From contig JAKUUP010000002.1 in the NCBI GenBank assembly GCA_022447095.1, positions 1 to 64,000 on the forward strand: DNA of 64,000 nt. Reading direction: 5' to 3'. The stretch's first letter is position 1; each line of letters starts with the position of its first letter. Shown piece by piece: positions 1 through 64,000 of the stretch. The stretch comes from Candidatus Thalassarchaeum betae. GTDB taxonomy: Archaea; Thermoplasmatota; Poseidoniia; Poseidoniales; Thalassarchaeaceae. The notes beneath the pieces are model-generated. The model saw nothing but the letters and a program-made list of their open reading frames with translations, searched no databases and was not told the DNA's origin. The position numbers and the translations under genes are program-made.

Positions 1-1
1 C

Positions 2-307
2 GGCTCCCCCGAACCCGAAAGGGGCTTCAAGGCGATAGTCGATCTGGCTCCGACCCACACCGTGGGATACTACTTGCCTTCGGGCCCAGAGTGGTCGGAC
101 AACGCCAGCGAGGAGCTGGGTTACGACATGGCGGACTGCTGGGCCTCCTGCATGATACCGTTCGACTGGGGACTGCAGTACGATCCGAGGGGTTTCGTGC
201 TAATCTCCGAGATGGTCAGTGGCATCTACGTCGTTCAGTTCGACGAGGACTACGACCCACGTTACCACTACCCGGCCCTGTGGCAGGCCGAGGCGAGCGA
301 TGAGTGA
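2..307 (+). CDS. C-terminal part of an exported protein, possibly beta-propeller (5' cut by window edge)
   Basis: The reading frame is open from the first bases of the window, so the ORF-track start at 62 is probably internal and only the last ~100 residues are visible. The tail has short beta-rich motifs such as RGFVLISEMVSGIYVVQFD, which resemble the repeats of LVIVD/choice-of-anchor propeller proteins, and a Cys pair (DCWASC). It ends 9 bases before the next exported protein on the same strand, so it is likely the upstream member of the same operon with the two SCO1-like lipoproteins. The family call is tentative because most of the protein is missing. Confidence 0.6.
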   Translation, partial: GSPEPERGFKAIVDLAPTHTVGYYLPSGPEWSDNASEELGYDMADCWASCMIPFDWGLQYDPRGFVLISEMVSGIYVVQFDEDYDPRYHYPALWQAEASDE

Positions 308-316
308 GTTGATTCT

Positions 317-844
317 ATGCGCGTGAAGGCGCTTGCCGCGATACTCGTAGTGACTCTGCTGATGCCTACTGCGGCTGCGCACGGGGCAAACACATTCTCA
401 TTCATCATGAGGAACCAGTCCATTCAGCCTGACACGGCACAGGTTCTGCAGAATGATACCCTGATCTTCGTCAACACGGCTAATCACAATCGCACTGTCC
501 TAATCGATATTGACGGCGATGGTCTAGATGATGTGGACTGCGAAGCCGGACCGTCCGAATCATCATCCACCGAGGATGAGTGTTGGGTCTGGCTCGACCC
601 CTTGATTTGGGGAGCGGGGGTGTATGAGGCCAAACTGATGGAGAACAGCACCCTCTGGCACACCGTCGAGCTCACTATAGTGCTCGACAACCACACGGAG
701 ACGCTGCCTCCTGACGGTTTCGTCTTCGGTCCCGATCCGAGTGAGTCGAATGAAGAGGGGGCGCTGTTGAGCACTGCGGTCCTGCTAGCCGGCGCGGCGG
801 TGTTCATCTGGGTGATTCGTAACGTGAAGGAGGGAGATGAATGA
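317..844 (+). CDS. Membrane-anchored exported beta-sandwich protein (cupredoxin-like?)
   Basis: This 175-residue protein has an N-terminal signal peptide (residues ~1-22), an extracytoplasmic beta-rich domain, and a C-terminal membrane helix (about residues 150-168) followed by a short charged tail. The domain carries an Asp-rich DIDGDGLDD loop, which looks Ca-binding, and two cysteines that could form a disulfide. The fold suggests a cupredoxin, but I do not see the classical C-x(n)-H-x(n)-M copper ligand set, so copper binding is not shown. Its stop overlaps the start of the downstream SCO1-like gene (ATGA), which implies translational coupling and a shared extracytoplasmic redox or copper role. 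I do not recognise a named family with certainty. Confidence 0.75.
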   Translation: MRVKALAAILVVTLLMPTAAAHGANTFSFIMRNQSIQPDTAQVLQNDTLIFVNTANHNRTVLIDIDGDGLDDVDCEAGPSESSSTEDECWVWLDPLIWGAGVYEAKLMENSTLWHTVELTIVLDNHTETLPPDGFVFGPDPSESNEEGALLSTAVLLAGAAVFIWVIRNVKEGDE

Positions 845-1575
845 AGCAGAGTCTCATTGCGATTCTACTGACGACCAGTGTACTGCTCGCAGGTTGTCTG
901 GGTGAGGGGGAAGCTGACATCTTCCACGGTGACGACATCGCACCCCCCGTTCCTGTCGACGACTTTGTCCTGATGGACGAAAACGGCCATTACTACTCGT
1001 TCTCTCAACTCGAAGGCAAGGTAATCGTGGTCGCCTTCCTGTTCACAAGATGTCCCGACATCTGCCCGATAGTCAGCGCCAATCTCGACTTCATTTCCGA
1101 GGAACTCGGCGACAGGTACGGCACCGAAGTCGCTATACTGTCAATTACGGTAGACCCTTGGGCAGATAACTCATCGATATTGTCGGCCTACGCTGAGCAG
1201 AGAGGGTTGGATTGGCCCCACCTGACAACTTCCAATGCCAGTGACATTTCAGATCTCGAGGATGTCTGGAGGAATTTCGGTGTTGGACTCGATGTCTACA
1301 ACTCCGACGAGGACTCTGACGGAGTAGCAGACGGCTTCGACACCTGCTCGGGCACCCCTGAGGGAGAGACAGTCGACGACAAAGGATGCGGCCTAGAGAC
1401 TCAGCAATCCGATGGCGATGTCAAGATAATGCACCATCCGCTTACCTACTGGGTGGATCACACGACCGGGACCATCATCGTGGACAAGCAGATGCGGCAG
1501 AGAGTCTGGTGGGGAGACACCGACTGGAATGCGGAGATGGTCCTCGAAGACATCTACCTGCTGCTGGAGGAGTGA
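841..1575 (+). CDS. SCO1/SenC-family lipoprotein with an inserted Ca-binding TSP3-like segment
   Basis: The 244-residue protein starts with a lipoprotein signal (LLAGC, Cys ~19) and has a thioredoxin-like SCO1/SenC/PrrC domain. The copper/thiol motif CPDIC (Cys ~71 and ~75) lies in FTRCPDICPIVSANL, and the third conserved ligand is a His in MHHPLTYWVD near residue 197. SCO proteins deliver copper to cytochrome oxidase CuA sites or act as thiol-disulfide reductants outside the membrane. Between the core and the His hairpin sits an insertion (~155-190) with DEDSDGVADGFDTC and a second Cys, like a thrombospondin type-3 calcium repeat. It overlaps the upstream gene by 4 bases and lies 2 bases before a paralogue. 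Confidence 0.9.
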   Translation: MKQSLIAILLTTSVLLAGCLGEGEADIFHGDDIAPPVPVDDFVLMDENGHYYSFSQLEGKVIVVAFLFTRCPDICPIVSANLDFISEELGDRYGTEVAILSITVDPWADNSSILSAYAEQRGLDWPHLTTSNASDISDLEDVWRNFGVGLDVYNSDEDSDGVADGFDTCSGTPEGETVDDKGCGLETQQSDGDVKIMHHPLTYWVDHTTGTIIVDKQMRQRVWWGDTDWNAEMVLEDIYLLLEE

Positions 1576-1577
1576 GC

Positions 1578-2669
1578 ATGCGCGCTGAATCAATCGCTGT
1601 GCTGCTAAGTTGCATGCTGATTCTTCCCGGGTGCATAGCATCGGAGGAGAATGAAATCGAACTGTATGGAATGGAATACAGGGACCCTCCGGATGCACCC
1701 GACTTCACGCTTTTCGATCAGAACGGGAATGTGTTCACACTCTCCGACTTCGAGGGCAAGGTGGTTGCGATAGCATTCATCTACACCTCGTGCCCTGACG
1801 TCTGCCTGATCATTTCGGCCAACCTCGAATACGCCTACCAGAGCCTAGATGTTGGAAACTCAGACCATATCGTGTTCGTCTCGGTCACGATCGATCCGGC
1901 GCGCGACACAATCACCCACCTCGCCGAGTGGACCGAGCAGATGGGTTACGAGTGGTATCATCTGACTGGAACGACGTCCGCTCTCCAAGACACTTACAGA
2001 TCTTGGAACGTATTAGTCGACAACGAACACATCAATGCCAGCCAGCCGCCCGAGGATGGCACGAATCGCATTGCAGTGCTATACCCGGACAATACGACGT
2101 TCCAATTTGACGGAGTCGGCATGGGCTTGAATGGTGATGATTTTGCTGTGCAGGTGTTCAGTGATTCCAACATGAGTTACGATATGGCTGAGGGCGTCAT
2201 CGGAGACTGGCAGTCGGATGGAGTGTGGTCGTGGGTGTTGTATGCATGGGACGTAGAAAACGAGACTTGGATCGAGGCTCAAGAAGATATCTCCGCTCTG
2301 GTGCTCGACACCGACACACACCTTGCTTGGGCCGCCAGCAACGCCGACCTAGGTAACCTGCCTCCGGGAATTGACTGCAACGGTCATGGCTGGGCAATGG
2401 GCTCAGGGGAAGCGGCTCACTGCATGTGCGACGAGGGATACGAGAGACCTGACGGGGATTGGTTGTCATGCGTCTCAGAGGGTACGACTGGCAACGAGGT
2501 GGACAACGAAACCGACCCTCATGAAGAGTCCCTAGGACTGTATGAGGTAGGGCATTCTACGGTGACTTTCATCCTCGACAAGCAGATGCGCAAGAGGGTC
2601 GCGTACTCGGGAATTAACTGGGACGCGGGAGAATTCACACACGATGTGCAAGCGCTGGTTGACCAGTGA
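1578..2669 (+). CDS. SCO1/SenC-family lipoprotein with an inserted EGF-like module
   Basis: I chose ATG 1578 rather than the ORF-track start at 1386, because 1386 lies inside the upstream gene and 1578 begins a clear lipoprotein signal peptide (MLILPGC). The result is 363 residues. A SCO-type thioredoxin fold carries CPDVC (Cys ~72 and ~76) and the conserved His in GHSTVTFILD near residue 326. A long insertion (~165-315) separates them and contains a Cys-rich stretch (DCNGHGW...HCMCDEGY...SC) with the spacing of an EGF-like domain. It is a paralogue of the preceding gene, and both share the C-terminal QMR(Q/K)RV pattern. The role is probably copper delivery or thiol redox at the outer face of the membrane. 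Confidence 0.88.
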   Translation: MRAESIAVLLSCMLILPGCIASEENEIELYGMEYRDPPDAPDFTLFDQNGNVFTLSDFEGKVVAIAFIYTSCPDVCLIISANLEYAYQSLDVGNSDHIVFVSVTIDPARDTITHLAEWTEQMGYEWYHLTGTTSALQDTYRSWNVLVDNEHINASQPPEDGTNRIAVLYPDNTTFQFDGVGMGLNGDDFAVQVFSDSNMSYDMAEGVIGDWQSDGVWSWVLYAWDVENETWIEAQEDISALVLDTDTHLAWAASNADLGNLPPGIDCNGHGWAMGSGEAAHCMCDEGYERPDGDWLSCVSEGTTGNEVDNETDPHEESLGLYEVGHSTVTFILDKQMRKRVAYSGINWDAGEFTHDVQALVDQ

Positions 2670-2711
2670 TGCAAGGGTTCGTTTCAAGAGTCCGTCCCGT
2701 ATGGGGCGGAC

Positions 2712-3473
2712 ATGGTTGATGAAGGGGTGGCACGCTCCCTGTTCCTCGCAGGACTGATGATTGTGAGTGTGCTCGTCGGAGTGCTGTTCTTCGATATCCA
2801 GCAGGAAGGCGCGGATCTAGCCCCTGTCATCGAAGGGGACATTCCTCCCAACATCCTCGTCGGCAGCATAGACTCCGTTTCCCTGAAAATATACGACGAG
2901 GAGATGGCGGGGCTGACTCTGGTCGTTAGCCTCGACGGTATCGGAATTACTGATGAGCCGGACTCGGACGGCAACCTAGTGATCGATATCTCGCAACTCG
3001 GCATCGGCGGCCATTCGCTCAAGGTAATCGCGACTGACAGTCTCGGCCAGGAGTCAACATGGACCTCCACATTCATGATTGAATACCCCTATGAGGGTTA
3101 CACGGTGATTGTAGTCAGCACCAATGAGTTGATTGTCGAGCGAGGCAACAGCACCGCGTTATCGGGAGTCTTGGTCCACCAGAGCATGGACACTTGCGAA
3201 CTAGAATGGTCTGATAGCAACATAGACGAATTCAGTCTAAATCTTCCTTTCGATGAAGAAGGCAGGTTCGATCTCGGATTCTCTAATATCCAAGAGAATC
3301 TCACAATTTCGATACGTGGAACATGTGGGACTTGGGTGGACTCAAGTGAGCTCGAGGTGCTCAACATCACTGTCATGGAGCCGGAGCCGATCGAGGGGTG
3401 CACCGACCCGGAAGCCAACAACTACGATGAGGATGCCGAGGAGGACGACGGTTCCTGTGAGTATGACGAGTAA
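2712..3473 (+). CDS. Membrane-anchored exported protein with Ig-like domains and a DDGSCEY tail motif
   Basis: The 253-residue protein has an N-terminal uncleaved signal/anchor helix (about residues 8-26) followed by two beta-rich Ig/PKD-like segments. It ends in a cysteine-containing module, GCTDPEANNYDEDAEEDDGSCEYDE. The same module occurs three times in the phosphodiesterase lipoprotein at 38.7 kb and is common at the ends of marine bacterial and archaeal surface proteins; its function is not established. The gene follows the SCO pair by 42 bases on the same strand and may belong to that operon. I cannot assign a function beyond surface protein. Confidence 0.75.
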   Translation: MVDEGVARSLFLAGLMIVSVLVGVLFFDIQQEGADLAPVIEGDIPPNILVGSIDSVSLKIYDEEMAGLTLVVSLDGIGITDEPDSDGNLVIDISQLGIGGHSLKVIATDSLGQESTWTSTFMIEYPYEGYTVIVVSTNELIVERGNSTALSGVLVHQSMDTCELEWSDSNIDEFSLNLPFDEEGRFDLGFSNIQENLTISIRGTCGTWVDSSELEVLNITVMEPEPIEGCTDPEANNYDEDAEEDDGSCEYDE

Positions 3474-3515
3474 GCGCCGCTGGACTTGCGTTGTTCACGG
3501 TTGCAGCAGTCGGGA

Positions 3516-5006
3516 TTAGAGCATTGGCATCCGGTGAAGCCGCTCTAAGTCGGGCTGGTACAACTCGCGGATATCGTCCAACTCTAGGATGAGCATTGCA
3601 AGCCGCTCAAGGCCCATCCCCCATGCGCACACCGGCCATTCCGTTCCCAGTGGCTCAGTTACCTCAGGACGGAAGATGCCAGAGCCGCCTAACTCCAGCC
3701 ACTCCCCTCTCCAAAGAACTTCGACCTCTACGCTCGGCTCAGTGTAGGGGAAGTAGGCAGGACGGACTCGCACTTCCGGGTAGCCCATCTTGGTGTAGAA
3801 TGTCTTGAGTGTCGATATCAGCATCGGCAGGTTGGCGTCCGGCTCGTGGATGATGCCTTCGATCTGATGGAACTCTGGGAGATGAGTGCGGTCAATCGAC
3901 TCCTGCCGGAACACCCGGCCGATTCCGAAGACTCGGCATGGTTTGTCGGGGTTGTCGGCGATGTGCCGGACTGTGTTGACTGTGGTGTGGGTCCTCAGAA
4001 GCGCCTTCTGAGCCTCGTCCTTGTCGAAACTGCCGCCCCAGCCTGTGCTTCCGGTATCGTGGCCATGCTCGTGGACACTGGCCCAGAGATCTAGGTACTC
4101 TTCATCGACATCGACATTCTCAGGCTCGGACAGGTAGAACGTGTCCTGCATAGTGCGAGCCGGATGTGACTGGGGGATGTACAGGGCGTCCATGTTCCAG
4201 CCGGCGGACTGGACGTAGTGGCCCTCAATCTCCGAGAATCCCATCTCGAGGAAGACTGAGCGGATTCGCTCGATCAGTGCCTGCATCGGGTGTGGCCTGC
4301 CTCCCATCGGAACCGGTGCAGGTGCATTGACATCGAATGATTTGAACTTGGCATCTCTCCATGACTCGCCTTGTAGCAGTTCTGGGGTGACATCACCAAT
4401 GAGTTCGACCTCCTGGAGCCCGGACTCGTCCGTTGACGAGCCGGCTTCAGTCAGGCTCCAACTCCTAGACACATGTTCCTCGATTGAGAGTAGCCCCTTG
4501 CGTCCTGAGAAGTGATCAGTCATGTCGGCATCGAGAGAAGAGGCATCGAGGGGACCTTCGGAGAGACTCTGGATGAATGAGGTCCTCTGCTCGATAGCAG
4601 CAATCACAGCATCTTCATCGTCGGCCACCAATGCTCCAGCCTCAACCTTGATGCCCATCGACTTGAGTAATCCGACGCCGGGCCCAGCCTCGTGGCGCTC
4701 AAATGCAGCGGAGAGAGAGGTCATGGTCCGTTCAGCGGCCTTCTGCTCGGACAGCCACCCCCAGAGGCGAGCCTCCAAGAGTCCGTCTACGGCCGCCTTA
4801 GCGCCCTCGTCACCCAATGATACACTCTGTCCGCGGTCCTCGGTAACTTCGACCAGCCCAGCCTCTGCAAGTCCGGCTCCTGCTCCTGCGACGTGAACCT
4901 GATCACTCCAACCAGTAGCCTTCAGAAGCTCGTCCAGAGACCAAGCCCGAGTGGGTTCCGAGAGCATTGCTCGCAGCATCCGTCGCTCGTTGTTGCCTAG
5001 TCCCAT
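3516..5006 (-). CDS. pheS: Phenylalanyl-tRNA synthetase alpha subunit
   Basis: PheS is the catalytic subunit that charges tRNA-Phe, working as an alpha2-beta2 enzyme with PheT. The N-terminal ~75 residues form a winged-helix tRNA-binding region typical of archaeal/eukaryotic PheS. The class II aminoacyl-tRNA synthetase core occupies roughly residues 225-496, with motif 2 around FGIGRVFRQESID and motif 3 in WGMGLERLAMLILE. The length of 496 matches archaeal PheS. pheT is not adjacent here, although many archaea keep the two together. The start at 5006 (ATG) fits the conserved N terminus. Confidence 0.96.
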   Translation of the reverse strand: MGLGNNERRMLRAMLSEPTRAWSLDELLKATGWSDQVHVAGAGAGLAEAGLVEVTEDRGQSVSLGDEGAKAAVDGLLEARLWGWLSEQKAAERTMTSLSAAFERHEAGPGVGLLKSMGIKVEAGALVADDEDAVIAAIEQRTSFIQSLSEGPLDASSLDADMTDHFSGRKGLLSIEEHVSRSWSLTEAGSSTDESGLQEVELIGDVTPELLQGESWRDAKFKSFDVNAPAPVPMGGRPHPMQALIERIRSVFLEMGFSEIEGHYVQSAGWNMDALYIPQSHPARTMQDTFYLSEPENVDVDEEYLDLWASVHEHGHDTGSTGWGGSFDKDEAQKALLRTHTTVNTVRHIADNPDKPCRVFGIGRVFRQESIDRTHLPEFHQIEGIIHEPDANLPMLISTLKTFYTKMGYPEVRVRPAYFPYTEPSVEVEVLWRGEWLELGGSGIFRPEVTEPLGTEWPVCAWGMGLERLAMLILELDDIRELYQPDLERLHRMPML

Positions 5007-5080
5007 GACACTACCTTGGACCTTGGCGAATTAGGCCGTCCTCTTGACGCTTGCCGATGCGCCGCCCATAAGGGCGGCGA

Positions 5081-5560
5081 TTACTCCTCCTCTGATTCCC
5101 ACAGGAGGGTGTCGCACTCACTGCAGGTGTGAGATTTCGGCTTCGCACCTTCTACCCAATCCAGCCTGCCGCACCTGCCGCAGAGTATCGATGTCCTGAC
5201 TGGTTCTTCCAGAGTGGTGTCAACCCGGTACATGACTCGGCCGGCGTCCGGCATCTTTCCGGCTTCCGGCTCCCATGCCGCCACCTTCTCGGGGTCGACG
5301 TGCTCCTCGACGGCCATACCTAGTCCGACAAACAACATCACGACTCCCGCTATTGCCAGAGGGGCTGCAACAGTAAGCGCGAATGGAGATGCGCCCGAGG
5401 TCAGGATGATGCCGCTGCCAATGACGATGCATGCCCATGCGGCGAGCACTGTGTTCACCTTTCGATTGGAGGTAGTTGTGGCTTGCGGCACGGACGGCCG
5501 TGCGGGCGCCGACGCATGAATATGGCCCCCCAGAGCCGGTTTCTGTGATGTAGGGTTCAA
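5081..5560 (-). CDS. Small membrane protein with C-terminal zinc ribbon
   Basis: Up to 159 residues. Two adjacent hydrophobic helices (about residues 37-55 and 62-83) precede a cytoplasmic C-terminal zinc ribbon with the pattern CGRCG...HTCSEC. The N-terminal 30 residues are Ser/Thr/Pro-rich. The ORF-track start is TTG; a GTG (VPQATTT) about 25 codons downstream is an alternative, and no ATG is available in between, so the start is uncertain. It lies between pheS and tRNA-Thr. I do not recognise the family; small helix-pair plus zinc-ribbon proteins are common in Poseidoniales but uncharacterised. Confidence 0.7.
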   Translation of the reverse strand: MNPTSQKPALGGHIHASAPARPSVPQATTTSNRKVNTVLAAWACIVIGSGIILTSGASPFALTVAAPLAIAGVVMLFVGLGMAVEEHVDPEKVAAWEPEAGKMPDAGRVMYRVDTTLEEPVRTSILCGRCGRLDWVEGAKPKSHTCSECDTLLWESEEE

Positions 5561-5587
5561 GAGTCCGTGTCCGTCGTCTTGGGGCGC

Positions 5588-5664
5588 GCCTCAGTAGCTC
5601 AGCCCGGTAGAGCATCTGATTTGTAATCAGACGGTCGGGGGTTCGACTCCCTCCTGGGGCTCCA
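5588..5664 (+). tRNA. tRNA-Thr (anticodon TGT)
   Basis: It folds as a standard cloverleaf without an intron. The acceptor stem GCCTCAG pairs with CTGGGGC, the anticodon stem CTGAT/ATCAG encloses loop TTTGTAA with anticodon TGT, and the T arm contains GTTCGA. The discriminator is T and the 3' CCA is encoded in the gene. It lies 50 bases upstream of folD on the same strand. Confidence 0.95.
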
Positions 5665-5713
5665 AGATACGCCTGTGAAAGGTCAAAGAGCGGGGTACCC
5701 CGGAGGAGTTGTA

Positions 5714-6565
5714 ATGAGTGCGGTCATTATCGACGGCAAAGCCCTCGGACGCAGCATCGAGGACGATTTGTCCGGGCGAGTCACCGCACTGCTCGAACGA
5801 GGTGTCACTCCGAACCTAGCCGTGGTCATTGCCGGCGAGGACCCCGCGAGTCAAGTCTACGTCCGCAACAAGCAGCGGGCCTGTGAGAGGTGCGGGATAC
5901 TGAGCACTCGAATCGACCTGCCGTCGACATCCACTCAAGATGATATCCTCGGAATCGTGGCCGATCTGAATGCCGACAACTCCGTCCACGGGATACTGGT
6001 CCAGAGCCCAGCCCCCGAAGGTGTCGACGAGTTGGCTGTCGCCGGAGCGATTGACCCGGCCAAAGACGTCGACGGTTTTCACCCAAGTAATCTGGGCAAG
6101 TTGGTCCAAGGAGCGAGTGACGGGCTACTGCCGTGCACTCCCGCTGGCGTTCTGAGGATGCTCGAAGAGAGTGGGGTTGCGCTAAGTGGTTCGAAGGCGA
6201 TAGTAATAGGTCGCTCTCGCATTGTCGGGATGCCGATGGCGCTGATGCTGGCCCAGCGCGGAATTGATTGCACTGTGACGATTGCCCATTCTAGGACACA
6301 AGATATTGCGGCACTATGCCGTGAGGCGGATATCGTTGTGGCTGCCATAGGTCGGCCGCATACAGTGAAGCCTGATTGGATTAAGCCTGGTGCGGCCGTA
6401 GTCGATGTCGGTATCTCCAGAGCCGATGGCGGCGGTCTCGCAGGTGATGTCGACCCCGGTGTGGCTGAGGTCGCCAGTTGGATGACCCCGGTGCCCGGCG
6501 GAGTCGGTCCGATGACTATCGCGATGCTGTTGTCCAACACAGTCAGGGCTGCAGAGTCTTCCTAG
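5714..6565 (+). CDS. folD: Methylenetetrahydrofolate dehydrogenase / methenyltetrahydrofolate cyclohydrolase
   Basis: FolD interconverts methylene-, methenyl- and formyl-tetrahydrofolate for one-carbon metabolism. I chose ATG 5714 because a good GGAGG ribosome site lies just upstream and the family begins near MSAVIIDGKALG; the track start at 5675 adds 13 unlikely residues. The 283-residue length fits the family. Visible signatures are YVRNK with the catalytic Lys, the KDVDGFHPSNLGKL substrate loop, PCTPAGVLRML, and the Rossmann motif VIGRSRIVGMPMALML. FolD is of bacterial type and in archaea is usually taken as acquired with tetrahydrofolate metabolism. It faces the convergent SufT-like gene with 4 bases of overlap. 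Confidence 0.96.
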   Translation: MSAVIIDGKALGRSIEDDLSGRVTALLERGVTPNLAVVIAGEDPASQVYVRNKQRACERCGILSTRIDLPSTSTQDDILGIVADLNADNSVHGILVQSPAPEGVDELAVAGAIDPAKDVDGFHPSNLGKLVQGASDGLLPCTPAGVLRMLEESGVALSGSKAIVIGRSRIVGMPMALMLAQRGIDCTVTIAHSRTQDIAALCREADIVVAAIGRPHTVKPDWIKPGAAVVDVGISRADGGGLAGDVDPGVAEVASWMTPVPGGVGPMTIAMLLSNTVRAAESS

Positions 6566-6879
6566 AAGATGCCCATATCCATCTGAGCGTCCTCGGATGC
6601 ATGCACTCGTGGGTCCCAGAGAGGAGAGAATGTGAGATTGACATGGACGCTCTCGATGCCCTCAGTTGCGAGAGCGGAACGATGTACTGCGGACATGAGC
6701 TCAGGTGCTACAGGGCAGCCCGGGCTAGTCAGAGTCATGTCTATCTCGGCATGGGTCCGGTCGTCCTTCTCCTCGATCCTGATGCCATATATCAGACCCA
6801 GTTCGATAACTGAAATCTTCATCTCTGGGTCCTCGACATCCTTCAGCGAGTCCCTGATGTCGGATTCTTCCACCATCAC
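6562..6879 (-). CDS. MIP18/DUF59-family Fe-S assembly protein (SufT-like)
   Basis: The 105-residue protein matches the DUF59/MIP18 (PaaD, SufT) family, which helps mature iron-sulfur proteins. The conserved core includes DVEDPEMKISVIELGLIYGI near the N terminus and the family's conserved Cys in TSPGCP (~residue 54). It is the last gene of a minus-strand cluster SufS-SufE-SufT, which supports a role in Fe-S assembly rather than phenylacetate metabolism. The start is a double ATG (6879 or 6876). Confidence 0.9.
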   Translation of the reverse strand: MMVEESDIRDSLKDVEDPEMKISVIELGLIYGIRIEEKDDRTHAEIDMTLTSPGCPVAPELMSAVHRSALATEGIESVHVNLTFSPLWDPRVHASEDAQMDMGIF

Positions 6880-6885
6880 AGCACC

Positions 6886-7314
6886 TCACAGAAGCATGGC
6901 CGCCTCCTCACGGACCCGCTTGAACATATTCAGGAAGCCATTGGTCCTACTCGGAGTGAGCGAGGATCGGATTCCCATGGCATCCGCGTATTCCGGTTCC
7001 ATCTCGGCTACCTCTACCGGCTTCATTCCGTTGACGGCCATCGCGGTCACCGCCATCAGACCCTGAACAATCTGCGCATCCGCACCGCCTCGTAGGATGA
7101 AGCTTCCTTCCTCATCAACAAGGCAGATGACGTGGGCCCGGGACTGGCAGCCGTGGACCTGATTGGCGTCGGTCCACTCCTCGACAGGGAGCGGGGTCGG
7201 ATGGCGATTGGAGTACTCAAAGAGAAGCTCGTAGCGTTCCATCGCGTCAAAGCACCCTTGGAACTCCTCGACCACGGAGTCCAGATGCGCAGGCCATCTC
7301 CTGCCTTCTTGCAT
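6886..7314 (-). CDS. sufE: SufE-family sulfur acceptor
   Basis: SufE accepts persulfide sulfur from SufS and stimulates its desulfurase activity. The 142-residue protein has the family fold, with the acceptor cysteine in the VHGCQS loop (~residue 55) and the SRTNGFLNMFKRVREEA C-terminal helix. It lies between the cysteine desulfurase and the MIP18 protein on the same strand, with gaps of 45 and 6 bases, consistent with one operon. SufE is primarily a bacterial family, so its presence supports bacterial ancestry of this module. Confidence 0.93.
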   Translation of the reverse strand: MQEGRRWPAHLDSVVEEFQGCFDAMERYELLFEYSNRHPTPLPVEEWTDANQVHGCQSRAHVICLVDEEGSFILRGGADAQIVQGLMAVTAMAVNGMKPVEVAEMEPEYADAMGIRSSLTPSRTNGFLNMFKRVREEAAMLL

Positions 7315-7359
7315 GGTAATGCGTGCTAGCGGTCCGCCTTGAATATGACTAGGCGATAA

Positions 7360-8586
7360 TCATGAGAAGCGTTCTACCACGTACAGGAGGTACGCGACGA
7401 AGGCCTCGGCCTCGGCCATTGTATTGTATATCCAGAAAGAGGCTCGGTTCGTCGATGGCACGCCGAGCGCGTCCATCAGCGGCTGGGCGCAGTGGTGACC
7501 GGTCCTGACGGCGAAGCCGCCCTCGTCCAGCAGGAGTGCTAGATCCTGCGACTGGATGCTCTCATGTAGGAAGGAAACTGCCCCGCTGCTGTCCTCTCTC
7601 TCGGGCTCGCCGTAGATGCTGATTCCGGGTATCTCGCGCATCTGCATCGCTGTCCAAGATGCTATTTCGTTGATGTGTTCGTGCACCTCCATCATGTCGA
7701 ACTGGTCCAGCCACTCAACAGCGGCACCCCATCCGATTGCCTCGGCGATCCTCGGGGTGCCCGTCTCAAACATCGCGTGTCCTTCCTGAAAGGTCGTGCC
7801 CTCGGTGCTGACGGTCTTGATTACTAGGCCCCCGGTCATGAACGGGCTCATCTGCTCCATCGCGTCGGGCTTTACCAAGAGGCAGCCAATCCCAGTGGGT
7901 CCGGCCATCTTGTGTGCCGAAATGGCTACGAAGTCAGCCCCCATACTATCGAAGTCTATCCTTTCGTGCGGAGCGCCTTGCGCGCAGTCCAAGAGGATAC
8001 GTGCTCCAGCAGCATGAGACATCTCAATGATATTCTCGATTGGGTTGCGGACCCCTAGGACGTTGCTGGTGTGTACCACACAAACCAGTGACGCGTCAGC
8101 TACCGCTACCTCTAGGGCGTTCATGTCTAGAGTGAACGACTCAATATCTATCGGGACGTATCTTACTTCTACACCCTTCTCGATTGAGAGTTGCTGCCAT
8201 GGGACTATGTCTGCATGATGCTCCATCTCTGTCAGCACGATGACATCGCCGTCTCCGAGATTCTCACGGGCCCAAGCGTACGCTACGAGGTTGATTGCCT
8301 CGGTCGCTCCGCTGGTGTAGATTAGTTGATCAGGTGAAGTCCCAAAGTACGAGGCGATGCGATCGCGGGCGTTTTCCAAAGCTGTGGTCGCCTCGTCGGC
8401 GAGGGTGTGATTCGAGCGGTGCGCGTTGGAGTTGTAGGCCTCGTAGAAGTGAGTCATGGCATCGATGACGCACTGTGGCTTCTGCGAGGTCGCAGCGTTG
8501 TCGAAGTAGACCAATTGCTTGCCGTTCGGCAGGCGGCGCTCGAGAATGGGGAAATCGGCCCGTATCGCCTCGATATCCAAGGTCAT
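7360..8586 (-). CDS. sufS: Cysteine desulfurase, SufS type
   Basis: This PLP enzyme removes sulfur from cysteine for Fe-S cluster assembly. I start it at ATG 8586, preceded by GGAGGAAT, instead of the upstream TTG/ATG at 8628, giving 408 residues and the usual N terminus (IRADFPILERRLPNGKQLVYFDNAATSQKP). The PLP-binding lysine is in SAHKMAGPTGIG and the active-site cysteine is in RTGHHCAQPL with the short SufS-type loop. SufE and SufT homologues follow it directly. No SufBCD scaffold genes are in the window, so they must lie elsewhere. Confidence 0.96.
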   Translation of the reverse strand: MTLDIEAIRADFPILERRLPNGKQLVYFDNAATSQKPQCVIDAMTHFYEAYNSNAHRSNHTLADEATTALENARDRIASYFGTSPDQLIYTSGATEAINLVAYAWARENLGDGDVIVLTEMEHHADIVPWQQLSIEKGVEVRYVPIDIESFTLDMNALEVAVADASLVCVVHTSNVLGVRNPIENIIEMSHAAGARILLDCAQGAPHERIDFDSMGADFVAISAHKMAGPTGIGCLLVKPDAMEQMSPFMTGGLVIKTVSTEGTTFQEGHAMFETGTPRIAEAIGWGAAVEWLDQFDMMEVHEHINEIASWTAMQMREIPGISIYGEPEREDSSGAVSFLHESIQSQDLALLLDEGGFAVRTGHHCAQPLMDALGVPSTNRASFWIYNTMAEAEAFVAYLLYVVERFS

Positions 8587-8744
8587 GGCTATTCCTCCGA
8601 TTAATTCGAGTCGATGGACCAATATCAACTCGCTCCCATACGAGATTTGACCTATTGCAACTCCTATAGTCTCAAGAAGGAGATAAATGCTTGAAAACGA
8701 TAATTTCTAACTTATCTTGCGGACATTTATTGTCGCACACCCAC

Positions 8745-9206
8745 ATGCGCCCCTACATGGCAGGACCTACGGGGCATCACACGGTCGAGCGGCTGGGTAG
8801 CCAAGACCTGAACCGAGATGGGGAGATTATCAATCTCGCAATCGTAGGTTCAAGCAGGTTCTACGATTTCTGGGTGTTTGAGAATGTGGTCGGCAAATGG
8901 GTCGATGAGAACGGTTACCCGGACCTCATCATCGTAGGTGGAGCGAGTGGTGTCGACTACATGGCTGAACGCTGGGCCGACAATAACTCAATACCCATCG
9001 CCGTTTTCTTCGAAGAGTGGGACGACCCCAACAGAAGCCTGCAAGACAGGGGTAGAAAGGAGGCCCCTAACACCCTAACTGCGAAGATTCTGAACGGCTC
9101 TTCTCACATCCTCGCAATGCCCTCGTCCACGAGCAAGTGGACTAGGATAGTAATCGAGCAGGCTGGCGACCGGGGCATCCCAACTGACGTTCACGAAGTC
9201 GACTGA
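8745..9206 (+). CDS. SLOG/DUF2493-type nucleotide-binding protein
   Basis: The protein has a Rossmann-like SLOG core: LAIVGSSRFYDF near the N terminus, then LIIVGGASGVDYMAERWA, the family's GGA.G.D motif, and a late LAMPSSTSKWT strand. Related families (DUF2493, YspA, the DprA/LOG superfamily) bind nucleotides or nucleotide-derived ligands, and some sit in conflict systems. The track start is a TTG at 8691, but the bases from 8690 to 8740 are AT-rich and promoter-like, so I prefer ATG 8745 (153 residues; ATG 8757 also possible). It stands alone between divergent sufS and tRNA-Glu. The biological role is unknown. Confidence 0.8.
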   Translation: MRPYMAGPTGHHTVERLGSQDLNRDGEIINLAIVGSSRFYDFWVFENVVGKWVDENGYPDLIIVGGASGVDYMAERWADNNSIPIAVFFEEWDDPNRSLQDRGRKEAPNTLTAKILNGSSHILAMPSSTSKWTRIVIEQAGDRGIPTDVHEVD

Positions 9207-9212
9207 TGAAGG

Positions 9213-9287
9213 TGCTCGTGCCGGGATTTGAACCCGGGTCGCCGCCTCGAAAGGGCGGCATGATGGACCGAACTACACCACACAAGC
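9213..9287 (-). tRNA. tRNA-Glu (anticodon TTC)
   Basis: Minus-strand cloverleaf without intron. Acceptor stem GCTTGTG pairs with CACGAGC with one G-T pair, anticodon stem CCGCC/GGCGG encloses CTTTCGA with anticodon TTC, and the T arm has GGTTCAAAT. The discriminator is A. Unlike the other four tRNAs in the window, no 3' CCA is encoded (the next bases read CCT), so it needs post-transcriptional CCA addition. Confidence 0.95.
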
Positions 9288-9311
9288 GCTGGTTCGACGA
9301 CAGCCGCCCCC

Positions 9312-9322
9312 TCCATAACAAT
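9312..9322 (-). promoter_or_regulatory. Possible TATA box for tRNA-Glu
   Basis: On the minus strand an AT-rich element reading ATTGTTATGG lies about 25-34 bases upstream of the tRNA-Glu 5' end, in otherwise GC-rich sequence. That is the expected distance for an archaeal TATA box when transcription starts at or just before the mature tRNA end. It sits in the short gap between the lipoprotein stop codon and the tRNA. Evidence is position and composition only. Confidence 0.35.
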
Positions 9323-9325
9323 TCG

Positions 9326-12295
9326 TCACGGTGGGTTGCCAGAATTTCCAGTGGTGATGGTTTGCGACTCGGGGGTACCGTCTTGGTCGGAATCGATGGT
9401 AATCACGGACACTATGAGCCCTTGCACGGTGTTGGTCACATAGTCGACGTGGAAGGCGATCCAGGTGTTGTTGGTGTGGTAGGCGTGGCCCTGTGAGTTG
9501 ATGTTCCACTCGAAAACTCTGTGTGAGAGATAGGCCTCCTGCAACACATCGATGTTGCCGCTGGGCGACAGCGAGAGGTTTCTTGCATGCCAGATGTTGG
9601 AGTTGACAGCGAAGGACACATTGCCGTCCGCGTTGTCGTCCCTCGCCGCCATGTAGTGACGGTGGAACACCCTGCGCTCTAGGAAGTCGTCTTGATCAAA
9701 GTCAGCCGCCCGCCAGGTCCTGCTCAGGTAGTTGTAGGTGTCCGGGTTACCATCGGAGTTGTTGTCCCATGAAGACAAGTCGATGACAACCACACGCTTG
9801 GCATGCAGGTTGTGGTTCGAGTCGCGCCAGATCTCCACCGAATGCGTGGACTCACTCTGGTGGGACCATCCGTGGGCGTGCTGGTCGAGGTAAGTTGTCT
9901 CCCTTACTCTCCTGAAGATATGCTCCTCGTAGCCGTCCTCGTCGGCATCGGACCAAGTCAGGGCGGCAGTATAGGACTCACGTTGCTCGAGATGGTGATC
10001 GAAGTCCCAGTCGGTAGCGTTGGACATGTGTATTATTCGCTGTTTCCACTCGGGGATGCCATCTGTGTCGTGGTCGGATATCCGAGTCAAGGCAAAACGA
10101 TGGATGTGGTACTCGACCATGCCCCAGTCCCAGTGCTGGTGCCAGCCGTGCATCCGAGCAGTGTAGTCGAGGTCCCCATCGTGGTCGGTGTCGACCTTCA
10201 GAACCCCGGCCCGCCAAGTCCACTGCAGCTCTATGACGCCGTTAGAGTCGTTGTCGAACTGAACGGTGTTCTGGTGGAGTGCGCGTATCACATCGACGCT
10301 GCCGTCTTGGTTGGTGTCCTTCCTGACGACCGCACGCAGGTTGTCACGGTGGCGGTCGGCGTTGCCGTCCTCGGTAGGGTCCCATATCCACGAGGTGTGG
10401 TCTATGGCCATCCAGCGCTCTGGGGTGCCGTCATCGTTGCTGTCCACTCTCAATATGAACCGCGAGTGCGAGAAGTACGCGGTGAGCACCGCACCTATGC
10501 CTTGATCGACCATCCGCTGCTGGCGATTCAGGACCACTCGACGCTCCAAATTGCCATCTTGGTCGGCATCGGTGCGGGCGTGGACAAAGAGGTATATGTT
10601 GACGTCTTCGTAGGTACCGTTGTCCCAGGTCCAGACGACCCGAGTCAGTACGTCGTGGCGCTCGGGGATGCCATCAGAGTTCTGGTCGACCATATCGAGC
10701 CCCCTGAATCGTGTGAAGAACAGGTCATCGTGCCCGTCCCCGTCGCGGTCTTGCGAGCAGTGCTTGGTGCGGACCAGGATTATTCGCTCGGGCCCTGGGA
10801 TCCCATCCGAGTCGAACCAGAAAACGCCGACCGTGGTGTGGCACAGAGTCTCAGGGACTCCGTCGTTATTCCAGTCCTCCCAGAACGTATCGTTCCACCA
10901 TGTGGCTGTGACCTGTGATATCGAGCGACTGTAGGTCTGCTCCTGCAGAGAGTCGTCGCTCACATCGCCCCATGCGTCGTTGAACACTGGGTTGACGATC
11001 TCCGCGTCAGCCTCGTTGTAAAATGGGATCGGGGCGAGTTCGGCATCGGACGGCCCCTCGTCCTCGTTTACGACGCTGGCCTCAATCATAAGCGGGTCGT
11101 TCGGGATGGCGTCGGTCTCCTCCTCGTCACCGACCTCATCGCGGACGTACTCCTCGTCGGTGGCGACCCAGTCGTCGACCTCTTGGTCGTCGTCGTAGTA
11201 TCCGTCGCCATCGGGGTCGAAGTCGGACTGCCAATCGTAGTCAGGGTCCTGTTGGGCCTCGGAGACGTCGTCAACCGTGCCATCCCCATCATTGTCGAGT
11301 TCTTCATCGACCTCGATATCGAGTTGTTCCTCGGCCTCTTCCTCTAGCTCTTCCTGCAGTTGGGCTGCCTCGAGGTCGTCGGCCACGGAGACAACCTCGA
11401 CGTGGAAGACGCGTTCGGTGGTGATGCCGGTCGAGCCGGTCGCAATCACGCGTATCACGAACACACCCTCCTCGGCGTACTGGTGAGATTCCTCGGTGAA
11501 CGCCGGTTCTACCATTGAATCATCGCCCCAGTCGATGCTAACCGAGACGGGACCGAGTGGATCCTCGGTACTGGTGGCGATAGTCAGCTCTCCGGCCAGA
11601 TTGAGGTGTATGCGTCCCTGAGGAGAGGGGTTGGTGGAAACTGTGAGCGAGGGTGCGTCGGCGTACTCGATCCTGATCGTCTCCTGGGCGTTGGCAAGGA
11701 ATCCCGAGGTGTCAGTGGCCGAGACGCGAACTGTGTAGATACCGGGTTCACCCCAGACGTGCTGCCCGGAGAGATCCCTCTGGGTGATGCCATCGGAGAA
11801 ATCGACCTCGACTACGAGGTCATCACCGTCTGGGTCTGAAGCATCTACCGACCAAGCCACAGGCACGCCTGCGATTCCCTCGATAGGGAGTTCTAGGGAG
11901 ATCGTCGGGGCTCGGTTTGGCTCCAGCAGCGTGAAGATGACAGCCGAGACCCCAGTCACCCCCATCGAGTCGGTGATTTCAGCCTCGATGGTGTGTGTGC
12001 CGACGGAGAGGAATCCAGCGTCATAGTTCATGCTGGAGGAGGTCTGCACTAATGCCCCGTCAAGTCGCCAGTTCACGATGTATGGCCCGGTGCCCTCAGA
12101 GATCACGGCGTTGGCGACAATTAGGTCGTTGGCCGTAGTTGGAGAGCCCTCGATCTGGACCTCGGCGGTTACCACTGAAGGCTCGGGCTGCTCGGTTATC
12201 TCATCGGTCGCTCCGAGGCATCCCGAGCCCAGCATCAGGGCCACGAGGAAGAGGCCGGTGTGGATTCGGCGTCGGGCGGTTCTGTCGCGATTCAT
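9326..12295 (-). CDS. Giant surface lipoprotein with PKD/Ig domains and many EF-hand-like Ca-binding repeats
   Basis: I start at ATG 12295, which begins a lipoprotein signal (LFLVALMLGSGCLG); the track start at 12328 adds 11 residues. The mature protein (~989 residues in total) has about three PKD/Ig-like domains in the first ~320 residues, then a very acidic linker (EELEEEAEEQ... with DNDGDGTVDD and DPDGDGYYDDD loops). About 500 residues follow in which DxDxDGxxE calcium-loop motifs recur every 30-45 residues (DTDQDGNLE, DSNDDGTPE, DTNQDGSVD, DHDTDGIPE, DSDQDGTPE and others). It is probably a calcium-stabilised cell-surface structure or adhesin. A membrane-tethered regulator is encoded just upstream on the same strand. 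No enzymatic domain is visible. Confidence 0.9.
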   Translation of the reverse strand: MNRDRTARRRIHTGLFLVALMLGSGCLGATDEITEQPEPSVVTAEVQIEGSPTTANDLIVANAVISEGTGPYIVNWRLDGALVQTSSSMNYDAGFLSVGTHTIEAEITDSMGVTGVSAVIFTLLEPNRAPTISLELPIEGIAGVPVAWSVDASDPDGDDLVVEVDFSDGITQRDLSGQHVWGEPGIYTVRVSATDTSGFLANAQETIRIEYADAPSLTVSTNPSPQGRIHLNLAGELTIATSTEDPLGPVSVSIDWGDDSMVEPAFTEESHQYAEEGVFVIRVIATGSTGITTERVFHVEVVSVADDLEAAQLQEELEEEAEEQLDIEVDEELDNDGDGTVDDVSEAQQDPDYDWQSDFDPDGDGYYDDDQEVDDWVATDEEYVRDEVGDEEETDAIPNDPLMIEASVVNEDEGPSDAELAPIPFYNEADAEIVNPVFNDAWGDVSDDSLQEQTYSRSISQVTATWWNDTFWEDWNNDGVPETLCHTTVGVFWFDSDGIPGPERIILVRTKHCSQDRDGDGHDDLFFTRFRGLDMVDQNSDGIPERHDVLTRVVWTWDNGTYEDVNIYLFVHARTDADQDGNLERRVVLNRQQRMVDQGIGAVLTAYFSHSRFILRVDSNDDGTPERWMAIDHTSWIWDPTEDGNADRHRDNLRAVVRKDTNQDGSVDVIRALHQNTVQFDNDSNGVIELQWTWRAGVLKVDTDHDGDLDYTARMHGWHQHWDWGMVEYHIHRFALTRISDHDTDGIPEWKQRIIHMSNATDWDFDHHLEQRESYTAALTWSDADEDGYEEHIFRRVRETTYLDQHAHGWSHQSESTHSVEIWRDSNHNLHAKRVVVIDLSSWDNNSDGNPDTYNYLSRTWRAADFDQDDFLERRVFHRHYMAARDDNADGNVSFAVNSNIWHARNLSLSPSGNIDVLQEAYLSHRVFEWNINSQGHAYHTNNTWIAFHVDYVTNTVQGLIVSVITIDSDQDGTPESQTITTGNSGNPP

Positions 12296-12356
12296 CTTGT
12301 ACATTGACCACAGGGGCCTCTCAGCCACCTTAAAGGAAAGTGGGTCATTGGATTTG

Positions 12357-13352
12357 TCAAGGTCTCGTAGAGACGGGTTCTACGAGAGTCGCCCACAGCC
12401 TCATGCCCTCTTCGGTGAGCGCCCGATCGGTTCGTAGCCCTCTCCTCCTCCGTGTAATCAGACCCTGGGATTCGAGCCGCTTCAGATGATGGCCAACCAG
12501 TTGCTGGCTCGTCTCCAATCGGGCCGCCATCTCCCTCTGTGTCGGTGAGGGTTGTCCATCTTCCTGCTCAGCTATCGAACGCAGCACCATAAGAGCCACG
12601 TCGCTGAGTTGGTTGGCATCGACCGGGCGAGGCAAGCTGGAGAGCTCGGCTGCTGGGTCGACCGCTGAGGTGTAGTAGCGGAGCAGGCGTCCGTCACGCC
12701 TGCACCAGACGCGTCCCTCACGCTCGAGTGTCCTCAGGTGGTGTACGGCCTGGTGGTTACCCAGATTCAGAGCGCGTATGATTCCAGAGAGGTGGCAGCC
12801 GGGATGGGCGGTCAAGAAGCCCTCTAGGCGCCCGCGCTGGTAGGTCCCCGCGAGCGTTCCTGTGCCCTCAGTGACCCTGAGTTGGGAGAATCGGCCCATC
12901 GACTGGGATATCTTGGCCCGAGTAGGCTCATCTCTGGCTGCGACTAGAGCTAGAGAGAGGAAAGTGACGGCGATGAAGGTGGAAGCGAAGGACATCGCGG
13001 GCAGAGAGAGGATGAATTGGGGGCCTTCAGTCTGCTGTTCGGGATCAGCCGGGGATTGCCCCGCTGATTCAGCCACGAACCACATGTCCGCGATAGTCCA
13101 GATTCCCGCCAGAGCATCTCTCAGTTCCAATCCAACGGTGCGTCCTTCCGAGGGGCTAAGGAACAACCCTGCCTCGGGCTGAGGCTGGTGAAGCAGGCCC
13201 TGAGAGTCCTCGAGCATCCAAACACCCGGTGAGGTGCGCACCCAGGTCGCCTCCTGGTCGGCCGCTACGGAAGGAGTGGCTATAATCACCAGAATCGTCA
13301 GAGTCAGGCCCAGTGAAACTGCGCGACGCGCATACGCTGGCGCTCTTCCCAT
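12357..13352 (-). CDS. Membrane-tethered transcriptional regulator with two winged-helix domains
   Basis: The 331-residue protein has a signal/anchor segment (residues ~11-31), an extracytoplasmic stretch of ~80 residues, a membrane helix (~118-140) and then two DNA-binding winged helices. The first (~170-235) contains HLSGIIRALNLGNHQAVHHLRTLEREGRV, and the second (~245-325) contains TQREMAARLETSQQLVGHHLKRLESQGLI with a basic wing RRRRGLR. Similar one-component, membrane-anchored MarR/ArsR-like regulators occur in archaea and may sense the envelope. It ends 61 bases upstream of the giant Ca-binding lipoprotein, so co-transcription or regulation of that neighbour is a reasonable guess but is not shown. 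Confidence 0.85.
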   Translation of the reverse strand: MGRAPAYARRAVSLGLTLTILVIIATPSVAADQEATWVRTSPGVWMLEDSQGLLHQPQPEAGLFLSPSEGRTVGLELRDALAGIWTIADMWFVAESAGQSPADPEQQTEGPQFILSLPAMSFASTFIAVTFLSLALVAARDEPTRAKISQSMGRFSQLRVTEGTGTLAGTYQRGRLEGFLTAHPGCHLSGIIRALNLGNHQAVHHLRTLEREGRVWCRRDGRLLRYYTSAVDPAAELSSLPRPVDANQLSDVALMVLRSIAEQEDGQPSPTQREMAARLETSQQLVGHHLKRLESQGLITRRRRGLRTDRALTEEGMRLWATLVEPVSTRP

Positions 13353-13488
13353 GCGATACCGGAGATGCTTGGATGGGTTAAGGGTCGTGGGTTGTCGCGT
13401 TTGTCGCGAGTCGTAGTCGTACCAATTGAGGATTCTCCTTGCTTCTCAGTCTAAGATTCCAATCATAGCATATTGCAATTGAATTGGA

Positions 13489-14076
13489 TTAGGTTTCTTC
13501 TGCCAGTGCCGACCACCATTTCATCACAGGGATGAACAGCGCCAGACCGACTATTCCGCCGACCAGCCAAGCAAGTGGATCCTCCATCAAGCCGAGGAAC
13601 TGGTCACCCCAAATCCCAAGCACAATTCCCTCCATTCCAAATCTTATGCCCCGACCGAACAGACCTGCTGCGATAAACAGCCTGAGGTCCATCCTGCCGG
13701 CTCCCGCCGCCCACGCCAGCGCCTTGTAGGGAATCGGAGAGACTGCAGCGAGGAAGATGCCGGCAGACCCGTACCTGACCATTATGACATCGAGTCTGGC
13801 AACTGTGGCATCGCTGGCGAAGCGCTCGAGTATCGGTCTGCCAGCGTAGACGCCGATTCCATAGCCCCCTACTGCTCCTACCACACTCGATAAGGTGGCG
13901 ACAAGAACGATGGCCAGGATATCGAGGGAACTATCTGCACCTAGGACCATGGGGATGACCAGTAGGTCGGGCGGTGCTGGCTGAAGGGCTGCTTCGGAGG
14001 CAGAAACAACGGCGAGGCCAAGCAGGCCAAAGCCCTCCGCCCATTCGATTATCGAGTCGCTGATGCCCTTGAGCAC
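13489..14076 (-). CDS. DedA/SNARE-associated (VTT-domain) membrane protein
   Basis: This is a multi-helix membrane protein of the VTT/DedA (YqaA-like) superfamily, whose members are linked to lipid scrambling and membrane homeostasis. Typical features are AALQPAPPDLLVIPM at the first re-entrant region, GYGIGVYAGRPILERF, and the second conserved region AGIFLAAVSPIPYKALAWAAGAGRMDLRLF. I chose GTG 14076, just before KGISDSIIEWAEGFG; the track start at 14124 adds 16 polar residues and would run into the divergent Nob1 ORF. The N-terminal choice is uncertain. The molecular substrate cannot be told from sequence. Confidence 0.85.
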   Translation of the reverse strand: MLKGISDSIIEWAEGFGLLGLAVVSASEAALQPAPPDLLVIPMVLGADSSLDILAIVLVATLSSVVGAVGGYGIGVYAGRPILERFASDATVARLDVIMVRYGSAGIFLAAVSPIPYKALAWAAGAGRMDLRLFIAAGLFGRGIRFGMEGIVLGIWGDQFLGLMEDPLAWLVGGIVGLALFIPVMKWWSALAEET

Positions 14077-14175
14077 GCACCTTCGTCCGTTCTTTTCGGG
14101 ATGAACGTTGCTTCCCGCGGACACCGACTAGACTCGGAGGCGACCCCTGAAAGCGCAGCCAGCCTACGCCCGAGC

Positions 14176-14673
14176 ATGGCGGCTGGCGAAGTCTTGGATA
14201 CGGCTGCTCTAATCGCGTGGCCCCTAGAGAGGATGCGTGGTAGCTTCGTTGTACCGTCCCAGAGAGCTGAGCTGTACCGAATATCACCCGATCGAGAGAT
14301 GCTGCTGGACGCAATTGGGCTCGAATGGTCATCTCCGGGACCTGATGCGATTACTCGAGCCAGCGATCTCGCAGTCACCACAGGGGACATGGCTGGTCTA
14401 TCGCCCGTGGACCTAGAGCTACTGGCGCTGGCCATAGAGAGATCAGCTACACTGGTCACCGACGACTACAGGCTACAGAACCTGTGTGAGAAGGGTGGAC
14501 TGCCTTGGCTGTCGGTGACGATGGAGGGGATCAGTGCGCTTTGGTCCTGGGAATTGCGATGCACTGGGTGCGGGGCCGTGCTCCCTTCTCCAGAGGGGCC
14601 GAATTCGAGCCGCGAACTGGGGGAATGCGCCGATTGCGGCTCCGCCCTAAGACTCAGCCGCAAGAGAGGATGA
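14176..14673 (+). CDS. nob1: Ribosome maturation endonuclease Nob1 (PIN domain plus zinc ribbon)
   Basis: Nob1 cleaves the 3' end of pre-16S rRNA. The N-terminal PIN domain begins VLDTAALI and keeps the acidic residues in LSPVDLELLALAIE and TLVTDDYRLQNLC. After a linker there is a C-terminal zinc ribbon, CTGCGAVL...CADCGSAL. I prefer ATG 14176, where PIN homology begins (165 residues); the track start at 14101 adds 25 residues of low-complexity sequence and leaves only 24 bases to the divergent DedA gene. It is followed convergently by tatA with no gap. The domain order and size match archaeal Nob1. Confidence 0.9.
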   Translation: MAAGEVLDTAALIAWPLERMRGSFVVPSQRAELYRISPDREMLLDAIGLEWSSPGPDAITRASDLAVTTGDMAGLSPVDLELLALAIERSATLVTDDYRLQNLCEKGGLPWLSVTMEGISALWSWELRCTGCGAVLPSPEGPNSSRELGECADCGSALRLSRKRG

Positions 14674-14883
14674 TTACTCGCTCTCGCTGGCGACTTCCTC
14701 GGTCATCCCGCCTCGATCCATGTCCTGCTCAGCGGAAGATGGCTGAACGCCTTCTTCCACAGCCTTCTGAAACTCGCCCTTGGCAAGGCCCACGCTTCGA
14801 GCAAGTTCGGGTATCCTCTTCGCCCCGAACAGGAATATTGCTATTACGACGAGGATTGCTATCTCAGTGGTGCCTATGGCCAT
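14674..14883 (-). CDS. tatA: Twin-arginine translocase subunit TatA
   Basis: The 69-residue protein has the TatA layout: a short N-terminal membrane helix (residues ~6-20, IAILVVIAIFLFGAKRIPELARSVG), the FGxKxxP hinge, an amphipathic helix and an acidic tail. TatA forms the pore for export of folded proteins with twin-arginine signals. No tatC is seen nearby. It is convergent with and abuts nob1. Confidence 0.93.
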   Translation of the reverse strand: MAIGTTEIAILVVIAIFLFGAKRIPELARSVGLAKGEFQKAVEEGVQPSSAEQDMDRGGMTEEVASESE

Positions 14884-14938
14884 GTTATCGACTCTAGGTG
14901 GAAGTGTTCTCGTTCAAATGCTTCGGCCGGATTGTGCC

Positions 14939-15196
14939 TCACCCGCCGGAAACCGGTGGGAGGAAGGCGACTTCGGATGAATCCCTCAGAGGAGTATCCA
15001 GAGGTGCTCCGATATGTCCATCGATAGCGACCCTGAGCCCAGAATCGAGAAAATCGGACAACTCAAAGCGTTCAATTAACTGATTGCCTGTCGTTCCGTG
15101 CTCCAAAGCAACCTCGATCTCACGCTCGCCTAGCCTCTCGGCCAAGGGTCCGAAGAACAGCATCTTGACCTTTACCGCCTTGCCTTTGCCGACCAT
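14939..15196 (-). CDS. MoaD/ThiS-type ubiquitin-like sulfur carrier (Gly-Gly tail)
   Basis: The 85-residue beta-grasp protein resembles MoaD: VKVKMLFFGPLAERLGEREIEVAL at the start and FLPPVSGG at the C terminus. The terminal Gly-Gly is adenylated and thiocarboxylated in molybdopterin synthesis, and in archaea related SAMP proteins also modify other proteins. No moaE or E1-like gene lies next to it, so molybdopterin synthesis versus SAMP-like modification cannot be decided. A second, distinct Gly-Gly beta-grasp protein is at 40.5 kb. Confidence 0.87.
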   Translation of the reverse strand: MVGKGKAVKVKMLFFGPLAERLGEREIEVALEHGTTGNQLIERFELSDFLDSGLRVAIDGHIGAPLDTPLRDSSEVAFLPPVSGG

Positions 15197-15272
15197 GCTG
15201 GGGCGAGTTCCCTGACGGTCATCAACCCATCTCCCTCGCAGGGACTATACACGCCCACGCCACGACGGCTGC

Positions 15273-15965
15273 ATGAGCGATGTCAGAGCGGTCGTCTTCG
15301 ACTGCGACGGTGTACTGACCGACAACGGCTCCTCATGGCAGAATATCCACGACTACTTCGGTACCGAAAATCTCGAAACCCTTGAACGCTTCCTGAATGG
15401 TGAGATCAGCGATGATGAGTTCATGGCTGACGACATCCGTCTGTGGACTGCGGTGCAGCCCGAAATCCACAGAGATGATATCATGCGCTGTTACTCTGGC
15501 ATCACTCTGATTCCCGGGGCGCGCGAAACGGTCAGCGCGTTGCAGTCCCGGGGGGTCTTCGTGGCCATCGTGTCTGCCGGCGTGGATGTCTTCGTGGGCA
15601 CCATCGCAGACATGCTGAAGGTCGACGACTGGGCGGCCAACGGATTCGATTGGGATGAGGAGGGAATACTGCGCGGGCCTGCGCCCACTCAAGTGAACTC
15701 TCACGAAAAGGGGCTGCTGGTCGAGAAGCTCGCGAAAATCAAGGAACTGGAACCCGAAAGCATCGTCTCAGTGGGCGATTCGAGCACTGACCTCTCGATG
15801 ATGATTCCCGGCTCTGACTTCATCGGTTTCAACCCTGCCAGACAAAGGGCGGTCGACGCGTTTGAGGCAGCAGGAGTACCTGTCGTCCTAGAAAAGGACC
15901 TGCGAGCACTTTGGCCACATATCTTCGACGGCGAAGTGTTTCCAGACTCAGGCGAAGGGGATTGA
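15273..15965 (+). CDS. HAD-family phosphatase, phosphoserine phosphatase-like
   Basis: The 230-residue HAD hydrolase has all motifs: motif I VFDCDGVLTD (nucleophile Asp ~10), motif II VSAG, a motif III lysine in the EKGLLVEKL region, and motif IV GDSSTDLSMM. The helical cap between motifs I and II and the overall pattern resemble SerB-type phosphoserine phosphatases, which would complete serine biosynthesis with SerC at 44.5 kb. Other small phosphomonoester substrates are possible. Its 3' end overlaps the convergent polD small-subunit gene by 18 bases. Confidence 0.82.
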   Translation: MSDVRAVVFDCDGVLTDNGSSWQNIHDYFGTENLETLERFLNGEISDDEFMADDIRLWTAVQPEIHRDDIMRCYSGITLIPGARETVSALQSRGVFVAIVSAGVDVFVGTIADMLKVDDWAANGFDWDEEGILRGPAPTQVNSHEKGLLVEKLAKIKELEPESIVSVGDSSTDLSMMIPGSDFIGFNPARQRAVDAFEAAGVPVVLEKDLRALWPHIFDGEVFPDSGEGD

Positions 15966-17570
15966 AGCCGTCGCGTGTGTGTGCAGGTTGACAATCGTCA
16001 GGATGCAGGGCTTGGGCTGGAATCCCAGCATGCGCTGATAGTCCGTCTGATCTTGCCAAGTGGAGCTGTGTATCATCGTCGTGCCCTTGTAATTGCCAGC
16101 GTAGTGTCCGTGTACGTGGCCGGTGACGAATATGTCGGGCACGGTAGAGATGACCATCCGGTCCTCGGGTTCTGGAGATAGTGGGGTCTTCCCTCCCCAC
16201 GATGGTGCAAGGTGCCTGCGCTCCAGCATAGCCTTCATCGCTAACTCGGGAGTTGAGTAGGTGACCGATCGGAGGCCTGCGACGAAGTCGTCTATGCTCT
16301 TACCGTGATAAGACAGGATGCGGACTCCATGGAGGCTGAAGTCGCAGGGGTTGCCGACGAACACGGCGTCGGAGTAGTCCTGCTGTATCTCGGGATCCAA
16401 TGCCGGCTGCGGCTCCGCCGGACGGACCGCATCGTGATTGCCGGGCAGTATCATCAAGTCGACCCAGTCGGGCAGACCCTCAAGCAGCCTAGCCAACTCC
16501 CCATACTGGTTGAACAGGTCAGTGATGGCCAGATGGCGCTGCTGACCTGGGTATATCCCAACCCCGTCGACTCCATCTCCGCTCAGCACGAAGTACTTCA
16601 CAGTCCGAGCCAGTGGGTCGGTCCTGAACCACTCGATCATCTTCTCCCATTGCGGAGATAGGAATGTCTTGCTGCCGACGTGGGCATCGGACAGGAAGGC
16701 GGCCGAGACCGCCTCGTCCTCGCTGGCAGTGGCCTTGGAGTGCCGGCCTAGGGGCGGCATGTGTATGTCATTGGCTAGGAATAAGGGATTTCTCTCTCCT
16801 ATCAGGAAGTGCCCGCTGACTCCGACTACGTCGTCGTCCATCAGTCCGTCCAAGGCAGGATGGAGGTTTGAGGCTCCTGATGGAGGCTTCAGTGAGCATC
16901 GGATCTGCATCGTATCGTCTTCGATCACGAAGTTGAAGTTGCCCGACCTCGCCCACCTTGTCTCGCTCACCAGTCCTACCAGAGTGACCTCATAATCGGT
17001 GCTGGAGTAGCGCTGCCTGTTGCGCCACGCCTCGGAGTTACTAATGGGTCGACGTGGCAATGAGCGGCCTACAATCATCATCTGGCGGATCTGGCGCAAG
17101 CGGTCCGCGAAGCAGGACCGCATGTCGAACATCTTTCCCTCTGTTGTAGAGAGACCGGTAATGTCGAAGTGTATCTCGATTTCGGAATCAACGTCCTTAG
17201 CCTCCATCGGAAAGTCGTCGAGGCTGTAGTGCGAGAGCCCATGACGGCGAGGAGCAGGGTTGGGTTTAGTGGACACGATAGGAGCCAGTGTGCGGCCGAT
17301 AGGAGAGTGGCTCTCCGGGTCGGCTAGGGTAGCCTGCGCAGTCCTGAGGGTTGCTGGCGGAGTCTCAATGGCCCCCTCGGTCGGCACCAAAGTCAAGATC
17401 TCGTCAATCGCCCTCTCACTGAGCATCACGACATTGGAGCTCTGAGCCGCCTCAATCAGTGGCGCTATGTCCGGCAGACTCTGGACCTTCTCCTGTGCGG
17501 CCCTACCTATCACCAGCAGTCCGGCAGCGGCGAGTACTCGCTGCCGTTCTCCCCAATCCTGACTGGTCAT
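15948..17570 (-). CDS. polB: DNA polymerase D small subunit DP1 (3'-5' exonuclease)
   Basis: DP1 is the proofreading subunit of the archaeal replicative polymerase PolD. After a helical N-terminal region and an OB-fold (~160-270), a calcineurin-like phosphoesterase domain carries all metal motifs: SDAHVGSK, GDGVDGVG, GNHDAVRP, LSYHGKSID and TGHVHGHY. The C-terminal end (SIPFA) is the usual contact to the large subunit DP2, which is not in the window. The 540-residue length is normal. PolD is an archaeal marker found in Euryarchaeota but missing from Crenarchaeota. Confidence 0.96.
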   Translation of the reverse strand: MTSQDWGERQRVLAAAGLLVIGRAAQEKVQSLPDIAPLIEAAQSSNVVMLSERAIDEILTLVPTEGAIETPPATLRTAQATLADPESHSPIGRTLAPIVSTKPNPAPRRHGLSHYSLDDFPMEAKDVDSEIEIHFDITGLSTTEGKMFDMRSCFADRLRQIRQMMIVGRSLPRRPISNSEAWRNRQRYSSTDYEVTLVGLVSETRWARSGNFNFVIEDDTMQIRCSLKPPSGASNLHPALDGLMDDDVVGVSGHFLIGERNPLFLANDIHMPPLGRHSKATASEDEAVSAAFLSDAHVGSKTFLSPQWEKMIEWFRTDPLARTVKYFVLSGDGVDGVGIYPGQQRHLAITDLFNQYGELARLLEGLPDWVDLMILPGNHDAVRPAEPQPALDPEIQQDYSDAVFVGNPCDFSLHGVRILSYHGKSIDDFVAGLRSVTYSTPELAMKAMLERRHLAPSWGGKTPLSPEPEDRMVISTVPDIFVTGHVHGHYAGNYKGTTMIHSSTWQDQTDYQRMLGFQPKPCILTIVNLHTHATASIPFA

Positions 17571-17641
17571 CCGCCCGAGCAGTTCTAGGGACGCTCATGA
17601 TAATATCGCCTGAAGTCTGCTTTCGGTGCCGCGGGCACCGT

Positions 17642-18325
17642 TCACTCGTCCCAGTCTGTGAGAGAAGCGAGGTCGACCTTGGAAATCTCCTCTGCGACCG
17701 TCTTCTTCGAGCCCTTCCAACTCATGCTGCCCTCCCACTCCTCGTCAGATGGATCGAACTCAGAGGTGTCGATGGAAGATGTCTCCCCTTCGCTGATTGT
17801 GGCTCTAGAGGCCCTCTCCTCGACCTCGACAACCTTGTCGAGAGTCTCAAGTGCAAGTCGCAGGGCGAAGGCTGCGAAGGAACGCTTGTTGTCGAGACGG
17901 TCGTTTTCCCCAAAATCCATCCTTCTGACTAGAAAGTAATCACCGGTCACCACCGCCACGTGGACCCTCCCGACCTCCTTCTCGGCAGTGGCTCCGCCAG
18001 GGCCGGCTATTCCAGTTATTGAGATGGCCACGTCGGAGTCGGACTGGTACCGAGCGCCTTTGGCCATCTGGATCGCGACCTCATGAGAGACTGCGCCGGC
18101 CTCACCCTCATCGAAGGCGGTCTTCTCGACCCCGAGCTCGCGCATCTTGGACTCATTAGAGTACACCACCCAGCCCTGCTTGAACCACTCAGAGGCCCCT
18201 GAAATATCGGTTATCAATGAAGCTAGCAACCCACCAGTGCATGACTCGGCGGTGGATATGGTCCACTCTCGTTTGCGCAGGCGCCGGGTCACTCGGGAAG
18301 CCAGTCCCGCAGTCTCTTCGACCAC
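17642..18325 (-). CDS. CinA C-terminal domain protein (nicotinamide-nucleotide amidase-like)
   Basis: The first ~165 residues match the stand-alone CinA C-terminal domain (PncC), which deamidates nicotinamide mononucleotide: STAESCTGGLLASLITDISGASEWF near the start, VYSNESKMRELGV, and SITGIAGPGGATAEKEVG. The remaining ~60 residues are an acidic extension not seen in PncC. No N-terminal MoCF domain is present. Its upstream end faces a tRNA-Val gene on the same strand. Confidence 0.92.
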   Translation of the reverse strand: MVEETAGLASRVTRRLRKREWTISTAESCTGGLLASLITDISGASEWFKQGWVVYSNESKMRELGVEKTAFDEGEAGAVSHEVAIQMAKGARYQSDSDVAISITGIAGPGGATAEKEVGRVHVAVVTGDYFLVRRMDFGENDRLDNKRSFAAFALRLALETLDKVVEVEERASRATISEGETSSIDTSEFDPSDEEWEGSMSWKGSKKTVAEEISKVDLASLTDWDE

Positions 18326-18428
18326 GTTCTCCGGCCATAGCCGACACTCTTGAGAGTTTCAGTTGCTATCTTGTTGGCAATCGGGGCGAAGTGTGGCGAA
18401 TTGTTGGTTTGAGCCGAAGATTGCGATT

Positions 18429-18504
18429 TGGTGGGTCCGGCAGGAATTGAACCTGCGATCTTCGCTTTGTAAGAGCGACGTCATAACCCCTAGACCACGG
18501 ACCC
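18429..18504 (-). tRNA. tRNA-Val (anticodon TAC)
   Basis: Minus-strand cloverleaf: acceptor GGGTCCG/CGGACCC, anticodon stem TCGCT/AGCGA with loop CTTACAA (anticodon TAC), T arm GCAGGTTCAATTCCTGC. The discriminator is A and CCA is encoded. Its D and T arms are identical to the tRNA-Val(CAC) gene at 46.4 kb. Confidence 0.95.
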
Positions 18505-18570
18505 TAGGAGAGCGCAGAAGCGTTGTGTTCAAATCCTCTGCGGCCGAACCATTGGCACGGAGGAGCACGG

Positions 18571-19563
18571 ATGGAGGGGATTTCGGAGTTGATTGCGCGG
18601 CTGAAGGACGCTGGCGTTCCTCTCGACGATAGAATCGAGGATGCGATGAACTCGGTGGACCCGCGTTGCTTCACCGATCACAATCTGGAGCCATTTCTGG
18701 GAGACAGGCCGGTCCCGTTCCTAGTCACTGAAGGAGGTGCTGCCAAGACCATCTCGGCCCCGCATATGGTGGCAACGCTGCTACACCACTTGGAAATTAG
18801 AGAGGGTCAGCATGTCCTACTGCTTGGCTCTAAGGGAGGTTACCTCGCTGCCCTGCTGGACTGCATGCTCGGCCCAGACGGCGTCGTGACCATCATCGAG
18901 CCGCATGATGAGGTCTTATTGCATACCAGTGAGAGACTGGAAATGTTCGATTCAATGGGTTTCCTGACCGTACTCCCCTCCGAGGCACTAGAAGATTGGA
19001 ATGGCCTTAGCAGGCGCGTAGACAGGGTACTAGTCACTGGGTCTGTACGAATATTACCGCCGGAAATCGAAGCGCTGGTCGAGGATGGTGGTTTCGTGCT
19101 CGGTCCTTTCGGAGGGCCAGTGCACCAGAGGCTTCTCAAGCGCGAGAAGCAGGGTGACGAGTGGATTGATACGGACCTAGGTGGTGTGGTGTTCGGACCG
19201 ATGGACCTCAGCGAGTCTGAGCGCTCCCTACTGGACCCGCACTCACTAGCAGACCACCTTGAGGATCTGTTGGGTCTGATGTCCGAGGTCATAGAGATCG
19301 AAGATGATACGATAACTCGCCTCGAAGGGTTGATCATCTCCCTCAAAGAGCTCCCTGCTGACCTGCCTACGCTTGATGAGGATTCGACCGAGGACGAGAT
19401 TCTCGAGCATCCTGTGATGGAGTTGCTACTGATGGAAATGGAGTGGCTCGGCCCCATGTGGCCACTGTTCGGAGATTACATGTCGATCGAGTTGGCCAAT
19501 CCAGGATCTCCGGACGATGAGGAGCCTGGAATGTCTGGTGGGCACAAGGATCTCGTTCCCTGA
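18571..19563 (+). CDS. Protein-L-isoaspartate O-methyltransferase homologue with acidic C-terminal extension
   Basis: I chose ATG 18571 because GGAGGAG precedes it and homology begins at MEGISELIARLKDAGV (330 residues). The first ~220 residues resemble PCMT, which methylates damaged isoaspartyl residues for repair: FLVTEGGAAKTISAPHMVATLL matches the substrate loop, and the SAM motif is HVLLLGSKGGYLAALL in place of the usual VLEIGTGSGY. A ~110-residue acidic C-terminal region has no counterpart in classical PCMT. The altered SAM motif means the activity should not be assumed. Confidence 0.82.
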   Translation: MEGISELIARLKDAGVPLDDRIEDAMNSVDPRCFTDHNLEPFLGDRPVPFLVTEGGAAKTISAPHMVATLLHHLEIREGQHVLLLGSKGGYLAALLDCMLGPDGVVTIIEPHDEVLLHTSERLEMFDSMGFLTVLPSEALEDWNGLSRRVDRVLVTGSVRILPPEIEALVEDGGFVLGPFGGPVHQRLLKREKQGDEWIDTDLGGVVFGPMDLSESERSLLDPHSLADHLEDLLGLMSEVIEIEDDTITRLEGLIISLKELPADLPTLDEDSTEDEILEHPVMELLLMEMEWLGPMWPLFGDYMSIELANPGSPDDEEPGMSGGHKDLVP

Positions 19564-19584
19564 CTCTCACCTTAGATGGCGCGG

Positions 19585-20028
19585 CTAATTTCCCTCGACA
19601 TCTCCAGTTGCCGGTTCCACTAGTCGGGATAGAGGTACGGATATCGGCGGCAGGTGGTCAGAGAGTAGGTGTCTTGAGGTCTTGGGAGGGAAAAGTTCGC
19701 CGGATAGTGCGGCTTCGATGACTTCCGACTTGTCCAATGAATCCCTGCCGCTCTTGGGCCAAATATTGAGTATGATGCCGTCGTCATCGAGATAGTCGAC
19801 AGATACACAAGGAAGGCACTTCAGTTTCAGTCGTCTAGCCACTTCGGTGCGATGGTGCCCATCTAGGATGGTACCCGTCTTTCGGTCAATCAAGAGGGGT
19901 TTGGTGTAAGCTTTCCAACGGAGGGTCATTCTCTCTAACTGGTCCACTTTGTCAGGCACGACCTGCTCGTGCGGACGGAGGGCCTCGATGGGTACTAGTT
20001 CTACCTTCACAGCAGCCCGACGGGCCAT
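19585..20028 (-). CDS. ParB/Srx-fold protein, possibly a SerK-like free-serine kinase
   Basis: The 147-residue protein has a ParB/sulfiredoxin fold without any helix-turn-helix: VELVPIEALRPHEQV at the start, then the nucleotide-binding motif LDGHHRTEVARRL (~residues 55-67), and a C-terminal FPPKTSRHLL. Archaeal single-domain members of this fold include SerK, which phosphorylates free serine, and the DGHHR and PPKTxRH segments resemble what I remember of that group. Chromosome partitioning is unlikely because the DNA-binding half is absent. SerB-like and SerC genes occur in the same window, but the assignment is inference. Confidence 0.7.
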   Translation of the reverse strand: MARRAAVKVELVPIEALRPHEQVVPDKVDQLERMTLRWKAYTKPLLIDRKTGTILDGHHRTEVARRLKLKCLPCVSVDYLDDDGIILNIWPKSGRDSLDKSEVIEAALSGELFPPKTSRHLLSDHLPPISVPLSRLVEPATGDVEGN

Positions 20029-20083
20029 TAGCCAATATGCCTAACGCCCGAAGCAATCATGGCAGATAGTCCGTCGGCGCACC

Positions 20084-21325
20084 ATGGAGCGCGCGTTGGA
20101 GTACCTCAGCGAAGCTGATACGCGGGTCCTCACTAGACTGCGTTCCGCCGGTGAGGCTTGGATTGTTGGGGGTTGGGTCAGGGACTCGATAATTGGTCGT
20201 CCTGACACCGACATCGATATCGCCACCAGTCTGCTCCCTGCCGAGGTCAAGGAACTCTTTCCCCGTTCGTTGATGGTGGGAGAGAAGTACGGGACCGTTA
20301 TTGTGAGGCTGGATGAGGGTGTTGTAGGTGAGCCAAGTTGGGAGGTCACAACTCTGCGCAGCGAAGGCACCTACGGCGATGGCAGGAGGCCAGACGAGGT
20401 TGTTTTCGGAAGCAGTATCAAGGATGACTTGGCTCGCCGTGACTTCACCATCAACGCGATGGCAATCGATGCCAATGGTAAAAGAATAGACGAACACGAA
20501 GGGGAAGCTGACCTCAGGGCTGGGGTTCTGCGCTCCGTTGGAGATGCCAGAGAGAGGCTGGGAGAGGACGGTTTGCGCATCATGCGTGCGTTCCGATTCC
20601 TTGACTCAAAGAGTGGGGTGCGTCAGATGGAACCCGAACTCAGAGCTGCTGTGATGGAATGCAGCGAGATGCTAGAGAGAGTCTCACGAGAGAGGATTGG
20701 GGCGGAGATGCAGCATATACTCACTGGTGGCAACGTGGGTGAGATCATAGCGGTGATGAACGAGAGCGGGGCCCTAAAACGAGTCCTGCCTGGAATCCGC
20801 ACTACCATCGAGCCGGTATTCGGCAGTGACTTCGTGGTCAATCTCGCAATGCTGTGCAGTGCTGAGGACGATGATGGTGATGCGCTGGCAGAGAAACTGC
20901 GAGGGGCATTGGTCCTAGCAAAGGATCCATTGAGGGCAATCTCCTTCCTGCATGATTCGGCAAGCGCCTCTCTATTGGCCGAAATCGGAAGTTTGAGGCG
21001 TTTCAAGGCGGCTCTCCCAGAGATTTGGCAGGAGTTCTTCATATCCTATTCCGAGGGCCTAGGGCGCGACGTTGATGACTTCAGATCTGCATTATCCTCT
21101 CTGGACGCTCTCAGGGCCGGAAACAAACCACTGGTCGATGGGAATATGCTGGCGGACGCGACCGGTCTTGAGCCGGGTCCTCGAATGGGGCGACTCAAAG
21201 GCTGGTTGCACCGGGTGCAGGTCGAGCGTGACCTATCGTCTAGCGATGAGGTGCTCTCCCTTCTCAGGGAGCTTGACTGGAGCGATTCGGACCACGAAGA
21301 ATGGTCGGCCCTGTCTTGGCCCTAG
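20084..21325 (+). CDS. cca: tRNA nucleotidyltransferase / poly(A) polymerase family, class II (bacterial type)
   Basis: The 413-residue protein shows the class II nucleotidyltransferase head: WIVGGWVRDSIIGRPDTDIDIAT with the catalytic DxD (~residues 43-45), then RRDFTINAMAID, the nucleotide-specificity motif EDGLRIMRAFRF, and RERIGAEMQHIL in the neck. It would add or repair the CCA end of tRNAs. Archaea normally use the unrelated class I enzyme, so this is probably a transferred bacterial gene, either replacing the native one or doing another RNA-tailing job. It is divergent from the ParB-like gene with 55 bases between. Confidence 0.9.
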   Translation: MERALEYLSEADTRVLTRLRSAGEAWIVGGWVRDSIIGRPDTDIDIATSLLPAEVKELFPRSLMVGEKYGTVIVRLDEGVVGEPSWEVTTLRSEGTYGDGRRPDEVVFGSSIKDDLARRDFTINAMAIDANGKRIDEHEGEADLRAGVLRSVGDARERLGEDGLRIMRAFRFLDSKSGVRQMEPELRAAVMECSEMLERVSRERIGAEMQHILTGGNVGEIIAVMNESGALKRVLPGIRTTIEPVFGSDFVVNLAMLCSAEDDDGDALAEKLRGALVLAKDPLRAISFLHDSASASLLAEIGSLRRFKAALPEIWQEFFISYSEGLGRDVDDFRSALSSLDALRAGNKPLVDGNMLADATGLEPGPRMGRLKGWLHRVQVERDLSSSDEVLSLLRELDWSDSDHEEWSALSWP

Positions 21326-21879
21326 GGGAGCTCGTTGAGCATTTCGATGTACTCTTTCTGATCTAGGAACTGATCCTCGTCGAAATCATGTGGCTTGACT
21401 ATCATGCACCAACCATCGCCGTAGGCATCGTCATTGACAAGATCTGGATTGTCCTCGACTTCGCCGTTCAGTTCAAGGATCTTGCAGGGGATTGGGGAGT
21501 TGATCAGAATCGTCTCCATATCTCCGTCATAGTTGGCTAGGACTGTGATCAGCAGGTCTTCCACTCCTAACTCGTCACCACTGCCCATTATTCCAGGGGC
21601 GTCGTCGTCACTCACCTCTGCATCCGACTCAAGTTTGAACTCACTATCATCCTCCGGACGAGTTAGCACCACGCGTACGATGTCACCATACTCCGCACGT
21701 AGAAACTCACTGATTCCAATCTTGACGGTCGTGGCCTTGTCATCGAGCACCTGAAGCCACAGATGCTCCAGTGTGTACTTGCGATCATGAGCGATGCTAA
21801 ATTCGAAAAAATCACCGTCTGCCATGTTGATTCCGAATGGCGCGTTCAGATATCCAATTTGAACTATTCGATTCATCAT
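21322..21879 (-). CDS. GcvH-like protein lacking the lipoylation lysine
   Basis: The C-terminal half matches glycine cleavage H protein closely (INSPIPCKILELNGEVEDNPDLVNDDAYGDGWCMIVKP against the GcvH pattern ysPvsGevvevNe.l...P.LvN.dPyg.GW), and FLRAEYGDIVRVVL matches the N-terminal half. At the position of the lipoyl lysine, eight residues before the SP proline, it has Met in the segment DGDMETILINSP, so lipoylation is unlikely. A ~30-residue acidic insertion (ESDAEVSDDDAPG...) splits the hammerhead fold. I use ATG 21879 (ATG 21876 equally possible) over TTG 21900. It is divergent from an acyl-CoA dehydrogenase. Confidence 0.8.
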   Translation of the reverse strand: MMNRIVQIGYLNAPFGINMADGDFFEFSIAHDRKYTLEHLWLQVLDDKATTVKIGISEFLRAEYGDIVRVVLTRPEDDSEFKLESDAEVSDDDAPGIMGSGDELGVEDLLITVLANYDGDMETILINSPIPCKILELNGEVEDNPDLVNDDAYGDGWCMIVKPHDFDEDQFLDQKEYIEMLNELP

Positions 21880-21903
21880 GCACTCAGAAATAGCGACCAA
21901 GAG

Positions 21904-21921
21904 GGGTTAACAACATAACCC
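21904..21921. promoter_or_regulatory. Inverted repeat centred in a divergent promoter region
   Basis: GGGTTAACAACATAACCC is a 6-bp inverted repeat with a 6-base spacer. It lies between the divergent GcvH-like gene (start 21879) and acyl-CoA dehydrogenase (start 21945), with its centre about 33 bases from each start codon. The AT-rich half sites overlap where archaeal TATA boxes would lie, so it could be a shared regulator-binding site or a bidirectional promoter core. Evidence is symmetry and position only. Confidence 0.45.
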
Positions 21922-21944
21922 GCCTCGGTTGAGCGGGGAGAGCG

Positions 21945-23120
21945 ATGGACTTCAGCGAGACCGAAGAACAGAGCATGATTCGCGCTATGGTACGCGACTT
22001 CGCCGAAGAGGTTCTGGCACCCACATGCCTTGAGAGGGACAAGGCGCAAGCAGCTCCTTTGGACGAATGGCGCGCGTTCTGCGATTCCGGCCTACAGGGA
22101 ATCACAATCTCTGAAAACTACGGCGGCAGCCCCGTCGACGACGTCTCCGAAGCAATCATCGTAGAGGAGCTCGCAAGGGTCGATCCATCATTCTCCGTGA
22201 TGTTCTGCGTACATGTCGGACTGTGTTCCAAAACCATCGCACTGCACGGTAACGAGCAGCAGAAAAAGGAGTATCTTTCGCGCCTTGCTGGAAGTGAAAT
22301 CGGCGCCTACTCGCTTTCCGAGGCTGGTGCAGGGACTGATGCGGCGGCTCTGAGTTGCAGGGCCAAGTTGAGTGACGATGGCAGTCACTACATGCTCAAC
22401 GGCGAGAAAATGTGGGTGACTAACGGAGAGAATGCCGACATCTACGTGCTTTTCGCCAAGGATGTCGACCATCCCGACTATGGCGAGAAGAAGCACGGTG
22501 GGACCACCGCTTTCATCGTCGAGAGGTCGTTCGAAGGCTTCTCTGTCGGCAAAAAGGAGGATAAACTCGGAATCCGCTCTAGTGACACATGCTCTCTGCT
22601 GTTGGAAAACTGTAAGGTGCCTGTTGGGAATGTCCTGAAAGGATCGGGCGGTGGCTTTCCCATCGCCATGAACGCCCTCGACAATTCCAGAATAGGCATC
22701 GCCGCACAGGCACTGGGCATCGCTCAGGGAGCCTACGAGGCGGCACTGAACTATGCTCACGAAAGAATCGCCTTCGGCAAGCCTATCGCCCAACACCAGA
22801 GCATCGGTAACTACCTCGCCGACATGGCCACCCGTACCGAAGCGGCTAGGTTGATGGTCTACAAGGCCGCCTGGGCTAAGCAGAGGCACTACGAAGACGG
22901 ATCTCCAAGACACACCAAAGAGGCGAGCATGGCCAAACTGTTCGCCGGAGATACGGCTATGTGGGTCTCGGAGAGGGCGGTGCAGGTTCTCGGCGGTTAC
23001 GGCTACACCACGGACTTCCCAGTCGAGCGCTTCTTCAGAGACGCCAAGATCACCCAGATCTATGAAGGCACACAAGAAGTGCAAAGGATCGTCATCAATC
23101 GTTCAATAGCGCCAGAATGA
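21945..23120 (+). CDS. Acyl-CoA dehydrogenase
   Basis: The 391-residue flavoprotein oxidises acyl-CoA to enoyl-CoA and passes electrons to ETF. It shows SLSEAGAGTDAAAL (FAD/substrate motif, ~residues 125-140), MWVTNGENADIYVLFAK, LDNSRIGIAAQALGIAQGAYEAAL, and the C-terminal signature FFRDAKITQIYEGTQEVQRIVINRSI, with the catalytic Glu of the short/medium-chain group in YEGTQE. Substrate length is not determined. ETF subunits are at 30-32 kb. The next gene starts at its stop codon, so they are probably co-transcribed. Confidence 0.95.
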   Translation: MDFSETEEQSMIRAMVRDFAEEVLAPTCLERDKAQAAPLDEWRAFCDSGLQGITISENYGGSPVDDVSEAIIVEELARVDPSFSVMFCVHVGLCSKTIALHGNEQQKKEYLSRLAGSEIGAYSLSEAGAGTDAAALSCRAKLSDDGSHYMLNGEKMWVTNGENADIYVLFAKDVDHPDYGEKKHGGTTAFIVERSFEGFSVGKKEDKLGIRSSDTCSLLLENCKVPVGNVLKGSGGGFPIAMNALDNSRIGIAAQALGIAQGAYEAALNYAHERIAFGKPIAQHQSIGNYLADMATRTEAARLMVYKAAWAKQRHYEDGSPRHTKEASMAKLFAGDTAMWVSERAVQVLGGYGYTTDFPVERFFRDAKITQIYEGTQEVQRIVINRSIAPE

Positions 23121-23128
23121 GGTGTTTC

Positions 23129-24379
23129 ATGGCCGCTTTCCCGATCGACGAGGTGCGCTCCAAGTTTCCGGGCTTGCAACGCATGGTCTACGGTCGTCAA
23201 GCCATCTTCTTCGACGGGCCCGGGGGCAGTCAGTCCCCTGATTCGGTCGGTGATGCCGTCAGGCACTACCTGTTGCACCAAAACGCCAACGTCGGCATGT
23301 CGTTCGCGACCTCCGTGGAAACGGATCGCCTGATAGATGATGCATTGCTGGCCTGCGCCGACTTCGTCGGCTGTGAGGATCACAGAGAGATAGTGTTCGG
23401 CCAGAATATGACCAGTCTCACCATACAACTGGCGAGCGCCCTGAGCAGGACTTGGAATCCAGGCGACGAAGTCGTAGTCACGCGACTCGATCACGATTCA
23501 AACGTGCGCCCGTGGATGCTGGCTGCAGAGTGGTCGGGCGCTACTCTTCGTCGAGTCGACATCGACCCGGATGACTGTACTCACAATCTATCTTCTCTTG
23601 AGGACTCGATCAACGAAAACACTGTCCTTGTCGCCGTCGGTGCTGCCTCAAACTTATCTGGCACCATCAACGACGTATCCGGGATCGTCGAGAAGGCCCA
23701 TGCCGTCGGTGCAGAGGTCTTCGTCGATGCGGTGCACTACGCGCCTCACTGTCTCATCGACGTTGAAGAGATGGGGTGCGATTACCTCGCCTGCTCTTCG
23801 TACAAGTTCTTCGGGACCCACCAAGGAGTCTTGTGGGGTCGCTCGGAAAGGCTCGCCGAGTTACCGGTGGCCAAACTCCGGGTCGCCACCGAGGAGATCC
23901 CATTCCGATGGATGACCGGGACTCAGAGTCATGAGGCGATGGCCGGCACCATCGCGGCTATCGAGCACATCGCATGGATAGGGCACTGCGTTTCGGATGG
24001 CGACTTGAGTCGGAGGGAGGCACTAGGATGCGCCTTCAAGGTAATCGAAGAGTACGAGCAGTCACTGTGTTGGAGGATGATCGACGGGCTGCAAGCCCTC
24101 GATGGGATCAGGATTTGGGGCATCACCGACTCTGAGCGCAAGACCGAAAGGGCGCCTACAGTCTCCTTCACCCATGACTCGATGAGTCCAAAACGGATTG
24201 CTGATGCACTGGCCGAACGCGGTATCTTTGTCTGGGAGGGGAACTTTTACGCCCTTGAGCTCACCGAGGCTCTCGGCCTTGAGCCAGAGGGAGTGCTGCG
24301 TGTAGGCGTGCTGCACTACAACACGATGGACGAGGTCGATAGTTTCCTCAACGAGTTGGCAGAAATACTCTCGAATTGA
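23129..24379 (+). CDS. Cysteine desulfurase-like class V aminotransferase
   Basis: This ~416-residue PLP enzyme resembles the cysteine-desulfurase-like subgroup TIGR01976: FFDGPGGSQSPDSVGDAV near the start, TRLDHDSNVRPWM, VDAVHYAPHCLIDVEEMGCDYLACSSYKFFGTHQG with the PLP lysine, and WMTGTQSHEAMAG. I chose ATG 23129 because GAGGTG precedes it; ATG 23117 overlaps the upstream stop and is possible. No desulfurase active-site Cys in an RxGxxC context is apparent, so sulfur mobilisation is uncertain. The natural substrate of the subgroup is unknown to me. Confidence 0.88.
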   Translation: MAAFPIDEVRSKFPGLQRMVYGRQAIFFDGPGGSQSPDSVGDAVRHYLLHQNANVGMSFATSVETDRLIDDALLACADFVGCEDHREIVFGQNMTSLTIQLASALSRTWNPGDEVVVTRLDHDSNVRPWMLAAEWSGATLRRVDIDPDDCTHNLSSLEDSINENTVLVAVGAASNLSGTINDVSGIVEKAHAVGAEVFVDAVHYAPHCLIDVEEMGCDYLACSSYKFFGTHQGVLWGRSERLAELPVAKLRVATEEIPFRWMTGTQSHEAMAGTIAAIEHIAWIGHCVSDGDLSRREALGCAFKVIEEYEQSLCWRMIDGLQALDGIRIWGITDSERKTERAPTVSFTHDSMSPKRIADALAERGIFVWEGNFYALELTEALGLEPEGVLRVGVLHYNTMDEVDSFLNELAEILSN

Positions 24380-24383
24380 GGGT

Positions 24384-25934
24384 TCACTCGACCCAGCAGT
24401 ACTCGCGCTGCCCCTCGAGTTGCCCATCGCCGCCGATAGCGACGAGGGCAAACTCGTCGCTGGGCTTGACGACCGAGCGCTTGCGAGAGCCGCGGTGTAG
24501 TGCCTCGTAAATCGTCTTGTTAATCGGATGGCGGGATGAGAGGCGTTCGAAGAGGTGGAATCGCGAGGCGATTTCGCGCCATTGCGGCTGTACCTCGCCT
24601 TCGAAGACCTTTGCCTTGGCGCCTGAACCATATCCACACAATCCGAGTTTCTCGCCGGTCATGTCCACGTTCTCGATGTAATCGGACTCCATCGAAGACA
24701 TCAGCGCGAGGAAAATGGAGCCAGTGTATTGGTTGCCGATGAGGCTGGAAGCCCTTGTGGTCTTCTCGATACGCTCGTCGACAAACTGCTTGAATTCGGC
24801 AGTCTTGGATATCAGACGGCGGTATGAATCGTTTGCCTTCTCGAACTCCTCGAGCCCATCGGGAGTGTCTGGGAAGTTCTCCGAAAACGGCTCGGGGCCG
24901 ATCTCCGACACGATTCCTTCCCACATCGGCAGGTGCCGGCGGTCGTGGCGGAAGACATCGGGAAACATCCTCTTGCCCTGAAATGCATAAGGTAGGTGGA
25001 CGATGATTCGGCTCCACTGTTCAGTGAGTATCTCATCGGACTCGGGGTCATACCTGCCTTCGCGGATAGCCTTGATACGGAAGTTGATGAAAGCCTGCTT
25101 GACCGACTCTGAGTAACAGCGGTTCGAGTACTGACCGTCGAAAACAGGGGTGTCCTTGTGTATCTGAAGCGTCGGGTTCTCAAACATCACATCGTCCTTC
25201 TTCGATGATCTAGGCAGATGCTGGAGGATACGCTCAGCCAGTCCCTCCTTGACCTTCTCGCCGCTCTCTCTGGCGAGGTCGAGCACATTCTCGACGATGG
25301 TCCTAGTATCAACCTCACGCCGAGGCTTGAAGAAGTCGTGCACCGGCATCGTCGAGACGCCCCAGATATCTGGTATCTCCAGCAGCCGTGGGTTGTGGCG
25401 AATCAAGATGGCGCCGCCACCAGCGCCTTGCGTGTACTCACCGGAGGAGCCGATGTCGTACTTGGCGTTGTCAGCGAAGACGACAATTCCGACTCGGTCC
25501 TTGTCCTCGCCGCCACGGGCGACCCAGTCGAGTGTGTTGTGCATGGCATCGACAGCGCCAATGCAAGCGAATGTCAGGTCGACAACGTCGCAGTTGCGGA
25601 AGCAGTCCTTGCCATGAGCCGGGGTGTATCGCTGCTCAAGCATGTCCATGATGTAAGTGGCTGTGGGCTTTGAGCCATCGAGAGCCGACTCTGTACCGAG
25701 GTAGATTCTCCCAATTGTGGTTGGGTCCATGCCGTTGCGGTCGATGAGTCTACGAACGGCGTTGGCCCCCATCGTGGCGGTATCCTCGTGGACGTCCGGA
25801 ATCGCCATGGCGGCGAGTCCGAGGCCCCGATTCAATTTGCCAAAATCGGCACCTCGCAGTTTGGCGAAGTCCTCCATGTCGAAGTACAGCCGGGGAAAAT
25901 GAATCGCGACGTCATCGATGCCTACTGAAACCAT
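24384..25934 (-). CDS. Hydroxymethylglutaryl-CoA synthase
   Basis: This enzyme condenses acetoacetyl-CoA and acetyl-CoA in the mevalonate pathway for archaeal isoprenoid lipids. The catalytic Cys lies in DLTFACIGAVDAM (~residue 120), the general-base Glu region and TATYIMDMLEQ are present, and the late NQYTGSIFLALMSSM...GLCGYGSGAKAKVFEG motif is conserved. At 516 residues it is much longer than the ~350-residue HMG-CoA synthases of most archaea and closer in size and motifs to bacterial/eukaryotic MvaS. It is convergent with the preceding aminotransferase gene with 4 bases between. Confidence 0.93.
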   Translation of the reverse strand: MVSVGIDDVAIHFPRLYFDMEDFAKLRGADFGKLNRGLGLAAMAIPDVHEDTATMGANAVRRLIDRNGMDPTTIGRIYLGTESALDGSKPTATYIMDMLEQRYTPAHGKDCFRNCDVVDLTFACIGAVDAMHNTLDWVARGGEDKDRVGIVVFADNAKYDIGSSGEYTQGAGGGAILIRHNPRLLEIPDIWGVSTMPVHDFFKPRREVDTRTIVENVLDLARESGEKVKEGLAERILQHLPRSSKKDDVMFENPTLQIHKDTPVFDGQYSNRCYSESVKQAFINFRIKAIREGRYDPESDEILTEQWSRIIVHLPYAFQGKRMFPDVFRHDRRHLPMWEGIVSEIGPEPFSENFPDTPDGLEEFEKANDSYRRLISKTAEFKQFVDERIEKTTRASSLIGNQYTGSIFLALMSSMESDYIENVDMTGEKLGLCGYGSGAKAKVFEGEVQPQWREIASRFHLFERLSSRHPINKTIYEALHRGSRKRSVVKPSDEFALVAIGGDGQLEGQREYCWVE

Positions 25935-25997
25935 ACGCCCACCTTTGGTCCGGCCCGGTAGAGTACAGGTTATGAGGCCTCGCCCTGCATATCCGAT

Positions 25998-26019
25998 GGA
26001 AAAAACAATCCAAAACGAT
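25998..26019 (-). terminator. Poly-T termination signal after tyrS
   Basis: Directly after the tyrS stop codon the minus strand reads ATCGTTTTGGATTGTTTTTTCC, two T tracts (4 and 6) with no strong hairpin. T-rich tracts of this kind terminate archaeal RNA polymerase. The element separates tyrS from the HMG-CoA synthase gene downstream on the same strand. It is one of the most AT-rich spots in the window. Confidence 0.5.
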
Positions 26020-27138
26020 TTACTGAGAGCCGGTTAGCCGGTTCATTGCATTAAGTAATTCAGATTTGTCAGCGAAATGTTCCGAAATCGGGGCCAAGGC
26101 CTCTACGAGGCCTTCTGCCACAGCCATTTTCGCATCGAGAGGATGTACCGTCCCATTTGCAACAGCTTCGATGAAAGACTGCAAATCAACCCAAGTCGAA
26201 GGTTCGCCGTACTCAGGCTTTGGAATGACTTGGATCGAGCCGCTGTTCGGGAGTACGATGTGCTGGGCTATCTCGAACACCGGGGAGTCGTCGCTGCCCA
26301 CCTCAAGGAATGCCTTGCCAATCTTCGCGCGCACCGTATCGGGTGAATCATCTAGGAGGATGGCATTGCCGGGTTCAGACTTCGACATCTTGTGGTCGAA
26401 GGAGTCCATCCTCCCTCCAGGGCCTTTGAGCCCCGATATCATAGGAGTGTGAATGCAAGTGGCCTTGGTCCAGCCGTACCTGTCTGCGACGTCTCGCATG
26501 TACATATGCGCCTTGCGCTGGTCCATGCCGCCGAATGCAATATCGACTCCAAGCTCGAAGATATCGGCGGCCTGTAGAGCCGGGTAGTAGAAGGCGGCAA
26601 GGTCGTGGTCAGAAGAGTCCTCGTCGCGGCCCATGATGCTGAACGTCCTGCGCACCCTAGCGAGGCTCATGTTCTTCGAGCAACGCAGGACCCTCTCCCA
26701 GTACTTGCCGGAGTCCATCAACTCGGATGCACTGAGGAACCTCAACTGACCCGATCCTTCGCCCTCCTCCAGATTACCAAGCAGGGCTCGGAAGACCTCT
26801 GTCATGTACTCGCCCGCGAGTGTGATCTTGCCCATGTCGCGGTCGAACTTGTCGTTGACCCATGCGTGCCAGTCTGCGAGTAGGATGATGACATTGACGC
26901 CTTCATTAAGCATGTTGCGAATGGTGTCGGCAAGGAGAATGTATGCTAGATGCGCCTTGCCGCTCGGCTCGAGTCCGATGTAGGCGACAAGCTGGCCGTC
27001 ACCCGAGTGTGTAGGGCCTCCTGCCATCACTGAAGCCACATGTTCCACACCTACGACTTCAGCGCAGCCTGAGAACATCCTCTCAATGCATGCACGGCCC
27101 TCCTCGTCGAGCGACGAGAGGGTTTCGTCTTGGCTCAT
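26020..27138 (-). CDS. tyrS: Tyrosyl-tRNA synthetase (archaeal type)
   Basis: A class I synthetase of 372 residues that charges tRNA-Tyr. The HIGH-like motif is in GLEPSGKAHLAYILLADTI, with NVIILLADWHAWVNDKF following, the Tyr-binding region is in FGGMDQRKAHMYMRD, and the KMSKS loop is in FDHKMSKSEPGNAILLDD. Size and motifs match archaeal/eukaryotic TyrRS. A small unknown gene is encoded 8 bases upstream on the same strand. Confidence 0.95.
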   Translation of the reverse strand: MSQDETLSSLDEEGRACIERMFSGCAEVVGVEHVASVMAGGPTHSGDGQLVAYIGLEPSGKAHLAYILLADTIRNMLNEGVNVIILLADWHAWVNDKFDRDMGKITLAGEYMTEVFRALLGNLEEGEGSGQLRFLSASELMDSGKYWERVLRCSKNMSLARVRRTFSIMGRDEDSSDHDLAAFYYPALQAADIFELGVDIAFGGMDQRKAHMYMRDVADRYGWTKATCIHTPMISGLKGPGGRMDSFDHKMSKSEPGNAILLDDSPDTVRAKIGKAFLEVGSDDSPVFEIAQHIVLPNSGSIQVIPKPEYGEPSTWVDLQSFIEAVANGTVHPLDAKMAVAEGLVEALAPISEHFADKSELLNAMNRLTGSQ

Positions 27139-27146
27139 GCTTCACC

Positions 27147-27662
27147 TCATTCGAGTGATTTCGACAGTTTCTCCGCGCGTCCTGCAGCTCTGGTATTGTC
27201 ACCTTGTTCCAGCGCGGCCTCGATTTCCTCAATCATAGACTCTGCCTGCGCACGCACCTCGTCGGGCAGGTTTTCGGACATTCTCATGAAATGTCGTGCC
27301 CCGGATATTGCTGACTGGGCTTTGCTCGCCTTCTTGGCCCATTCCTTGGCCTTGTTGCCTCTCTGCTTGGAGTCGTATCCGGTGGCCTCGTCGAGGAAGG
27401 TCGTCCACCTCCTACGGGCATCCATGGCTGCCTTCATCGCTTCCGGATCTTCGAAATTCGGAGGCACGTTTGTCACCTCTGCCACCAGCGCACCCTGCTC
27501 GTTGTAACTTGCCGCTATCGATGTCATAATACCATGAGAGGCACTGAACGAGTTGCTCTCTGTGCCCTCGACATTCTCGAAGTGCCTGCGTGCTAGGGCG
27601 GCCAGTCCGCCATCTGCAGTGACCTGCTTTACCAGTCCGCGCTTGACATCGAATCTTTCCAT
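27147..27662 (-). CDS. Conserved hypothetical protein (DUF5611-like?)
   Basis: The 171-residue soluble protein has an N-terminal alpha/beta part beginning MERFDVKRGLVKQVTADGGLAALARRHF and an alpha-helical, Ala/Lys/Glu-rich C-terminal half (about 90-171) likely to form a helical hairpin or coiled coil. The opening resembles the small archaeal family DUF5611 as I remember it, with low certainty. It sits immediately upstream of tyrS and is probably co-transcribed with it. No catalytic motif is visible. Confidence 0.75.
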   Translation of the reverse strand: MERFDVKRGLVKQVTADGGLAALARRHFENVEGTESNSFSASHGIMTSIAASYNEQGALVAEVTNVPPNFEDPEAMKAAMDARRRWTTFLDEATGYDSKQRGNKAKEWAKKASKAQSAISGARHFMRMSENLPDEVRAQAESMIEEIEAALEQGDNTRAAGRAEKLSKSLE

Positions 27663-27762
27663 GTCCGGGCGCTGGCTGGGACCTTCTTGAATGCTGTTGC
27701 GAGTCAGGCTGCGTCGGGGTGTGTGTCGAACGGGCTAAACCGGCATCACCTGTCGGGCGGGC

Positions 27763-28980
27763 ATGCGGCGAAGGGTCGCCAGTACATTGGCTGTGGCCTG
27801 CGTCTTGCTGATGATAGCCCCAGCAGCGAGCGCCGGTTCGGCCGTGAACATGTATGATGTAGTCAGCCTGTCGGAGGAGGATCTGGGATTGAATGGGGCG
27901 GCGCTCGACCCTGTCGGCGAATGGGCCATCGTATTCGGTGCGGATGCGTATCTGGAACTCGTCAGCACTACGGATCCAGAGACTCGGATAGAACTGCTAG
28001 GGAGCAGCGAGGTGGATTTGAATGATGGTGACTTTCACCCAGGAGGTCAGACGGCATTCATCGTCGGCAATGAAGGGCAGGTACTCAGGTACGCCCGGGC
28101 GGACCATTCGATCACCAACGCTGGCGGTCAGGTCGAGTTCGGCCAGACGAAGTTGACTGCGGTCGCATGGAACACCGGAGGTTCCTGGGCCTATGTCGGA
28201 GGAGAGGACGGCTGGCTCTGGAGAATGAGGGCGGCTGAAGACGGGGGTGCTGAGGTGTATCCGATTCTGGGACGAGGAGGCAGTGACATCTCAAGCATTG
28301 ACTGCCATCCCTCGCTGGTGCTCTGCGTTGTTTCTAGCACATTAGATGGAATCGGAGTCATCGACCGGGATCACTCTCTGTATTGGATTGGCGGAACGTA
28401 TTACCCGTGGTCTGATGTCCAGTGTCCGACAGGGGATCGTGATGAGTGCGTAGCAGTCTCGAGCGATCGTAACATCGCCACGATCTCCCTTGATGGTGAG
28501 CAGCCCTCGACCTCGGGAGTGGAAATCGTTCAACTCAGCGGTTCCGAGGGTTACTTCACGGGGCTGTCGCACCAGCACGGAGATCGCTCGCTCATCATCG
28601 TGACTCCCTTCAGCCTGATAGAGCACGATCTCAGCCTGAGCGCGTCGTTCCCATGGCTAGAGTATCGTGATGCCGTCGACTTCAACGCATCGATTGCAGG
28701 CGAGAGGATAGTGTCATCATGGAGCACGGACAGGGACAGTGGCTGGATCCTCACGGATAGGGGTTCGCTGGTGCAGTACCATCCGCCGCTTTCGAACTCG
28801 GTCGGAGGAATCCTAGGGGCTTGGATCCTGTTTGCTATTCCCCTCGCCACCCTCTTAGTGATACTCAGCCTCATGTTTGGCCTGTTTCCTAGTCTCAGGC
28901 AGTGGTTTACTCTTCGATTCGGTAGCGCCGAGGAGAAGCGCGATGCTCAAAGAGCGGCTCGCAGAAAGAAGGGGGGCTAG
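27763..28980 (+). CDS. Exported beta-propeller protein with C-terminal membrane anchor
   Basis: The 405-residue protein has a signal peptide (residues ~1-25, ending ASAG) and about 300 residues of WD40/YVTN-like propeller blades (for example GEWAIVFGADAYLELVSTTD, GGQTAFIVGNEGQVLRYA, GGSWAYVGGEDGWLWRM). A membrane helix follows (~350-375), with a short basic cytoplasmic tail (EEKRDAQRAARRKKGG). It probably displays a propeller on the outer face for binding. It precedes glutaryl-CoA dehydrogenase by 69 bases. No enzyme signature is visible. Confidence 0.8.
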   Translation: MRRRVASTLAVACVLLMIAPAASAGSAVNMYDVVSLSEEDLGLNGAALDPVGEWAIVFGADAYLELVSTTDPETRIELLGSSEVDLNDGDFHPGGQTAFIVGNEGQVLRYARADHSITNAGGQVEFGQTKLTAVAWNTGGSWAYVGGEDGWLWRMRAAEDGGAEVYPILGRGGSDISSIDCHPSLVLCVVSSTLDGIGVIDRDHSLYWIGGTYYPWSDVQCPTGDRDECVAVSSDRNIATISLDGEQPSTSGVEIVQLSGSEGYFTGLSHQHGDRSLIIVTPFSLIEHDLSLSASFPWLEYRDAVDFNASIAGERIVSSWSTDRDSGWILTDRGSLVQYHPPLSNSVGGILGAWILFAIPLATLLVILSLMFGLFPSLRQWFTLRFGSAEEKRDAQRAARRKKGG

Positions 28981-29049
28981 CGAAATCCGGCCCTCCGGGT
29001 CGTGAAGCAACGTTCATGTGGGCCACACTGTCGGGACCGATTGAGAGAG

Positions 29050-30222
29050 ATGGCGTACGAGGCATTGGACTTCTACGATGTCGATTCACTGCTGACCGAC
29101 GAGGAGCGGATGATTCGCGACGCCGTCCGGGACTGGGTCGACGAGAACGTCATACCAAACATCGAGAAGGCCTGCAGAGACGGGGTATTCCCCGACCAGT
29201 GGCGCGTCGATCTGGGTGAGATGGGCGTGCTAGGGGCTCCTCTCAAAGGCTACGGCTGCCCCGGGCTGTCATACATCGCATACGGCCTAATCTGCCAAGA
29301 GCTCGAGCGAGGCGACAGCGGTGTGCGCTCGTTCGCCAGCGTGCAGGGCTCACTCGCCATGTACCCGATATGGGACTTCGGCAGCGAGGAGCAGAAGAAC
29401 CGCTACCTGCCCAAGATGCACGCTGGTGAGTGGATCGGCTGCTTCGGCCTCACGGAGCCAGACTACGGCTCCAATCCCGGCGACATGATTACTCGGGCCG
29501 AGGATAAGGGAGACCATTACTTGCTCAACGGCGCGAAGATGTGGATCACCAACGGCACCATAGCTGATTTGGCCATCGTCTGGGCGAAACTCGACGGTGT
29601 CATCCGCGGTTTCATTGTCGAGAAGGAAGACCCTGGCTTCACCGCACCAGAGATGACGGGGAAGCACTCTCTCAAGGCCAGCGTGACCAGCGAGTTGGTC
29701 TTCCAAGACTGCAAGATACCAAAGGACAGGATCCTGCCCGGCGTGGAGGGGCTGAAGGGGCCGTTCAGCTGCCTCAACAACGCACGCTATGGAATCTCTT
29801 GGGGAGCAGTGGGAGCGGCCCAGTCCTGCTTCAGCTCGGCTAGGGAGTACGCACTCAGCCGAATCCAGTTCGACCATCCGATAGCTTCCTACCAACTGGT
29901 ACAAAACAAGCTCTCTTGGATGCTGCGGGAGATAACCAAGGGCCAGCTTCTCGCATTCCATCTCGGCAAGAAGAAGGATGACGGGACCTGGACGCCCGAG
30001 CAGATATCCTTGGCCAAGATGAACAACGTCGATATGGCACTGGAGATCGCTAGAATGGCGCGCGATATACACGGGGCCAATGGAATACTCGACGAGTACC
30101 CGATAATGCGGCACATGGCGAATCTGGAGTCGGTCAAGACCTACGAGGGCACTCACGATATCCACAATCTCATCATCGGACGCCACATCACCGGGATTCA
30201 GGCCTTCACGCGAGAGTCTTAA
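29050..30222 (+). CDS. gcdH: Glutaryl-CoA dehydrogenase-like acyl-CoA dehydrogenase
   Basis: I chose ATG 29050 (MAYEALDFYDVDSLLTDEERMIRD), because the track start at 29002 adds 16 residues that do not fit the family (390 residues). It has CFGLTEPDYGSNPGDM, MWITNGTIADLAIVWAK, LNNARYGISWGAVGAA and the C-terminal TYEGTHDIHNLIIGRHITG with the catalytic Glu. That pattern is typical of glutaryl-CoA dehydrogenase, which oxidatively decarboxylates glutaryl-CoA from lysine and tryptophan breakdown. Its electron acceptor ETF is encoded right downstream. Confidence 0.92.
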   Translation: MAYEALDFYDVDSLLTDEERMIRDAVRDWVDENVIPNIEKACRDGVFPDQWRVDLGEMGVLGAPLKGYGCPGLSYIAYGLICQELERGDSGVRSFASVQGSLAMYPIWDFGSEEQKNRYLPKMHAGEWIGCFGLTEPDYGSNPGDMITRAEDKGDHYLLNGAKMWITNGTIADLAIVWAKLDGVIRGFIVEKEDPGFTAPEMTGKHSLKASVTSELVFQDCKIPKDRILPGVEGLKGPFSCLNNARYGISWGAVGAAQSCFSSAREYALSRIQFDHPIASYQLVQNKLSWMLREITKGQLLAFHLGKKKDDGTWTPEQISLAKMNNVDMALEIARMARDIHGANGILDEYPIMRHMANLESVKTYEGTHDIHNLIIGRHITGIQAFTRES

Positions 30223-30230
30223 GTCTCGAT

Positions 30231-30248
30231 TGGGCTCTATAGAGCCCA
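30231..30248. repeat. Perfect 18-bp palindrome between gcdH and etfB
   Basis: TGGGCTCTATAGAGCCCA is a perfect palindrome starting 9 bases after the gcdH stop codon and ending 57 bases before the etfB start. A second small hairpin, CTTCGG-TCG-CCGAAG, lies at 30278-30292. The first could be a terminator-like hairpin, an RNA processing site or a binding site for a dimeric regulator. No T tract follows it, so simple intrinsic termination is less likely. Confidence 0.55.
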
Positions 30249-30305
30249 TTTCGCCTTCCCAATCTTCTTAGATGGGTCTTCGGTCGCCGAAGCGCCGGTG
30301 CTCAC

Positions 30306-31067
30306 ATGGGGATCGCAGTACTACTCAAGCAGGTTCCGGACACCACTGCCAAGATCACCGTCTCAGGTGGCAGAGTCGATGAGGCTGCAGTCAGTAAGTG
30401 GTCGTTCAGCCCGTATGATGAATACGCCCTAGAATCTGCCCTCCAGATCAAGGAGGCCGGTGGTGGTGACCTGATCGCAGTGACCTGCGGTCCGGCACGC
30501 GCTGCGAAGATGCTCACAGACGCGGCAGCCGTCGGGGCCGATGCATTGGTCCACATCATCGTGGACGACCTCAGCGCACTCGACACCACGCAGGTACAGG
30601 CGATACTGGCCGCGGCCGTCAAGCACATCGGTGCCGATGTCGTGTTCTGCGGCAAGCAGGCAGCAGACACCAACGCCGGCTCAACCGGCCCCGGTGTCGC
30701 TCATCTTCTAGATGCATCGTGTGTCACCATGGTCTCCGAAGTTTCAGCGGACGGAGACTCCTTCACCGCGATGCGCGCCAGTGCTGGCGGCAACGAGATG
30801 GTCGGTGTATCCGGCCCGTGCGTGTTCGCCTTCGACAAGGGTACCACAGAACTACGTCGGCCTAACGTACGAGGCATTATGATGGCCAAGAAGAAGATCA
30901 TCGAGACGATGACCCCGGCCGACCTCGGTGTCGACACAGGCGACTCCTCCGTTTCCATTGATGCACACTCGCCGCCTCCAGAAAAACCCCCAGGACAGAA
31001 GTTTGAGGGGGCTGAGTCTGTCGCGACCGTGGTCGGCAAACTGCGCGACGAGGCGAATGTGATCTGA
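30306..31067 (+). CDS. etfB: Electron transfer flavoprotein beta subunit
   Basis: The 253-residue protein has the EtfB adenine-nucleotide-binding fold: LLKQVPDTTAKITV at the start, SPYDEYALESALQIKE, VFCGKQAADTNAGSTGPGVAHLL (AMP/FAD site, ~residues 115-140), and RRPNVRGIMMAKKKIIE near the end. With EtfA it carries electrons from the acyl-CoA dehydrogenases of this region to a quinone oxidoreductase. etfA follows 9 bases later, so the two form one operon. Confidence 0.96.
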   Translation: MGIAVLLKQVPDTTAKITVSGGRVDEAAVSKWSFSPYDEYALESALQIKEAGGGDLIAVTCGPARAAKMLTDAAAVGADALVHIIVDDLSALDTTQVQAILAAAVKHIGADVVFCGKQAADTNAGSTGPGVAHLLDASCVTMVSEVSADGDSFTAMRASAGGNEMVGVSGPCVFAFDKGTTELRRPNVRGIMMAKKKIIETMTPADLGVDTGDSSVSIDAHSPPPEKPPGQKFEGAESVATVVGKLRDEANVI

Positions 31068-31076
31068 GGTTAGAGC

Positions 31077-32003
31077 ATGGATGTCACAGTGATAGCAGAG
31101 GCTTCCGAGGGCGGGCTGCACCCCGTCACCGCACAACTGGTAGGTGCTGCGTCTTCCATCGGAGGGAGCTCGACAGTGCTGTGCGCCGGAGGTGTGGGTG
31201 CTACCGAGGCAGCTTCCATCACCGGTGTGGCCAAGGTAATCTCAATTCAGGGTGATTGCTTCGGTTCATTCGATGGCGGGGCTTGGGCGGAGGCTCTGAA
31301 CTCGGTGGCGCATGGTGATGTCATCATGGCGGCTGCTACGGCCTCGGGGCGCGAGATAGCGGCGACGATGGCCGCGATGCGCGGAATACCGATTGTGCAG
31401 GACGCAACGGCTCTGGAGGTGGCTTCAGGAATCTCGATCACACGGCCAATATACTCAGGCAAGGCAATCGAAACCTCGACAGTCCAGTGGCCTTGCGCGA
31501 TCACACTGCGAGCCAATGCCTTCGATGCAGCTGGAGGCGGGGGTAACGCGGATGTCAGCACGGTCAACCAGAGCGCTGATGTCGCCGTCGCAGTCAAGGA
31601 AGCCATCGCCAAGGCTAGCGAGAGTTTGGATGTGGCCGAGGCCGACATCATCATCTCCGGCGGGAGAGGCATGGGCGATCCGGCCAACTTCTCGCACCTC
31701 AACGAGGTCGCTGACATGATCGGGGCTGCGGTCGGAGCTAGCAGAGCCGCTGTGGACACTTGGGACGAGATACCCCACAGCATGCAGGTCGGTCAGACCG
31801 GTAAGACGGTTACCCCCCGCCTCTACATCGCGGTCGGAATCAGCGGCGCCATCCAGCATCTGGCTGGGATGAGAACAAGCAAGTACATCGTGGCCATCAA
31901 CAAGGACCCTGATGCACCGATCTTCGGCGTCGCTGACTATGGAATAGTCGCCACTTGGGAGGAAGCTATCCCTGCCCTCAAAGACGAACTAGGCAAACTG
32001 TGA
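31077..32003 (+). CDS. etfA: Electron transfer flavoprotein alpha subunit
   Basis: The 308-residue partner of EtfB. The C-terminal FAD domain has the family signature: [34 protein letters not shown], then [27 protein letters not shown], and [19 protein letters not shown]. It binds FAD and passes electrons on to ETF-quinone oxidoreductase, which is not encoded in the window. The convergent propeller/PKD gene begins right after its stop. Confidence 0.97.
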
Positions 32004-33494
32004 TCATCGGGCTTGCACCGTTATCGTTGACTTCGTCGATGCTCCTCTGTCGTCGGTGACAGTCAGGTGAAAGACGTGCACACCGCTGGCTATCCGGACG
32101 CGAATCTGCGGCGTGTCTCCGATGACCACCCCTTTTCCATCCTCCCATGCCCATCCCTCGATAGTGCCGTCGGGGTCGTACGAGCGACCACCATCAAGCA
32201 GCACTGTTGCCTTGCGGTCCTCGTCGACATCAACGGTGCGGTCATCGCCAGCGTCGGCAACCGGAGGGAGGTTAATCGCGCGGGCTGATGCTGAAAGGTC
32301 ATCGAGTAGGTCGGCTTCAACGGCCTGCTCGTCCACCTTAATCTCCATCGCTTCCTCTAGGGTGTCGAGGATGTCCCTGGCTTGATCGGGGAGGGCCGGC
32401 CTCTCATCGGCCATCTGCTCTTCCTCCTCGGAGAGAGAGCCTGAGAATTCGTCCGAACTCGATTCAGTTGGCTCCTCTGTAGTTAGGAAGTCGTCATGAC
32501 GAGGGGGCATGTCGGGGTCGAGAATGATCATGGGAGCAGGTGCCCCTCCCTTCCTGTCGTCACCAAGCACAGCAACTCGTTCACCCAGATCAAGAATGTG
32601 TTCGACCACGCCGATGTGCTCGAACTGCCAGATGACCTCGCCGCCCTTGGTAATCCGAAAGACGTCAAACCACGATGCGACCAACAGGTCATCACCCCAT
32701 GCACAGACACCCGATATCTGGTAGTCAAGTTCCGCTATCAACTGCTCTTGTCGCTCATCGATATCTAGACTGAGCAGGCTACCGTCAAAGCAGCCCACCA
32801 CCACGCCCGAGTCGGTGGCCAACAGAGTGGTTGCTCTCGCGGGCAACTCGGAGATGTTGACGAGTCCGCGCTCGGAATGCCAGCACTCCAGCCTGTTCTC
32901 AGGCCGTTCGTCCACTGTCATGCCAAGAGAGTTGCGAGCGACTACGAGAATACCGTCAGAGCGGAAAGTCATGCATGATATCGTCTCAACATCATCCTCT
33001 GCGGCCGGTGAATCTTGCAACACCTCGAGTTTTGGACCGAGGACGAGCAATCTGCCGTCCTCAAGCGCGATAGCGCAGGTTCCATCTTGGGCGCTGGCGA
33101 GTCCGGTTGGATGGCCGACGTGCAACTTGGCGGCCTCGCTGCCATCAGTGGCAAGAACCGTCAGGTAGCCGGAGCCGTCGGCCACTACCACGTGAGCGGC
33201 CGAGGTCGTCATCGTCTCACAACCAGATTCTAGAGGGTACGACCATCGGGGTTCGGAGTGGAACGAGGATACACCGCCCGTGTTAGTGGCCCCGACCACT
33301 AAGTCGCCTAGACCAGCCAGTCCAACTACCCTGCTGCCGAGGTCAGTGGATTCGATGACGACACCGTCGCAGCCGAACACATGTAGGGCTCCGGAGTCGC
33401 ACCCGATGGCGAAGTCACCGCCAGGGAGAACGCAGGTGCAGCGGGCGACTTCGTCGAGGTCGATGCTGGCGAGAGAGTCTATCGTGCCGCTCAT
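32004..33494 (-). CDS. Beta-propeller protein with C-terminal PKD domain, no signal peptide
   Basis: I chose ATG 33494 with AGGAG just upstream, over the TTG at 33512 (496 residues). About the first 330 residues are WD40-like propeller blades (GGDFAIGCDSGALHVFGCDG, DGSGYLTVLATDGSEAAKLHVG). An acidic linker (SSSDEFSGSLSEEEEQMADERP) leads to a helical segment and then a PKD domain (~415-496, PPVADAGDDRTVDVDE...DGGRSYDPDGTIEGWAWEDG). No N-terminal signal or membrane helix is visible, which is unusual for a PKD-bearing protein. The function is unknown. Confidence 0.8.
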   Translation of the reverse strand: MSGTIDSLASIDLDEVARCTCVLPGGDFAIGCDSGALHVFGCDGVVIESTDLGSRVVGLAGLGDLVVGATNTGGVSSFHSEPRWSYPLESGCETMTTSAAHVVVADGSGYLTVLATDGSEAAKLHVGHPTGLASAQDGTCAIALEDGRLLVLGPKLEVLQDSPAAEDDVETISCMTFRSDGILVVARNSLGMTVDERPENRLECWHSERGLVNISELPARATTLLATDSGVVVGCFDGSLLSLDIDERQEQLIAELDYQISGVCAWGDDLLVASWFDVFRITKGGEVIWQFEHIGVVEHILDLGERVAVLGDDRKGGAPAPMIILDPDMPPRHDDFLTTEEPTESSSDEFSGSLSEEEEQMADERPALPDQARDILDTLEEAMEIKVDEQAVEADLLDDLSASARAINLPPVADAGDDRTVDVDEDRKATVLLDGGRSYDPDGTIEGWAWEDGKGVVIGDTPQIRVRIASGVHVFHLTVTDDRGASTKSTITVQAR

Positions 33495-33540
33495 GGTCTC
33501 CTGAGAGTTCAATCGAACTTCATTCTGCCGCGTCGGCGTG

Positions 33541-35043
33541 CTAGACGGATGCTTTTCTCTTCGCAGCGTCGTTGCGCATGCTCTCGACCTTCGCTAGGTA
33601 CTCCTCTGTGATGCCTCCGGTCACGTACTCGCCGTTGAAGCAAGAGCAGTCGAAACTGGCGATATCGGTGTCCCCTGCGCCCAGACATGCCTCGATCAAA
33701 TCAGGCAGTTCCTGATAGAGTAGCCAATCGACGCCGATGACCTCGCGAATCTCTTCTATCGTTCGACCGTGGGCGACGTACTCGTTGCGCGCGGGCATGT
33801 CGATGCCGTACACGTTAGGGTGCACGATAGGAGGAGAGGAGGAAGCGAAGAAGACATGCTTGGCTCCAGCCTCCTTGGCCATCTCGACAATCCTGCGTGA
33901 TGTGTTGCCACGGACGATGCTGTCATCCACTATCAGCACTGCCTTGCCTGCGAACTCCTCCTCGATGGTATTGAGTTTCTTCTTTACCGAGTCCTTCCTC
34001 ATGGACTGCCCCGGCATAATGAACGTCCTGCCGATGTAGCGGTTCTTGACGAAGCCCTCTCTGAAAGGCACTCCCAGTTCCATCGCCAGTTCCATAGCGG
34101 CGATCCTGCCGCTGTCGGGCACCGGTACGACCGCCTCTATGCCGTGGTCGGGATGCTCCTCCTGAATCCTTCTGGCCAGCGCAGCGCCCATCCTAAGTCG
34201 GGCCCCGTGTACTGAGACTCCATCCAGAACCGAATCGGGCCTAGCGAAATAGACATGCTCGAAGATGCACGGCGTGTGAACCGGCTCGGGGTGGCATACC
34301 TTCGACGAGAACGAGCCGTCCATACGGACGATAACGGCCTCCCCGGGCGCCACGTCGCGGTCCATCTCAAAGCCGAGCGCCTTGCAGACGACACTCTCTG
34401 AGGCGAACACACGCTCCGTGAAGCCGTCGACATCATTGATCCCAATGAACAAAGGGCGGATGCCGTTCGGGTCACGGAACGCCACCAGACCCCAACCAGT
34501 GATCAGAGTGACCGCGCTGTAACTACCCTCAGCCCGCAGGTGTGTGCGCTCGACAGCTCGGAAGATGTCGTCCTCGGCCAGAGCCTCCATCCCGCCCGGT
34601 CGTCCGTTGACCGAGCGCTGTATCTCCGCGGCGAACAGGTTCAGCAGGGCCTCGGAGTCGGAACTGGTGTTGATTCTCCTGTGGTCATACTCCAGCAGCC
34701 CGTTGATGATGTCAGAGGTGTTGTTCAGATTTCCATTGTGAGCGAGGCTGACTCCAAAGGGAGTGTTGGTATAGAACGGCTGAGCCTCGGCCGCCGAGTT
34801 CGAACCGGCCGTGGGGTAGCGTACGTGACCTATGCCCATCGAACCGTCAAGTTTGGACATATGCTTCGACCTGAAGACGTCGCGAACGAGGCCGTTTGCT
34901 CGGCGATGAGAGATGTTGTCGGAATCACTGGTTACTATGCCAGCAGCATCCTGCCCGCGGTGCTGTAGGACAAGCATGCCGTCGTAGATGCAACTTACGA
35001 CCTGCGAGTGCGGATGCCCCACGATTCCGATGATACCGCACAT
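33541..35043 (-). CDS. purF: Amidophosphoribosyltransferase
   Basis: PurF performs the first committed step of purine synthesis, making phosphoribosylamine from PRPP and glutamine. The glutaminase nucleophile is Cys2 of MCGIIGIVGH, so no long propeptide is present. The N-terminal Ntn domain contains GHVRYPTAGSNSAAEAQPF. The PRPP loop is VLIVDDSIVRGNTSRRIVEMAKEAGA (~residues 345-370), and the Cys residues in SFDCSCFNGEYVTGG match the Fe-S-containing subgroup. Length is 500. It lies downstream of rpl37e on the same strand; purA is at 54 kb. Confidence 0.97.
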   Translation of the reverse strand: MCGIIGIVGHPHSQVVSCIYDGMLVLQHRGQDAAGIVTSDSDNISHRRANGLVRDVFRSKHMSKLDGSMGIGHVRYPTAGSNSAAEAQPFYTNTPFGVSLAHNGNLNNTSDIINGLLEYDHRRINTSSDSEALLNLFAAEIQRSVNGRPGGMEALAEDDIFRAVERTHLRAEGSYSAVTLITGWGLVAFRDPNGIRPLFIGINDVDGFTERVFASESVVCKALGFEMDRDVAPGEAVIVRMDGSFSSKVCHPEPVHTPCIFEHVYFARPDSVLDGVSVHGARLRMGAALARRIQEEHPDHGIEAVVPVPDSGRIAAMELAMELGVPFREGFVKNRYIGRTFIMPGQSMRKDSVKKKLNTIEEEFAGKAVLIVDDSIVRGNTSRRIVEMAKEAGAKHVFFASSSPPIVHPNVYGIDMPARNEYVAHGRTIEEIREVIGVDWLLYQELPDLIEACLGAGDTDIASFDCSCFNGEYVTGGITEEYLAKVESMRNDAAKRKASV

Positions 35044-35091
35044 CGGATACCGTACGGGCCTAGCGGTGCGGGCCTTAGCACTTTCCGGGAA

Positions 35092-35277
35092 TCACTTGCG
35101 CTCGGACATCGAGCGGTTACGCTTGCTCCACCTGTACTTGCGAATCCTAGCAGTGGCGCCGTAGCCGCAGTGAGCGCAAACGCTCTTGGTCTTGTGATAA
35201 GAGTGCCTGCCGCAGCGACGGCAGCGGATGTGCGTCGATTTCTGACGCTTGCCCATACTTGGAGTTCCCTTAGACAT
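35092..35277 (-). CDS. rpl37e: Ribosomal protein L37e
   Basis: The 61-residue protein begins [28 protein letters not shown], the archaeal/eukaryotic L37e pattern, so I start at ATG 35277 rather than 35286. Both zinc pairs are intact (CRRCG and CAHCG). It binds 23S rRNA in the large subunit. It lies 48 bases upstream of purF on the same strand. Confidence 0.97.
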
Positions 35278-35345
35278 CGCTACCACCTATCTGAACAGCG
35301 CGGCCACCGACGCGGGTGTTATGAGAGTTGCCCAAGTGAAATGAG

Positions 35346-35702
35346 TCACACAGAGCCGGATTCAGACTCCAGTAGAGCAAGCAACGGGTCTTCGGGGCGT
35401 TTTCTGAGGGAGATTCTGAACAGCATCACCGTTAGGAGCACGAAGGCCAGTGGAAGGATTCTGATAATCGCCATAGCCCCCTCGACTAGGGTCAATCTGA
35501 GTGCATCCAGCCCGAATTCGACATCATGAATTTCCGCGATCACATAGGTCGCAACGAAGATGACAGCGAAGGCACCCAGCGAGGGTACCTCAGGGCGGTG
35601 GTACGGGTTGATTGTGCCGAGCATCGTGAACAACACACAGAGAGAAGTGAGGGCGGTAGCGCCGGAGAAGGCAGCGATGGCCAGTTCTATCTCAAGATTC
35701 AT
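35346..35702 (-). CDS. Small membrane protein, three helices
   Basis: I chose ATG 35702 because GGTGA precedes it (118 residues). Three hydrophobic helices are visible at about residues 6-28, 42-60 and 75-98, followed by a short charged tail. It overlaps the end of the upstream membrane-protein gene by 11 bases, so the pair is likely translated together. I recognise no family. It precedes rpl37e and purF on the same strand. Confidence 0.7.
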   Translation of the reverse strand: MNLEIELAIAAFSGATALTSLCVLFTMLGTINPYHRPEVPSLGAFAVIFVATYVIAEIHDVEFGLDALRLTLVEGAMAIIRILPLAFVLLTVMLFRISLRKRPEDPLLALLESESGSV

Positions 35703-36234
35703 CGCTTTCACCTCCGAGGTGCCGTTTCAGCACACTCTCAACGTATCGCTGCTCCCTCTCGGTGAGCGGTTCGGTCTCGGCTTCTGAGGGCACCATCCTC
35801 TCAGCGGTTCTGACGCCGAGGGCGAAAACCGCGAGTGCGAGTGCCACCCCGGGAAGTGCGGCCAGGGCCAGCAGGAAATCGGTCAAACTGGTCCCCTCTA
35901 TGGACGGGTAGGCTACGTACCAGGCGACAGCGACCAGAAGCCAGCCCGCTAGCAGGGTGGCAGGGCGGGCCTTCCAATACAGCGGGGCTCCCATCAGAAC
36001 CAAAGCAAAGCCGAAGACCGCTGGAACTACCCAGAGTGAATCGATCATGCTCAGGACCAACCTGGCCTCGGGCTCGGGAGGCTCATGCGTATGAACCAGC
36101 ATCAGAGCGAGACCCAGCAGGGCCACCGGAGCGCCGAAGCGGTGGCGTGAGAATGCCGGGCCAGTCCTGTGCATCCCTATGCCGATGACGCACAGCGCAA
36201 AACCCAGCCACACCTGCAAAGCCCAAGGGGACAT
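35692..36234 (-). CDS. Membrane protein, about six helices with a charged cytoplasmic tail
   Basis: The 180-residue protein has about six hydrophobic segments between residues 4 and 145, then a polar tail with TEREQRYVESVLKRHLGGES. It starts at ATG 36234 (MSPWALQVWLGFALCVIGIG). It overlaps the next small membrane-protein gene, and together they probably form a two-component membrane unit of unknown function. No transporter signature is visible. Confidence 0.7.
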   Translation of the reverse strand: MSPWALQVWLGFALCVIGIGMHRTGPAFSRHRFGAPVALLGLALMLVHTHEPPEPEARLVLSMIDSLWVVPAVFGFALVLMGAPLYWKARPATLLAGWLLVAVAWYVAYPSIEGTSLTDFLLALAALPGVALALAVFALGVRTAERMVPSEAETEPLTEREQRYVESVLKRHLGGESDES

Positions 36235-36376
36235 GGCCTGCGACGTGCTTGGACATTACATCGTATTTGCGCAGTAAGCCCCCGAGACCTCGCCTTCCTG
36301 CTACGCAGGAGGCTCGATAGAGTTCATAAACGGGTCATCGGTGGCCGCGGTGTCGCAAGACGCTTAGGTGAAAGCC

Positions 36377-36658
36377 ATGGTCAAGATGCCACGCACGGTG
36401 AAGCGATACAGCCCCGCTGCTGGTAAGCACACCGAGCACACCGTAGAACGCGTCAGGAAGCGACGTGCTAGCGAACTGAAGTGGGGTCAGCGCCGCTTCC
36501 GCCGGGTCACCGCGGGTTACCGCGGTTTCCCCCGTCCGAAGCCCTCTGGTGAAAAGCCGACCAGGCGTGTCAATCTCATCTACCGGTGCACAGAGACTGG
36601 TAAAGCACACTCGCCCTCGGGCAAGCGTGCTAGGAAGTTCGAACTAATCGACAAGTGA
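36377..36658 (+). CDS. rpl44e: Ribosomal protein L44e, zinc ligands mostly lost
   Basis: The 93-residue protein matches L44e along its length: KHTEHTVERV, ELKWGQRRFRRVTAGYRGFPRPKPSGEKPTRRVNLIYRC and KFELIDK. I start at ATG 36377 with AGGTGA upstream. The N-terminal YCPYC of other archaea is replaced by YSPAAG, and the second CxxCG is CTETG, so only one of four zinc cysteines remains. It opens the conserved archaeal cluster with S27e, aIF2-alpha, Nop10 and PAC2. An AT-rich TTCATAAAC about 45 bases upstream may be its TATA box. Confidence 0.95.
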   Translation: MVKMPRTVKRYSPAAGKHTEHTVERVRKRRASELKWGQRRFRRVTAGYRGFPRPKPSGEKPTRRVNLIYRCTETGKAHSPSGKRARKFELIDK

Positions 36659-36671
36659 TTGAGGTATTGAG

Positions 36672-36842
36672 ATGAGTGGGAGATTCCTGCGTGTGAACTG
36701 CCGTGACTGTGGTCACGAAGCAATCATCTTTGACAGGGCGTCGACCTTGATCGCCTGCTCCATCTGCGGTGCGACACTAGCTCGCCCAGTCGGAGGCAAG
36801 GCGGATTTGTCCGGAAGCACAATTGAAGACGTCCTCAAGTGA
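36672..36842 (+). CDS. rps27e: Ribosomal protein S27e
   Basis: This 56-residue gene is too short for the ORF track. It runs from ATG 36672 to TGA 36840-36842 and translates to MSGRFLRVNCRDCGHE...STLIACSICGATLARPVGGKA. The zinc finger is intact (CRDC and CSIC). GAGGTATTGAG precedes the start. It lies 13 bases after rpl44e and 13 bases before aIF2-alpha, the standard archaeal order. Confidence 0.96.
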   Translation: MSGRFLRVNCRDCGHEAIIFDRASTLIACSICGATLARPVGGKADLSGSTIEDVLK

Positions 36843-36855
36843 AGGGGACGTTACC

Positions 36856-37641
36856 ATGGACGGCGCAGACGACTGGCCCGAGGAGGGTGAGTTGCTCATC
36901 TGCACAGTCAAGGACGTCCGCGAAAACGGAGCTTACCTCAACCTCGACGGATATGGCGAACGTTCCGGCTTCGTCTTCATCGGGGAAGTGGCTGCCGGCT
37001 GGGTCAAGAACATCAGATCACACCTCAGAGTGGGTCAGCGGGTCGTGGCCAAGGTAATTCAAATCAAGAAGGACAGGCAGAGAGTCGAACTCTCCATCAA
37101 GTCCGTCTCCGATGAGCGCAGGAGGGACACTCTGCAGGCTTGGAAGAACAAGCAGCGTGCAGGGCAGATCATGCGCGTCGTAGCCGGGCGAGTCGGGTGG
37201 GACGAGGAAAAGACGAGCGCTGTATGCGACGAGATGGAGGAGATCTTCGGTACGCTGTATGGTGCGCTTGAGGAGTGCACCCTCAGCGAGGATGCTCTGT
37301 CCGATGCCGGCTTCACTGGCGATTGGATGAGCGTTGTCATCGAGTTGGCCGTCGAGAACATTGTCCCCCCGTTCGTAGAGATCCGTGGCGAGTTCGACAT
37401 TCAGGTCTGGGGGCCCGAGGGAGTCTATGCGATTCGCGAGGCCCTGCTCGCTGCCGAGGCCTGCGCAGTAGGTCTCGAGGAGGTTACACTGACGTGTCAC
37501 TACGACGGGGCTCCGCACTACCGAGTGGATATCCACGCCCCTGACTATCAGGCAGCCGAGTCTGTCTGGGAGGCGGCGCAGAAAGCGGCTTCGGATATCG
37601 TGTCCTCGGTCGATGGTTCAATCAGCGCTGAACGCGTCTGA
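36856..37641 (+). CDS. Translation initiation factor aIF2 alpha subunit
   Basis: aIF2-alpha is part of the heterotrimer that brings initiator tRNA to the ribosome. The N-terminal S1 domain (GELLICTVKDVRENGAYLNLDGYGERSGFVFIGEV...VAKVIQIKKDRQRVELSIKSV) is followed by a helical domain and a C-terminal alpha/beta domain (GEFDIQVWGPEGVYAIREALLAAE). I chose ATG 36856 instead of 36823, because the family begins near this point and 36823 overlaps rps27e (261 residues). It is co-directional with rps27e and nop10. Confidence 0.96.
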   Translation: MDGADDWPEEGELLICTVKDVRENGAYLNLDGYGERSGFVFIGEVAAGWVKNIRSHLRVGQRVVAKVIQIKKDRQRVELSIKSVSDERRRDTLQAWKNKQRAGQIMRVVAGRVGWDEEKTSAVCDEMEEIFGTLYGALEECTLSEDALSDAGFTGDWMSVVIELAVENIVPPFVEIRGEFDIQVWGPEGVYAIREALLAAEACAVGLEEVTLTCHYDGAPHYRVDIHAPDYQAAESVWEAAQKAASDIVSSVDGSISAERV

Positions 37642-37704
37642 GTGAGCAGTTCGAGGCACAGACTTCATTGACCCTTCCAAATCGAAGCGGGCTTAGGGGA
37701 TAGG

Positions 37705-37926
37705 ATGGTTCGCACCAAGCTTCAGCGCTGCACCTCCTGTGGCGAGCACGGTCTAGGGGCCAGATGCAAGGAGTGCGGTGCAGCCATGGTCGCCGTCTCG
37801 CCAATGAAGTTCTCACCAGAAGACCCGCAGGGAGCCAGGCGCAGGAAGAGGCTCGATGTGGGCAGCAAGGAGTGGCTGGAGTCGCTTCCTACCCCGCGCG
37901 AGGAAAACGGGGGCGAGGAGGAGTGA
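37705..37926 (+). CDS. nop10: H/ACA RNP protein Nop10
   Basis: Nop10 helps form the H/ACA guide RNP that makes pseudouridine in rRNA. The N-terminal zinc ribbon is CTSCGEHGLGARCKECG and the linker is the conserved PMKFSPEDPQGARRRKRL. At 73 residues it is slightly longer than most Nop10 because of an acidic tail. Its stop overlaps the GTG start of the PAC2 gene. Confidence 0.95.
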   Translation: MVRTKLQRCTSCGEHGLGARCKECGAAMVAVSPMKFSPEDPQGARRRKRLDVGSKEWLESLPTPREENGGEEE

Positions 37927-38687
37927 ATCGCACCAAGATACACTGGCTGGTAGGAGATGGGCTGCCCGAGCACGTCGCGATGATTGAGGCGGTACCCGGG
38001 GTCGGCAACGTCGGTAAGTTGATCGTTGACTCGCTGATCGAGAAGCATCCCTCTCGCAGCATCGGATGGATTTTGAATCCGGACTTTCCTCCTCACTCGA
38101 CTCTGGATGAGAATGGCCTAGTCGCGCCACCTCGAATCAACATCAACTCCGTGATGCTACCCGATGGCAGTACCGTGATCACGATCGGCGGGTCGCTACA
38201 GCCCATGACTGCCGTGGGTCAACACGAGATCGCAGAGAGCATCCTCGCGCTCGCGGCAGAATCGAATACACCTCGACTACTGGTACTAGCCGGCCTCGCT
38301 GCAGGAACCGATGACAAGGGCATCCACGTCATCTGCGCCGACCCCAAAGTCAGAAAGGAGATGGAGGCTGACGACATCCCCGTTAGCCGGGAGCATCCAG
38401 AGGCTGGTATGATAGGCGTCGCCGGCCTTATTCTAGCGCTCTCTCCTCTCCATGGAGTGTCCGCCATAGGACTCGTCGCAGAGACACTCGGTGCCAGTAC
38501 AGATGTGCTCGCCGCAGACCGGCTGGCATCTTGGATCGAAGCCGGACTCGACCTGCCTCTGAGTCTCGATCTGGATTCCACCGAGGAGACTGCGAGGAAG
38601 TTAATGGCAACCATGGAAGTCAGCGGCTCCATCGAAGAAACCCTGGGGGCGGAAGAGTCGGAAGGTTCCAGCGACTTCTACGTCTGA
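37923..38687 (+). CDS. PAC2-family protein (proteasome assembly chaperone-like)
   Basis: I start at GTG 37923, which overlaps the nop10 stop (GTGA), rather than the track ATG 37764 inside nop10 (254 residues). The fold and motifs fit archaeal PAC2/PbaB-like proteins: AVPGVGNVGKLIVDSLIE, ITIGGSLQPMTAVGQHEIAESIL, LVLAGLAAG, and AGLILALSPLHGVSAIGLVAETLG. They act as ATP-independent chaperones, possibly in proteasome assembly. The gene neighbourhood with nop10 is conserved in archaea. Confidence 0.92.
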   Translation: MNRTKIHWLVGDGLPEHVAMIEAVPGVGNVGKLIVDSLIEKHPSRSIGWILNPDFPPHSTLDENGLVAPPRININSVMLPDGSTVITIGGSLQPMTAVGQHEIAESILALAAESNTPRLLVLAGLAAGTDDKGIHVICADPKVRKEMEADDIPVSREHPEAGMIGVAGLILALSPLHGVSAIGLVAETLGASTDVLAADRLASWIEAGLDLPLSLDLDSTEETARKLMATMEVSGSIEETLGAEESEGSSDFYV

Positions 38688-38717
38688 ATCCACGATGACA
38701 GTACTCTAAGTAATGGA

Positions 38718-38728
38718 ATTATATTTTA
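38718..38728 (+). promoter_or_regulatory. TATA box of the phosphodiesterase lipoprotein gene
   Basis: ATTATATTTTA stands out in GC-rich sequence, with its centre 29 bases upstream of ATG 38752. That spacing predicts transcription starting at or next to the start codon, i.e. a leaderless mRNA, as is common in archaea. It also argues against the ORF-track start at 38713, which would place this element inside the coding sequence. Confidence 0.55.
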
Positions 38729-38751
38729 CGTTCCTCGACTACCGGTTGGAT

Positions 38752-40476
38752 ATGCGAAGCCTGAGTTATCTCGTCGTGCTGCTCCTTCTCTCCGGCTCTC
38801 TGGCCGGTTGCACATCGTCCCCGTATGACACCGAAACCGCGCCCGGATGCACCTATCCGGATGCGCTCAATTTCAACGAGTCGGCCGTAACTGACGACGG
38901 CTCCTGCGAATACCCCGAACCGCCCGAGGAGACCCCAGGGTGCACGTACGAGGGGGCCACCAACTACGACGAGGCGGCCACGGTCGACGACGGCTCCTGC
39001 GAATACCCTCCCGACCCAGTCCCGGGTTGCACGGATACTTCTGCCCTGAACTTCAATGCGACAGCCGACACCGATGATGGCTCCTGCAGGCACATCCAGC
39101 CCCATGTCCTGATGGTGCTTCTAGACGGCTGGAGGCCAGATGTCATCGCTGCAGCACACACCCCGACCCTCGACATGATGATGCAAGACAGCGCCTACTC
39201 GATGGAAGCAAGGGTAGAGGACACGGCCATCAGCGGGTCGGGCCACTCCAGCTTCCTGACTGGTGTCCACAGGGACAAGCACAACGTGCATGGCAACAGC
39301 TTCGGTGATGCGAACTATCAGGAATACCCCTACTGGTTCAACCTCCTGAAATACGAACGACCGGAGATGCACACGGCAGCGTACCACAACTGGCTCCCGA
39401 TGGCCAATACTGCTCTCGATTTCTCGGTGTGCGGGTACTGTGTGGATATGTACGTCACGGGGAGCGACAATTCGATCGCAACACAACTCGCCACTGACCT
39501 TGCTAACCAGCAGATGGACGCGGTGACGATAGTCATCGACGCCCCGGACGCAGCAGGACATGGCTACGGCTTCCATCCTTCGATTCCCCAGTATGTCGCT
39601 GCCATGAACCAAAGTGATGCATGGCTTGGCATGATAATGGATGCGATATTCGCTCGGACCAACTACGCCGAGGAGGACTGGATGGTGATCATCTCCTCAG
39701 ATCACGCTGGTTCCGGATATGGTCATGGGTACAACATCCCCGAGCATCGAAAGGTCCCGTTGATCATCTGGGGTGCCGAGTCCCTAGGCCCAATTTGGCC
39801 AGCCCCCGACTCGGTTGACATCGTGCCCACGGCACTGCACCACCTGGGGGTGGAGGTGAGGGCCGAGTGGGGTCTGGACGGACGAGCGGTCAGCTTTGAG
39901 CCGACAGGGCCGCCGGATGCCGAACTTGGGGTCAATCTGGTATTCAACGGAGATGCGGAGCTAGAGCGTGGCTACTGGCCGAGTGACCAAGATGCGTCAA
40001 TCCCGGGATGGACGGACAACGGCACACTCACCACTTGGATATACGGTGCACCGACATACATACTGATGGATGATCCAGGGCCTTCCGATAGGGGATTGAA
40101 CTACTTCGGCGGTGGATCCGGTGGCGACTCATCTATGCACCAAGACATCGACCTGAGTGCGATCCAATCCGACATTCAGAGCAGGAGTATCACCTATTCC
40201 CTGACAGCCTTCATTGGTGGTTATTCAACCCAGGACGACTGTATGGAGATACTCGTAGAGTTCTTCGATTCCTCGGGAAACCTCCTCCTCTCGGGCGGAA
40301 TCGGGCCCCTATACGCTGAAGACAGGAACAACACGACTGGAATATACCTCCGAGGAGAAATCGGCGAAGTCCCTCCGTCCTCGGCTTATGTGCGAGTCAC
40401 CCTCAACGCCTACTTGTCTTACGGGTACAATGATGCGTACGCTGACAACGTCTCACTGATCCTATCAACTCAATGA
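38752..40476 (+). CDS. Surface lipoprotein with three DDGSC modules and an alkaline phosphatase-superfamily phosphodiesterase domain
   Basis: Starting at ATG 38752, the protein (574 residues) has a lipoprotein signal (LLLLSGSLAGC). Three tandem Cys-containing modules follow (~30-110, GCTYPDALNFNESAVTDDGSCEY and variants). Next is a type I phosphodiesterase/nucleotide pyrophosphatase domain: VLMVLLDGWRPDVIAAAHTPTLD (first metal site), AISGSGHSSFLTGVHRDKHNVHGN around the nucleophile region, APDAAGHGYG and SSDHAGSGYGHG (metal ligands). A C-terminal beta-sandwich (~390-574) resembles a carbohydrate-binding jelly roll. It probably releases phosphate or degrades nucleotides/phosphodiesters at the cell surface. 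Confidence 0.9.
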   Translation: MRSLSYLVVLLLLSGSLAGCTSSPYDTETAPGCTYPDALNFNESAVTDDGSCEYPEPPEETPGCTYEGATNYDEAATVDDGSCEYPPDPVPGCTDTSALNFNATADTDDGSCRHIQPHVLMVLLDGWRPDVIAAAHTPTLDMMMQDSAYSMEARVEDTAISGSGHSSFLTGVHRDKHNVHGNSFGDANYQEYPYWFNLLKYERPEMHTAAYHNWLPMANTALDFSVCGYCVDMYVTGSDNSIATQLATDLANQQMDAVTIVIDAPDAAGHGYGFHPSIPQYVAAMNQSDAWLGMIMDAIFARTNYAEEDWMVIISSDHAGSGYGHGYNIPEHRKVPLIIWGAESLGPIWPAPDSVDIVPTALHHLGVEVRAEWGLDGRAVSFEPTGPPDAELGVNLVFNGDAELERGYWPSDQDASIPGWTDNGTLTTWIYGAPTYILMDDPGPSDRGLNYFGGGSGGDSSMHQDIDLSAIQSDIQSRSITYSLTAFIGGYSTQDDCMEILVEFFDSSGNLLLSGGIGPLYAEDRNNTTGIYLRGEIGEVPPSSAYVRVTLNAYLSYGYNDAYADNVSLILSTQ

Positions 40477-40504
40477 TCGGGACCGGGGATCAAATCCTCG
40501 CGAG

Positions 40505-40705
40505 TCAACCGCCCGATGAAACCACGATGAGTTCCAACCGTAAGTCGGACTCGATACGAGAAGTGTGGGGAACTATCGTATCACCATGCACTGCAAGAAC
40601 AGTAGATGATGGAATTCCAAGCCGCTCAAGCACCTCGGAGATGGTGAGCGGGCCCTCCGACTCTACCGATAGGACCTCCCCGTCGTGCTCCACCTCGACC
40701 TCCAT
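40505..40705 (-). CDS. Small ThiS/SAMP-like beta-grasp sulfur carrier (Gly-Gly tail)
   Basis: The 66-residue protein has a ubiquitin-like pattern: MEVEVEHDGEVLSVES, a central helix TISEVLERLGIPSSTVLAVHGD, and a C-terminal LELIVVSSGG. The terminal Gly-Gly suggests activation by an E1-like enzyme, with a role in tRNA thiolation, cofactor sulfuration or protein modification. The HGDTIV segment resembles ThiS/archaeal tRNA-thiolation carriers more than MoaD. It lies convergent with the phosphodiesterase gene and close to tRNA-Ser. Confidence 0.82.
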   Translation of the reverse strand: MEVEVEHDGEVLSVESEGPLTISEVLERLGIPSSTVLAVHGDTIVPHTSRIESDLRLELIVVSSGG

Positions 40706-40760
40706 GGGGCTGGGAGACCCTAGTCAGACTTATCTCTAATTCGCAGGTGGCCGAAGCGCT

Positions 40761-40846
40761 GCCGAGATCGCATAGCCCGGTATTGCGGTGGATTCGAAAT
40801 CCACTGTCCATTGGACGCGGGGGTTCAAATCCCTCTCTCGGCGCCA
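40761..40846 (+). tRNA. tRNA-Ser (anticodon CGA)
   Basis: A class II tRNA with acceptor GCCGAGA/TCTCGGC, anticodon stem GTGGA/TCCAC enclosing TTCGAAA (anticodon CGA), a long variable arm, and T arm GGGTTCAAATCCC. The discriminator is G and CCA is encoded. Its 3' end lies 1 base from the stop codon of the convergent nuclease gene. The ORF at 40626-40847 on the minus strand is an artefact of this tRNA. Confidence 0.94.
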
Positions 40847-40847
40847 T

Positions 40848-42689
40848 TCAGAAGTCGGGTACTTCCGATGCTTCGCGCAGGAGTACGAGTCGCCCGCCGG
40901 GGCCTATCCGGACCTGCGGCTGACCGTTGAACTCGCCGATCTCGCCGTTGAGTATAGCTATCTCGTCGCCTCGCGAAACGCCCGCTGCAGCGATCGGGAT
41001 GAACTGCTTGAACGCGACCACGCCTGCAGAGCCAGTCTGGTCAACGATGGTGATTGACCACCTCGTGACGCCGGCACCGTCAGGGAAGGCATTGATCGAC
41101 CATACCCTGCCGATGGCGTTCACCTTGGTCTCGACGTCGACGATGGGTGCCGAGTCGGAGTCTTCTGCTATCTCCACCGATGACTTGGCGTCGAGGTCGA
41201 GGACCACTTCGCCGCGCCAGACCGACGCCATCGCGTTGTCGATCCTGACTCGGCTGCCGTCGCGTATCGAGCGCGTCACATCCGTGGGGCTGCCGTAGCG
41301 TGACGGTTTGACCTTGGCGCGGTCGTAGCCCTCCTGCAGTGTGAACGAGAGGTCGACGGTGCCATCGGCAGCCAGATTCGGACCGCGGAGTCCCGAGACC
41401 TCTCCGACCACATTGACGCGGGTCACTATCTCGCCCAGAGGGGTCACCGGCCATCTGTGCCCGAAGCGGTCTATGCTGCGCTCCAGCGGCAGTTCGAGTT
41501 CGTGCTCGCTGCCCTCGCACACCCCTCTGAGATCACATCGGATGCATCGTGCTCTCGGGTCGGGGTCGACAGGCTTTGCAGAGGGTATGCCGCCTTCGTC
41601 AAAGTAGCGCAATGGGGCAGGCTCAGGGGGGCACTCGTCTATCGATGGGTCGCGCGAGTGTATTTTCAGATAGAGTTCCGACAGCTCCTCAGTGAGGCCT
41701 TCCAACTCCTCCGCACTTGGCCGGGGGACGTCCTTGACCGTACCTGGTCCCAGATACCAGATCTCCAGCGCCTCGACTTCGTCGGCGTGACCGTGGGTCT
41801 CCCACCACAGCCAGCCGTAGAGGCGGAGTTGCTCTATGTAGCCACCTGAGCGGTCGCCCTTTCCTATCGAGGCCTTGAGGTCGATTATCCGGATCTTCCC
41901 GGTCCAGTCGTACACCATGTCGTATTCGCCTTGGAACCACTCGTCGGGATGTGATGTGGTCAGTTTGAACTGCCCAGCATCCGGGTCGACGAACCACGGG
42001 CGTGCGACTTCCCAAGCCTCACACCATGTGATCTCTCCAGAATCGTGGGCGGCAGGATGGACCTCGTTCCAGACTCGCGGGAACCCGTCTGGGGCTGGCC
42101 AGTCGCCTCTCGAGCCGCCTTTGCGCCAATCGGCTAGGCCGGGCCCCCCGCCCGCCTCAATACACGCCTGCACCTGGTCGAGATGGAGCCGTAGGCCGGC
42201 TCTGGTCATCGCGAGTCCTTCATCGGGGTCTGCGGCGTCGGCCGAGCCGACTCGGTTGGGAATGGACTCCCAGTCGAGCACAGCAGCCTCCCAGCAGGCC
42301 TCAAAGTGGACATCGGCCCTCGCCATCGCCCACGCCTCGAGTGAAACGCGGTCAGTGGGCCACTCGTCCTCGGACAGTTCGACCAGTGTCGGAGCGGGCC
42401 ATGCCAACGGGTTGTCGTAGGCTGGCGAGCCGTCTTCCATCAAGGGGGAGGTCATCTCATCGGCGGCATCGGCGGCGACCAGCACGGGGGTGTCCCTGAG
42501 CACTCGGCAGATGCACTCCTCTACTGCGTTGCCACGTATGATCTGCGGAGGGAGGGTGCCCTTCAGGCGCTCCATGTAGGTGTAGTACCAGAGTCTGTTG
42601 CAGGACTTCCAGAGGATGACCTGGGAGGCGGAAAGCCTGCGGTAGGGGTTCACCCCCGCACTCTCAGGATCGCCTCTTCTGACCGGCAC
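40848..42689 (-). CDS. Cas4/RecB-like PD-(D/E)XK nuclease with Fe-S cysteines fused to OB-fold domains
   Basis: The 613-residue protein begins with RLSASQVILWKSCNRLWYYTYMERL, the Cas4/AddB-type opening with its first Fe-S Cys (~30). The nuclease core shows GEYDMVYDWTGKIRIIDLKAS (catalytic Asp and DxK) and the YIEQLRLYGWLWWE motif, then the remaining three cysteines in CIRCDLRGVC (~380-390). The last ~200 residues hold two OB-fold-like segments (EIVTRVNVVGEVSGL... and VETKVNAIGRVWSINAF...WSITIVDQTGSAGVVAF), as in RPA-type single-strand DNA-binding proteins. No cas genes or helicase are nearby, so a repair or recombination role is more likely than CRISPR. Confidence 0.88.
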   Translation of the reverse strand: MPVRRGDPESAGVNPYRRLSASQVILWKSCNRLWYYTYMERLKGTLPPQIIRGNAVEECICRVLRDTPVLVAADAADEMTSPLMEDGSPAYDNPLAWPAPTLVELSEDEWPTDRVSLEAWAMARADVHFEACWEAAVLDWESIPNRVGSADAADPDEGLAMTRAGLRLHLDQVQACIEAGGGPGLADWRKGGSRGDWPAPDGFPRVWNEVHPAAHDSGEITWCEAWEVARPWFVDPDAGQFKLTTSHPDEWFQGEYDMVYDWTGKIRIIDLKASIGKGDRSGGYIEQLRLYGWLWWETHGHADEVEALEIWYLGPGTVKDVPRPSAEELEGLTEELSELYLKIHSRDPSIDECPPEPAPLRYFDEGGIPSAKPVDPDPRARCIRCDLRGVCEGSEHELELPLERSIDRFGHRWPVTPLGEIVTRVNVVGEVSGLRGPNLAADGTVDLSFTLQEGYDRAKVKPSRYGSPTDVTRSIRDGSRVRIDNAMASVWRGEVVLDLDAKSSVEIAEDSDSAPIVDVETKVNAIGRVWSINAFPDGAGVTRWSITIVDQTGSAGVVAFKQFIPIAAAGVSRGDEIAILNGEIGEFNGQPQVRIGPGGRLVLLREASEVPDF

Positions 42690-42737
42690 GGAGAGGTAAC
42701 GAAAGTCGAGGCTCTATGAACCCAACGAGAATGTTCC

Positions 42738-43883
42738 TTACACGCCCTTCTCGTTCAGCCACACGACAGTGACTTCCATCCTCTCGAATGTAGGTGTCAC
42801 CTCAATCATCGCCACCGGCGCATCGATGTCTTCTGCAATAGTCTCCGCTACCACTAGGGGAATCTCGATTCGTCCGTTCTCGGCATCCCAGAGCATGAAT
42901 CTACGCGGCAGGTCGGTCTGCTCGGTAATCTCATCGATCCAAGCGGCCTGATCCGCCTCAGAGGAGTAGATTGCCCCAAACATCAGAGTCGCGTCCTCTG
43001 TCAGCGTCTCGTGCGGGGCGATGGTCGCCTCCCCCCTCCTGAGGAATCGTCGGCGAAGCTGTCCGGCGTCCTTGTAGACGGCGGTGCAGAACTTGAGGTG
43101 GTACCCGTATGGTTCGCGCGTTCGGCCGTCTAGAGGGTCATCCTCGCCACGCTCTGCGGCCATGGTCCTGTCACGCATCGCCAAAGCCAGTTCTGCGGAA
43201 CCGGCGGCACCGGCGGTGATCTCGGTAGAGAGGTTGAATCCTCGCAACTCCATGTTGTCGATGTTGCCGACGGTGATCTCGAGCTCGTTCAGATTGAGGA
43301 ACGAGATGTCGAAGTCGCGGAGCGTCTCGAGCAATTCGAACAGTTCTGACTCCTTGTCCGGTTCGCATGGAAGCTCGACTCCGGTGAATATTCCCGCAGC
43401 CGAGCAGGCTGTGATGGTCTCGCGGTACTGTTCCGCTTCGAGGTCTAGGAAGTGGAAGCGGATCTCGTCGAGTCCTGCCTCGGCGAACTCGTAGGCCAAC
43501 TCGGGTCGGAACGGGATGCTAGTGTACATGTGCAAGTGGAATCCAGTGCCGAACTCGGCCTTCAGCCTCCTGATCCCCTCCAGAGTGCGCTCGCGGGCCA
43601 TCAGCGGGTCGCCGCCGGTGATTCCGGCACCCGTTGCGCGCATCGCCCGAGCCTCCTCGATGACCTCGTCGAAGTCATCGCATTGGCGCTCGTTGGCGAA
43701 CATGTGGTCGATGTCGCGGCGTGTCTCAGACAGAGGACAGTAGTCGCATCGCCAATGGCAGTTCCCGGTGACGAAAAGCACCAACTTGCTGCCCATCTGG
43801 CACTGGATACAGCCTTCGGCGTCGGCCTCCTCTGGTGGTTCGTGCAGGTCGGGGGCCTGCGGTAACCTGAGGCTGGTGCTCAT
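42738..43883 (-). CDS. Radical SAM protein, COG2108-like
   Basis: The 381-residue protein has a CxxxCxxC cluster in GNCHWRCDYCPLSETRR (~residues 37-44) and an upstream Cys pair CIQC (~25-28). GAGITGGDPLMARERTLEGI follows, the GGEP-like SAM-binding motif, then a TIM-barrel-like middle. It resembles an archaeal radical SAM group related to pyruvate formate-lyase activating enzyme (COG2108), whose substrate is unknown. Its start overlaps the stop of pdxT by 4 bases, so the two are translationally coupled. Confidence 0.88.
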   Translation of the reverse strand: MSTSLRLPQAPDLHEPPEEADAEGCIQCQMGSKLVLFVTGNCHWRCDYCPLSETRRDIDHMFANERQCDDFDEVIEEARAMRATGAGITGGDPLMARERTLEGIRRLKAEFGTGFHLHMYTSIPFRPELAYEFAEAGLDEIRFHFLDLEAEQYRETITACSAAGIFTGVELPCEPDKESELFELLETLRDFDISFLNLNELEITVGNIDNMELRGFNLSTEITAGAAGSAELALAMRDRTMAAERGEDDPLDGRTREPYGYHLKFCTAVYKDAGQLRRRFLRRGEATIAPHETLTEDATLMFGAIYSSEADQAAWIDEITEQTDLPRRFMLWDAENGRIEIPLVVAETIAEDIDAPVAMIEVTPTFERMEVTVVWLNEKGV

Positions 43884-44485
43884 GCTCTGCTCCTCGCCGC
43901 TGCCGTCTCCAGCAGCCAGCGGTGGAAGCCGATGTCGGCCGACAGTTCAGGATGGAATGTCAGGGCGAGTCTGTTCCCAGTCCTGATTCCAACAATCTCG
44001 TCTCCGTTGCGCGCGGACACCTCAGAGGTCTCGCCGTGTGCTGCGAACCTCGGAGCCCGGATGAACACGCCCGGGAAGTCGCGCCCGAGCAATGAGGTCT
44101 TGAGGGTGGCCTGGAACGAGTCGGCCTGGCTGCCGTACGCGTTGCGGTCGATATCAGCATCGACCAGAGGCGCGCCGCCGTCCTGCGGGTCGGCTAGGAG
44201 TATCGCACCCGCACAGGTCCCCAAGACCGGTCGAGAGTCGTCAGAGCGTATCCACTCAAAGAGAGCCGGGAGGAGCTGTGATGCCGCGTCGTTTCCGGTG
44301 AGTCGCATCGTGGTGGACTCCCCTCCGGGCATTACGATGGCGTGAGGGTCTGCGGCGGCTAGATCAGATGCCTTGCGCAGCTCGTGTATCTCGACTTCGA
44401 TTCCGGACTCATCAGCCGCTCTGCGCAGCGCAGCGATGTGGACGTGTCGAGCCCCCTGCAGCATGACTAGGCCTATGCGAAGCAC
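43880..44485 (-). CDS. pdxT: Glutaminase subunit of pyridoxal 5'-phosphate synthase
   Basis: PdxT frees ammonia from glutamine for PdxS in PLP synthesis. I chose GTG 44485 (VLRIGLVMLQGARHVHI), where family homology begins, over the track start 44590, which lies in the divergent serC gene (201 residues). The class I amidotransferase triad is visible: PGGESTTMRL, the nucleophile Cys in LGTCAGAILLA, and His/Glu in LTFHPELS. pdxS is not in the window. PLP is the cofactor of SerC, encoded divergently, and of the three class V enzymes here. Confidence 0.93.
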   Translation of the reverse strand: MLRIGLVMLQGARHVHIAALRRAADESGIEVEIHELRKASDLAAADPHAIVMPGGESTTMRLTGNDAASQLLPALFEWIRSDDSRPVLGTCAGAILLADPQDGGAPLVDADIDRNAYGSQADSFQATLKTSLLGRDFPGVFIRAPRFAAHGETSEVSARNGDEIVGIRTGNRLALTFHPELSADIGFHRWLLETAAARSRA

Positions 44486-44509
44486 GTCTACCCGTCCGGC
44501 CACCCGAAA

Positions 44510-45658
44510 ATGAACCCTGTCGTGGCCTCCGATGGGCTGAAAGACCCGAAGCGGACGCGACGGAACGTGGAACCAACTGGTCGCATCCACAACTTCGGCG
44601 CTGGACCTGCTGTCCTGCCGCTTGAAGTGGTCGAGGAAGTGGCGGCCACTCTGCCCAACCTGCTCAACAGTGGTTTCGGCCTACTGGAGGTCTCACACCG
44701 AAGCCCCACCTTCCAGAGCGTCATCGACTCTGCTGTGGAACGGATCAGAGGGGTTCTTTCAGTACCCGACGACTACGAAGTGCTGTTCCTCCAAGGAGGT
44801 GCTTCGACCCAGTTCTACATGACTGCACTGAACCTGCTCTCCGAGGGTGAGAAGGCTGACTTCCTAGTAACAGGGGACTGGTCGAAGAAAGCGCTCAAGG
44901 AGGCTGGTCGAGTCGGAGATACAGCAGCAGCATGGGACGATTCTACCAATGGTTTCAGGTCGGTCCCCCAAGATGGCGACTACACCATCCGTGAAGATGC
45001 TGCATACGTCCACTACACTTCGAACAACACCCTCTACGGGACTCAGTACCACCATCTGCCGGAATGCGGAGGCAAACCGAGGGTCGTCGATGCCAGCTCT
45101 GACATCTGCGGCGTACCGATAGACGTGGCAGCGCACGATGTGATCTATGCGGGTGCGCAAAAGAATCTCGGGCCGAGCGGCGTGACTCTCGTCATCCTCT
45201 CACCGTGGGCGATGTCAAGGGCCAAGGAAGGGATTCCGACCATGCTCGACTACAACACCCACATCTCCAAAGGCTCCATGTTCAACACCCCCAATACATT
45301 CGGAATCTACGTACTCGACCGAGTCTTCGCCTGGGTCGAGAGGAACGGCGGCCTAGATGGCGCAATCGAGCGCAATCGAGCCAAGGCCGCTCTTCTTTAC
45401 GGCGAACTGGACCGAAGCGACTTCTGGAGGCCGCACGCCCGTGGGGGCTCGCGCTCGGTGATGAACGTCACTTGGCGGCTTTCCGATGAGGGGCTCGAGA
45501 AATTGTTCCTAGATGAGGCGGGCGCTGCCGGCATGGGCGGCCTCAAGGGCCATCGCAGCGTCGGAGGCATCCGCGCCAGCATGTACAATGGATGTCCGAT
45601 GGAGAGTGTCAGGGCGCTCGTCGGATTCATGCGCGACTTCGAGTCACGACACGGTTGA
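44510..45658 (+). CDS. serC: Phosphoserine aminotransferase
   Basis: SerC makes 3-phosphoserine from phosphohydroxypyruvate. The 382-residue protein shows HNFGAGPAVLPLEVVEEVA, LLEVSHRSPTFQSVID, FLQGGASTQFYMTALNLL, and the PLP lysine in IYAGAQKNLGPSGVTLVIL, ending GGIRASMYNGCPMESVRALVGFM. Only 24 bases separate this start from divergent pdxT; a GTG at 44567 (VEPTGRIHNF) is an alternative start closer to family homology. deoC follows 8 bases after its stop. Confidence 0.96.
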   Translation: MNPVVASDGLKDPKRTRRNVEPTGRIHNFGAGPAVLPLEVVEEVAATLPNLLNSGFGLLEVSHRSPTFQSVIDSAVERIRGVLSVPDDYEVLFLQGGASTQFYMTALNLLSEGEKADFLVTGDWSKKALKEAGRVGDTAAAWDDSTNGFRSVPQDGDYTIREDAAYVHYTSNNTLYGTQYHHLPECGGKPRVVDASSDICGVPIDVAAHDVIYAGAQKNLGPSGVTLVILSPWAMSRAKEGIPTMLDYNTHISKGSMFNTPNTFGIYVLDRVFAWVERNGGLDGAIERNRAKAALLYGELDRSDFWRPHARGGSRSVMNVTWRLSDEGLEKLFLDEAGAAGMGGLKGHRSVGGIRASMYNGCPMESVRALVGFMRDFESRHG

Positions 45659-45666
45659 GTGGTTGG

Positions 45667-46368
45667 ATGGATGCGCGGAGCGTGCTCGACCTGCTCGACT
45701 TGACCTTGCTCGATCATGATGCCAGCGAGGTCGACCTCGATGCGCTGTGCCAGAAGGCAAACACCCACCGCCCGGCCGCAGTGTGCGTGTTCTCTGAGCA
45801 CGTAGCTTATGTCAGGAGTCACCTGGAAGATGGTATCGCACTGGCGGCTGTAGCAGGGGGATTTCCTGTAGGTGATGGCGATCCAAGTGCCGTATCGGAG
45901 TCGATTCGAGTTGCGGTCAAAGCGGGTGCGGATGAGATCGACTGTGTCCTAGAGCCGCGCGAGGGAGAGGACTTTCCCAGCGAGTCTGAGCTCGCTATAC
46001 TGCTCGCCATGCGCGAGGCATCGGCCGGTTGCACGTTGAAGGTCATCATCGAGACTCCACTGCTCGGAGAGAGGAGCATGCGCGCAGTGGCTCGGATGGC
46101 ACTTGCAGCAGGCGCTGAGTTCGTCAAGAGCTGTACCGGCAAGAGAGGAGGGTGCAGCGATGAGGCGGCTGGAATCCTCGCGTTCGAAGTGATGAGGCAT
46201 GGCGTGACGATGGGGGATAGGCGTGGGGTCAAGTTGTCAGGCGGAATTGCGACTAAGAGCGATGTTGAGAGACTGCTCGGTGTCTTACATTCTGAGGACC
46301 CCACCATCGAGGGCCCTACGAGGCTGAGAATCGGTGCCTCGACCTTGCTCGATGACTTAGTGGATTGA
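45667..46368 (+). CDS. deoC: Deoxyribose-phosphate aldolase
   Basis: DeoC cleaves 2-deoxyribose 5-phosphate to glyceraldehyde 3-phosphate and acetaldehyde in nucleoside breakdown. The 233-residue TIM-barrel begins at ATG 45667. It has VCVFSEHVAYV, the Asp of ADEIDCVLE, the Schiff-base lysine region LKVIIETPLL/GAEFVKSCTGK, and the second lysine in GVKLSGGIATKSD. It lies just after serC and is convergent with tRNA-Val, whose CCA end starts 1 base after the stop codon. Confidence 0.94.
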   Translation: MDARSVLDLLDLTLLDHDASEVDLDALCQKANTHRPAAVCVFSEHVAYVRSHLEDGIALAAVAGGFPVGDGDPSAVSESIRVAVKAGADEIDCVLEPREGEDFPSESELAILLAMREASAGCTLKVIIETPLLGERSMRAVARMALAAGAEFVKSCTGKRGGCSDEAAGILAFEVMRHGVTMGDRRGVKLSGGIATKSDVERLLGVLHSEDPTIEGPTRLRIGASTLLDDLVD

Positions 46369-46369
46369 G

Positions 46370-46445
46370 TGGTGGGCTCGGCAGGAATTGAACCTGCGAT
46401 CTTCGCCGTGTGAAGGCGACGTCATAACCCCTAGACCACGAGCCC
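46370..46445 (-). tRNA. tRNA-Val (anticodon CAC)
   Basis: Minus-strand cloverleaf: acceptor GGGCTCG/CGAGCCC, anticodon stem TCGCC/GGCGA with loop TTCACAC (anticodon CAC), T arm GCAGGTTCAATTCCTGC, discriminator A, CCA encoded. Compared with tRNA-Val(TAC) at 18.4 kb, the D and T arms are identical, and the acceptor and anticodon arms differ by compensatory changes. Confidence 0.95.
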
Positions 46446-46541
46446 GTGCCTCGGTGCCAGCCGCGAGTCGGCAATAAGCGTGATGACTCGGTATGGGAGC
46501 AGGACTCCCGCCGGAATCAAAAGTCGGTCCTAGGTCGGCGT

Positions 46542-47990
46542 TCTATGGTAGCGGGTCTGGACTTCGGCGTTCTGCGCCAGAGGGAGACCTGGCAGGCGTT
46601 CGGCGTCGGCGTAGTCCTGTTCTGCATCATCGGGTACTCCTCGCTCAGCCTGTTCGGCCTATCGTCCGCGGCATACGGGGTGTCCGAAGACATCGAGTTG
46701 GTGCCTGACTTCGAAGTCGCCTCGATGAACCGCACCGGCATCGATGATGCCATCGCGGACGATAGCGGTATGGTGCGGCTCTCGAGTCTGAGAGGGAGCG
46801 TCGTCGTCCTTGACTTCATGGCGGTGGACTGCGGCAACTGCCACTACGTTCAGGAGCATATAGAACTGAACCTCGACGCTTGGAGCGGACTCGAGGGCGA
46901 ATACCCGGTGGTGGCCATATCCATCGGTTCTTGGTACGGCTACGAGCCCTTCGAGCGCATCAACGAGACCTTTGGCGGTGCCGATTCCTCCAGACACATG
47001 CGCTGGCCTGTGGTAAATGGGGCCACTGACTCAGTGCTGCTCGAAGACGGGGGAAGAGGGGATCTGGTCGAGTACTACTCAGCGCAGAACCTTCCTCTGG
47101 CGCTGGTGATCGACCATGAGGGATACGTCGTGGCCAAGGAAGGCACCGGGACCCCGTTGGATGGCTGGGAGTCATTCGACTCGGCGATACAGAGGGCCAA
47201 TGGAGGAGAGGCTGAGTCACTGCGGTTCGGCATCGAGAAGGCCGACCGCTCACTAACAGGAGTCTTTGTGATCGGCTTGTTTCTCGGCGTCCTCGTTTAT
47301 TTCTCCCCGTGCGCCTTCCCGGTCCTGCCATCCTACATCGCATACTACCTCAACCTCGGTATGAGGGAGGACGAGCTACGTGAGGCCGGGAAACTCTCCG
47401 GGAGCATGCCCAAACCATTCGAGGTAGGTGGTTATGCCGCTCTGGGACAACTGACCTTCTTCGGGGCGGTCGGTGCGATAATATTCGGACTGGACGGCAT
47501 CATCGACCTGTCTGGCGTGCTGCACGATATCGCTGTGGGAATCGCTTGGCTCCTAGTCATCCTAGGAGGGCTCATGCTGCTCGGTTGGACCTCGCATCTT
47601 CTGTCTTGGGTCCAGGGTATTCTTGACCGCTACCAGACCACCGAGATGGATGAGCAATTCACGCCACGCCGTAACATGTACCTGTGGGGCATCGGCTACA
47701 GCGCGGCCTCTGTGGACTGCACAGCGGCGGCTGTCTTCCCGTTCGTCGCTTGGCTCGCAGTCGTCGGCGGGGGCGCCTTCGCCACTGGGATGGCGGGGCT
47801 CATCCTTTCTGTCACGCTCCTCATGATTGCCGTGACCGTGCTAGTCGGGATGGGACGTCAAGCCATGCTCGACTTCCTACGCCGCTCTACAGGAGTAGTC
47901 AAGGCAACAGGGGCATGGATGATGATGTTCGCCGGAACAGGGCTGCTCATCTACCTGACGCAGCCCGAAATCGTTGCAGGTTTGCTCTGA
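46542..47990 (+). CDS. Thioredoxin domain fused to a DsbD/CcdA-type membrane electron carrier
   Basis: I chose ATG 46542 (MVAGLDFGVLRQRETW), where a coherent protein begins; the track start 46446 lies in the tRNA (482 residues). After an N-terminal helix (~15-40) comes an extracytoplasmic thioredoxin-like domain with CGNC (~96-99). A DsbD/CcdA-type six-helix region follows (~240-480), with the redox Cys in YFSPCAFPVLPSY and the second in AASVDCTAAAVFPF. It would carry reducing power across the membrane to exported thiol proteins, such as the SCO lipoproteins. The domain order is reversed relative to bacterial DsbD, where thioredoxin is C-terminal. Confidence 0.9.
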   Translation, partial: SMVAGLDFGVLRQRETWQAFGVGVVLFCIIGYSSLSLFGLSSAAYGVSEDIELVPDFEVASMNRTGIDDAIADDSGMVRLSSLRGSVVVLDFMAVDCGNCHYVQEHIELNLDAWSGLEGEYPVVAISIGSWYGYEPFERINETFGGADSSRHMRWPVVNGATDSVLLEDGGRGDLVEYYSAQNLPLALVIDHEGYVVAKEGTGTPLDGWESFDSAIQRANGGEAESLRFGIEKADRSLTGVFVIGLFLGVLVYFSPCAFPVLPSYIAYYLNLGMREDELREAGKLSGSMPKPFEVGGYAALGQLTFFGAVGAIIFGLDGIIDLSGVLHDIAVGIAWLLVILGGLMLLGWTSHLLSWVQGILDRYQTTEMDEQFTPRRNMYLWGIGYSAASVDCTAAAVFPFVAWLAVVGGGAFATGMAGLILSVTLLMIAVTVLVGMGRQAMLDFLRRSTGVVKATGAWMMMFAGTGLLIYLTQPEIVAGLL

Positions 47991-48027
47991 GCAGAAATCA
48001 AGTACCATCAGCGGTGCGCGCGAATCA

Positions 48028-50151
48028 ATGGAACCCCTGATGGGACTCGTCCTGTTGGTTTCGGTATTGGTCTGCGCGTATCTCGCGTGGAACATCGGTG
48101 CCAACGATGTTGCCAATGCGATGGGGACATCTGTCGGCTCTCGCGCCCTGACGCTCAAGCAAGCAGTAATCATTGCTGCAATCTTCGAGTTCATAGGCGC
48201 TTTCTTCGCTGGAGATGCGGTTACAGACACGGTTCGCAAAGGAATCCTTGTTGTTGATTTCGATAATCAGGCAATGGTTGATGCGATTTCTGCTGATCTG
48301 ATGTACGGCTTCATCGCTGCCATGATGGCAGCGGCTGTCTGGCTTACTATAGCCACGAGATACGGCCTACCAGTGTCGACCACACACAGTATCATCGGTG
48401 GAATCGTTGGCGTCGGGTTGGTCATAGAGGTTCAACACGAAACCTCTCTTATTGACTGGGAGGTGGTTGAGAAGGTCGCTATGTCTTGGGTTGCCAGCCC
48501 AGTGATGGGGGGCCTATTCGCATTCTTCACCTTCTGGGTAATCAGAGAGGCTATTCTCGACACAACTGATCCTGAGGCGCGCGCTCGCTGGATGGCCCCG
48601 ATATTAGCCATCCCGACATTCTTCGTTCTTGGTCTTGCACTGCAGTTCAAAGCTCTGAAGGGATTCTTCGCGAAGGCTCAGGACAGTGGCTGGATTGGAG
48701 ACAAATATGACTGGTTGCCGGTCAAGGAAGATGGATCTTGGAACCCAATGATGGATAATGCGTGGTTCCCGATTAACAGCCTAATTCTAGCTGGAATTAT
48801 TTCCATCATCGCTGCAGTGATTCTTGCTTACATCCTGAGAAACTACGATTTCAAGGGCGAAGAGGAGGGTTTTCACGGCGTTGAGAGGATATTTGTATGG
48901 TTGCAAGTCATCGCCGCTGCCTACGTCGCTTTCGCTCACGGAGCAAATGACCGGTCAAATGCAATAGGCCCTATGGCTGCTGTTTACCAAGTCCTGTCGA
49001 ACGATGGGCAACTCGAAGCAGTGGCTGATGTACCGACTTGGCTCGTTCTACTGGGCAGCGCCGGGATAGCTATCGGTGTGGTGACTTGGGGGTGGAGAGT
49101 GATGGAGACCATTGGGAGCAAGATTACCGACATCACACCAACTCGTGGCTTCGCCGCTACATTCGGTGCGGCGACGACTGTCCTGATTTTCTCCATGCCC
49201 TTCCTTGCTGTCCCCGTTTCCACTACTCACACGCTCGTAGGTGCAGTAGTGGGCGTCGGTTTAGCAGGTGGTGCGAAAGCCGTTGATTTCAGAGTCTTCG
49301 GGAAGATTATCGCCTCCTGGCTGGCAAGCCTTCCGGCCGCAGGATTCGGCGCGATAGTGATCTACGTAGCCTGCGGCTCCCAGGCACTCAATATGCTCAT
49401 CGTCATACCCATCGCACTCGCTCTGGTGGGCTATGTGATTTGGTCAACTCGCGATGGCGAGATATTCGTAGACGAGGCTCTAGCGGGGGCGGATGGGTCA
49501 GAAGCCGGAACACCGACCTACTTCGAGCTCTTCCACACTCACGCTGAGGCTGTCGAGGAGACTGTCAATCACATGCTAACAGCAGTAAACATCGCAGCAG
49601 ACGGAGGAGATCCAAGCGAAGCCATAGAAGCGACTATCTCGGCTGAGTTGAGGGCTGACAATGTGAAGAACGATTTGCGAAGAAGGGTTGGTTCGGGCAA
49701 GTGGAACCTGTTGATGAGGTCCGATGACTTCTATCACATGCTGGCTCGTCAGGACCGAATCGCCGACTACGCCCAGAACGTCGCTGAGCAACTGTCCTTC
49801 AGGCCTCTCTACGACAATGCAGAGGCCAAAGCCCTCCTCAAGGAGATGGCAGGAGCGGTCGCCAAGACCGCAGCCACCTACGAAGACGCTGTCGAAGCAC
49901 TGCGTGACCTGACTCTATCTGGATACACCAAGGCCGGACGAGAGAGGCTAGGGGAGCTGATTGACGATGTCAATCTGGCAGAACACGAGAGTGACCTAGT
50001 CGAGAGCAGAGCCGCTGGATTCGTGTTCAGCATTGGCGAAGACGACCCGCTGGCTGCTGTCCACATGTATAGGGTCCTACAGCGTCTTGACGATGTGTCC
50101 AATGCCTGCGAGACGGCGGCAAACGCCTTCCTGCCGATGGTGTACAACTAA
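48028..50151 (+). CDS. PiT-family phosphate transporter fused to a PhoU-like DUF47 domain
   Basis: Started at ATG 48028 (MEPLMGLVLLVSVLV), the protein has 707 residues. The duplicated PiT signature is present as AWNIGANDVANAMG and AFAHGANDRSNAIGP, with GLPVSTTHSIIGG and AVPVSTTHTLVGA. About 10-12 membrane helices span residues ~5-490. The last ~200 residues form a soluble helical DUF47/PhoU-like domain (FFHTHAEAVEETVNHMLTAV...LARQDRIADYAQNVAEQL), usually a separate Pit accessory protein. By eye the gene is less GC-rich than its neighbours. It imports phosphate with Na+ or H+. Confidence 0.94.
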   Translation: MEPLMGLVLLVSVLVCAYLAWNIGANDVANAMGTSVGSRALTLKQAVIIAAIFEFIGAFFAGDAVTDTVRKGILVVDFDNQAMVDAISADLMYGFIAAMMAAAVWLTIATRYGLPVSTTHSIIGGIVGVGLVIEVQHETSLIDWEVVEKVAMSWVASPVMGGLFAFFTFWVIREAILDTTDPEARARWMAPILAIPTFFVLGLALQFKALKGFFAKAQDSGWIGDKYDWLPVKEDGSWNPMMDNAWFPINSLILAGIISIIAAVILAYILRNYDFKGEEEGFHGVERIFVWLQVIAAAYVAFAHGANDRSNAIGPMAAVYQVLSNDGQLEAVADVPTWLVLLGSAGIAIGVVTWGWRVMETIGSKITDITPTRGFAATFGAATTVLIFSMPFLAVPVSTTHTLVGAVVGVGLAGGAKAVDFRVFGKIIASWLASLPAAGFGAIVIYVACGSQALNMLIVIPIALALVGYVIWSTRDGEIFVDEALAGADGSEAGTPTYFELFHTHAEAVEETVNHMLTAVNIAADGGDPSEAIEATISAELRADNVKNDLRRRVGSGKWNLLMRSDDFYHMLARQDRIADYAQNVAEQLSFRPLYDNAEAKALLKEMAGAVAKTAATYEDAVEALRDLTLSGYTKAGRERLGELIDDVNLAEHESDLVESRAAGFVFSIGEDDPLAAVHMYRVLQRLDDVSNACETAANAFLPMVYN

Positions 50152-50970
50152 TCAGGCCCAACCTGCGTCCTCGGCGATTTGTTCTGGCGACTCTCTCTCA
50201 GCCAGCGCAAGTGCGTACTCGAACAGCTTCCATGCCAGCATGGCCGTGGCGAGTCCGGTTACCAGATCGAAGAGGTAGTGCTGCTTGGTAGTGAGGATGC
50301 TCACGCACAGCAGTGTGTATTCAACCCACAGAAGGATGAGGAAGACTTTGGCCAGTGGCTTTCCCTCGTGCTCGCGGTTGACCCAGAAAGTCATCATCCT
50401 CGCAAGCAGGTATGAGTGTACTATGTGCAGGCTCGGCCAGGCGTTCCAAGGATTGTCAGAGAAGTGGATGAATCCGAACAATGAGGCTTCCAGACCGCTC
50501 ATCGAGTCCATGTCGAGTTGATCTCTGAGGTCTATCTCTGCTGGGAATGCAAGAAAGAAGAAAGTGCAGAACAGAGTCACTAGAATCAGACCCTGCATAG
50601 CCAGCATCAGTTCGACTCGTCCCCTGTCGTGCCTAGGGCAGACCGCGAGCGTGGTCGGGTAGAACAGATAGAGTGCCGCGTATGGGATAATCATCCAGTT
50701 GACCGCGGGAATTTCCCGGTCCAGCCATAGCTCCGGGTCCCAGACCGTGTCGAGGTAGTGCGCGGCTATGTTGTTGGAGCCGAAGTAGGGGACTGCGACG
50801 AAAAGCAAACCGACTAGGAATATCTCGAGCGGGAACCAATATCCGCCCATCCTCTCCCTACGGGACCACGTCGATTTCCAGAACCCCTTCCAAGGCATCA
50901 CCAGCGCGTGGATGCGAGTCGGGTGTGACTTATCCATGGGGTGCCGATGCGAGTCGGGCAAATGAATCAC
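50152..50970 (-). CDS. PAP2/AUR1-like membrane phosphatase or lipid transferase
   Basis: The 272-residue protein has about six membrane helices. The PAP2-type motifs are NAWPSLHIVHSYLLARM and the final TTKQHYLFDLVTGLATAML, as in inositol-phosphorylceramide synthase and archaeal lipid phosphatases; the first KxxxxxxRP motif is degenerate. It probably acts on a lipid phosphate at the outer membrane face. GTG 50970 overlaps the stop of the upstream symporter gene (GTGA); ATG 50937 is an alternative start. Confidence 0.82.
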   Translation of the reverse strand: MIHLPDSHRHPMDKSHPTRIHALVMPWKGFWKSTWSRRERMGGYWFPLEIFLVGLLFVAVPYFGSNNIAAHYLDTVWDPELWLDREIPAVNWMIIPYAALYLFYPTTLAVCPRHDRGRVELMLAMQGLILVTLFCTFFFLAFPAEIDLRDQLDMDSMSGLEASLFGFIHFSDNPWNAWPSLHIVHSYLLARMMTFWVNREHEGKPLAKVFLILLWVEYTLLCVSILTTKQHYLFDLVTGLATAMLAWKLFEYALALAERESPEQIAEDAGWA

Positions 50971-52391
50971 GCGACTTCATCGGGCATCGCATAGGAGCCT
51001 GCTACAGTCACAGCAGCAGAGCCAACCAGAGCCGACACGAAGACTTCGAGGTTAGCGAGGCCCCACTCGTTTGTGGGGTGGAAGATGTAATCCACACCCG
51101 TGGAGACATCCGCAGTCCACGCTCCGTAGGCGACTACAGAGAGAGGTCCGGCGACCGCCCCCATGAGGGCGCCCTTGGATGAAACTCTGTCCCAAAGGGT
51201 CAGCAGAACCGGAGCCACGGTAGCAGCAGCAAGAAGGTCTGCGAAGAGGAAAATCTCGAATACGCTCAGGGCGTCGATGGTGGTCGCCAGGTAAATTGCA
51301 ATAGGCATCATCGCTATGGTTACGATTCGTGCTTGGCCAAGCTGCATCGAGCCGTTCGAGAGGTCACGCGATATGGAGGCTACCACGGCGTTCTGCAAGG
51401 TGTCGGCGCTCGAGCAGACGAGTGCGACTGCTAGGACGACGAAAGCGGCGATTAGCAGAACCCCTGCGTCCTCAATCAGGTAGAAGAAGGCGGCAGATGG
51501 GTCTTCGGCGGCACCTTGTCCGGCCACCACTGTTCCCAGTACGCCCATTACGAAGACGAGGGGGAGAACGAGACCTGCGGCCAGAAAAGCCCCTTTCCTG
51601 AGAGCCTCGTCGCTCTCCGAAGCCCATGTACGCTGCCAGTTGCCCTGAGAGAACATCTCGGCCGCGGTGATAGCCACCACTAGGGCGAGTCCGGATCTGA
51701 ACGAATCCATGTAGGACATGCTGCCGATTGACCAATCGTCCTCTGGGTTGTACGCCTTGGCGTCATCGATGAGAGAGCCCAAATCAGCCCCGAACAGGAT
51801 GAGCAGTAGAGCGATGACGAGCCATAGTATCATCCAAGCCTGCCAGCGGTCGGTCTGCAGTGACGCAGGGAGCCCGCCATACGCGGTGTAGGCAGCCGTC
51901 ACCGCGGCAACGGCGACCATGGGCACAAGGGGCTCCATGCCAGCGAGAATGTCCATCGCCTTGCCGATGGCAGTGAACTCAGCGAACAGGAAGGTGAACA
52001 TGTAGAGCACCGAGATTAGGCCAACGTAGACTTGCATAGGCCGACCGAGCCTCATACTGACGTAGTCGGCCAGCGTGACGCCGTAGGGAAGTTTCTCGCG
52101 GATCAACGGCCCGACGTATGCCAGCAGCATGAACGGTGTCGCAGAAGAGAGGGCGTAACCCACGACGTCCCAGAAGCCGCCGTAGTATCCGACCTCCGAG
52201 GGTCCGAACAGTATCCAGATCCCCATTCCCGAGGCGAACAGGCTCATGCCGATTCGTTGCCAGCTCTGACTCCCGCGCGCAGACATGTAGGTGTCTGAGT
52301 CCATTTTTCGTTCGGCCGCGGCAGTGTAGCCGACGTAGCCGAAGAACGAAAGGGTCCCCAAAAGCAGGACGTAGGAGAGCAATGTGTCCAT
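50967..52391 (-). CDS. Sodium:solute symporter (SSS family), probably proline uptake
   Basis: The 474-residue protein has about 13 membrane helices and the SSS signatures (GMSLFASGMGIWILFGPSEVGYYGGFWDVVGYALSS, AYTAYGGLPASLQTDRWQAWMI, and SADTLQNAVVASISRDL near the end). PutP-like transporters belong here. Its start overlaps the stop of the P5C dehydrogenase gene (TGATG), so the two are coupled, which makes proline or a related amino acid the best substrate guess. Substrate cannot be read from sequence alone. Confidence 0.92.
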   Translation of the reverse strand: MDTLLSYVLLLGTLSFFGYVGYTAAAERKMDSDTYMSARGSQSWQRIGMSLFASGMGIWILFGPSEVGYYGGFWDVVGYALSSATPFMLLAYVGPLIREKLPYGVTLADYVSMRLGRPMQVYVGLISVLYMFTFLFAEFTAIGKAMDILAGMEPLVPMVAVAAVTAAYTAYGGLPASLQTDRWQAWMILWLVIALLLILFGADLGSLIDDAKAYNPEDDWSIGSMSYMDSFRSGLALVVAITAAEMFSQGNWQRTWASESDEALRKGAFLAAGLVLPLVFVMGVLGTVVAGQGAAEDPSAAFFYLIEDAGVLLIAAFVVLAVALVCSSADTLQNAVVASISRDLSNGSMQLGQARIVTIAMMPIAIYLATTIDALSVFEIFLFADLLAAATVAPVLLTLWDRVSSKGALMGAVAGPLSVVAYGAWTADVSTGVDYIFHPTNEWGLANLEVFVSALVGSAAVTVAGSYAMPDEVA

Positions 52392-54007
52392 CAGTCATCA
52401 CCCATGAACGGGTAGGTCCAGTCCTGGGGTATGTCGATGGTTCGCTTGACGGATCGCGGACTGATCCAGCGAAGCAGGTTCAACGGCCCGCCTGCCTTGT
52501 CGTTGGTGCCACTGGCTCGAGCCCCTCCGAACGGCTGCTGCCCTACGACAGCACCTGTCGGCTTGTCGTTGATGTAGAAGTTCCCTGCAGTGAAACGCAG
52601 TGCATCGAAAGCTGTCTGGATGTTCTCCTCCGAGGACGAGAAGATAGAGCCGGTGAGAGCGTAGGGGGAAGCCTCATCGCACATCCTCAGGACATCCTCA
52701 AAGTCGCCGTCATCGTAGACATAGACGGTGAGGACAGGTCCGAATATCTCCTCGACCATTGTCTCGGAGGTTGGATTCGTCGTGACGATTATGGTCGGCT
52801 CGATGAACCATCCAGTGCTGTCGTCTGACCCACCACCGACAGCGACCTCGCAGCAGTCCCGGCCACTGGCCCGCTCGATGTAGCCGGTGATCTTGTCGAA
52901 TGCACGCTGGTCGATGACTGCTGTCATGAAGTTCGTGAAGTCGCGCGCATCGCCCATCTTGATCATGCCGATCTCGGCATAGAGGTCGTCCGAGATGGCG
53001 TCCCATACCGAGCTCGGGACGTAAGCTCGGCTGGCAGCGGAGCACTTCTGGCCTTGGTACTCGAAGGCGCCGCGGAGCAACGCGACCAGCAACCCTTGGC
53101 GGTCGCAGTCCGGGTGGGCGACGACGAAGTCCTTGCCCCCGGTCTCCCCGACTATGCGAGGGTAGGAGCGCAGGTTCGGAAGTGCGAGCCCGATCTCCTG
53201 CCACAGTCCCTGAAAGGTTGCGGTCGAGCCGGTGAAGTGAAGTCCGGCGAAGTCAGGGTTGGCTAGCGCGATCTCGGTGATTTCGGCGCCCGAGCCGGGT
53301 AGGAAGTTTATGACGCCAGCAGGCAGGCCGGCCTCCATCATCAGCCGCATCAGCACGTAGTTCGAGTGGTACGAGTTGCGGCTGGGCTTCCACACGCACG
53401 TGCAGCCGACCAGCGCTGGCGCGCTGGGCAGGTTTCCTGCTATACTGGTGAAGTTGAACGGAGTTATGGCCAGGACGAATCCCTCGAGGGGGCGGATCTC
53501 AGTGGAGTTCTCGACGCCGCTCGGGGATATCGGGGGCTGGAGGTAGTCGTGGAAGCCGCGCGCGTAGTGGCAGTTGAAGCGCCAGAAGTCGATGAGTTCG
53601 CAGGCAGCGTCTATCTCCGCCTGGAACACCGTCTTCGACTGGTCCAGCATGGTGGAGGCGTTCACTCTCATGCGCCAGTCTCCCGCTAGGAGGTCGGCGC
53701 ATCGCTCGAAGACCGCGCAGCGGCCCTCGAGACCTAGTTCGATCCAAGCCTGCTGTGCATCGACAGCGGCAGCGCAAGCAGCCTCCATCTCTTCCCTGCC
53801 CGCTAAGTGGACGTTGGCGAGTATGTGCCCATGTTCGTGCGGGATGACCTGAGTGGTCGTCGTGCCTGTGTAAACCTCCTCGCCGTTGATGATGCAGGGT
53901 ATCTCTACGACTTCTGACATCTGCCTATCCATCTCATTCATGAGGGCAGATCTTTCGCTGCTTCCGGGGGCATAGCCCAAAATCGGTTCATTGATTGGTT
54001 GGGCCAT
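52391..54007 (-). CDS. pruA: 1-pyrroline-5-carboxylate (L-glutamate gamma-semialdehyde) dehydrogenase
   Basis: This enzyme oxidises glutamate semialdehyde to glutamate, the second step of proline breakdown. I chose ATG 54007 (MAQPINEPILGYAPGSSERSALM), because the track start 54136 runs through the upstream zinc-binding gene (538 residues). ALDH motifs are VWKPSRNSYHSNY, GETGGKDFVVAHPDCD with the general-base Glu, and FEYQGQKCSAASRAYVP with the catalytic Cys. The P5CDH-specific C-terminal GQQPFGGARASGTNDKAGG is present. No proline dehydrogenase gene is seen here. Confidence 0.95.
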   Translation of the reverse strand: MAQPINEPILGYAPGSSERSALMNEMDRQMSEVVEIPCIINGEEVYTGTTTTQVIPHEHGHILANVHLAGREEMEAACAAAVDAQQAWIELGLEGRCAVFERCADLLAGDWRMRVNASTMLDQSKTVFQAEIDAACELIDFWRFNCHYARGFHDYLQPPISPSGVENSTEIRPLEGFVLAITPFNFTSIAGNLPSAPALVGCTCVWKPSRNSYHSNYVLMRLMMEAGLPAGVINFLPGSGAEITEIALANPDFAGLHFTGSTATFQGLWQEIGLALPNLRSYPRIVGETGGKDFVVAHPDCDRQGLLVALLRGAFEYQGQKCSAASRAYVPSSVWDAISDDLYAEIGMIKMGDARDFTNFMTAVIDQRAFDKITGYIERASGRDCCEVAVGGGSDDSTGWFIEPTIIVTTNPTSETMVEEIFGPVLTVYVYDDGDFEDVLRMCDEASPYALTGSIFSSSEENIQTAFDALRFTAGNFYINDKPTGAVVGQQPFGGARASGTNDKAGGPLNLLRWISPRSVKRTIDIPQDWTYPFMGDD

Positions 54008-54027
54008 GATATCACTCGATTCGTTCA

Positions 54028-54315
54028 CTATGTCCACTCGGTCGGCTCGTCCTTCTTCGCCTTCTTCCAAGCGCGGTAGCACGACTTGCACACCGTGACT
54101 CTGCGCGAGTCCTTGTTGAGCCCCGACTCGCCCCAAACATCAGCGGCCCTGTCGAAGGCCAGCTTGCGGCCTCCGATCTTCTTGTCGGCCCAGTTGTCGC
54201 AACCGGCGACATCGCACTTGGCCTCGCCAACGTATTCCTCGACCGTCTTCTCCTCGGGGCCGGCCGCTGCTGCCGCGACCTGACGTCTCTTGCGGGCCTT
54301 GGACTTGAATCCCAT
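54028..54315 (-). CDS. Small basic zinc-binding protein of unknown function
   Basis: The 95-residue protein has a basic start (MGFKSKARKRRQVAAAAAG), an acidic patch and two Cys pairs, CDVAGC (~34-39) and CKSC (~77-80), likely to bind one zinc. The end is Lys-rich with KKAKKDEPTEWT. It lies 23 bases after purA and 20 bases before the P5C dehydrogenase start, on the same strand. I do not recognise the family. The basic N terminus suggests nucleic acid or ribosome binding, which is a guess. Confidence 0.75.
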   Translation of the reverse strand: MGFKSKARKRRQVAAAAAGPEEKTVEEYVGEAKCDVAGCDNWADKKIGGRKLAFDRAADVWGESGLNKDSRRVTVCKSCYRAWKKAKKDEPTEWT

Positions 54316-54338
54316 GGCGACTGGCCAAAGTGACCCGC

Positions 54339-55700
54339 TTAGAAGGTTGCCTCAACAGAGGGGAAGTCGAACGGCCCTCCTGCCTTAGCTATGGACGCCC
54401 GGCGGTCGGGACCGACGCCGATACTCACTACGGGCACCCCCGCGAGATGTTCGATGCGTTCGATGTACGCCCTGATGGCGACTGGCATGGCGTCGAATCC
54501 TACTCCCTCGGACTTCGATTCTTCGGCCATGTTGATCCACTCGTCCTGAGCCATGGATGGGAAACCCGTGTGAGTCTCGTAAATCGGGGAGCAGCGCGCT
54601 AGTTCCTCACTCGTGGTCGGCATGACGTGGAGTGTTTTGCCATCCATCTCATAGCCGACACATATCTTGAGTTCGTCCAAGCCGCCCAGGACATCCAATT
54701 TGGTGATGACCAGTCCGGTGTACCCGTTGATTCGGTGGCTCTCACGCAGGGCGACCATGTCGAGCCATCCAGTGCGTCGGGGCCTGCCGGTGGTGGTGCC
54801 GTACTCGTTGCCTACCTGTGCCATGTGCCTGCCAGGGCCCTCATCGAGGGAGAGTTCGGAGGGGAATGGCCCGTTGCCCACACGCGTGGTGTAGGCCTTC
54901 GAGATGCCGAAACACTGGTCGACATGCCCGGGGTGTATCCCTGCGCCGTGAGTGGCGTTGGCTCTGCTGGTGACCGATGAGGTGACAAAGGGGTAGGTTC
55001 CTTGATCGATGTCTAGCATGGCGCCTTGCGCCCCTTCGAGCAAGATTCGCTCGCCGTTCCTCAGAGCGAGATCGACCATCAGCCCGGTGGGCTTGATGGC
55101 TTCGGAGTATCTGTCGAGTACCCACTGGAGGTCAGCCCGCAGCGTCTCCGGTACGATGCTCTGCTCGACCCCTACTGTGGCGAGTTGCTTGTTCATACGC
55201 TCAGCAGCGGCTCGGATGGCCTCTGCGTCGTCCACCATGTTTGTGAGGTCAGCGAACCTGATTCCGACCCTCTCGATGCGGTCGCGGTAAGTCGGGCCGA
55301 TTCCACGGCCAGTGGTGCCCACGAGTTCGTCGGCGCCGTCGTAGAGTCTGTGGAAAGGCAGGATTATCGAGGCTCGCTCACTGATAAACAGCCGCTTGCC
55401 TTCGGGCCTCTCATCGGTGAGTGCATGCCACTTTTGCAGTTCTTCATCCAGTACCCAAGGATCTATCACCATGCCATCACCGAGGACCAGGTTGCAGTGA
55501 TCATAGGTCACCCCAGAGGGTATCTGATGGAGTTTGAGGGTGGTATCTCCGAGGACGATGGTATGACCGGCGTTGTTGCCGCCCTGGAAACGGACGGTCC
55601 ATGTGGAATGGTTGGCTAGCTGGTCTATGGCCTTGCCTTTACCTTCGTCGCCCCACTGGGCTCCAAGCACGACGCTGGCTGGCACCGTAGCCTCGGGCAC
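54339..55700 (-). CDS. purA: Adenylosuccinate synthetase
   Basis: PurA makes adenylosuccinate from IMP, aspartate and GTP in AMP synthesis. The 453-residue protein has the P-loop-like GAQWGDEGKGKAIDQLA at the N terminus, GGNNAGHTI, the TTGRGIGPTYRDR motif (~residue 125), GAQGAMLDIDQGTYPFVTSS, and THAGIHPG-like Gly-rich segments. The GTP-specificity region VGVGPDRRASI is near the end. It is first in the minus-strand run toward the P5C dehydrogenase and is divergent from rpl40e. Confidence 0.96.
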   Translation of the reverse strand: MPEATVPASVVLGAQWGDEGKGKAIDQLANHSTWTVRFQGGNNAGHTIVLGDTTLKLHQIPSGVTYDHCNLVLGDGMVIDPWVLDEELQKWHALTDERPEGKRLFISERASIILPFHRLYDGADELVGTTGRGIGPTYRDRIERVGIRFADLTNMVDDAEAIRAAAERMNKQLATVGVEQSIVPETLRADLQWVLDRYSEAIKPTGLMVDLALRNGERILLEGAQGAMLDIDQGTYPFVTSSVTSRANATHGAGIHPGHVDQCFGISKAYTTRVGNGPFPSELSLDEGPGRHMAQVGNEYGTTTGRPRRTGWLDMVALRESHRINGYTGLVITKLDVLGGLDELKICVGYEMDGKTLHVMPTTSEELARCSPIYETHTGFPSMAQDEWINMAEESKSEGVGFDAMPVAIRAYIERIEHLAGVPVVSIGVGPDRRASIAKAGGPFDFPSVEATF

Positions 55701-55801
55701 TATGGAGGGCGGATGAATGCTTTGGCGGAGAACAATTCTGTTTTCCGGGCGATTTCGCGGTGGGAAGCGATTATGAAGGGCCGGTAGGTCGGCCGGTCTG
55801 C

Positions 55802-55957
55802 ATGGCTCAGAGGCACCCAGAGGCAGAGGCGCGTTTACTGAAGAAGTGGATTTGCATGCGCTGCTCGGCGACCCACAGGGGACGCCAGCCGAGGGTGTGC
55901 CGCAAGTGCGGATACACGGGCATGCGGATCAAGGCTGCCGAGCGCAGGACGACATGA
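55802..55957 (+). CDS. rpl40e: Ribosomal protein L40e
   Basis: Started at ATG 55802 (MAQRHPEAEARLLKKWICMRCSATHRGR), the protein has 51 residues, as expected for archaeal L40e. The zinc finger CMRC...CRKC is intact. The track start at 55760 adds 14 unlikely residues. Its stop overlaps the ATG of the LysE gene (ATGA). Confidence 0.96.
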   Translation: MAQRHPEAEARLLKKWICMRCSATHRGRQPRVCRKCGYTGMRIKAAERRTT

Positions 55958-56574
55958 GCATGGGCCTCGAGTCTGCAGGGCTCGAAGGTTTCGCCCTCAG
56001 TATTGGGCTCATACTCGCACTAGGTCCTCAGAACGTCTTTGTCCTCAGACAGGGACTTCTTCGCTCACACGTCTTCGCCGTCTGCCTAGTCTGCGCACTG
56101 GCTGACGCCAGTCTGATTGCAGCTGGAGTTCTGGGCGTCGGCTCGGTGCTGTCTGAGATGGAAGATGCGGCAATCTGGATCGCTGTATTCGCAGCCGTCT
56201 TCTTGATTGGGTACGGATTGCTGCGAATCAGATCGGCGATGAACCCGGAGGGAATGGTAACCGAGGGGGACGGTGAGAGCGAACTCGGACCGACCATTGC
56301 CGCCGCACTCGCCTTCACCTTCCTCAATCCGCACGTGTATGTCGACACCCTGCTGCTGATCGGAGGGGCCTCCAGCAGATATCTGGGGGATGAGCGGCTG
56401 GCCTTCGGAATCGGTGCTGCTGCGGCCTCCTTCGTATTCTTCTTCTCCCTAGGATATGGTGCGAAGATGCTCTCGCCGGTGCTGAACAACCCCAAGGCGT
56501 GGAGGGTAATCGATCTAGGTATAGCCTGCATCATGTTCGTCATCGCGGGTGCGATTCTCGGGCCTCACATCTAA
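55954..56574 (+). CDS. LysE/ArgO-family amino acid exporter
   Basis: The 206-residue protein begins at ATG 55954, overlapping the rpl40e stop; the track start 55846 is inside rpl40e. It has about six membrane helices and the LysE signature LILALGPQNVFVLRQGLLRSHVFAVCLVCALADASLIAAGVLG, then FTFLNPHVYVDTLLLIG. ArgO/LysE members export basic amino acids, and the PQNVFVLRQG motif is typical of that subgroup. It is convergent with an aminotransferase gene with 4 bases of overlap. Confidence 0.93.
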   Translation: MSMGLESAGLEGFALSIGLILALGPQNVFVLRQGLLRSHVFAVCLVCALADASLIAAGVLGVGSVLSEMEDAAIWIAVFAAVFLIGYGLLRIRSAMNPEGMVTEGDGESELGPTIAAALAFTFLNPHVYVDTLLLIGGASSRYLGDERLAFGIGAAAASFVFFFSLGYGAKMLSPVLNNPKAWRVIDLGIACIMFVIAGAILGPHI

Positions 56575-57686
56575 GCGAGGATCTCGGCCAGCGCTTCAAG
56601 CAGCATCCTGACGTCGTTGTCGTCGTTGTCGATGTGGGGTGAAACTCTGAGCAGTCCGGCCCGGCTTGTCACCAATATCCCATACTCGTCCTGTAGTCTG
56701 CGGGCCACCTCCTCACTACTGACTCCCTCTGGCAGTCGTAGACTCACTATGGCGCTGCGCTCGGCTTTTGATAGGGGAGAGGCAATTTTGAGATCTAGAT
56801 TCGCAGCACCCTCGATAACGGAGTCAGCCAGAGATAGGTCGTGCCTCCAGACCTCTTCCATACCCATCTGCACCAGTTCATCAACTGCTGCTGCGAGCCC
56901 TAGGGCTGCACCGAAGTGGATAGTGGTGTACTCGAAACGGCTGGCGTCATCGGCAAGTTCCAGCCGGTCGGCCCTCAAGTCCCAGAGGTCGGCGTGGCTA
57001 CGGAAGCCCAGCAGCCCCGGTACCAAGCCGTCCCTCACCGAGGGCGAGATGTATCCAACCGCGGCACCATATGTGCCACGAAGCCACTTGTAGCCAGATG
57101 AGACCAGAGCGTCGGCACCTGTTGCTGAGGCATCGATAGGGAGCATGCCCATCGACTGCGTGGCATCAACGATCAGAACAGCCCCCACAGAATGCGCCGC
57201 CTCAGCGAATCTTGGCAGGTCGTAGCGCTGGCCGTTGGAGTACTCGACATGCGACAGGGTGACCACAGAGGTATCTTGGTCAATCAGTGCGAGTATCTCC
57301 TCTGGGTCCGTGTAGAGGTCCTCGTCGTGACCGGCTAGGCGGATTTCTGCACCGTTTTCCTCAGCGACCCTGCGCCACGGGTACACAGTGGACGGGAAGG
57401 AGGCGCGTGTCGAGACTATGTTGCTGCCGCTTGGAGGGGATATTGCCCATGCGAGCGAGCATAGTAGTTCAGTAGCGCTCGATCCGACGCAGACATCCCC
57501 GATATCGCATGACAGCAACCTCGCGGCGGCTCGGCGTAGTGGTATCATACCGTTCTTCTCTGCCTCGCCGTCAAACTCAGCAGCGCCCCCGCGCGCAAGC
57601 GCTTCAGACCACTCCAATGAGACTCTGTGCGCAGCGGGGGACGTGGTGGCGACGTTCGCGTAGGACAGGTTGGTCCAACTCGGCAT
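56571..57686 (-). CDS. Class V aminotransferase-like PLP enzyme
   Basis: The 371-residue protein has a fold-type I PLP core: VCVGSSATELLCSLAWAI, VVTLSHVEYSNGQRYDL, VDATQSMGMLPID, and the PLP lysine in VSSGYKWLRGTYGAAVGY. It resembles cysteine desulfurase/isopenicillin-epimerase-type enzymes but lacks the SufS active-site Cys loop. It is the third class V member in this window. The natural reaction cannot be named from sequence. Confidence 0.88.
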   Translation of the reverse strand: MPSWTNLSYANVATTSPAAHRVSLEWSEALARGGAAEFDGEAEKNGMIPLRRAAARLLSCDIGDVCVGSSATELLCSLAWAISPPSGSNIVSTRASFPSTVYPWRRVAEENGAEIRLAGHDEDLYTDPEEILALIDQDTSVVTLSHVEYSNGQRYDLPRFAEAAHSVGAVLIVDATQSMGMLPIDASATGADALVSSGYKWLRGTYGAAVGYISPSVRDGLVPGLLGFRSHADLWDLRADRLELADDASRFEYTTIHFGAALGLAAAVDELVQMGMEEVWRHDLSLADSVIEGAANLDLKIASPLSKAERSAIVSLRLPEGVSSEEVARRLQDEYGILVTSRAGLLRVSPHIDNDDNDVRMLLEALAEILA

Positions 57687-57732
57687 ACCTAGCCCTCGGA
57701 GGCAGAGCGACAGGAGTTCTGCTCTTCAAGGC

Positions 57733-58008
57733 TCAGGAGCGTCTGAATTCGGCTAAAAGCGTCTCGAGAGCGGTTTGAATCTGCAGACACAGGGGGCCGT
57801 AGTGGATGGGGAGGTTTGCGTCGTTGAAGATGTCGTCCAGTATCGAGGCAGTCATACCAAGCCTCAGGTCCATCTCCTTGTCCTTGTTGAGAAGCCACTT
57901 CTCCACTGCGTCGTTAGAAAGGTTCCTGATGTTGCGAGGGACTTGCCTGTCATCGAGCTGTCCGATAACCTGAGCAATCTGCTGTATCCTGTCCTCGATG
58001 TCGGTCAA
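57733..58008 (-). CDS. UPF0147 family protein
   Basis: The 91-residue helical protein matches UPF0147, an archaeal family of unknown function: IGQLDDRQVPRNIRNLSNDAVEKWL, MTASILDDIFNDANLPIHYGPLCLQIQTALETL. The length agrees with the family. It lies between the class V aminotransferase and the asparaginase on the same strand. No catalytic motif is visible. Confidence 0.93.
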   Translation of the reverse strand: MTDIEDRIQQIAQVIGQLDDRQVPRNIRNLSNDAVEKWLLNKDKEMDLRLGMTASILDDIFNDANLPIHYGPLCLQIQTALETLLAEFRRS

Positions 58009-58082
58009 GCATATCCCTCTGACGCGGCCACCCGAGGGGGCTCCTTAAGCGCATCCCCGGAACGAAGTCACATCGGTCTGGC

Positions 58083-58877
58083 TCATCCTGTCCAAGCAGC
58101 CCATGGCATGTCCGTGTTCGAGTGCCCACGCCCCTCGCCTTCGGAGCCAAGCGAAATCAATCCGACTGATACTCCCTCATCGATCAACTCGTCAATCCCC
58201 CACTGCATAGCGGTATCCAGCGAGTCGCCAGTCGAGCGGATTCGCCTATAGACTCTGTAGCTGAGCAGAGACTTGGTAATCGCTTCTCCCACGCCGGTGG
58301 AGGCGACGGCTAAGCCTCCCTGGGTCCAGAAGCCAGAGCCAGGCAACGGGACATCTCCTACCCTTCCTGCCGGACGGCCACTGGTCCCGCCGGTGCTGGT
58401 CGCGCAGGCTAGAGATCCGTTAGAGTCCCTAGTGATGACTCCCACGGTGTCACCGGACTCGTCCTTGGGCGGTCTGCCTTCCACTGCGGCCTTGGGGTGG
58501 CCTCTGGCATCTGCCCAGACCCTCGCCCCGTCACCTGCGAGGCCGTTGATCTCCTCGTCGAGCAGGTCGGCTGCGACGCGAATAGGATTGGGGGTGTCGC
58601 GCATCGCTATGACGAAGCCCATGCGACCGTCAGAGGTCTGCAAGGAGGCATCGAGAAGAATCGAGCCGTCGTTTCGGAATACCGCTCCTGTGCCGGCGTT
58701 GAACACCGGGTCGTTCTCGAGTAGGACGCATGCCTCGACGGCAGCCTCGACGGCCGAACCGCCGGCTTGGAGTATCTCGGCGGCACGCTGCAACGCGGCC
58801 TCGACGTTGTGCTGTCTGTCTGGGCCCGGTCCGGCGCCACCATGTGCCACTGCTGCCGGTATCGTCTTGTCTCCCAT
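58083..58877 (-). CDS. Ntn-hydrolase asparaginase / isoaspartyl peptidase
   Basis: This 264-residue plant-type asparaginase self-cleaves to expose a catalytic Thr in the GDTVGVITRD motif (~residue 140). HGGAGPGPDR at the start, NDPVFNAGTGAVFRNDGSILLDASL, and CATSTGGTSGRPAGRVGDVPLPGSGFW are typical. It hydrolyses asparagine or isoaspartyl dipeptides, which would complement the PCMT homologue at 18.6 kb in handling damaged Asp/Asn. The enzyme is short compared with the usual ~300 residues but has all motifs. Confidence 0.92.
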   Translation of the reverse strand: MGDKTIPAAVAHGGAGPGPDRQHNVEAALQRAAEILQAGGSAVEAAVEACVLLENDPVFNAGTGAVFRNDGSILLDASLQTSDGRMGFVIAMRDTPNPIRVAADLLDEEINGLAGDGARVWADARGHPKAAVEGRPPKDESGDTVGVITRDSNGSLACATSTGGTSGRPAGRVGDVPLPGSGFWTQGGLAVASTGVGEAITKSLLSYRVYRRIRSTGDSLDTAMQWGIDELIDEGVSVGLISLGSEGEGRGHSNTDMPWAAWTG

Positions 58878-58967
58878 GGGCAGTCCTGAACGGATCTCAC
58901 CCTCAACCCACCGCTCGGCGAATCACGGTTCCTGTGAGGTGTCATACGATTTTTTCAATAATGAGAA

Positions 58968-59789
58968 ATGAGTCGCCGAGGCGTGGAACCACCATTACTC
59001 TATGTCGGCCTCACGCTGGTGTTCGGATTGGTCGGTGGGCTATTGCCAATACTCAACCAATCCAAGGAGAATATCTCCAAACTGAAGATGCTCACCGGAA
59101 TTGCATCTGGAATCCTCATCGCGTCCGCCATGCTGGTTGTAATTCCCGAGGGATTCGAGCTTGCCTCCGAAGACGAACACGCCGAAACGTTGGTTTTGGG
59201 TGGAGCCATTCTCGCCGGATTCGCACTGATGTTAATTCTCGAAGGTTCGGGCATTGGGCATGCCGTTCATGAAGAGCATCATGATCACGAACATGACCAT
59301 GGACACAGCCATGTCCATCACGGCCCTCCAGGCTGGATGTTGGTATTCGGTCTATCGCTTCACGCCGCGACCGATGGTTTGGCGATTGGAGCGGCGGCGG
59401 CCAGCGGGGGAGTCACTGTGACAGCCGCGGTAGCGTTTGCTGTGCTAATTCACAAAGCACCTGCAGCATTCAGCCTCGGTGTGTTCTCAATGCATGAGCG
59501 GGGAGACAAGAGTAAATCCATTCGCGATGTGGTAATCTTCTCTTTGGCAACACCTGTGATGATCATGGTCGCATTCTATGCATTGACTGACTTGGGACAT
59601 CATATGATTGGATTGGCAATGCTGTTCTCCGCAGGTACTTTCCTGTATGTCGCCACTGTCGATACACTTCCTGATATCCACAATCCCGATACAGGGAGGA
59701 AGGCACTAATGTATGTCATCACAGGAATTATCATTCTGGTAATATTGCTCATTTTGGCTGATTCCCTGAACCTTGGTCACGAACATTGA
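58968..59789 (+). CDS. ZIP-family metal transporter with His-rich loop
   Basis: The 273-residue protein has about eight membrane helices and a cytoplasmic His-rich loop EEHHDHEHDHGHSHVHHG (~100-118) typical of ZIP zinc/iron importers. The family motif LHAATDGLAIGAAAASGGV and LIHKAPAAFSLGVF carry the transmembrane His/Asp metal ligands. By eye the gene is clearly more AT-rich than its neighbours, which may mark transfer. A T-rich stretch CGATTTTTTCAATAATG lies just upstream. Confidence 0.94.
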   Translation: MSRRGVEPPLLYVGLTLVFGLVGGLLPILNQSKENISKLKMLTGIASGILIASAMLVVIPEGFELASEDEHAETLVLGGAILAGFALMLILEGSGIGHAVHEEHHDHEHDHGHSHVHHGPPGWMLVFGLSLHAATDGLAIGAAAASGGVTVTAAVAFAVLIHKAPAAFSLGVFSMHERGDKSKSIRDVVIFSLATPVMIMVAFYALTDLGHHMIGLAMLFSAGTFLYVATVDTLPDIHNPDTGRKALMYVITGIIILVILLILADSLNLGHEH

Positions 59790-59850
59790 GCCCTCAATGA
59801 AGACGGTCGTTGCGACTCGTGAACCTTGAAGCATTACGGCGAGGTGCCGT

Positions 59851-61905
59851 TCAAGCAGAAGGTTGGGTGTCGGTCCCCTTGGCAATGGTATCGATTACAT
59901 TGGAGAGGCGCTCGACAAGACTGACCTTCTCCTCTGCTCCCACGAGAGCGTGCTCGAGAACCTCATCGAGTGAGTCCACTGCAAACACTTCGACCTTTTT
60001 CTCCCACTTGTCGTCCATCAGGACATCCTGCAGGTTCGCACGGGGTATCACAACCTTCTCGATTCCGGACTTGGCAGCCGCCTCGATTTTAGCAGTCACG
60101 CCGCCGACTGGGAGTATCTCTCCTCGAACCGAGAGCGAGCCTGTCATAGCGAGGTTCTGTTCGATTGGTACGCCCTCAAAGGCACTGATGATGGCAGTTG
60201 CCATCGTGATTGACGCGCTGTCTCCGTCGACGTTGTGAGTGCCGGGAAACTGGACATGCAAGTCATAGTCCTTGATATCCTTGCCAGTGAGCTTCTTGAT
60301 GACAGCACTGATGTTGGTCACACTCTCGTTGGCCAAGTCCGACAGCCCCCCAGTTGCTATGACTCGTCCGGACATCCCCTGGGCAGGTGTGACCATCGCC
60401 TCCACCGGGAGGACTACTCCGGAGTAGTCGGAAAGCCCGCTGTCTGCGCCGAGCACGGCGAGTCCGTTGACTCGTCCGACGCGGTGCCCTCGGTTGACCA
60501 GCAGAGCGTACTCTGACTGGCGCTCGAGGTAGCGGTCCGCTACCTGCTGCTCGAGAGGTTTAGCAATCTCCCTAGCCCGAGTAACGTGTATCGAACGAGT
60601 CAGTTCGGCGCTCTCTTCGGCTGCTAGGTCGCCGGCTATGCGAACTAGGCCGCCGAGCTCGCGCAGTCGCAGAGACAGTTTGCCGCGGCGCCCGCTGCGT
60701 CTCTGCGCCTCCTTGAGTATCAGTGAGATTGAGTCTCGGTCGAAGTGTGGAATCGCCTTGCCTGAGTCCTTGTCCATCTCGTTCCGGACCTCCTGCGCTA
60801 TGAAGCGGACGAGGCGGCGGCGGTTGCGCTCAGTGTCCGGCATGTCGGTGTTGACGTAAACCTCGTATCCGTAGCCTCGGATGCGGCTTCGTAGTGCGGG
60901 GTGCATGTTCTGGAGGCTGTCGAGGTTGCCGGCCGCGATGAGGATGAAATCGGTTGGCACGGGCTCCGACTTGGTCAGTGCACCGGAGGAGCGTTCGGAG
61001 CGGCCGCTGATCGAGAGTTCCTTCTCCTGCATCGCGATGAGCAGAGCCTGTTGCTCCTCCATCCTCAGCATACGGATCTCGTCGATGTAGAGAACGCCCT
61101 TGTTGGCCCGGTGCACAGCACCCGGCTCGACCCTCTCGTGTGCTGGAGTAGCCAGATCGGCACCGGACTGGAACGGATCGTGGCGGACGTCGCCCAACAG
61201 AGCCCCAGCGAGAGTCCCGGTGGCGTCTATGAAAGGGGGTTCGTCGTCGCGCTCGTGCTTGATGAGGAGTTTTGGTATGTTCGCCTCGTCGCCAGCCGTC
61301 AGACGGGTTCGCAGGAAGAAGTAGCCGAATACGAGGATGAATGAGCCGAAGATGAACGTCAGTATCTCGCCGCTGGAGATGGTCGCCAACAGGAGAGCGG
61401 CCCCTATGACGAGGGCGACGAACAGCAGGGTGCGGTTGGTACGTTCCCTCTGTATTCGAATCTGGGCCTTGCGCTCGGAGAGAATCCGGGATCCGCGTCC
61501 AGCCGGGACGGTGCGAACGATTGGTTCATTCTCGTCCTCCGGGTTGCGATAGACCATGATGTCCTCGAGTTGCTCGCCCGGCAGAAACTCGGTCATCGAG
61601 CGTGCCAGCATTGACTTACCTGTACCCGGCTCGCCGACCATGATGACGTGGCGTCGCTGCTCGGCAGCCTTGCGCACCACTATCGAGGCGGCTTCCTGCC
61701 CGATGACCTGATCGACCAGTTTCGGGGGAATTGGCACATCTGCGGTTGAGGTTATGTCGACATCTGAGATCCACTCCTCCACAGGTGTCTCACATATCGG
61801 ATCCTTGTCTTCGGATACGCCGAAAGCAGGTCCGTCTTCCCAGGATTCCAAGGCATCCTGTTCAGGCTGCTCGATGTCGTCCGACTGGGCTGACTCATCA
61901 CTCAT
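59851..61905 (-). CDS. lonB: Archaeal Lon protease LonB (membrane-anchored)
   Basis: LonB is the membrane-bound ATP-dependent protease of archaea. The 684-residue protein has Walker A GEPGTGKSM (~95) and two membrane helices (~170-210, LLFVALVIGAALLLATI and LTFIFGSFILVFGYFF) inserted in the AAA+ module. Walker B is VLYIDEIRML, and the C-terminal Ser-Lys protease has the catalytic Ser in DGDSASITMATAI and Lys in PVGGVTAKIEAAAKSGI. It starts at ATG 61905 after a short acidic N terminus. The next gene upstream is a truncated surface protein. Confidence 0.96.
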   Translation of the reverse strand: MSDESAQSDDIEQPEQDALESWEDGPAFGVSEDKDPICETPVEEWISDVDITSTADVPIPPKLVDQVIGQEAASIVVRKAAEQRRHVIMVGEPGTGKSMLARSMTEFLPGEQLEDIMVYRNPEDENEPIVRTVPAGRGSRILSERKAQIRIQRERTNRTLLFVALVIGAALLLATISSGEILTFIFGSFILVFGYFFLRTRLTAGDEANIPKLLIKHERDDEPPFIDATGTLAGALLGDVRHDPFQSGADLATPAHERVEPGAVHRANKGVLYIDEIRMLRMEEQQALLIAMQEKELSISGRSERSSGALTKSEPVPTDFILIAAGNLDSLQNMHPALRSRIRGYGYEVYVNTDMPDTERNRRRLVRFIAQEVRNEMDKDSGKAIPHFDRDSISLILKEAQRRSGRRGKLSLRLRELGGLVRIAGDLAAEESAELTRSIHVTRAREIAKPLEQQVADRYLERQSEYALLVNRGHRVGRVNGLAVLGADSGLSDYSGVVLPVEAMVTPAQGMSGRVIATGGLSDLANESVTNISAVIKKLTGKDIKDYDLHVQFPGTHNVDGDSASITMATAIISAFEGVPIEQNLAMTGSLSVRGEILPVGGVTAKIEAAAKSGIEKVVIPRANLQDVLMDDKWEKKVEVFAVDSLDEVLEHALVGAEEKVSLVERLSNVIDTIAKGTDTQPSA

Positions 61906-61983
61906 ATCGCTCCCCCGGAGATCGGGCTGACGCTCGCACCTTCTTGAAGGTGCGTCATGGCCAGCATTCGCAAATAGGTGCGA

Positions 61984-64000
61984 TTACTGGCGCCGGCTGA
62001 GGTACTCAGCGCCGTAGTAGTGCCACTGTTCCATGGTCCATCCGGGAGGCAGTCCCTCAGGTGGAAGTGGTGGCATCATAGGTGGTGGGGGCGGTATGTC
62101 CTCAGACAAGCCATCCTCGGCTTCCTGAGAGTGCTCATATTCCTCGTCGCGAACCGTGCTGGCGTAGTCAATTGCCGACTCTGAAGCGAGGCTCTGGCGT
62201 CGCAGAGTGATGGCGAGCGCGAGGACCAGTGCAAGAGATAGCAGAAGTCCGATTCCCACCAATCCCATCGACATCATGGGGCTGGTGCCGGTGGATTCGG
62301 TTTCCGGGTCATCGTCCACAGGTTCTTCGATGATCTCCTGCGGCGCGATGGCGTATATCCGATGCTGCTCCTCCGTAACACGGTCGAAGCCGTTCTGGTC
62401 GATGCCTTCGACTGAGAGCGTGATGTAATCACCGACACCAAGGCCAGCGCCGCTGACGTGGTTGGCGATAAACGGCCCGAGGTTGTGTGAGATGCCCGAT
62501 GAGTGGCAGATTCCAGTTATGCTGTTGCATATCGTCCAGAGGACCTTGATGTCGGTCAGCTCGTACTGCCCCGCGTTCTGAATCATGAACGTCGGATTGG
62601 TGCCGTACTCGACCGTGTCGAAACTAGCCACAAGGTCGGTTTCCCAGAAGAGCGGCAGGTCGTCGACAACATCGATGATGATGATGGCGGCACTGGCGTC
62701 ACCATGCCTGTCTTCCAAGGTTATAGTGACCACCTCTTCCCCAGAATCTTCCCACGCCATGGTCAGTATGCCAGTTATGGGATTGAACTGGACTGCACCG
62801 GGGACGAAGGTCATCGCCGTGGCCCAGATCTCTTCATCTGGGTCGTCGATGTCTGTCATCCTGTCGAGCAACTCAAGGGTGATCCTGTCGCCGATCTTGA
62901 CAGTAAACTCGTCGATTCCGGTCAGGTCGATGCGGGGTGCATCGTTGACGTTGAGGACGTGGAAGGTGATTACGGTGTCCGAGAACTTGACGCCGTCACT
63001 GGCCCTGACGGTGATTTCGGAGATTCCGGTCGAGTCGTCGTCAAGTGAGCCAACGGAGAGAGAGTGGCCGGAGATGCTTGCATCGACCAGTGACTCGTCT
63101 GAGTTACTGAGCAGTTCAAGCGTCAGTCCTGAGACTGGGACAGGGTAGCCGTTGTCATCGGTGTCGGACAGGAACTCTGACAGACCGATGCTGGCGGAGC
63201 CGCCTTCTTCGAAGGACTGAGTCGGTATAGATGCCCACCTAGGGGCACCGTTCTCTATCACGTTGAACATCATCATTCCAGAGTTAACGTCGTCGCCGTC
63301 ATCTACCGTGACGAACATACCCTGTGGGACGGGGTTGCCTTGGCCGTCTCTGATGACTTGACTGAACTCGACGACTATTTCGAGCGTCGAGGAATCCCAC
63401 TCCACAAACTCGGGAGAGTTACTGTCGATACTAAGCAACGAAATCGGAGTCTCGGCGTCGTGGACGAGACCGATCACAGAGACCCTTTCCTGGGTCTCGA
63501 CCTTGACAGTAGGCATCCCGGCGTACTGAGGGTGTCCGTTGCCCAGAACGATGGGCAGGGCGTTTTCCAATTCGAAGGCTGCGGCGGATATCATCCAGTC
63601 GCTTGACTGGCCGCCAGCATCGGTCCACTTGATTCTGAGGTCGTAATCCCCCACTTCAGCATTGAGAGGAACTGCGATTGTGTGGACATAGCGGGCGTTG
63701 CCGCCGCTTCCCACCATGTCAATATCGGTGATCCATGCTTCGTCCCACATCTCGGATCCTGCCGTAGAGTAGTGCATCGTAGGTGTCAGCGTGGACATGT
63801 CGTCCACCAAGTCGTTGGGCAGGGCGGTCGACTCGAACTGGATGGTGTCGCCCCTCTCGATCGAGGTCGAGGCTATGGCCGTCGGCTGGTTGGAGACAGG
63901 CGGCATGTCGTGCAGCGCGCTGTCGTCGGCGTAGTCGTTCGACGATACACGATCCGCGGTGAGGCCGAGGAGCATGGCTCGGAAAGTCGTGGCGCCGGAT
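61984..64000 (-). CDS. Large surface protein with cadherin/PKD-type domains and C-terminal membrane anchor (5' cut by window edge)
   Basis: The frame stays open past the ORF-track start (63975) to the window end, so the N terminus is missing. The visible ~670 residues hold several Ig/cadherin-like domains (for example LNVNDAPRIDLTGIDEFTVKIGDRITLELLDRMTDIDDPDEEIW and VENGAPRWASIPTQSFEEGGSASI). A C-terminal membrane helix follows (MSMGLVGIGLLLSLALVLALAIT), with a short tail rich in Pro ending LPPGWTMEQWHYYGAEYLSRRQ, a motif I associate with Poseidoniales membrane proteins. It is probably an adhesin or envelope protein with a cytoplasmic tail. Confidence 0.88.
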   Translation of the reverse strand, partial: SGATTFRAMLLGLTADRVSSNDYADDSALHDMPPVSNQPTAIASTSIERGDTIQFESTALPNDLVDDMSTLTPTMHYSTAGSEMWDEAWITDIDMVGSGGNARYVHTIAVPLNAEVGDYDLRIKWTDAGGQSSDWMISAAAFELENALPIVLGNGHPQYAGMPTVKVETQERVSVIGLVHDAETPISLLSIDSNSPEFVEWDSSTLEIVVEFSQVIRDGQGNPVPQGMFVTVDDGDDVNSGMMMFNVIENGAPRWASIPTQSFEEGGSASIGLSEFLSDTDDNGYPVPVSGLTLELLSNSDESLVDASISGHSLSVGSLDDDSTGISEITVRASDGVKFSDTVITFHVLNVNDAPRIDLTGIDEFTVKIGDRITLELLDRMTDIDDPDEEIWATAMTFVPGAVQFNPITGILTMAWEDSGEEVVTITLEDRHGDASAAIIIIDVVDDLPLFWETDLVASFDTVEYGTNPTFMIQNAGQYELTDIKVLWTICNSITGICHSSGISHNLGPFIANHVSGAGLGVGDYITLSVEGIDQNGFDRVTEEQHRIYAIAPQEIIEEPVDDDPETESTGTSPMMSMGLVGIGLLLSLALVLALAITLRRQSLASESAIDYASTVRDEEYEHSQEAEDGLSEDIPPPPPMMPPLPPEGLPPGWTMEQWHYYGAEYLSRRQ

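Follow-up and report, generated by a model that had tools for sequence, protein, structure and literature searches.

Eukaryotic and bacterial Dna2-like helicase-nucleases join an Fe-S nuclease to an SF1B helicase and contain an OB module, and single-stranded DNA (ssDNA) or flaps are their presumed substrate. The Dna2 nuclease domain, Cas4, and the C-terminal domain of AddB are iron-staple RecB-family nucleases, which share a D...DxK...QxxxY core and one N-terminal plus three C-terminal cysteines (PMC7430649, PMC3466216). Characterized relatives include AddB and the DNA2-like protein Bad (PMC7430649), as well as Cas4 Sso0001, which contains a 4Fe-4S cluster and degrades ssDNA exonucleolytically in the 5'-3' direction (PMC3466216). 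Solo-Cas4 proteins of about 200 aa, such as Sso0001 and Pcal_0546, are encoded by stand-alone archaeal genes and have been proposed to have uncharacterized defense roles (PMC5704561). A literature search of open-licence papers found no earlier description of a nuclease-OB fusion, of AddAB in the order Poseidoniales, or of break and flap processing in Marine Group II.

Marine Group II belongs to the abundant archaeal groups of the surface ocean. The DNA analyzed here (the window, 64,000 nucleotides from a contig of "Candidatus Thalassarchaeum betae," order Poseidoniales) contains a gene, designated A, predicted to encode an iron-staple nuclease followed by two OB folds. Compared with the described systems, the product of A is best read as belonging to neither the Cas4 nor the Dna2 family and as potentially Dna2-like in action, without the helicase.

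Domain architecture and conservation of the nuclease-OB protein

The initial annotation of the window had proposed a PD-(D/E)XK nuclease with four cluster cysteines joined to two RPA-like OB folds in a single 613-residue chain. The following features were assigned to gene A.

40848..42689, minus strand: gene A, open ORF of 613 aa with a GTG start, encoding an Fe-S nuclease plus tandem OB protein
41496..42650, minus strand: nuclease module of the PD-(D/E)XK iron-staple type, residues 14-398 (PF12705; A3 profile against Cas4 4r5q; viral Foldseek)
42600..42602, minus strand: Cys30, N-terminal cluster ligand (invariant in A and B; aligns with a Cys of Cas4 4r5q)
42519..42533, minus strand: motif I GNAVE (G53-E57), GxxxE versus GxxxH in Cas4 (invariant E57; 4r5q alignment)
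41919..41930, minus strand: motif GEYD (254-257) with catalytic Asp257 (invariant)
41874..41882, minus strand: motif DLK, metal/catalytic residues D270 and K272 (invariant)
41817..41831, minus strand: motif QLRLY (Q287, Y291), the QxxxY of RecB-family nucleases (invariant)
41517..41546, minus strand: C-terminal staple C382-x2-C385-x5-C391 (cysteine pattern of aligned copies)
41163..41426, minus strand: OB fold 1 (OB1), about residues 422-509 (AlphaFold strands, module 424-507; 2k75 Ta0387, E 1e-4)
40872..41126, minus strand: OB fold 2 (OB2), about residues 522-606 (archaeal RPA, E 8e-12; SSB, E 2e-8; AlphaFold module 522-605)

The GTG start coincided with the MPV/VPV starts of relatives. A tRNA-Ser(cga) gene (40761-40846) was located directly downstream, convergent with A and 1 bp from its stop codon. 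The proposed nuclease chain was borne out by a match to PDDEXK_1 (PF12705) above the cutoff (Pfam, E 4e-11), by invariant residues (see below), and by an AlphaFold2 model calculated from an alignment of 53 homologs (pLDDT 91.7, pTM 0.87), in which the nuclease module was followed by two beta-rich modules.

In the single sequence, the C-terminal OB fold matched PF01336 below the cutoff (Pfam, E 0.005), and residues 424 to 516 gave weak archaeal SSB/RPA matches (NCBIfam, E 2e-4 to 0.06). A family profile of the OB region matched Pyrococcus RPA (E 8e-12) and Sulfolobus SSB (E 2e-8) in OB2 and, more weakly, Thermoplasma Ta0387 (2k75, E 1e-4) in OB1, which indicates homology to archaeal RPA/SSB for both folds, strong for OB2 and weaker for OB1; in A these folds are joined to a nuclease. 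The C-terminal region was modeled as two all-beta modules, and the model and the family profile agreed on RPA-like OB folds fused to the Fe-S nuclease. Tandem-OB proteins (HIN-200, POT1, and Teb1) were the best Foldseek matches among solved structures, with TM-scores that were low because only part of the chain aligned; the whole-chain search was dominated by the OB pair, and its PDB result carries little information on the nuclease. The Foldseek viral library gave matches to OB proteins (LEF-3) and to RecB/Cas4-type PD-(D/E)XK nucleases alike, including a 250-aa entry covering the nuclease region (target TM 0.72). The OB region was the least conserved part of the protein, with D550 and G574 as its only invariant residues. 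Since the HIN-200 OB pairs that were the top structural matches include binders of double-stranded DNA, the OB folds alone are not proof of ssDNA binding.

A-type proteins were found in 46 of 48 Poseidoniales genomes and in 0 of 146 other genomes of the phylum. The scope of this order specificity is the phylum; beyond it, the search covered close relatives. Profile matches outside the order but within the phylum were mainly to RPA-like OB regions and never to the full nuclease-OB architecture; RPA-like ORFs across the phylum were matched at profile positions of about 474 to 611 (E to 2e-13), and separate ORFs of about 570 to 590 aa within the order matched the OB part only. A is a core gene of the Poseidoniales, specific to the order within its phylum and inherited vertically across it. 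A search for the same domain order recovered nuclease-then-OB proteins throughout the Poseidoniales, so the arrangement is neither an assembly chimera nor chance; an artefactual fusion was ruled out by dozens of independent assemblies with this architecture. The dN/dS ratios of pairs with measurable dS (saturated pairs were left out) were 0.06 to 0.12 in the nuclease and OB parts alike, indicating purifying selection. A is an ordinary inherited housekeeping gene of Marine Group II archaea. One contig labeled as a Micrococcales bacterium (L044, NZLD01000096.1) contained an archaeal A gene (63% identity) and was probably mis-binned.

Catalytic and cluster residues

In all 53 aligned homologs of A and of its paralog B (see below), residues E57, G254, E255, D257, D270, K272, Q287, and Y291 were invariant, and the motifs of iron-staple RecB-family nucleases (D, D/ExK, and QxxxY) were present in 53/53 copies. 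The catalytic Asp and Lys were among these residues, and the failure to align with Cas4 that would have told against the annotated nuclease did not occur. Cys30, Cys382, and Cys385 were likewise invariant (53/53), and Cys391 was present in every A copy, giving A one N-terminal and three C-terminal cysteines spanning the domain. A fifth cysteine, C176 (window 40848-42689), was conserved without exception in A and B and is located outside the staple. The nuclease profile gave a weak, partial match to Cas4 structure 4r5q (E 0.007), in which Cys30 coincided with a Cas4 cysteine and E57 with the GxxxH His. That His was kept by a 407-aa solo nuclease and an AddB-like protein of the same genome, whereas A has Glu.

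The C-x2-C-x5-C pattern was found in 34/34 A copies of the alignment and in all six B copies from the family of the window. The last staple cysteine was missing from 13/13 B copies of the Poseidoniaceae, which had one cysteine upstream instead, in the pattern C-x4-6-C-x2-C in 12 copies (and C-x1-C-x2-C in one); an example of a relocated cysteine is the B copy at L055:7111-8874. Every A and B copy had four cysteines, relocation included, which argues that the cluster was selected for in both subunits. A 4Fe-4S cluster is predicted for A from its conserved cysteines, and the relocated cysteine of Poseidoniaceae B would serve as a cluster ligand.

The description of A as "Cas4-like" held for its fold but not for family membership. 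The Cas4 label was ruled out by three results: Pfam and NCBIfam searches at E values up to 10 returned no Cas4 family, motif I was an invariant GxxxE and not GxxxH, and no Cas1 was found in 60 Poseidoniales genomes, leaving A without a cas1/cas2 association. The absence of Cas1 also agreed with the annotated position outside any CRISPR locus. Like solo-Cas4, A is a stand-alone archaeal gene with Fe-S cysteines, and its N-terminal stretch aligns with Cas4 structure 4r5q, but at 613 aa it contains OB folds, has Glu for His, and matches no Cas4 model. No helicase domain was found in the chain (Pfam matches and AlphaFold model), as the annotation had stated, and the fusion of an Fe-S nuclease to an SF1B helicase that defines Dna2 was therefore absent. 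A shares with Dna2-like proteins the Fe-S nuclease, the OB module, and a presumed ssDNA or flap substrate; its OB folds, in contrast, are C-terminal and RPA-like, and two paralogous subunits exist. Relative to iron-staple nucleases in general, the distinguishing features are GxxxE, the roughly 200 residues from motif I to Asp257, the fused tandem OB folds, the ancestral A/B gene pair, and the cluster cysteine relocated in Poseidoniaceae B.

Tandem paralog and gene neighborhood

The neighborhood of A in the window included the following features.

42690..42737, no strand: 48 bp separating A from the radical-SAM gene upstream; B and ABCE1, located here in other lineages, are missing
36368..37641, plus strand: L44e ... 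aIF-2alpha genes, an informational cluster neighboring A
37764-38687: PAC2-family gene, after L44e ... aIF-2alpha

Two adjoining paralogs, B and A, were found in the Poseidoniaceae and among early genera of the family to which the window belongs. B copies were 23 to 30% identical to the window protein over its whole length, and the model of B contained the same modules as A (pLDDT 82.6). The array had the order ABCE1-B-A, with B directly upstream of A at a spacing of 22 to 55 bp and ABCE1 upstream of B wherever B was present (spacing of 5 to 48 bp in 13 measured loci). In a quick tree with SH-aLRT support only, A and B fell on opposite sides of a fully supported branch; because each side held members of both families, the duplication is older than the split between them. 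These sequence comparisons indicate that the tandem pair is the ancestral state and that B was lost in the window's clade, in which a radical-SAM gene is upstream of A in place of ABCE1-B. A remnant or displaced B was sought in the window genome, and the profile found A only. B and A were probably cotranscribed and probably worked as a heteromer. The ancestral tandem paralog, the GxxxE of motif I, and the relocated cysteine of Poseidoniaceae B had been missed by the initial annotation. The L44e/aIF-2alpha genes are on the strand opposite to A and are therefore not part of its operon; in many archaea this set is contiguous with PCNA/primase/GINS genes (PMC2643942).

End-processing nucleases of the order

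NurA was absent from all Poseidoniales genomes of the sample, and typical HerA was absent from the order, with weak matches only in the Poseidoniaceae, mostly to ORFs of about 800 to 900 aa. No Poseidoniales genome matched Mre11/SbcD (TIGR00619); all 85 matching genomes were outside the order, and the genomes listed as nonmatching were all Poseidoniales. Because other metallophosphatases probably account for some of the 85 matches, this contrast rests on the complete absence from the order. HerA and Mre11 were present in most of the phylum, unlike the Poseidoniales, and NurA and HerA were still side by side in G062, a relative from the same class but not the same order. A Rad50 zinc-hook profile, which missed the controls Haloferax and Methanosarcina, was not informative on Rad50. 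The machinery with which archaea usually process broken DNA ends thus seems to have been lost from the Poseidoniales. Two further loci with PDDEXK_1 nucleases were found in the order.

L087:6887-15435 (G000:C70): AddAB-like pair, a 1643-aa UvrD plus PDDEXK_1 protein with a 1205-aa PDDEXK_1 protein upstream
L088:6704-7927 (G000:C16): 407-aa solo nuclease (PDDEXK_1 at E 2e-21; Cas4 and DruK matched weakly)

The absence of NurA, the usual HerA, and Mre11/SbcD matches, together with the near-universal presence of A in the order and its specificity within the phylum, would fit A as the main nuclease of double-strand-break end resection, in place of the lost Mre11-Rad50/HerA-NurA. We regard this as unlikely. 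The 1643-aa protein had its best NCBIfam matches to AddA/RecB, and its 1205-aa partner, which has the staple cysteines, was found in 32/34 order genomes and in 0/111 other genomes of the phylum. This AddAB-like helicase-nuclease fits resection better than A because it brings a motor, and it is the likelier candidate for bulk resection. NurA was also missing from other lineages of the phylum that have no A. Replacement of NurA/HerA by A looked strong until the AddAB-like pair was found. Both A/B and the AddAB-like pair consist of two subunits; the latter, with PDDEXK_1 in both, differs in its UvrD helicase motor and in keeping GxxxH.

FEN1 was present in the order, and its replacement by A was ruled out. 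In the 407-aa nuclease, GxxxH was kept and some 110 aa extended the C terminus; its gene was near that of the NAD-dependent DNA ligase LigA, and nearly every order genome had similar ORFs with PDDEXK_1 (about 390 to 480 aa). FEN1, the AddAB-like pair, and the solo nuclease already cover much of the chemistry of A. Given an AddAB-like pair better suited to the end resection considered in the initial annotation, and FEN1 for ordinary flaps, A can be no more than one among several nucleases of this kind.

A defense nuclease acting against viruses or plasmids, for which the roles proposed for solo-Cas4 provide a precedent (PMC5704561), is improbable. DruK, a Druantia nuclease, was matched weakly by PADLOC (E 5e-3 with A; as low as 3e-6 with one B copy), but these matches spanned only about 50 to 60 residues around the active site, and A is vertically inherited, order-wide, and confined to one locus with ribosome and repair genes around it, neither patchy nor in a defense island. 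One profile scan of viral contigs returned 28 pattern matches and no relative, which also speaks against a viral origin.

Proposed function

A is most readily read as a housekeeping nuclease of Poseidoniales replication and repair that acts on ssDNA and flaps with its own ssDNA-binding arm (probability roughly 0.55). We infer the ssDNA preference and cutting of A, its complex with B, and its pathway as follows. The tandem RPA-like OB folds would hold ssDNA at a flap, resected tail, or gap and pass it on to the iron-staple PD-(D/E)XK domain of the same chain, where cutting would use metal held by D257, D270, and K272, with E57 in place of the usual His. Capture by the OB folds and delivery to the nuclease seem likeliest from the fold and from the characterized relatives (Sso0001, AddB, and Bad). 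A would thereby be the nuclease-plus-OB half of Dna2 in action, any helicase being supplied in trans. Having originated as two divergent subunits, B and A, of which the window's clade retains A alone, the system (A, plus B where present) would more probably trim flaps, tails, or the ssDNA of stalled forks than resect ends in bulk, and a motor may act in trans.

Gene context points both ways: A is beside L44e/aIF-2alpha/PAC2, a cluster tied to PCNA-primase-GINS in other archaea, but its neighbors ABCE1, aIF-2alpha, and L44e are translation genes. Action on RNA or ribosome-linked nucleic acid, suggested by ABCE1 directly upstream of B, by aIF-2alpha and L44e beside A, and by the RNA binding of which OB folds are also capable, has little probability, since the nuclease fold comes from a DNA-cutting superfamily, the OB folds have their matches in RPA/SSB, the housekeeping gene ABCE1 is not beside A in the window's clade, and in other archaea this translation set is also found clustered with replication genes (PMC2643942).

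Beyond the proposed ssDNA/flap nuclease, it is tentatively suggested, and remains doubtful, that A and B formed a heteromeric Fe-S nuclease, Dna2-like but helicase-free and with four OB folds, which together with the AddAB-like motor replaced the entire Mre11-Rad50/HerA-NurA set at the origin of the order and was reduced to a single subunit in the window's clade.

A matters because Marine Group II has apparently lost the usual archaeal end-processing machinery. An order without NurA, typical HerA, and Mre11, but with nuclease-OB and AddAB-like pairs, is a natural test of rewired recombination. The moved cysteine in B is a natural experiment on cluster geometry, and A itself may serve as a compact model for the guidance of an iron-staple nuclease by an ssDNA-binding arm.
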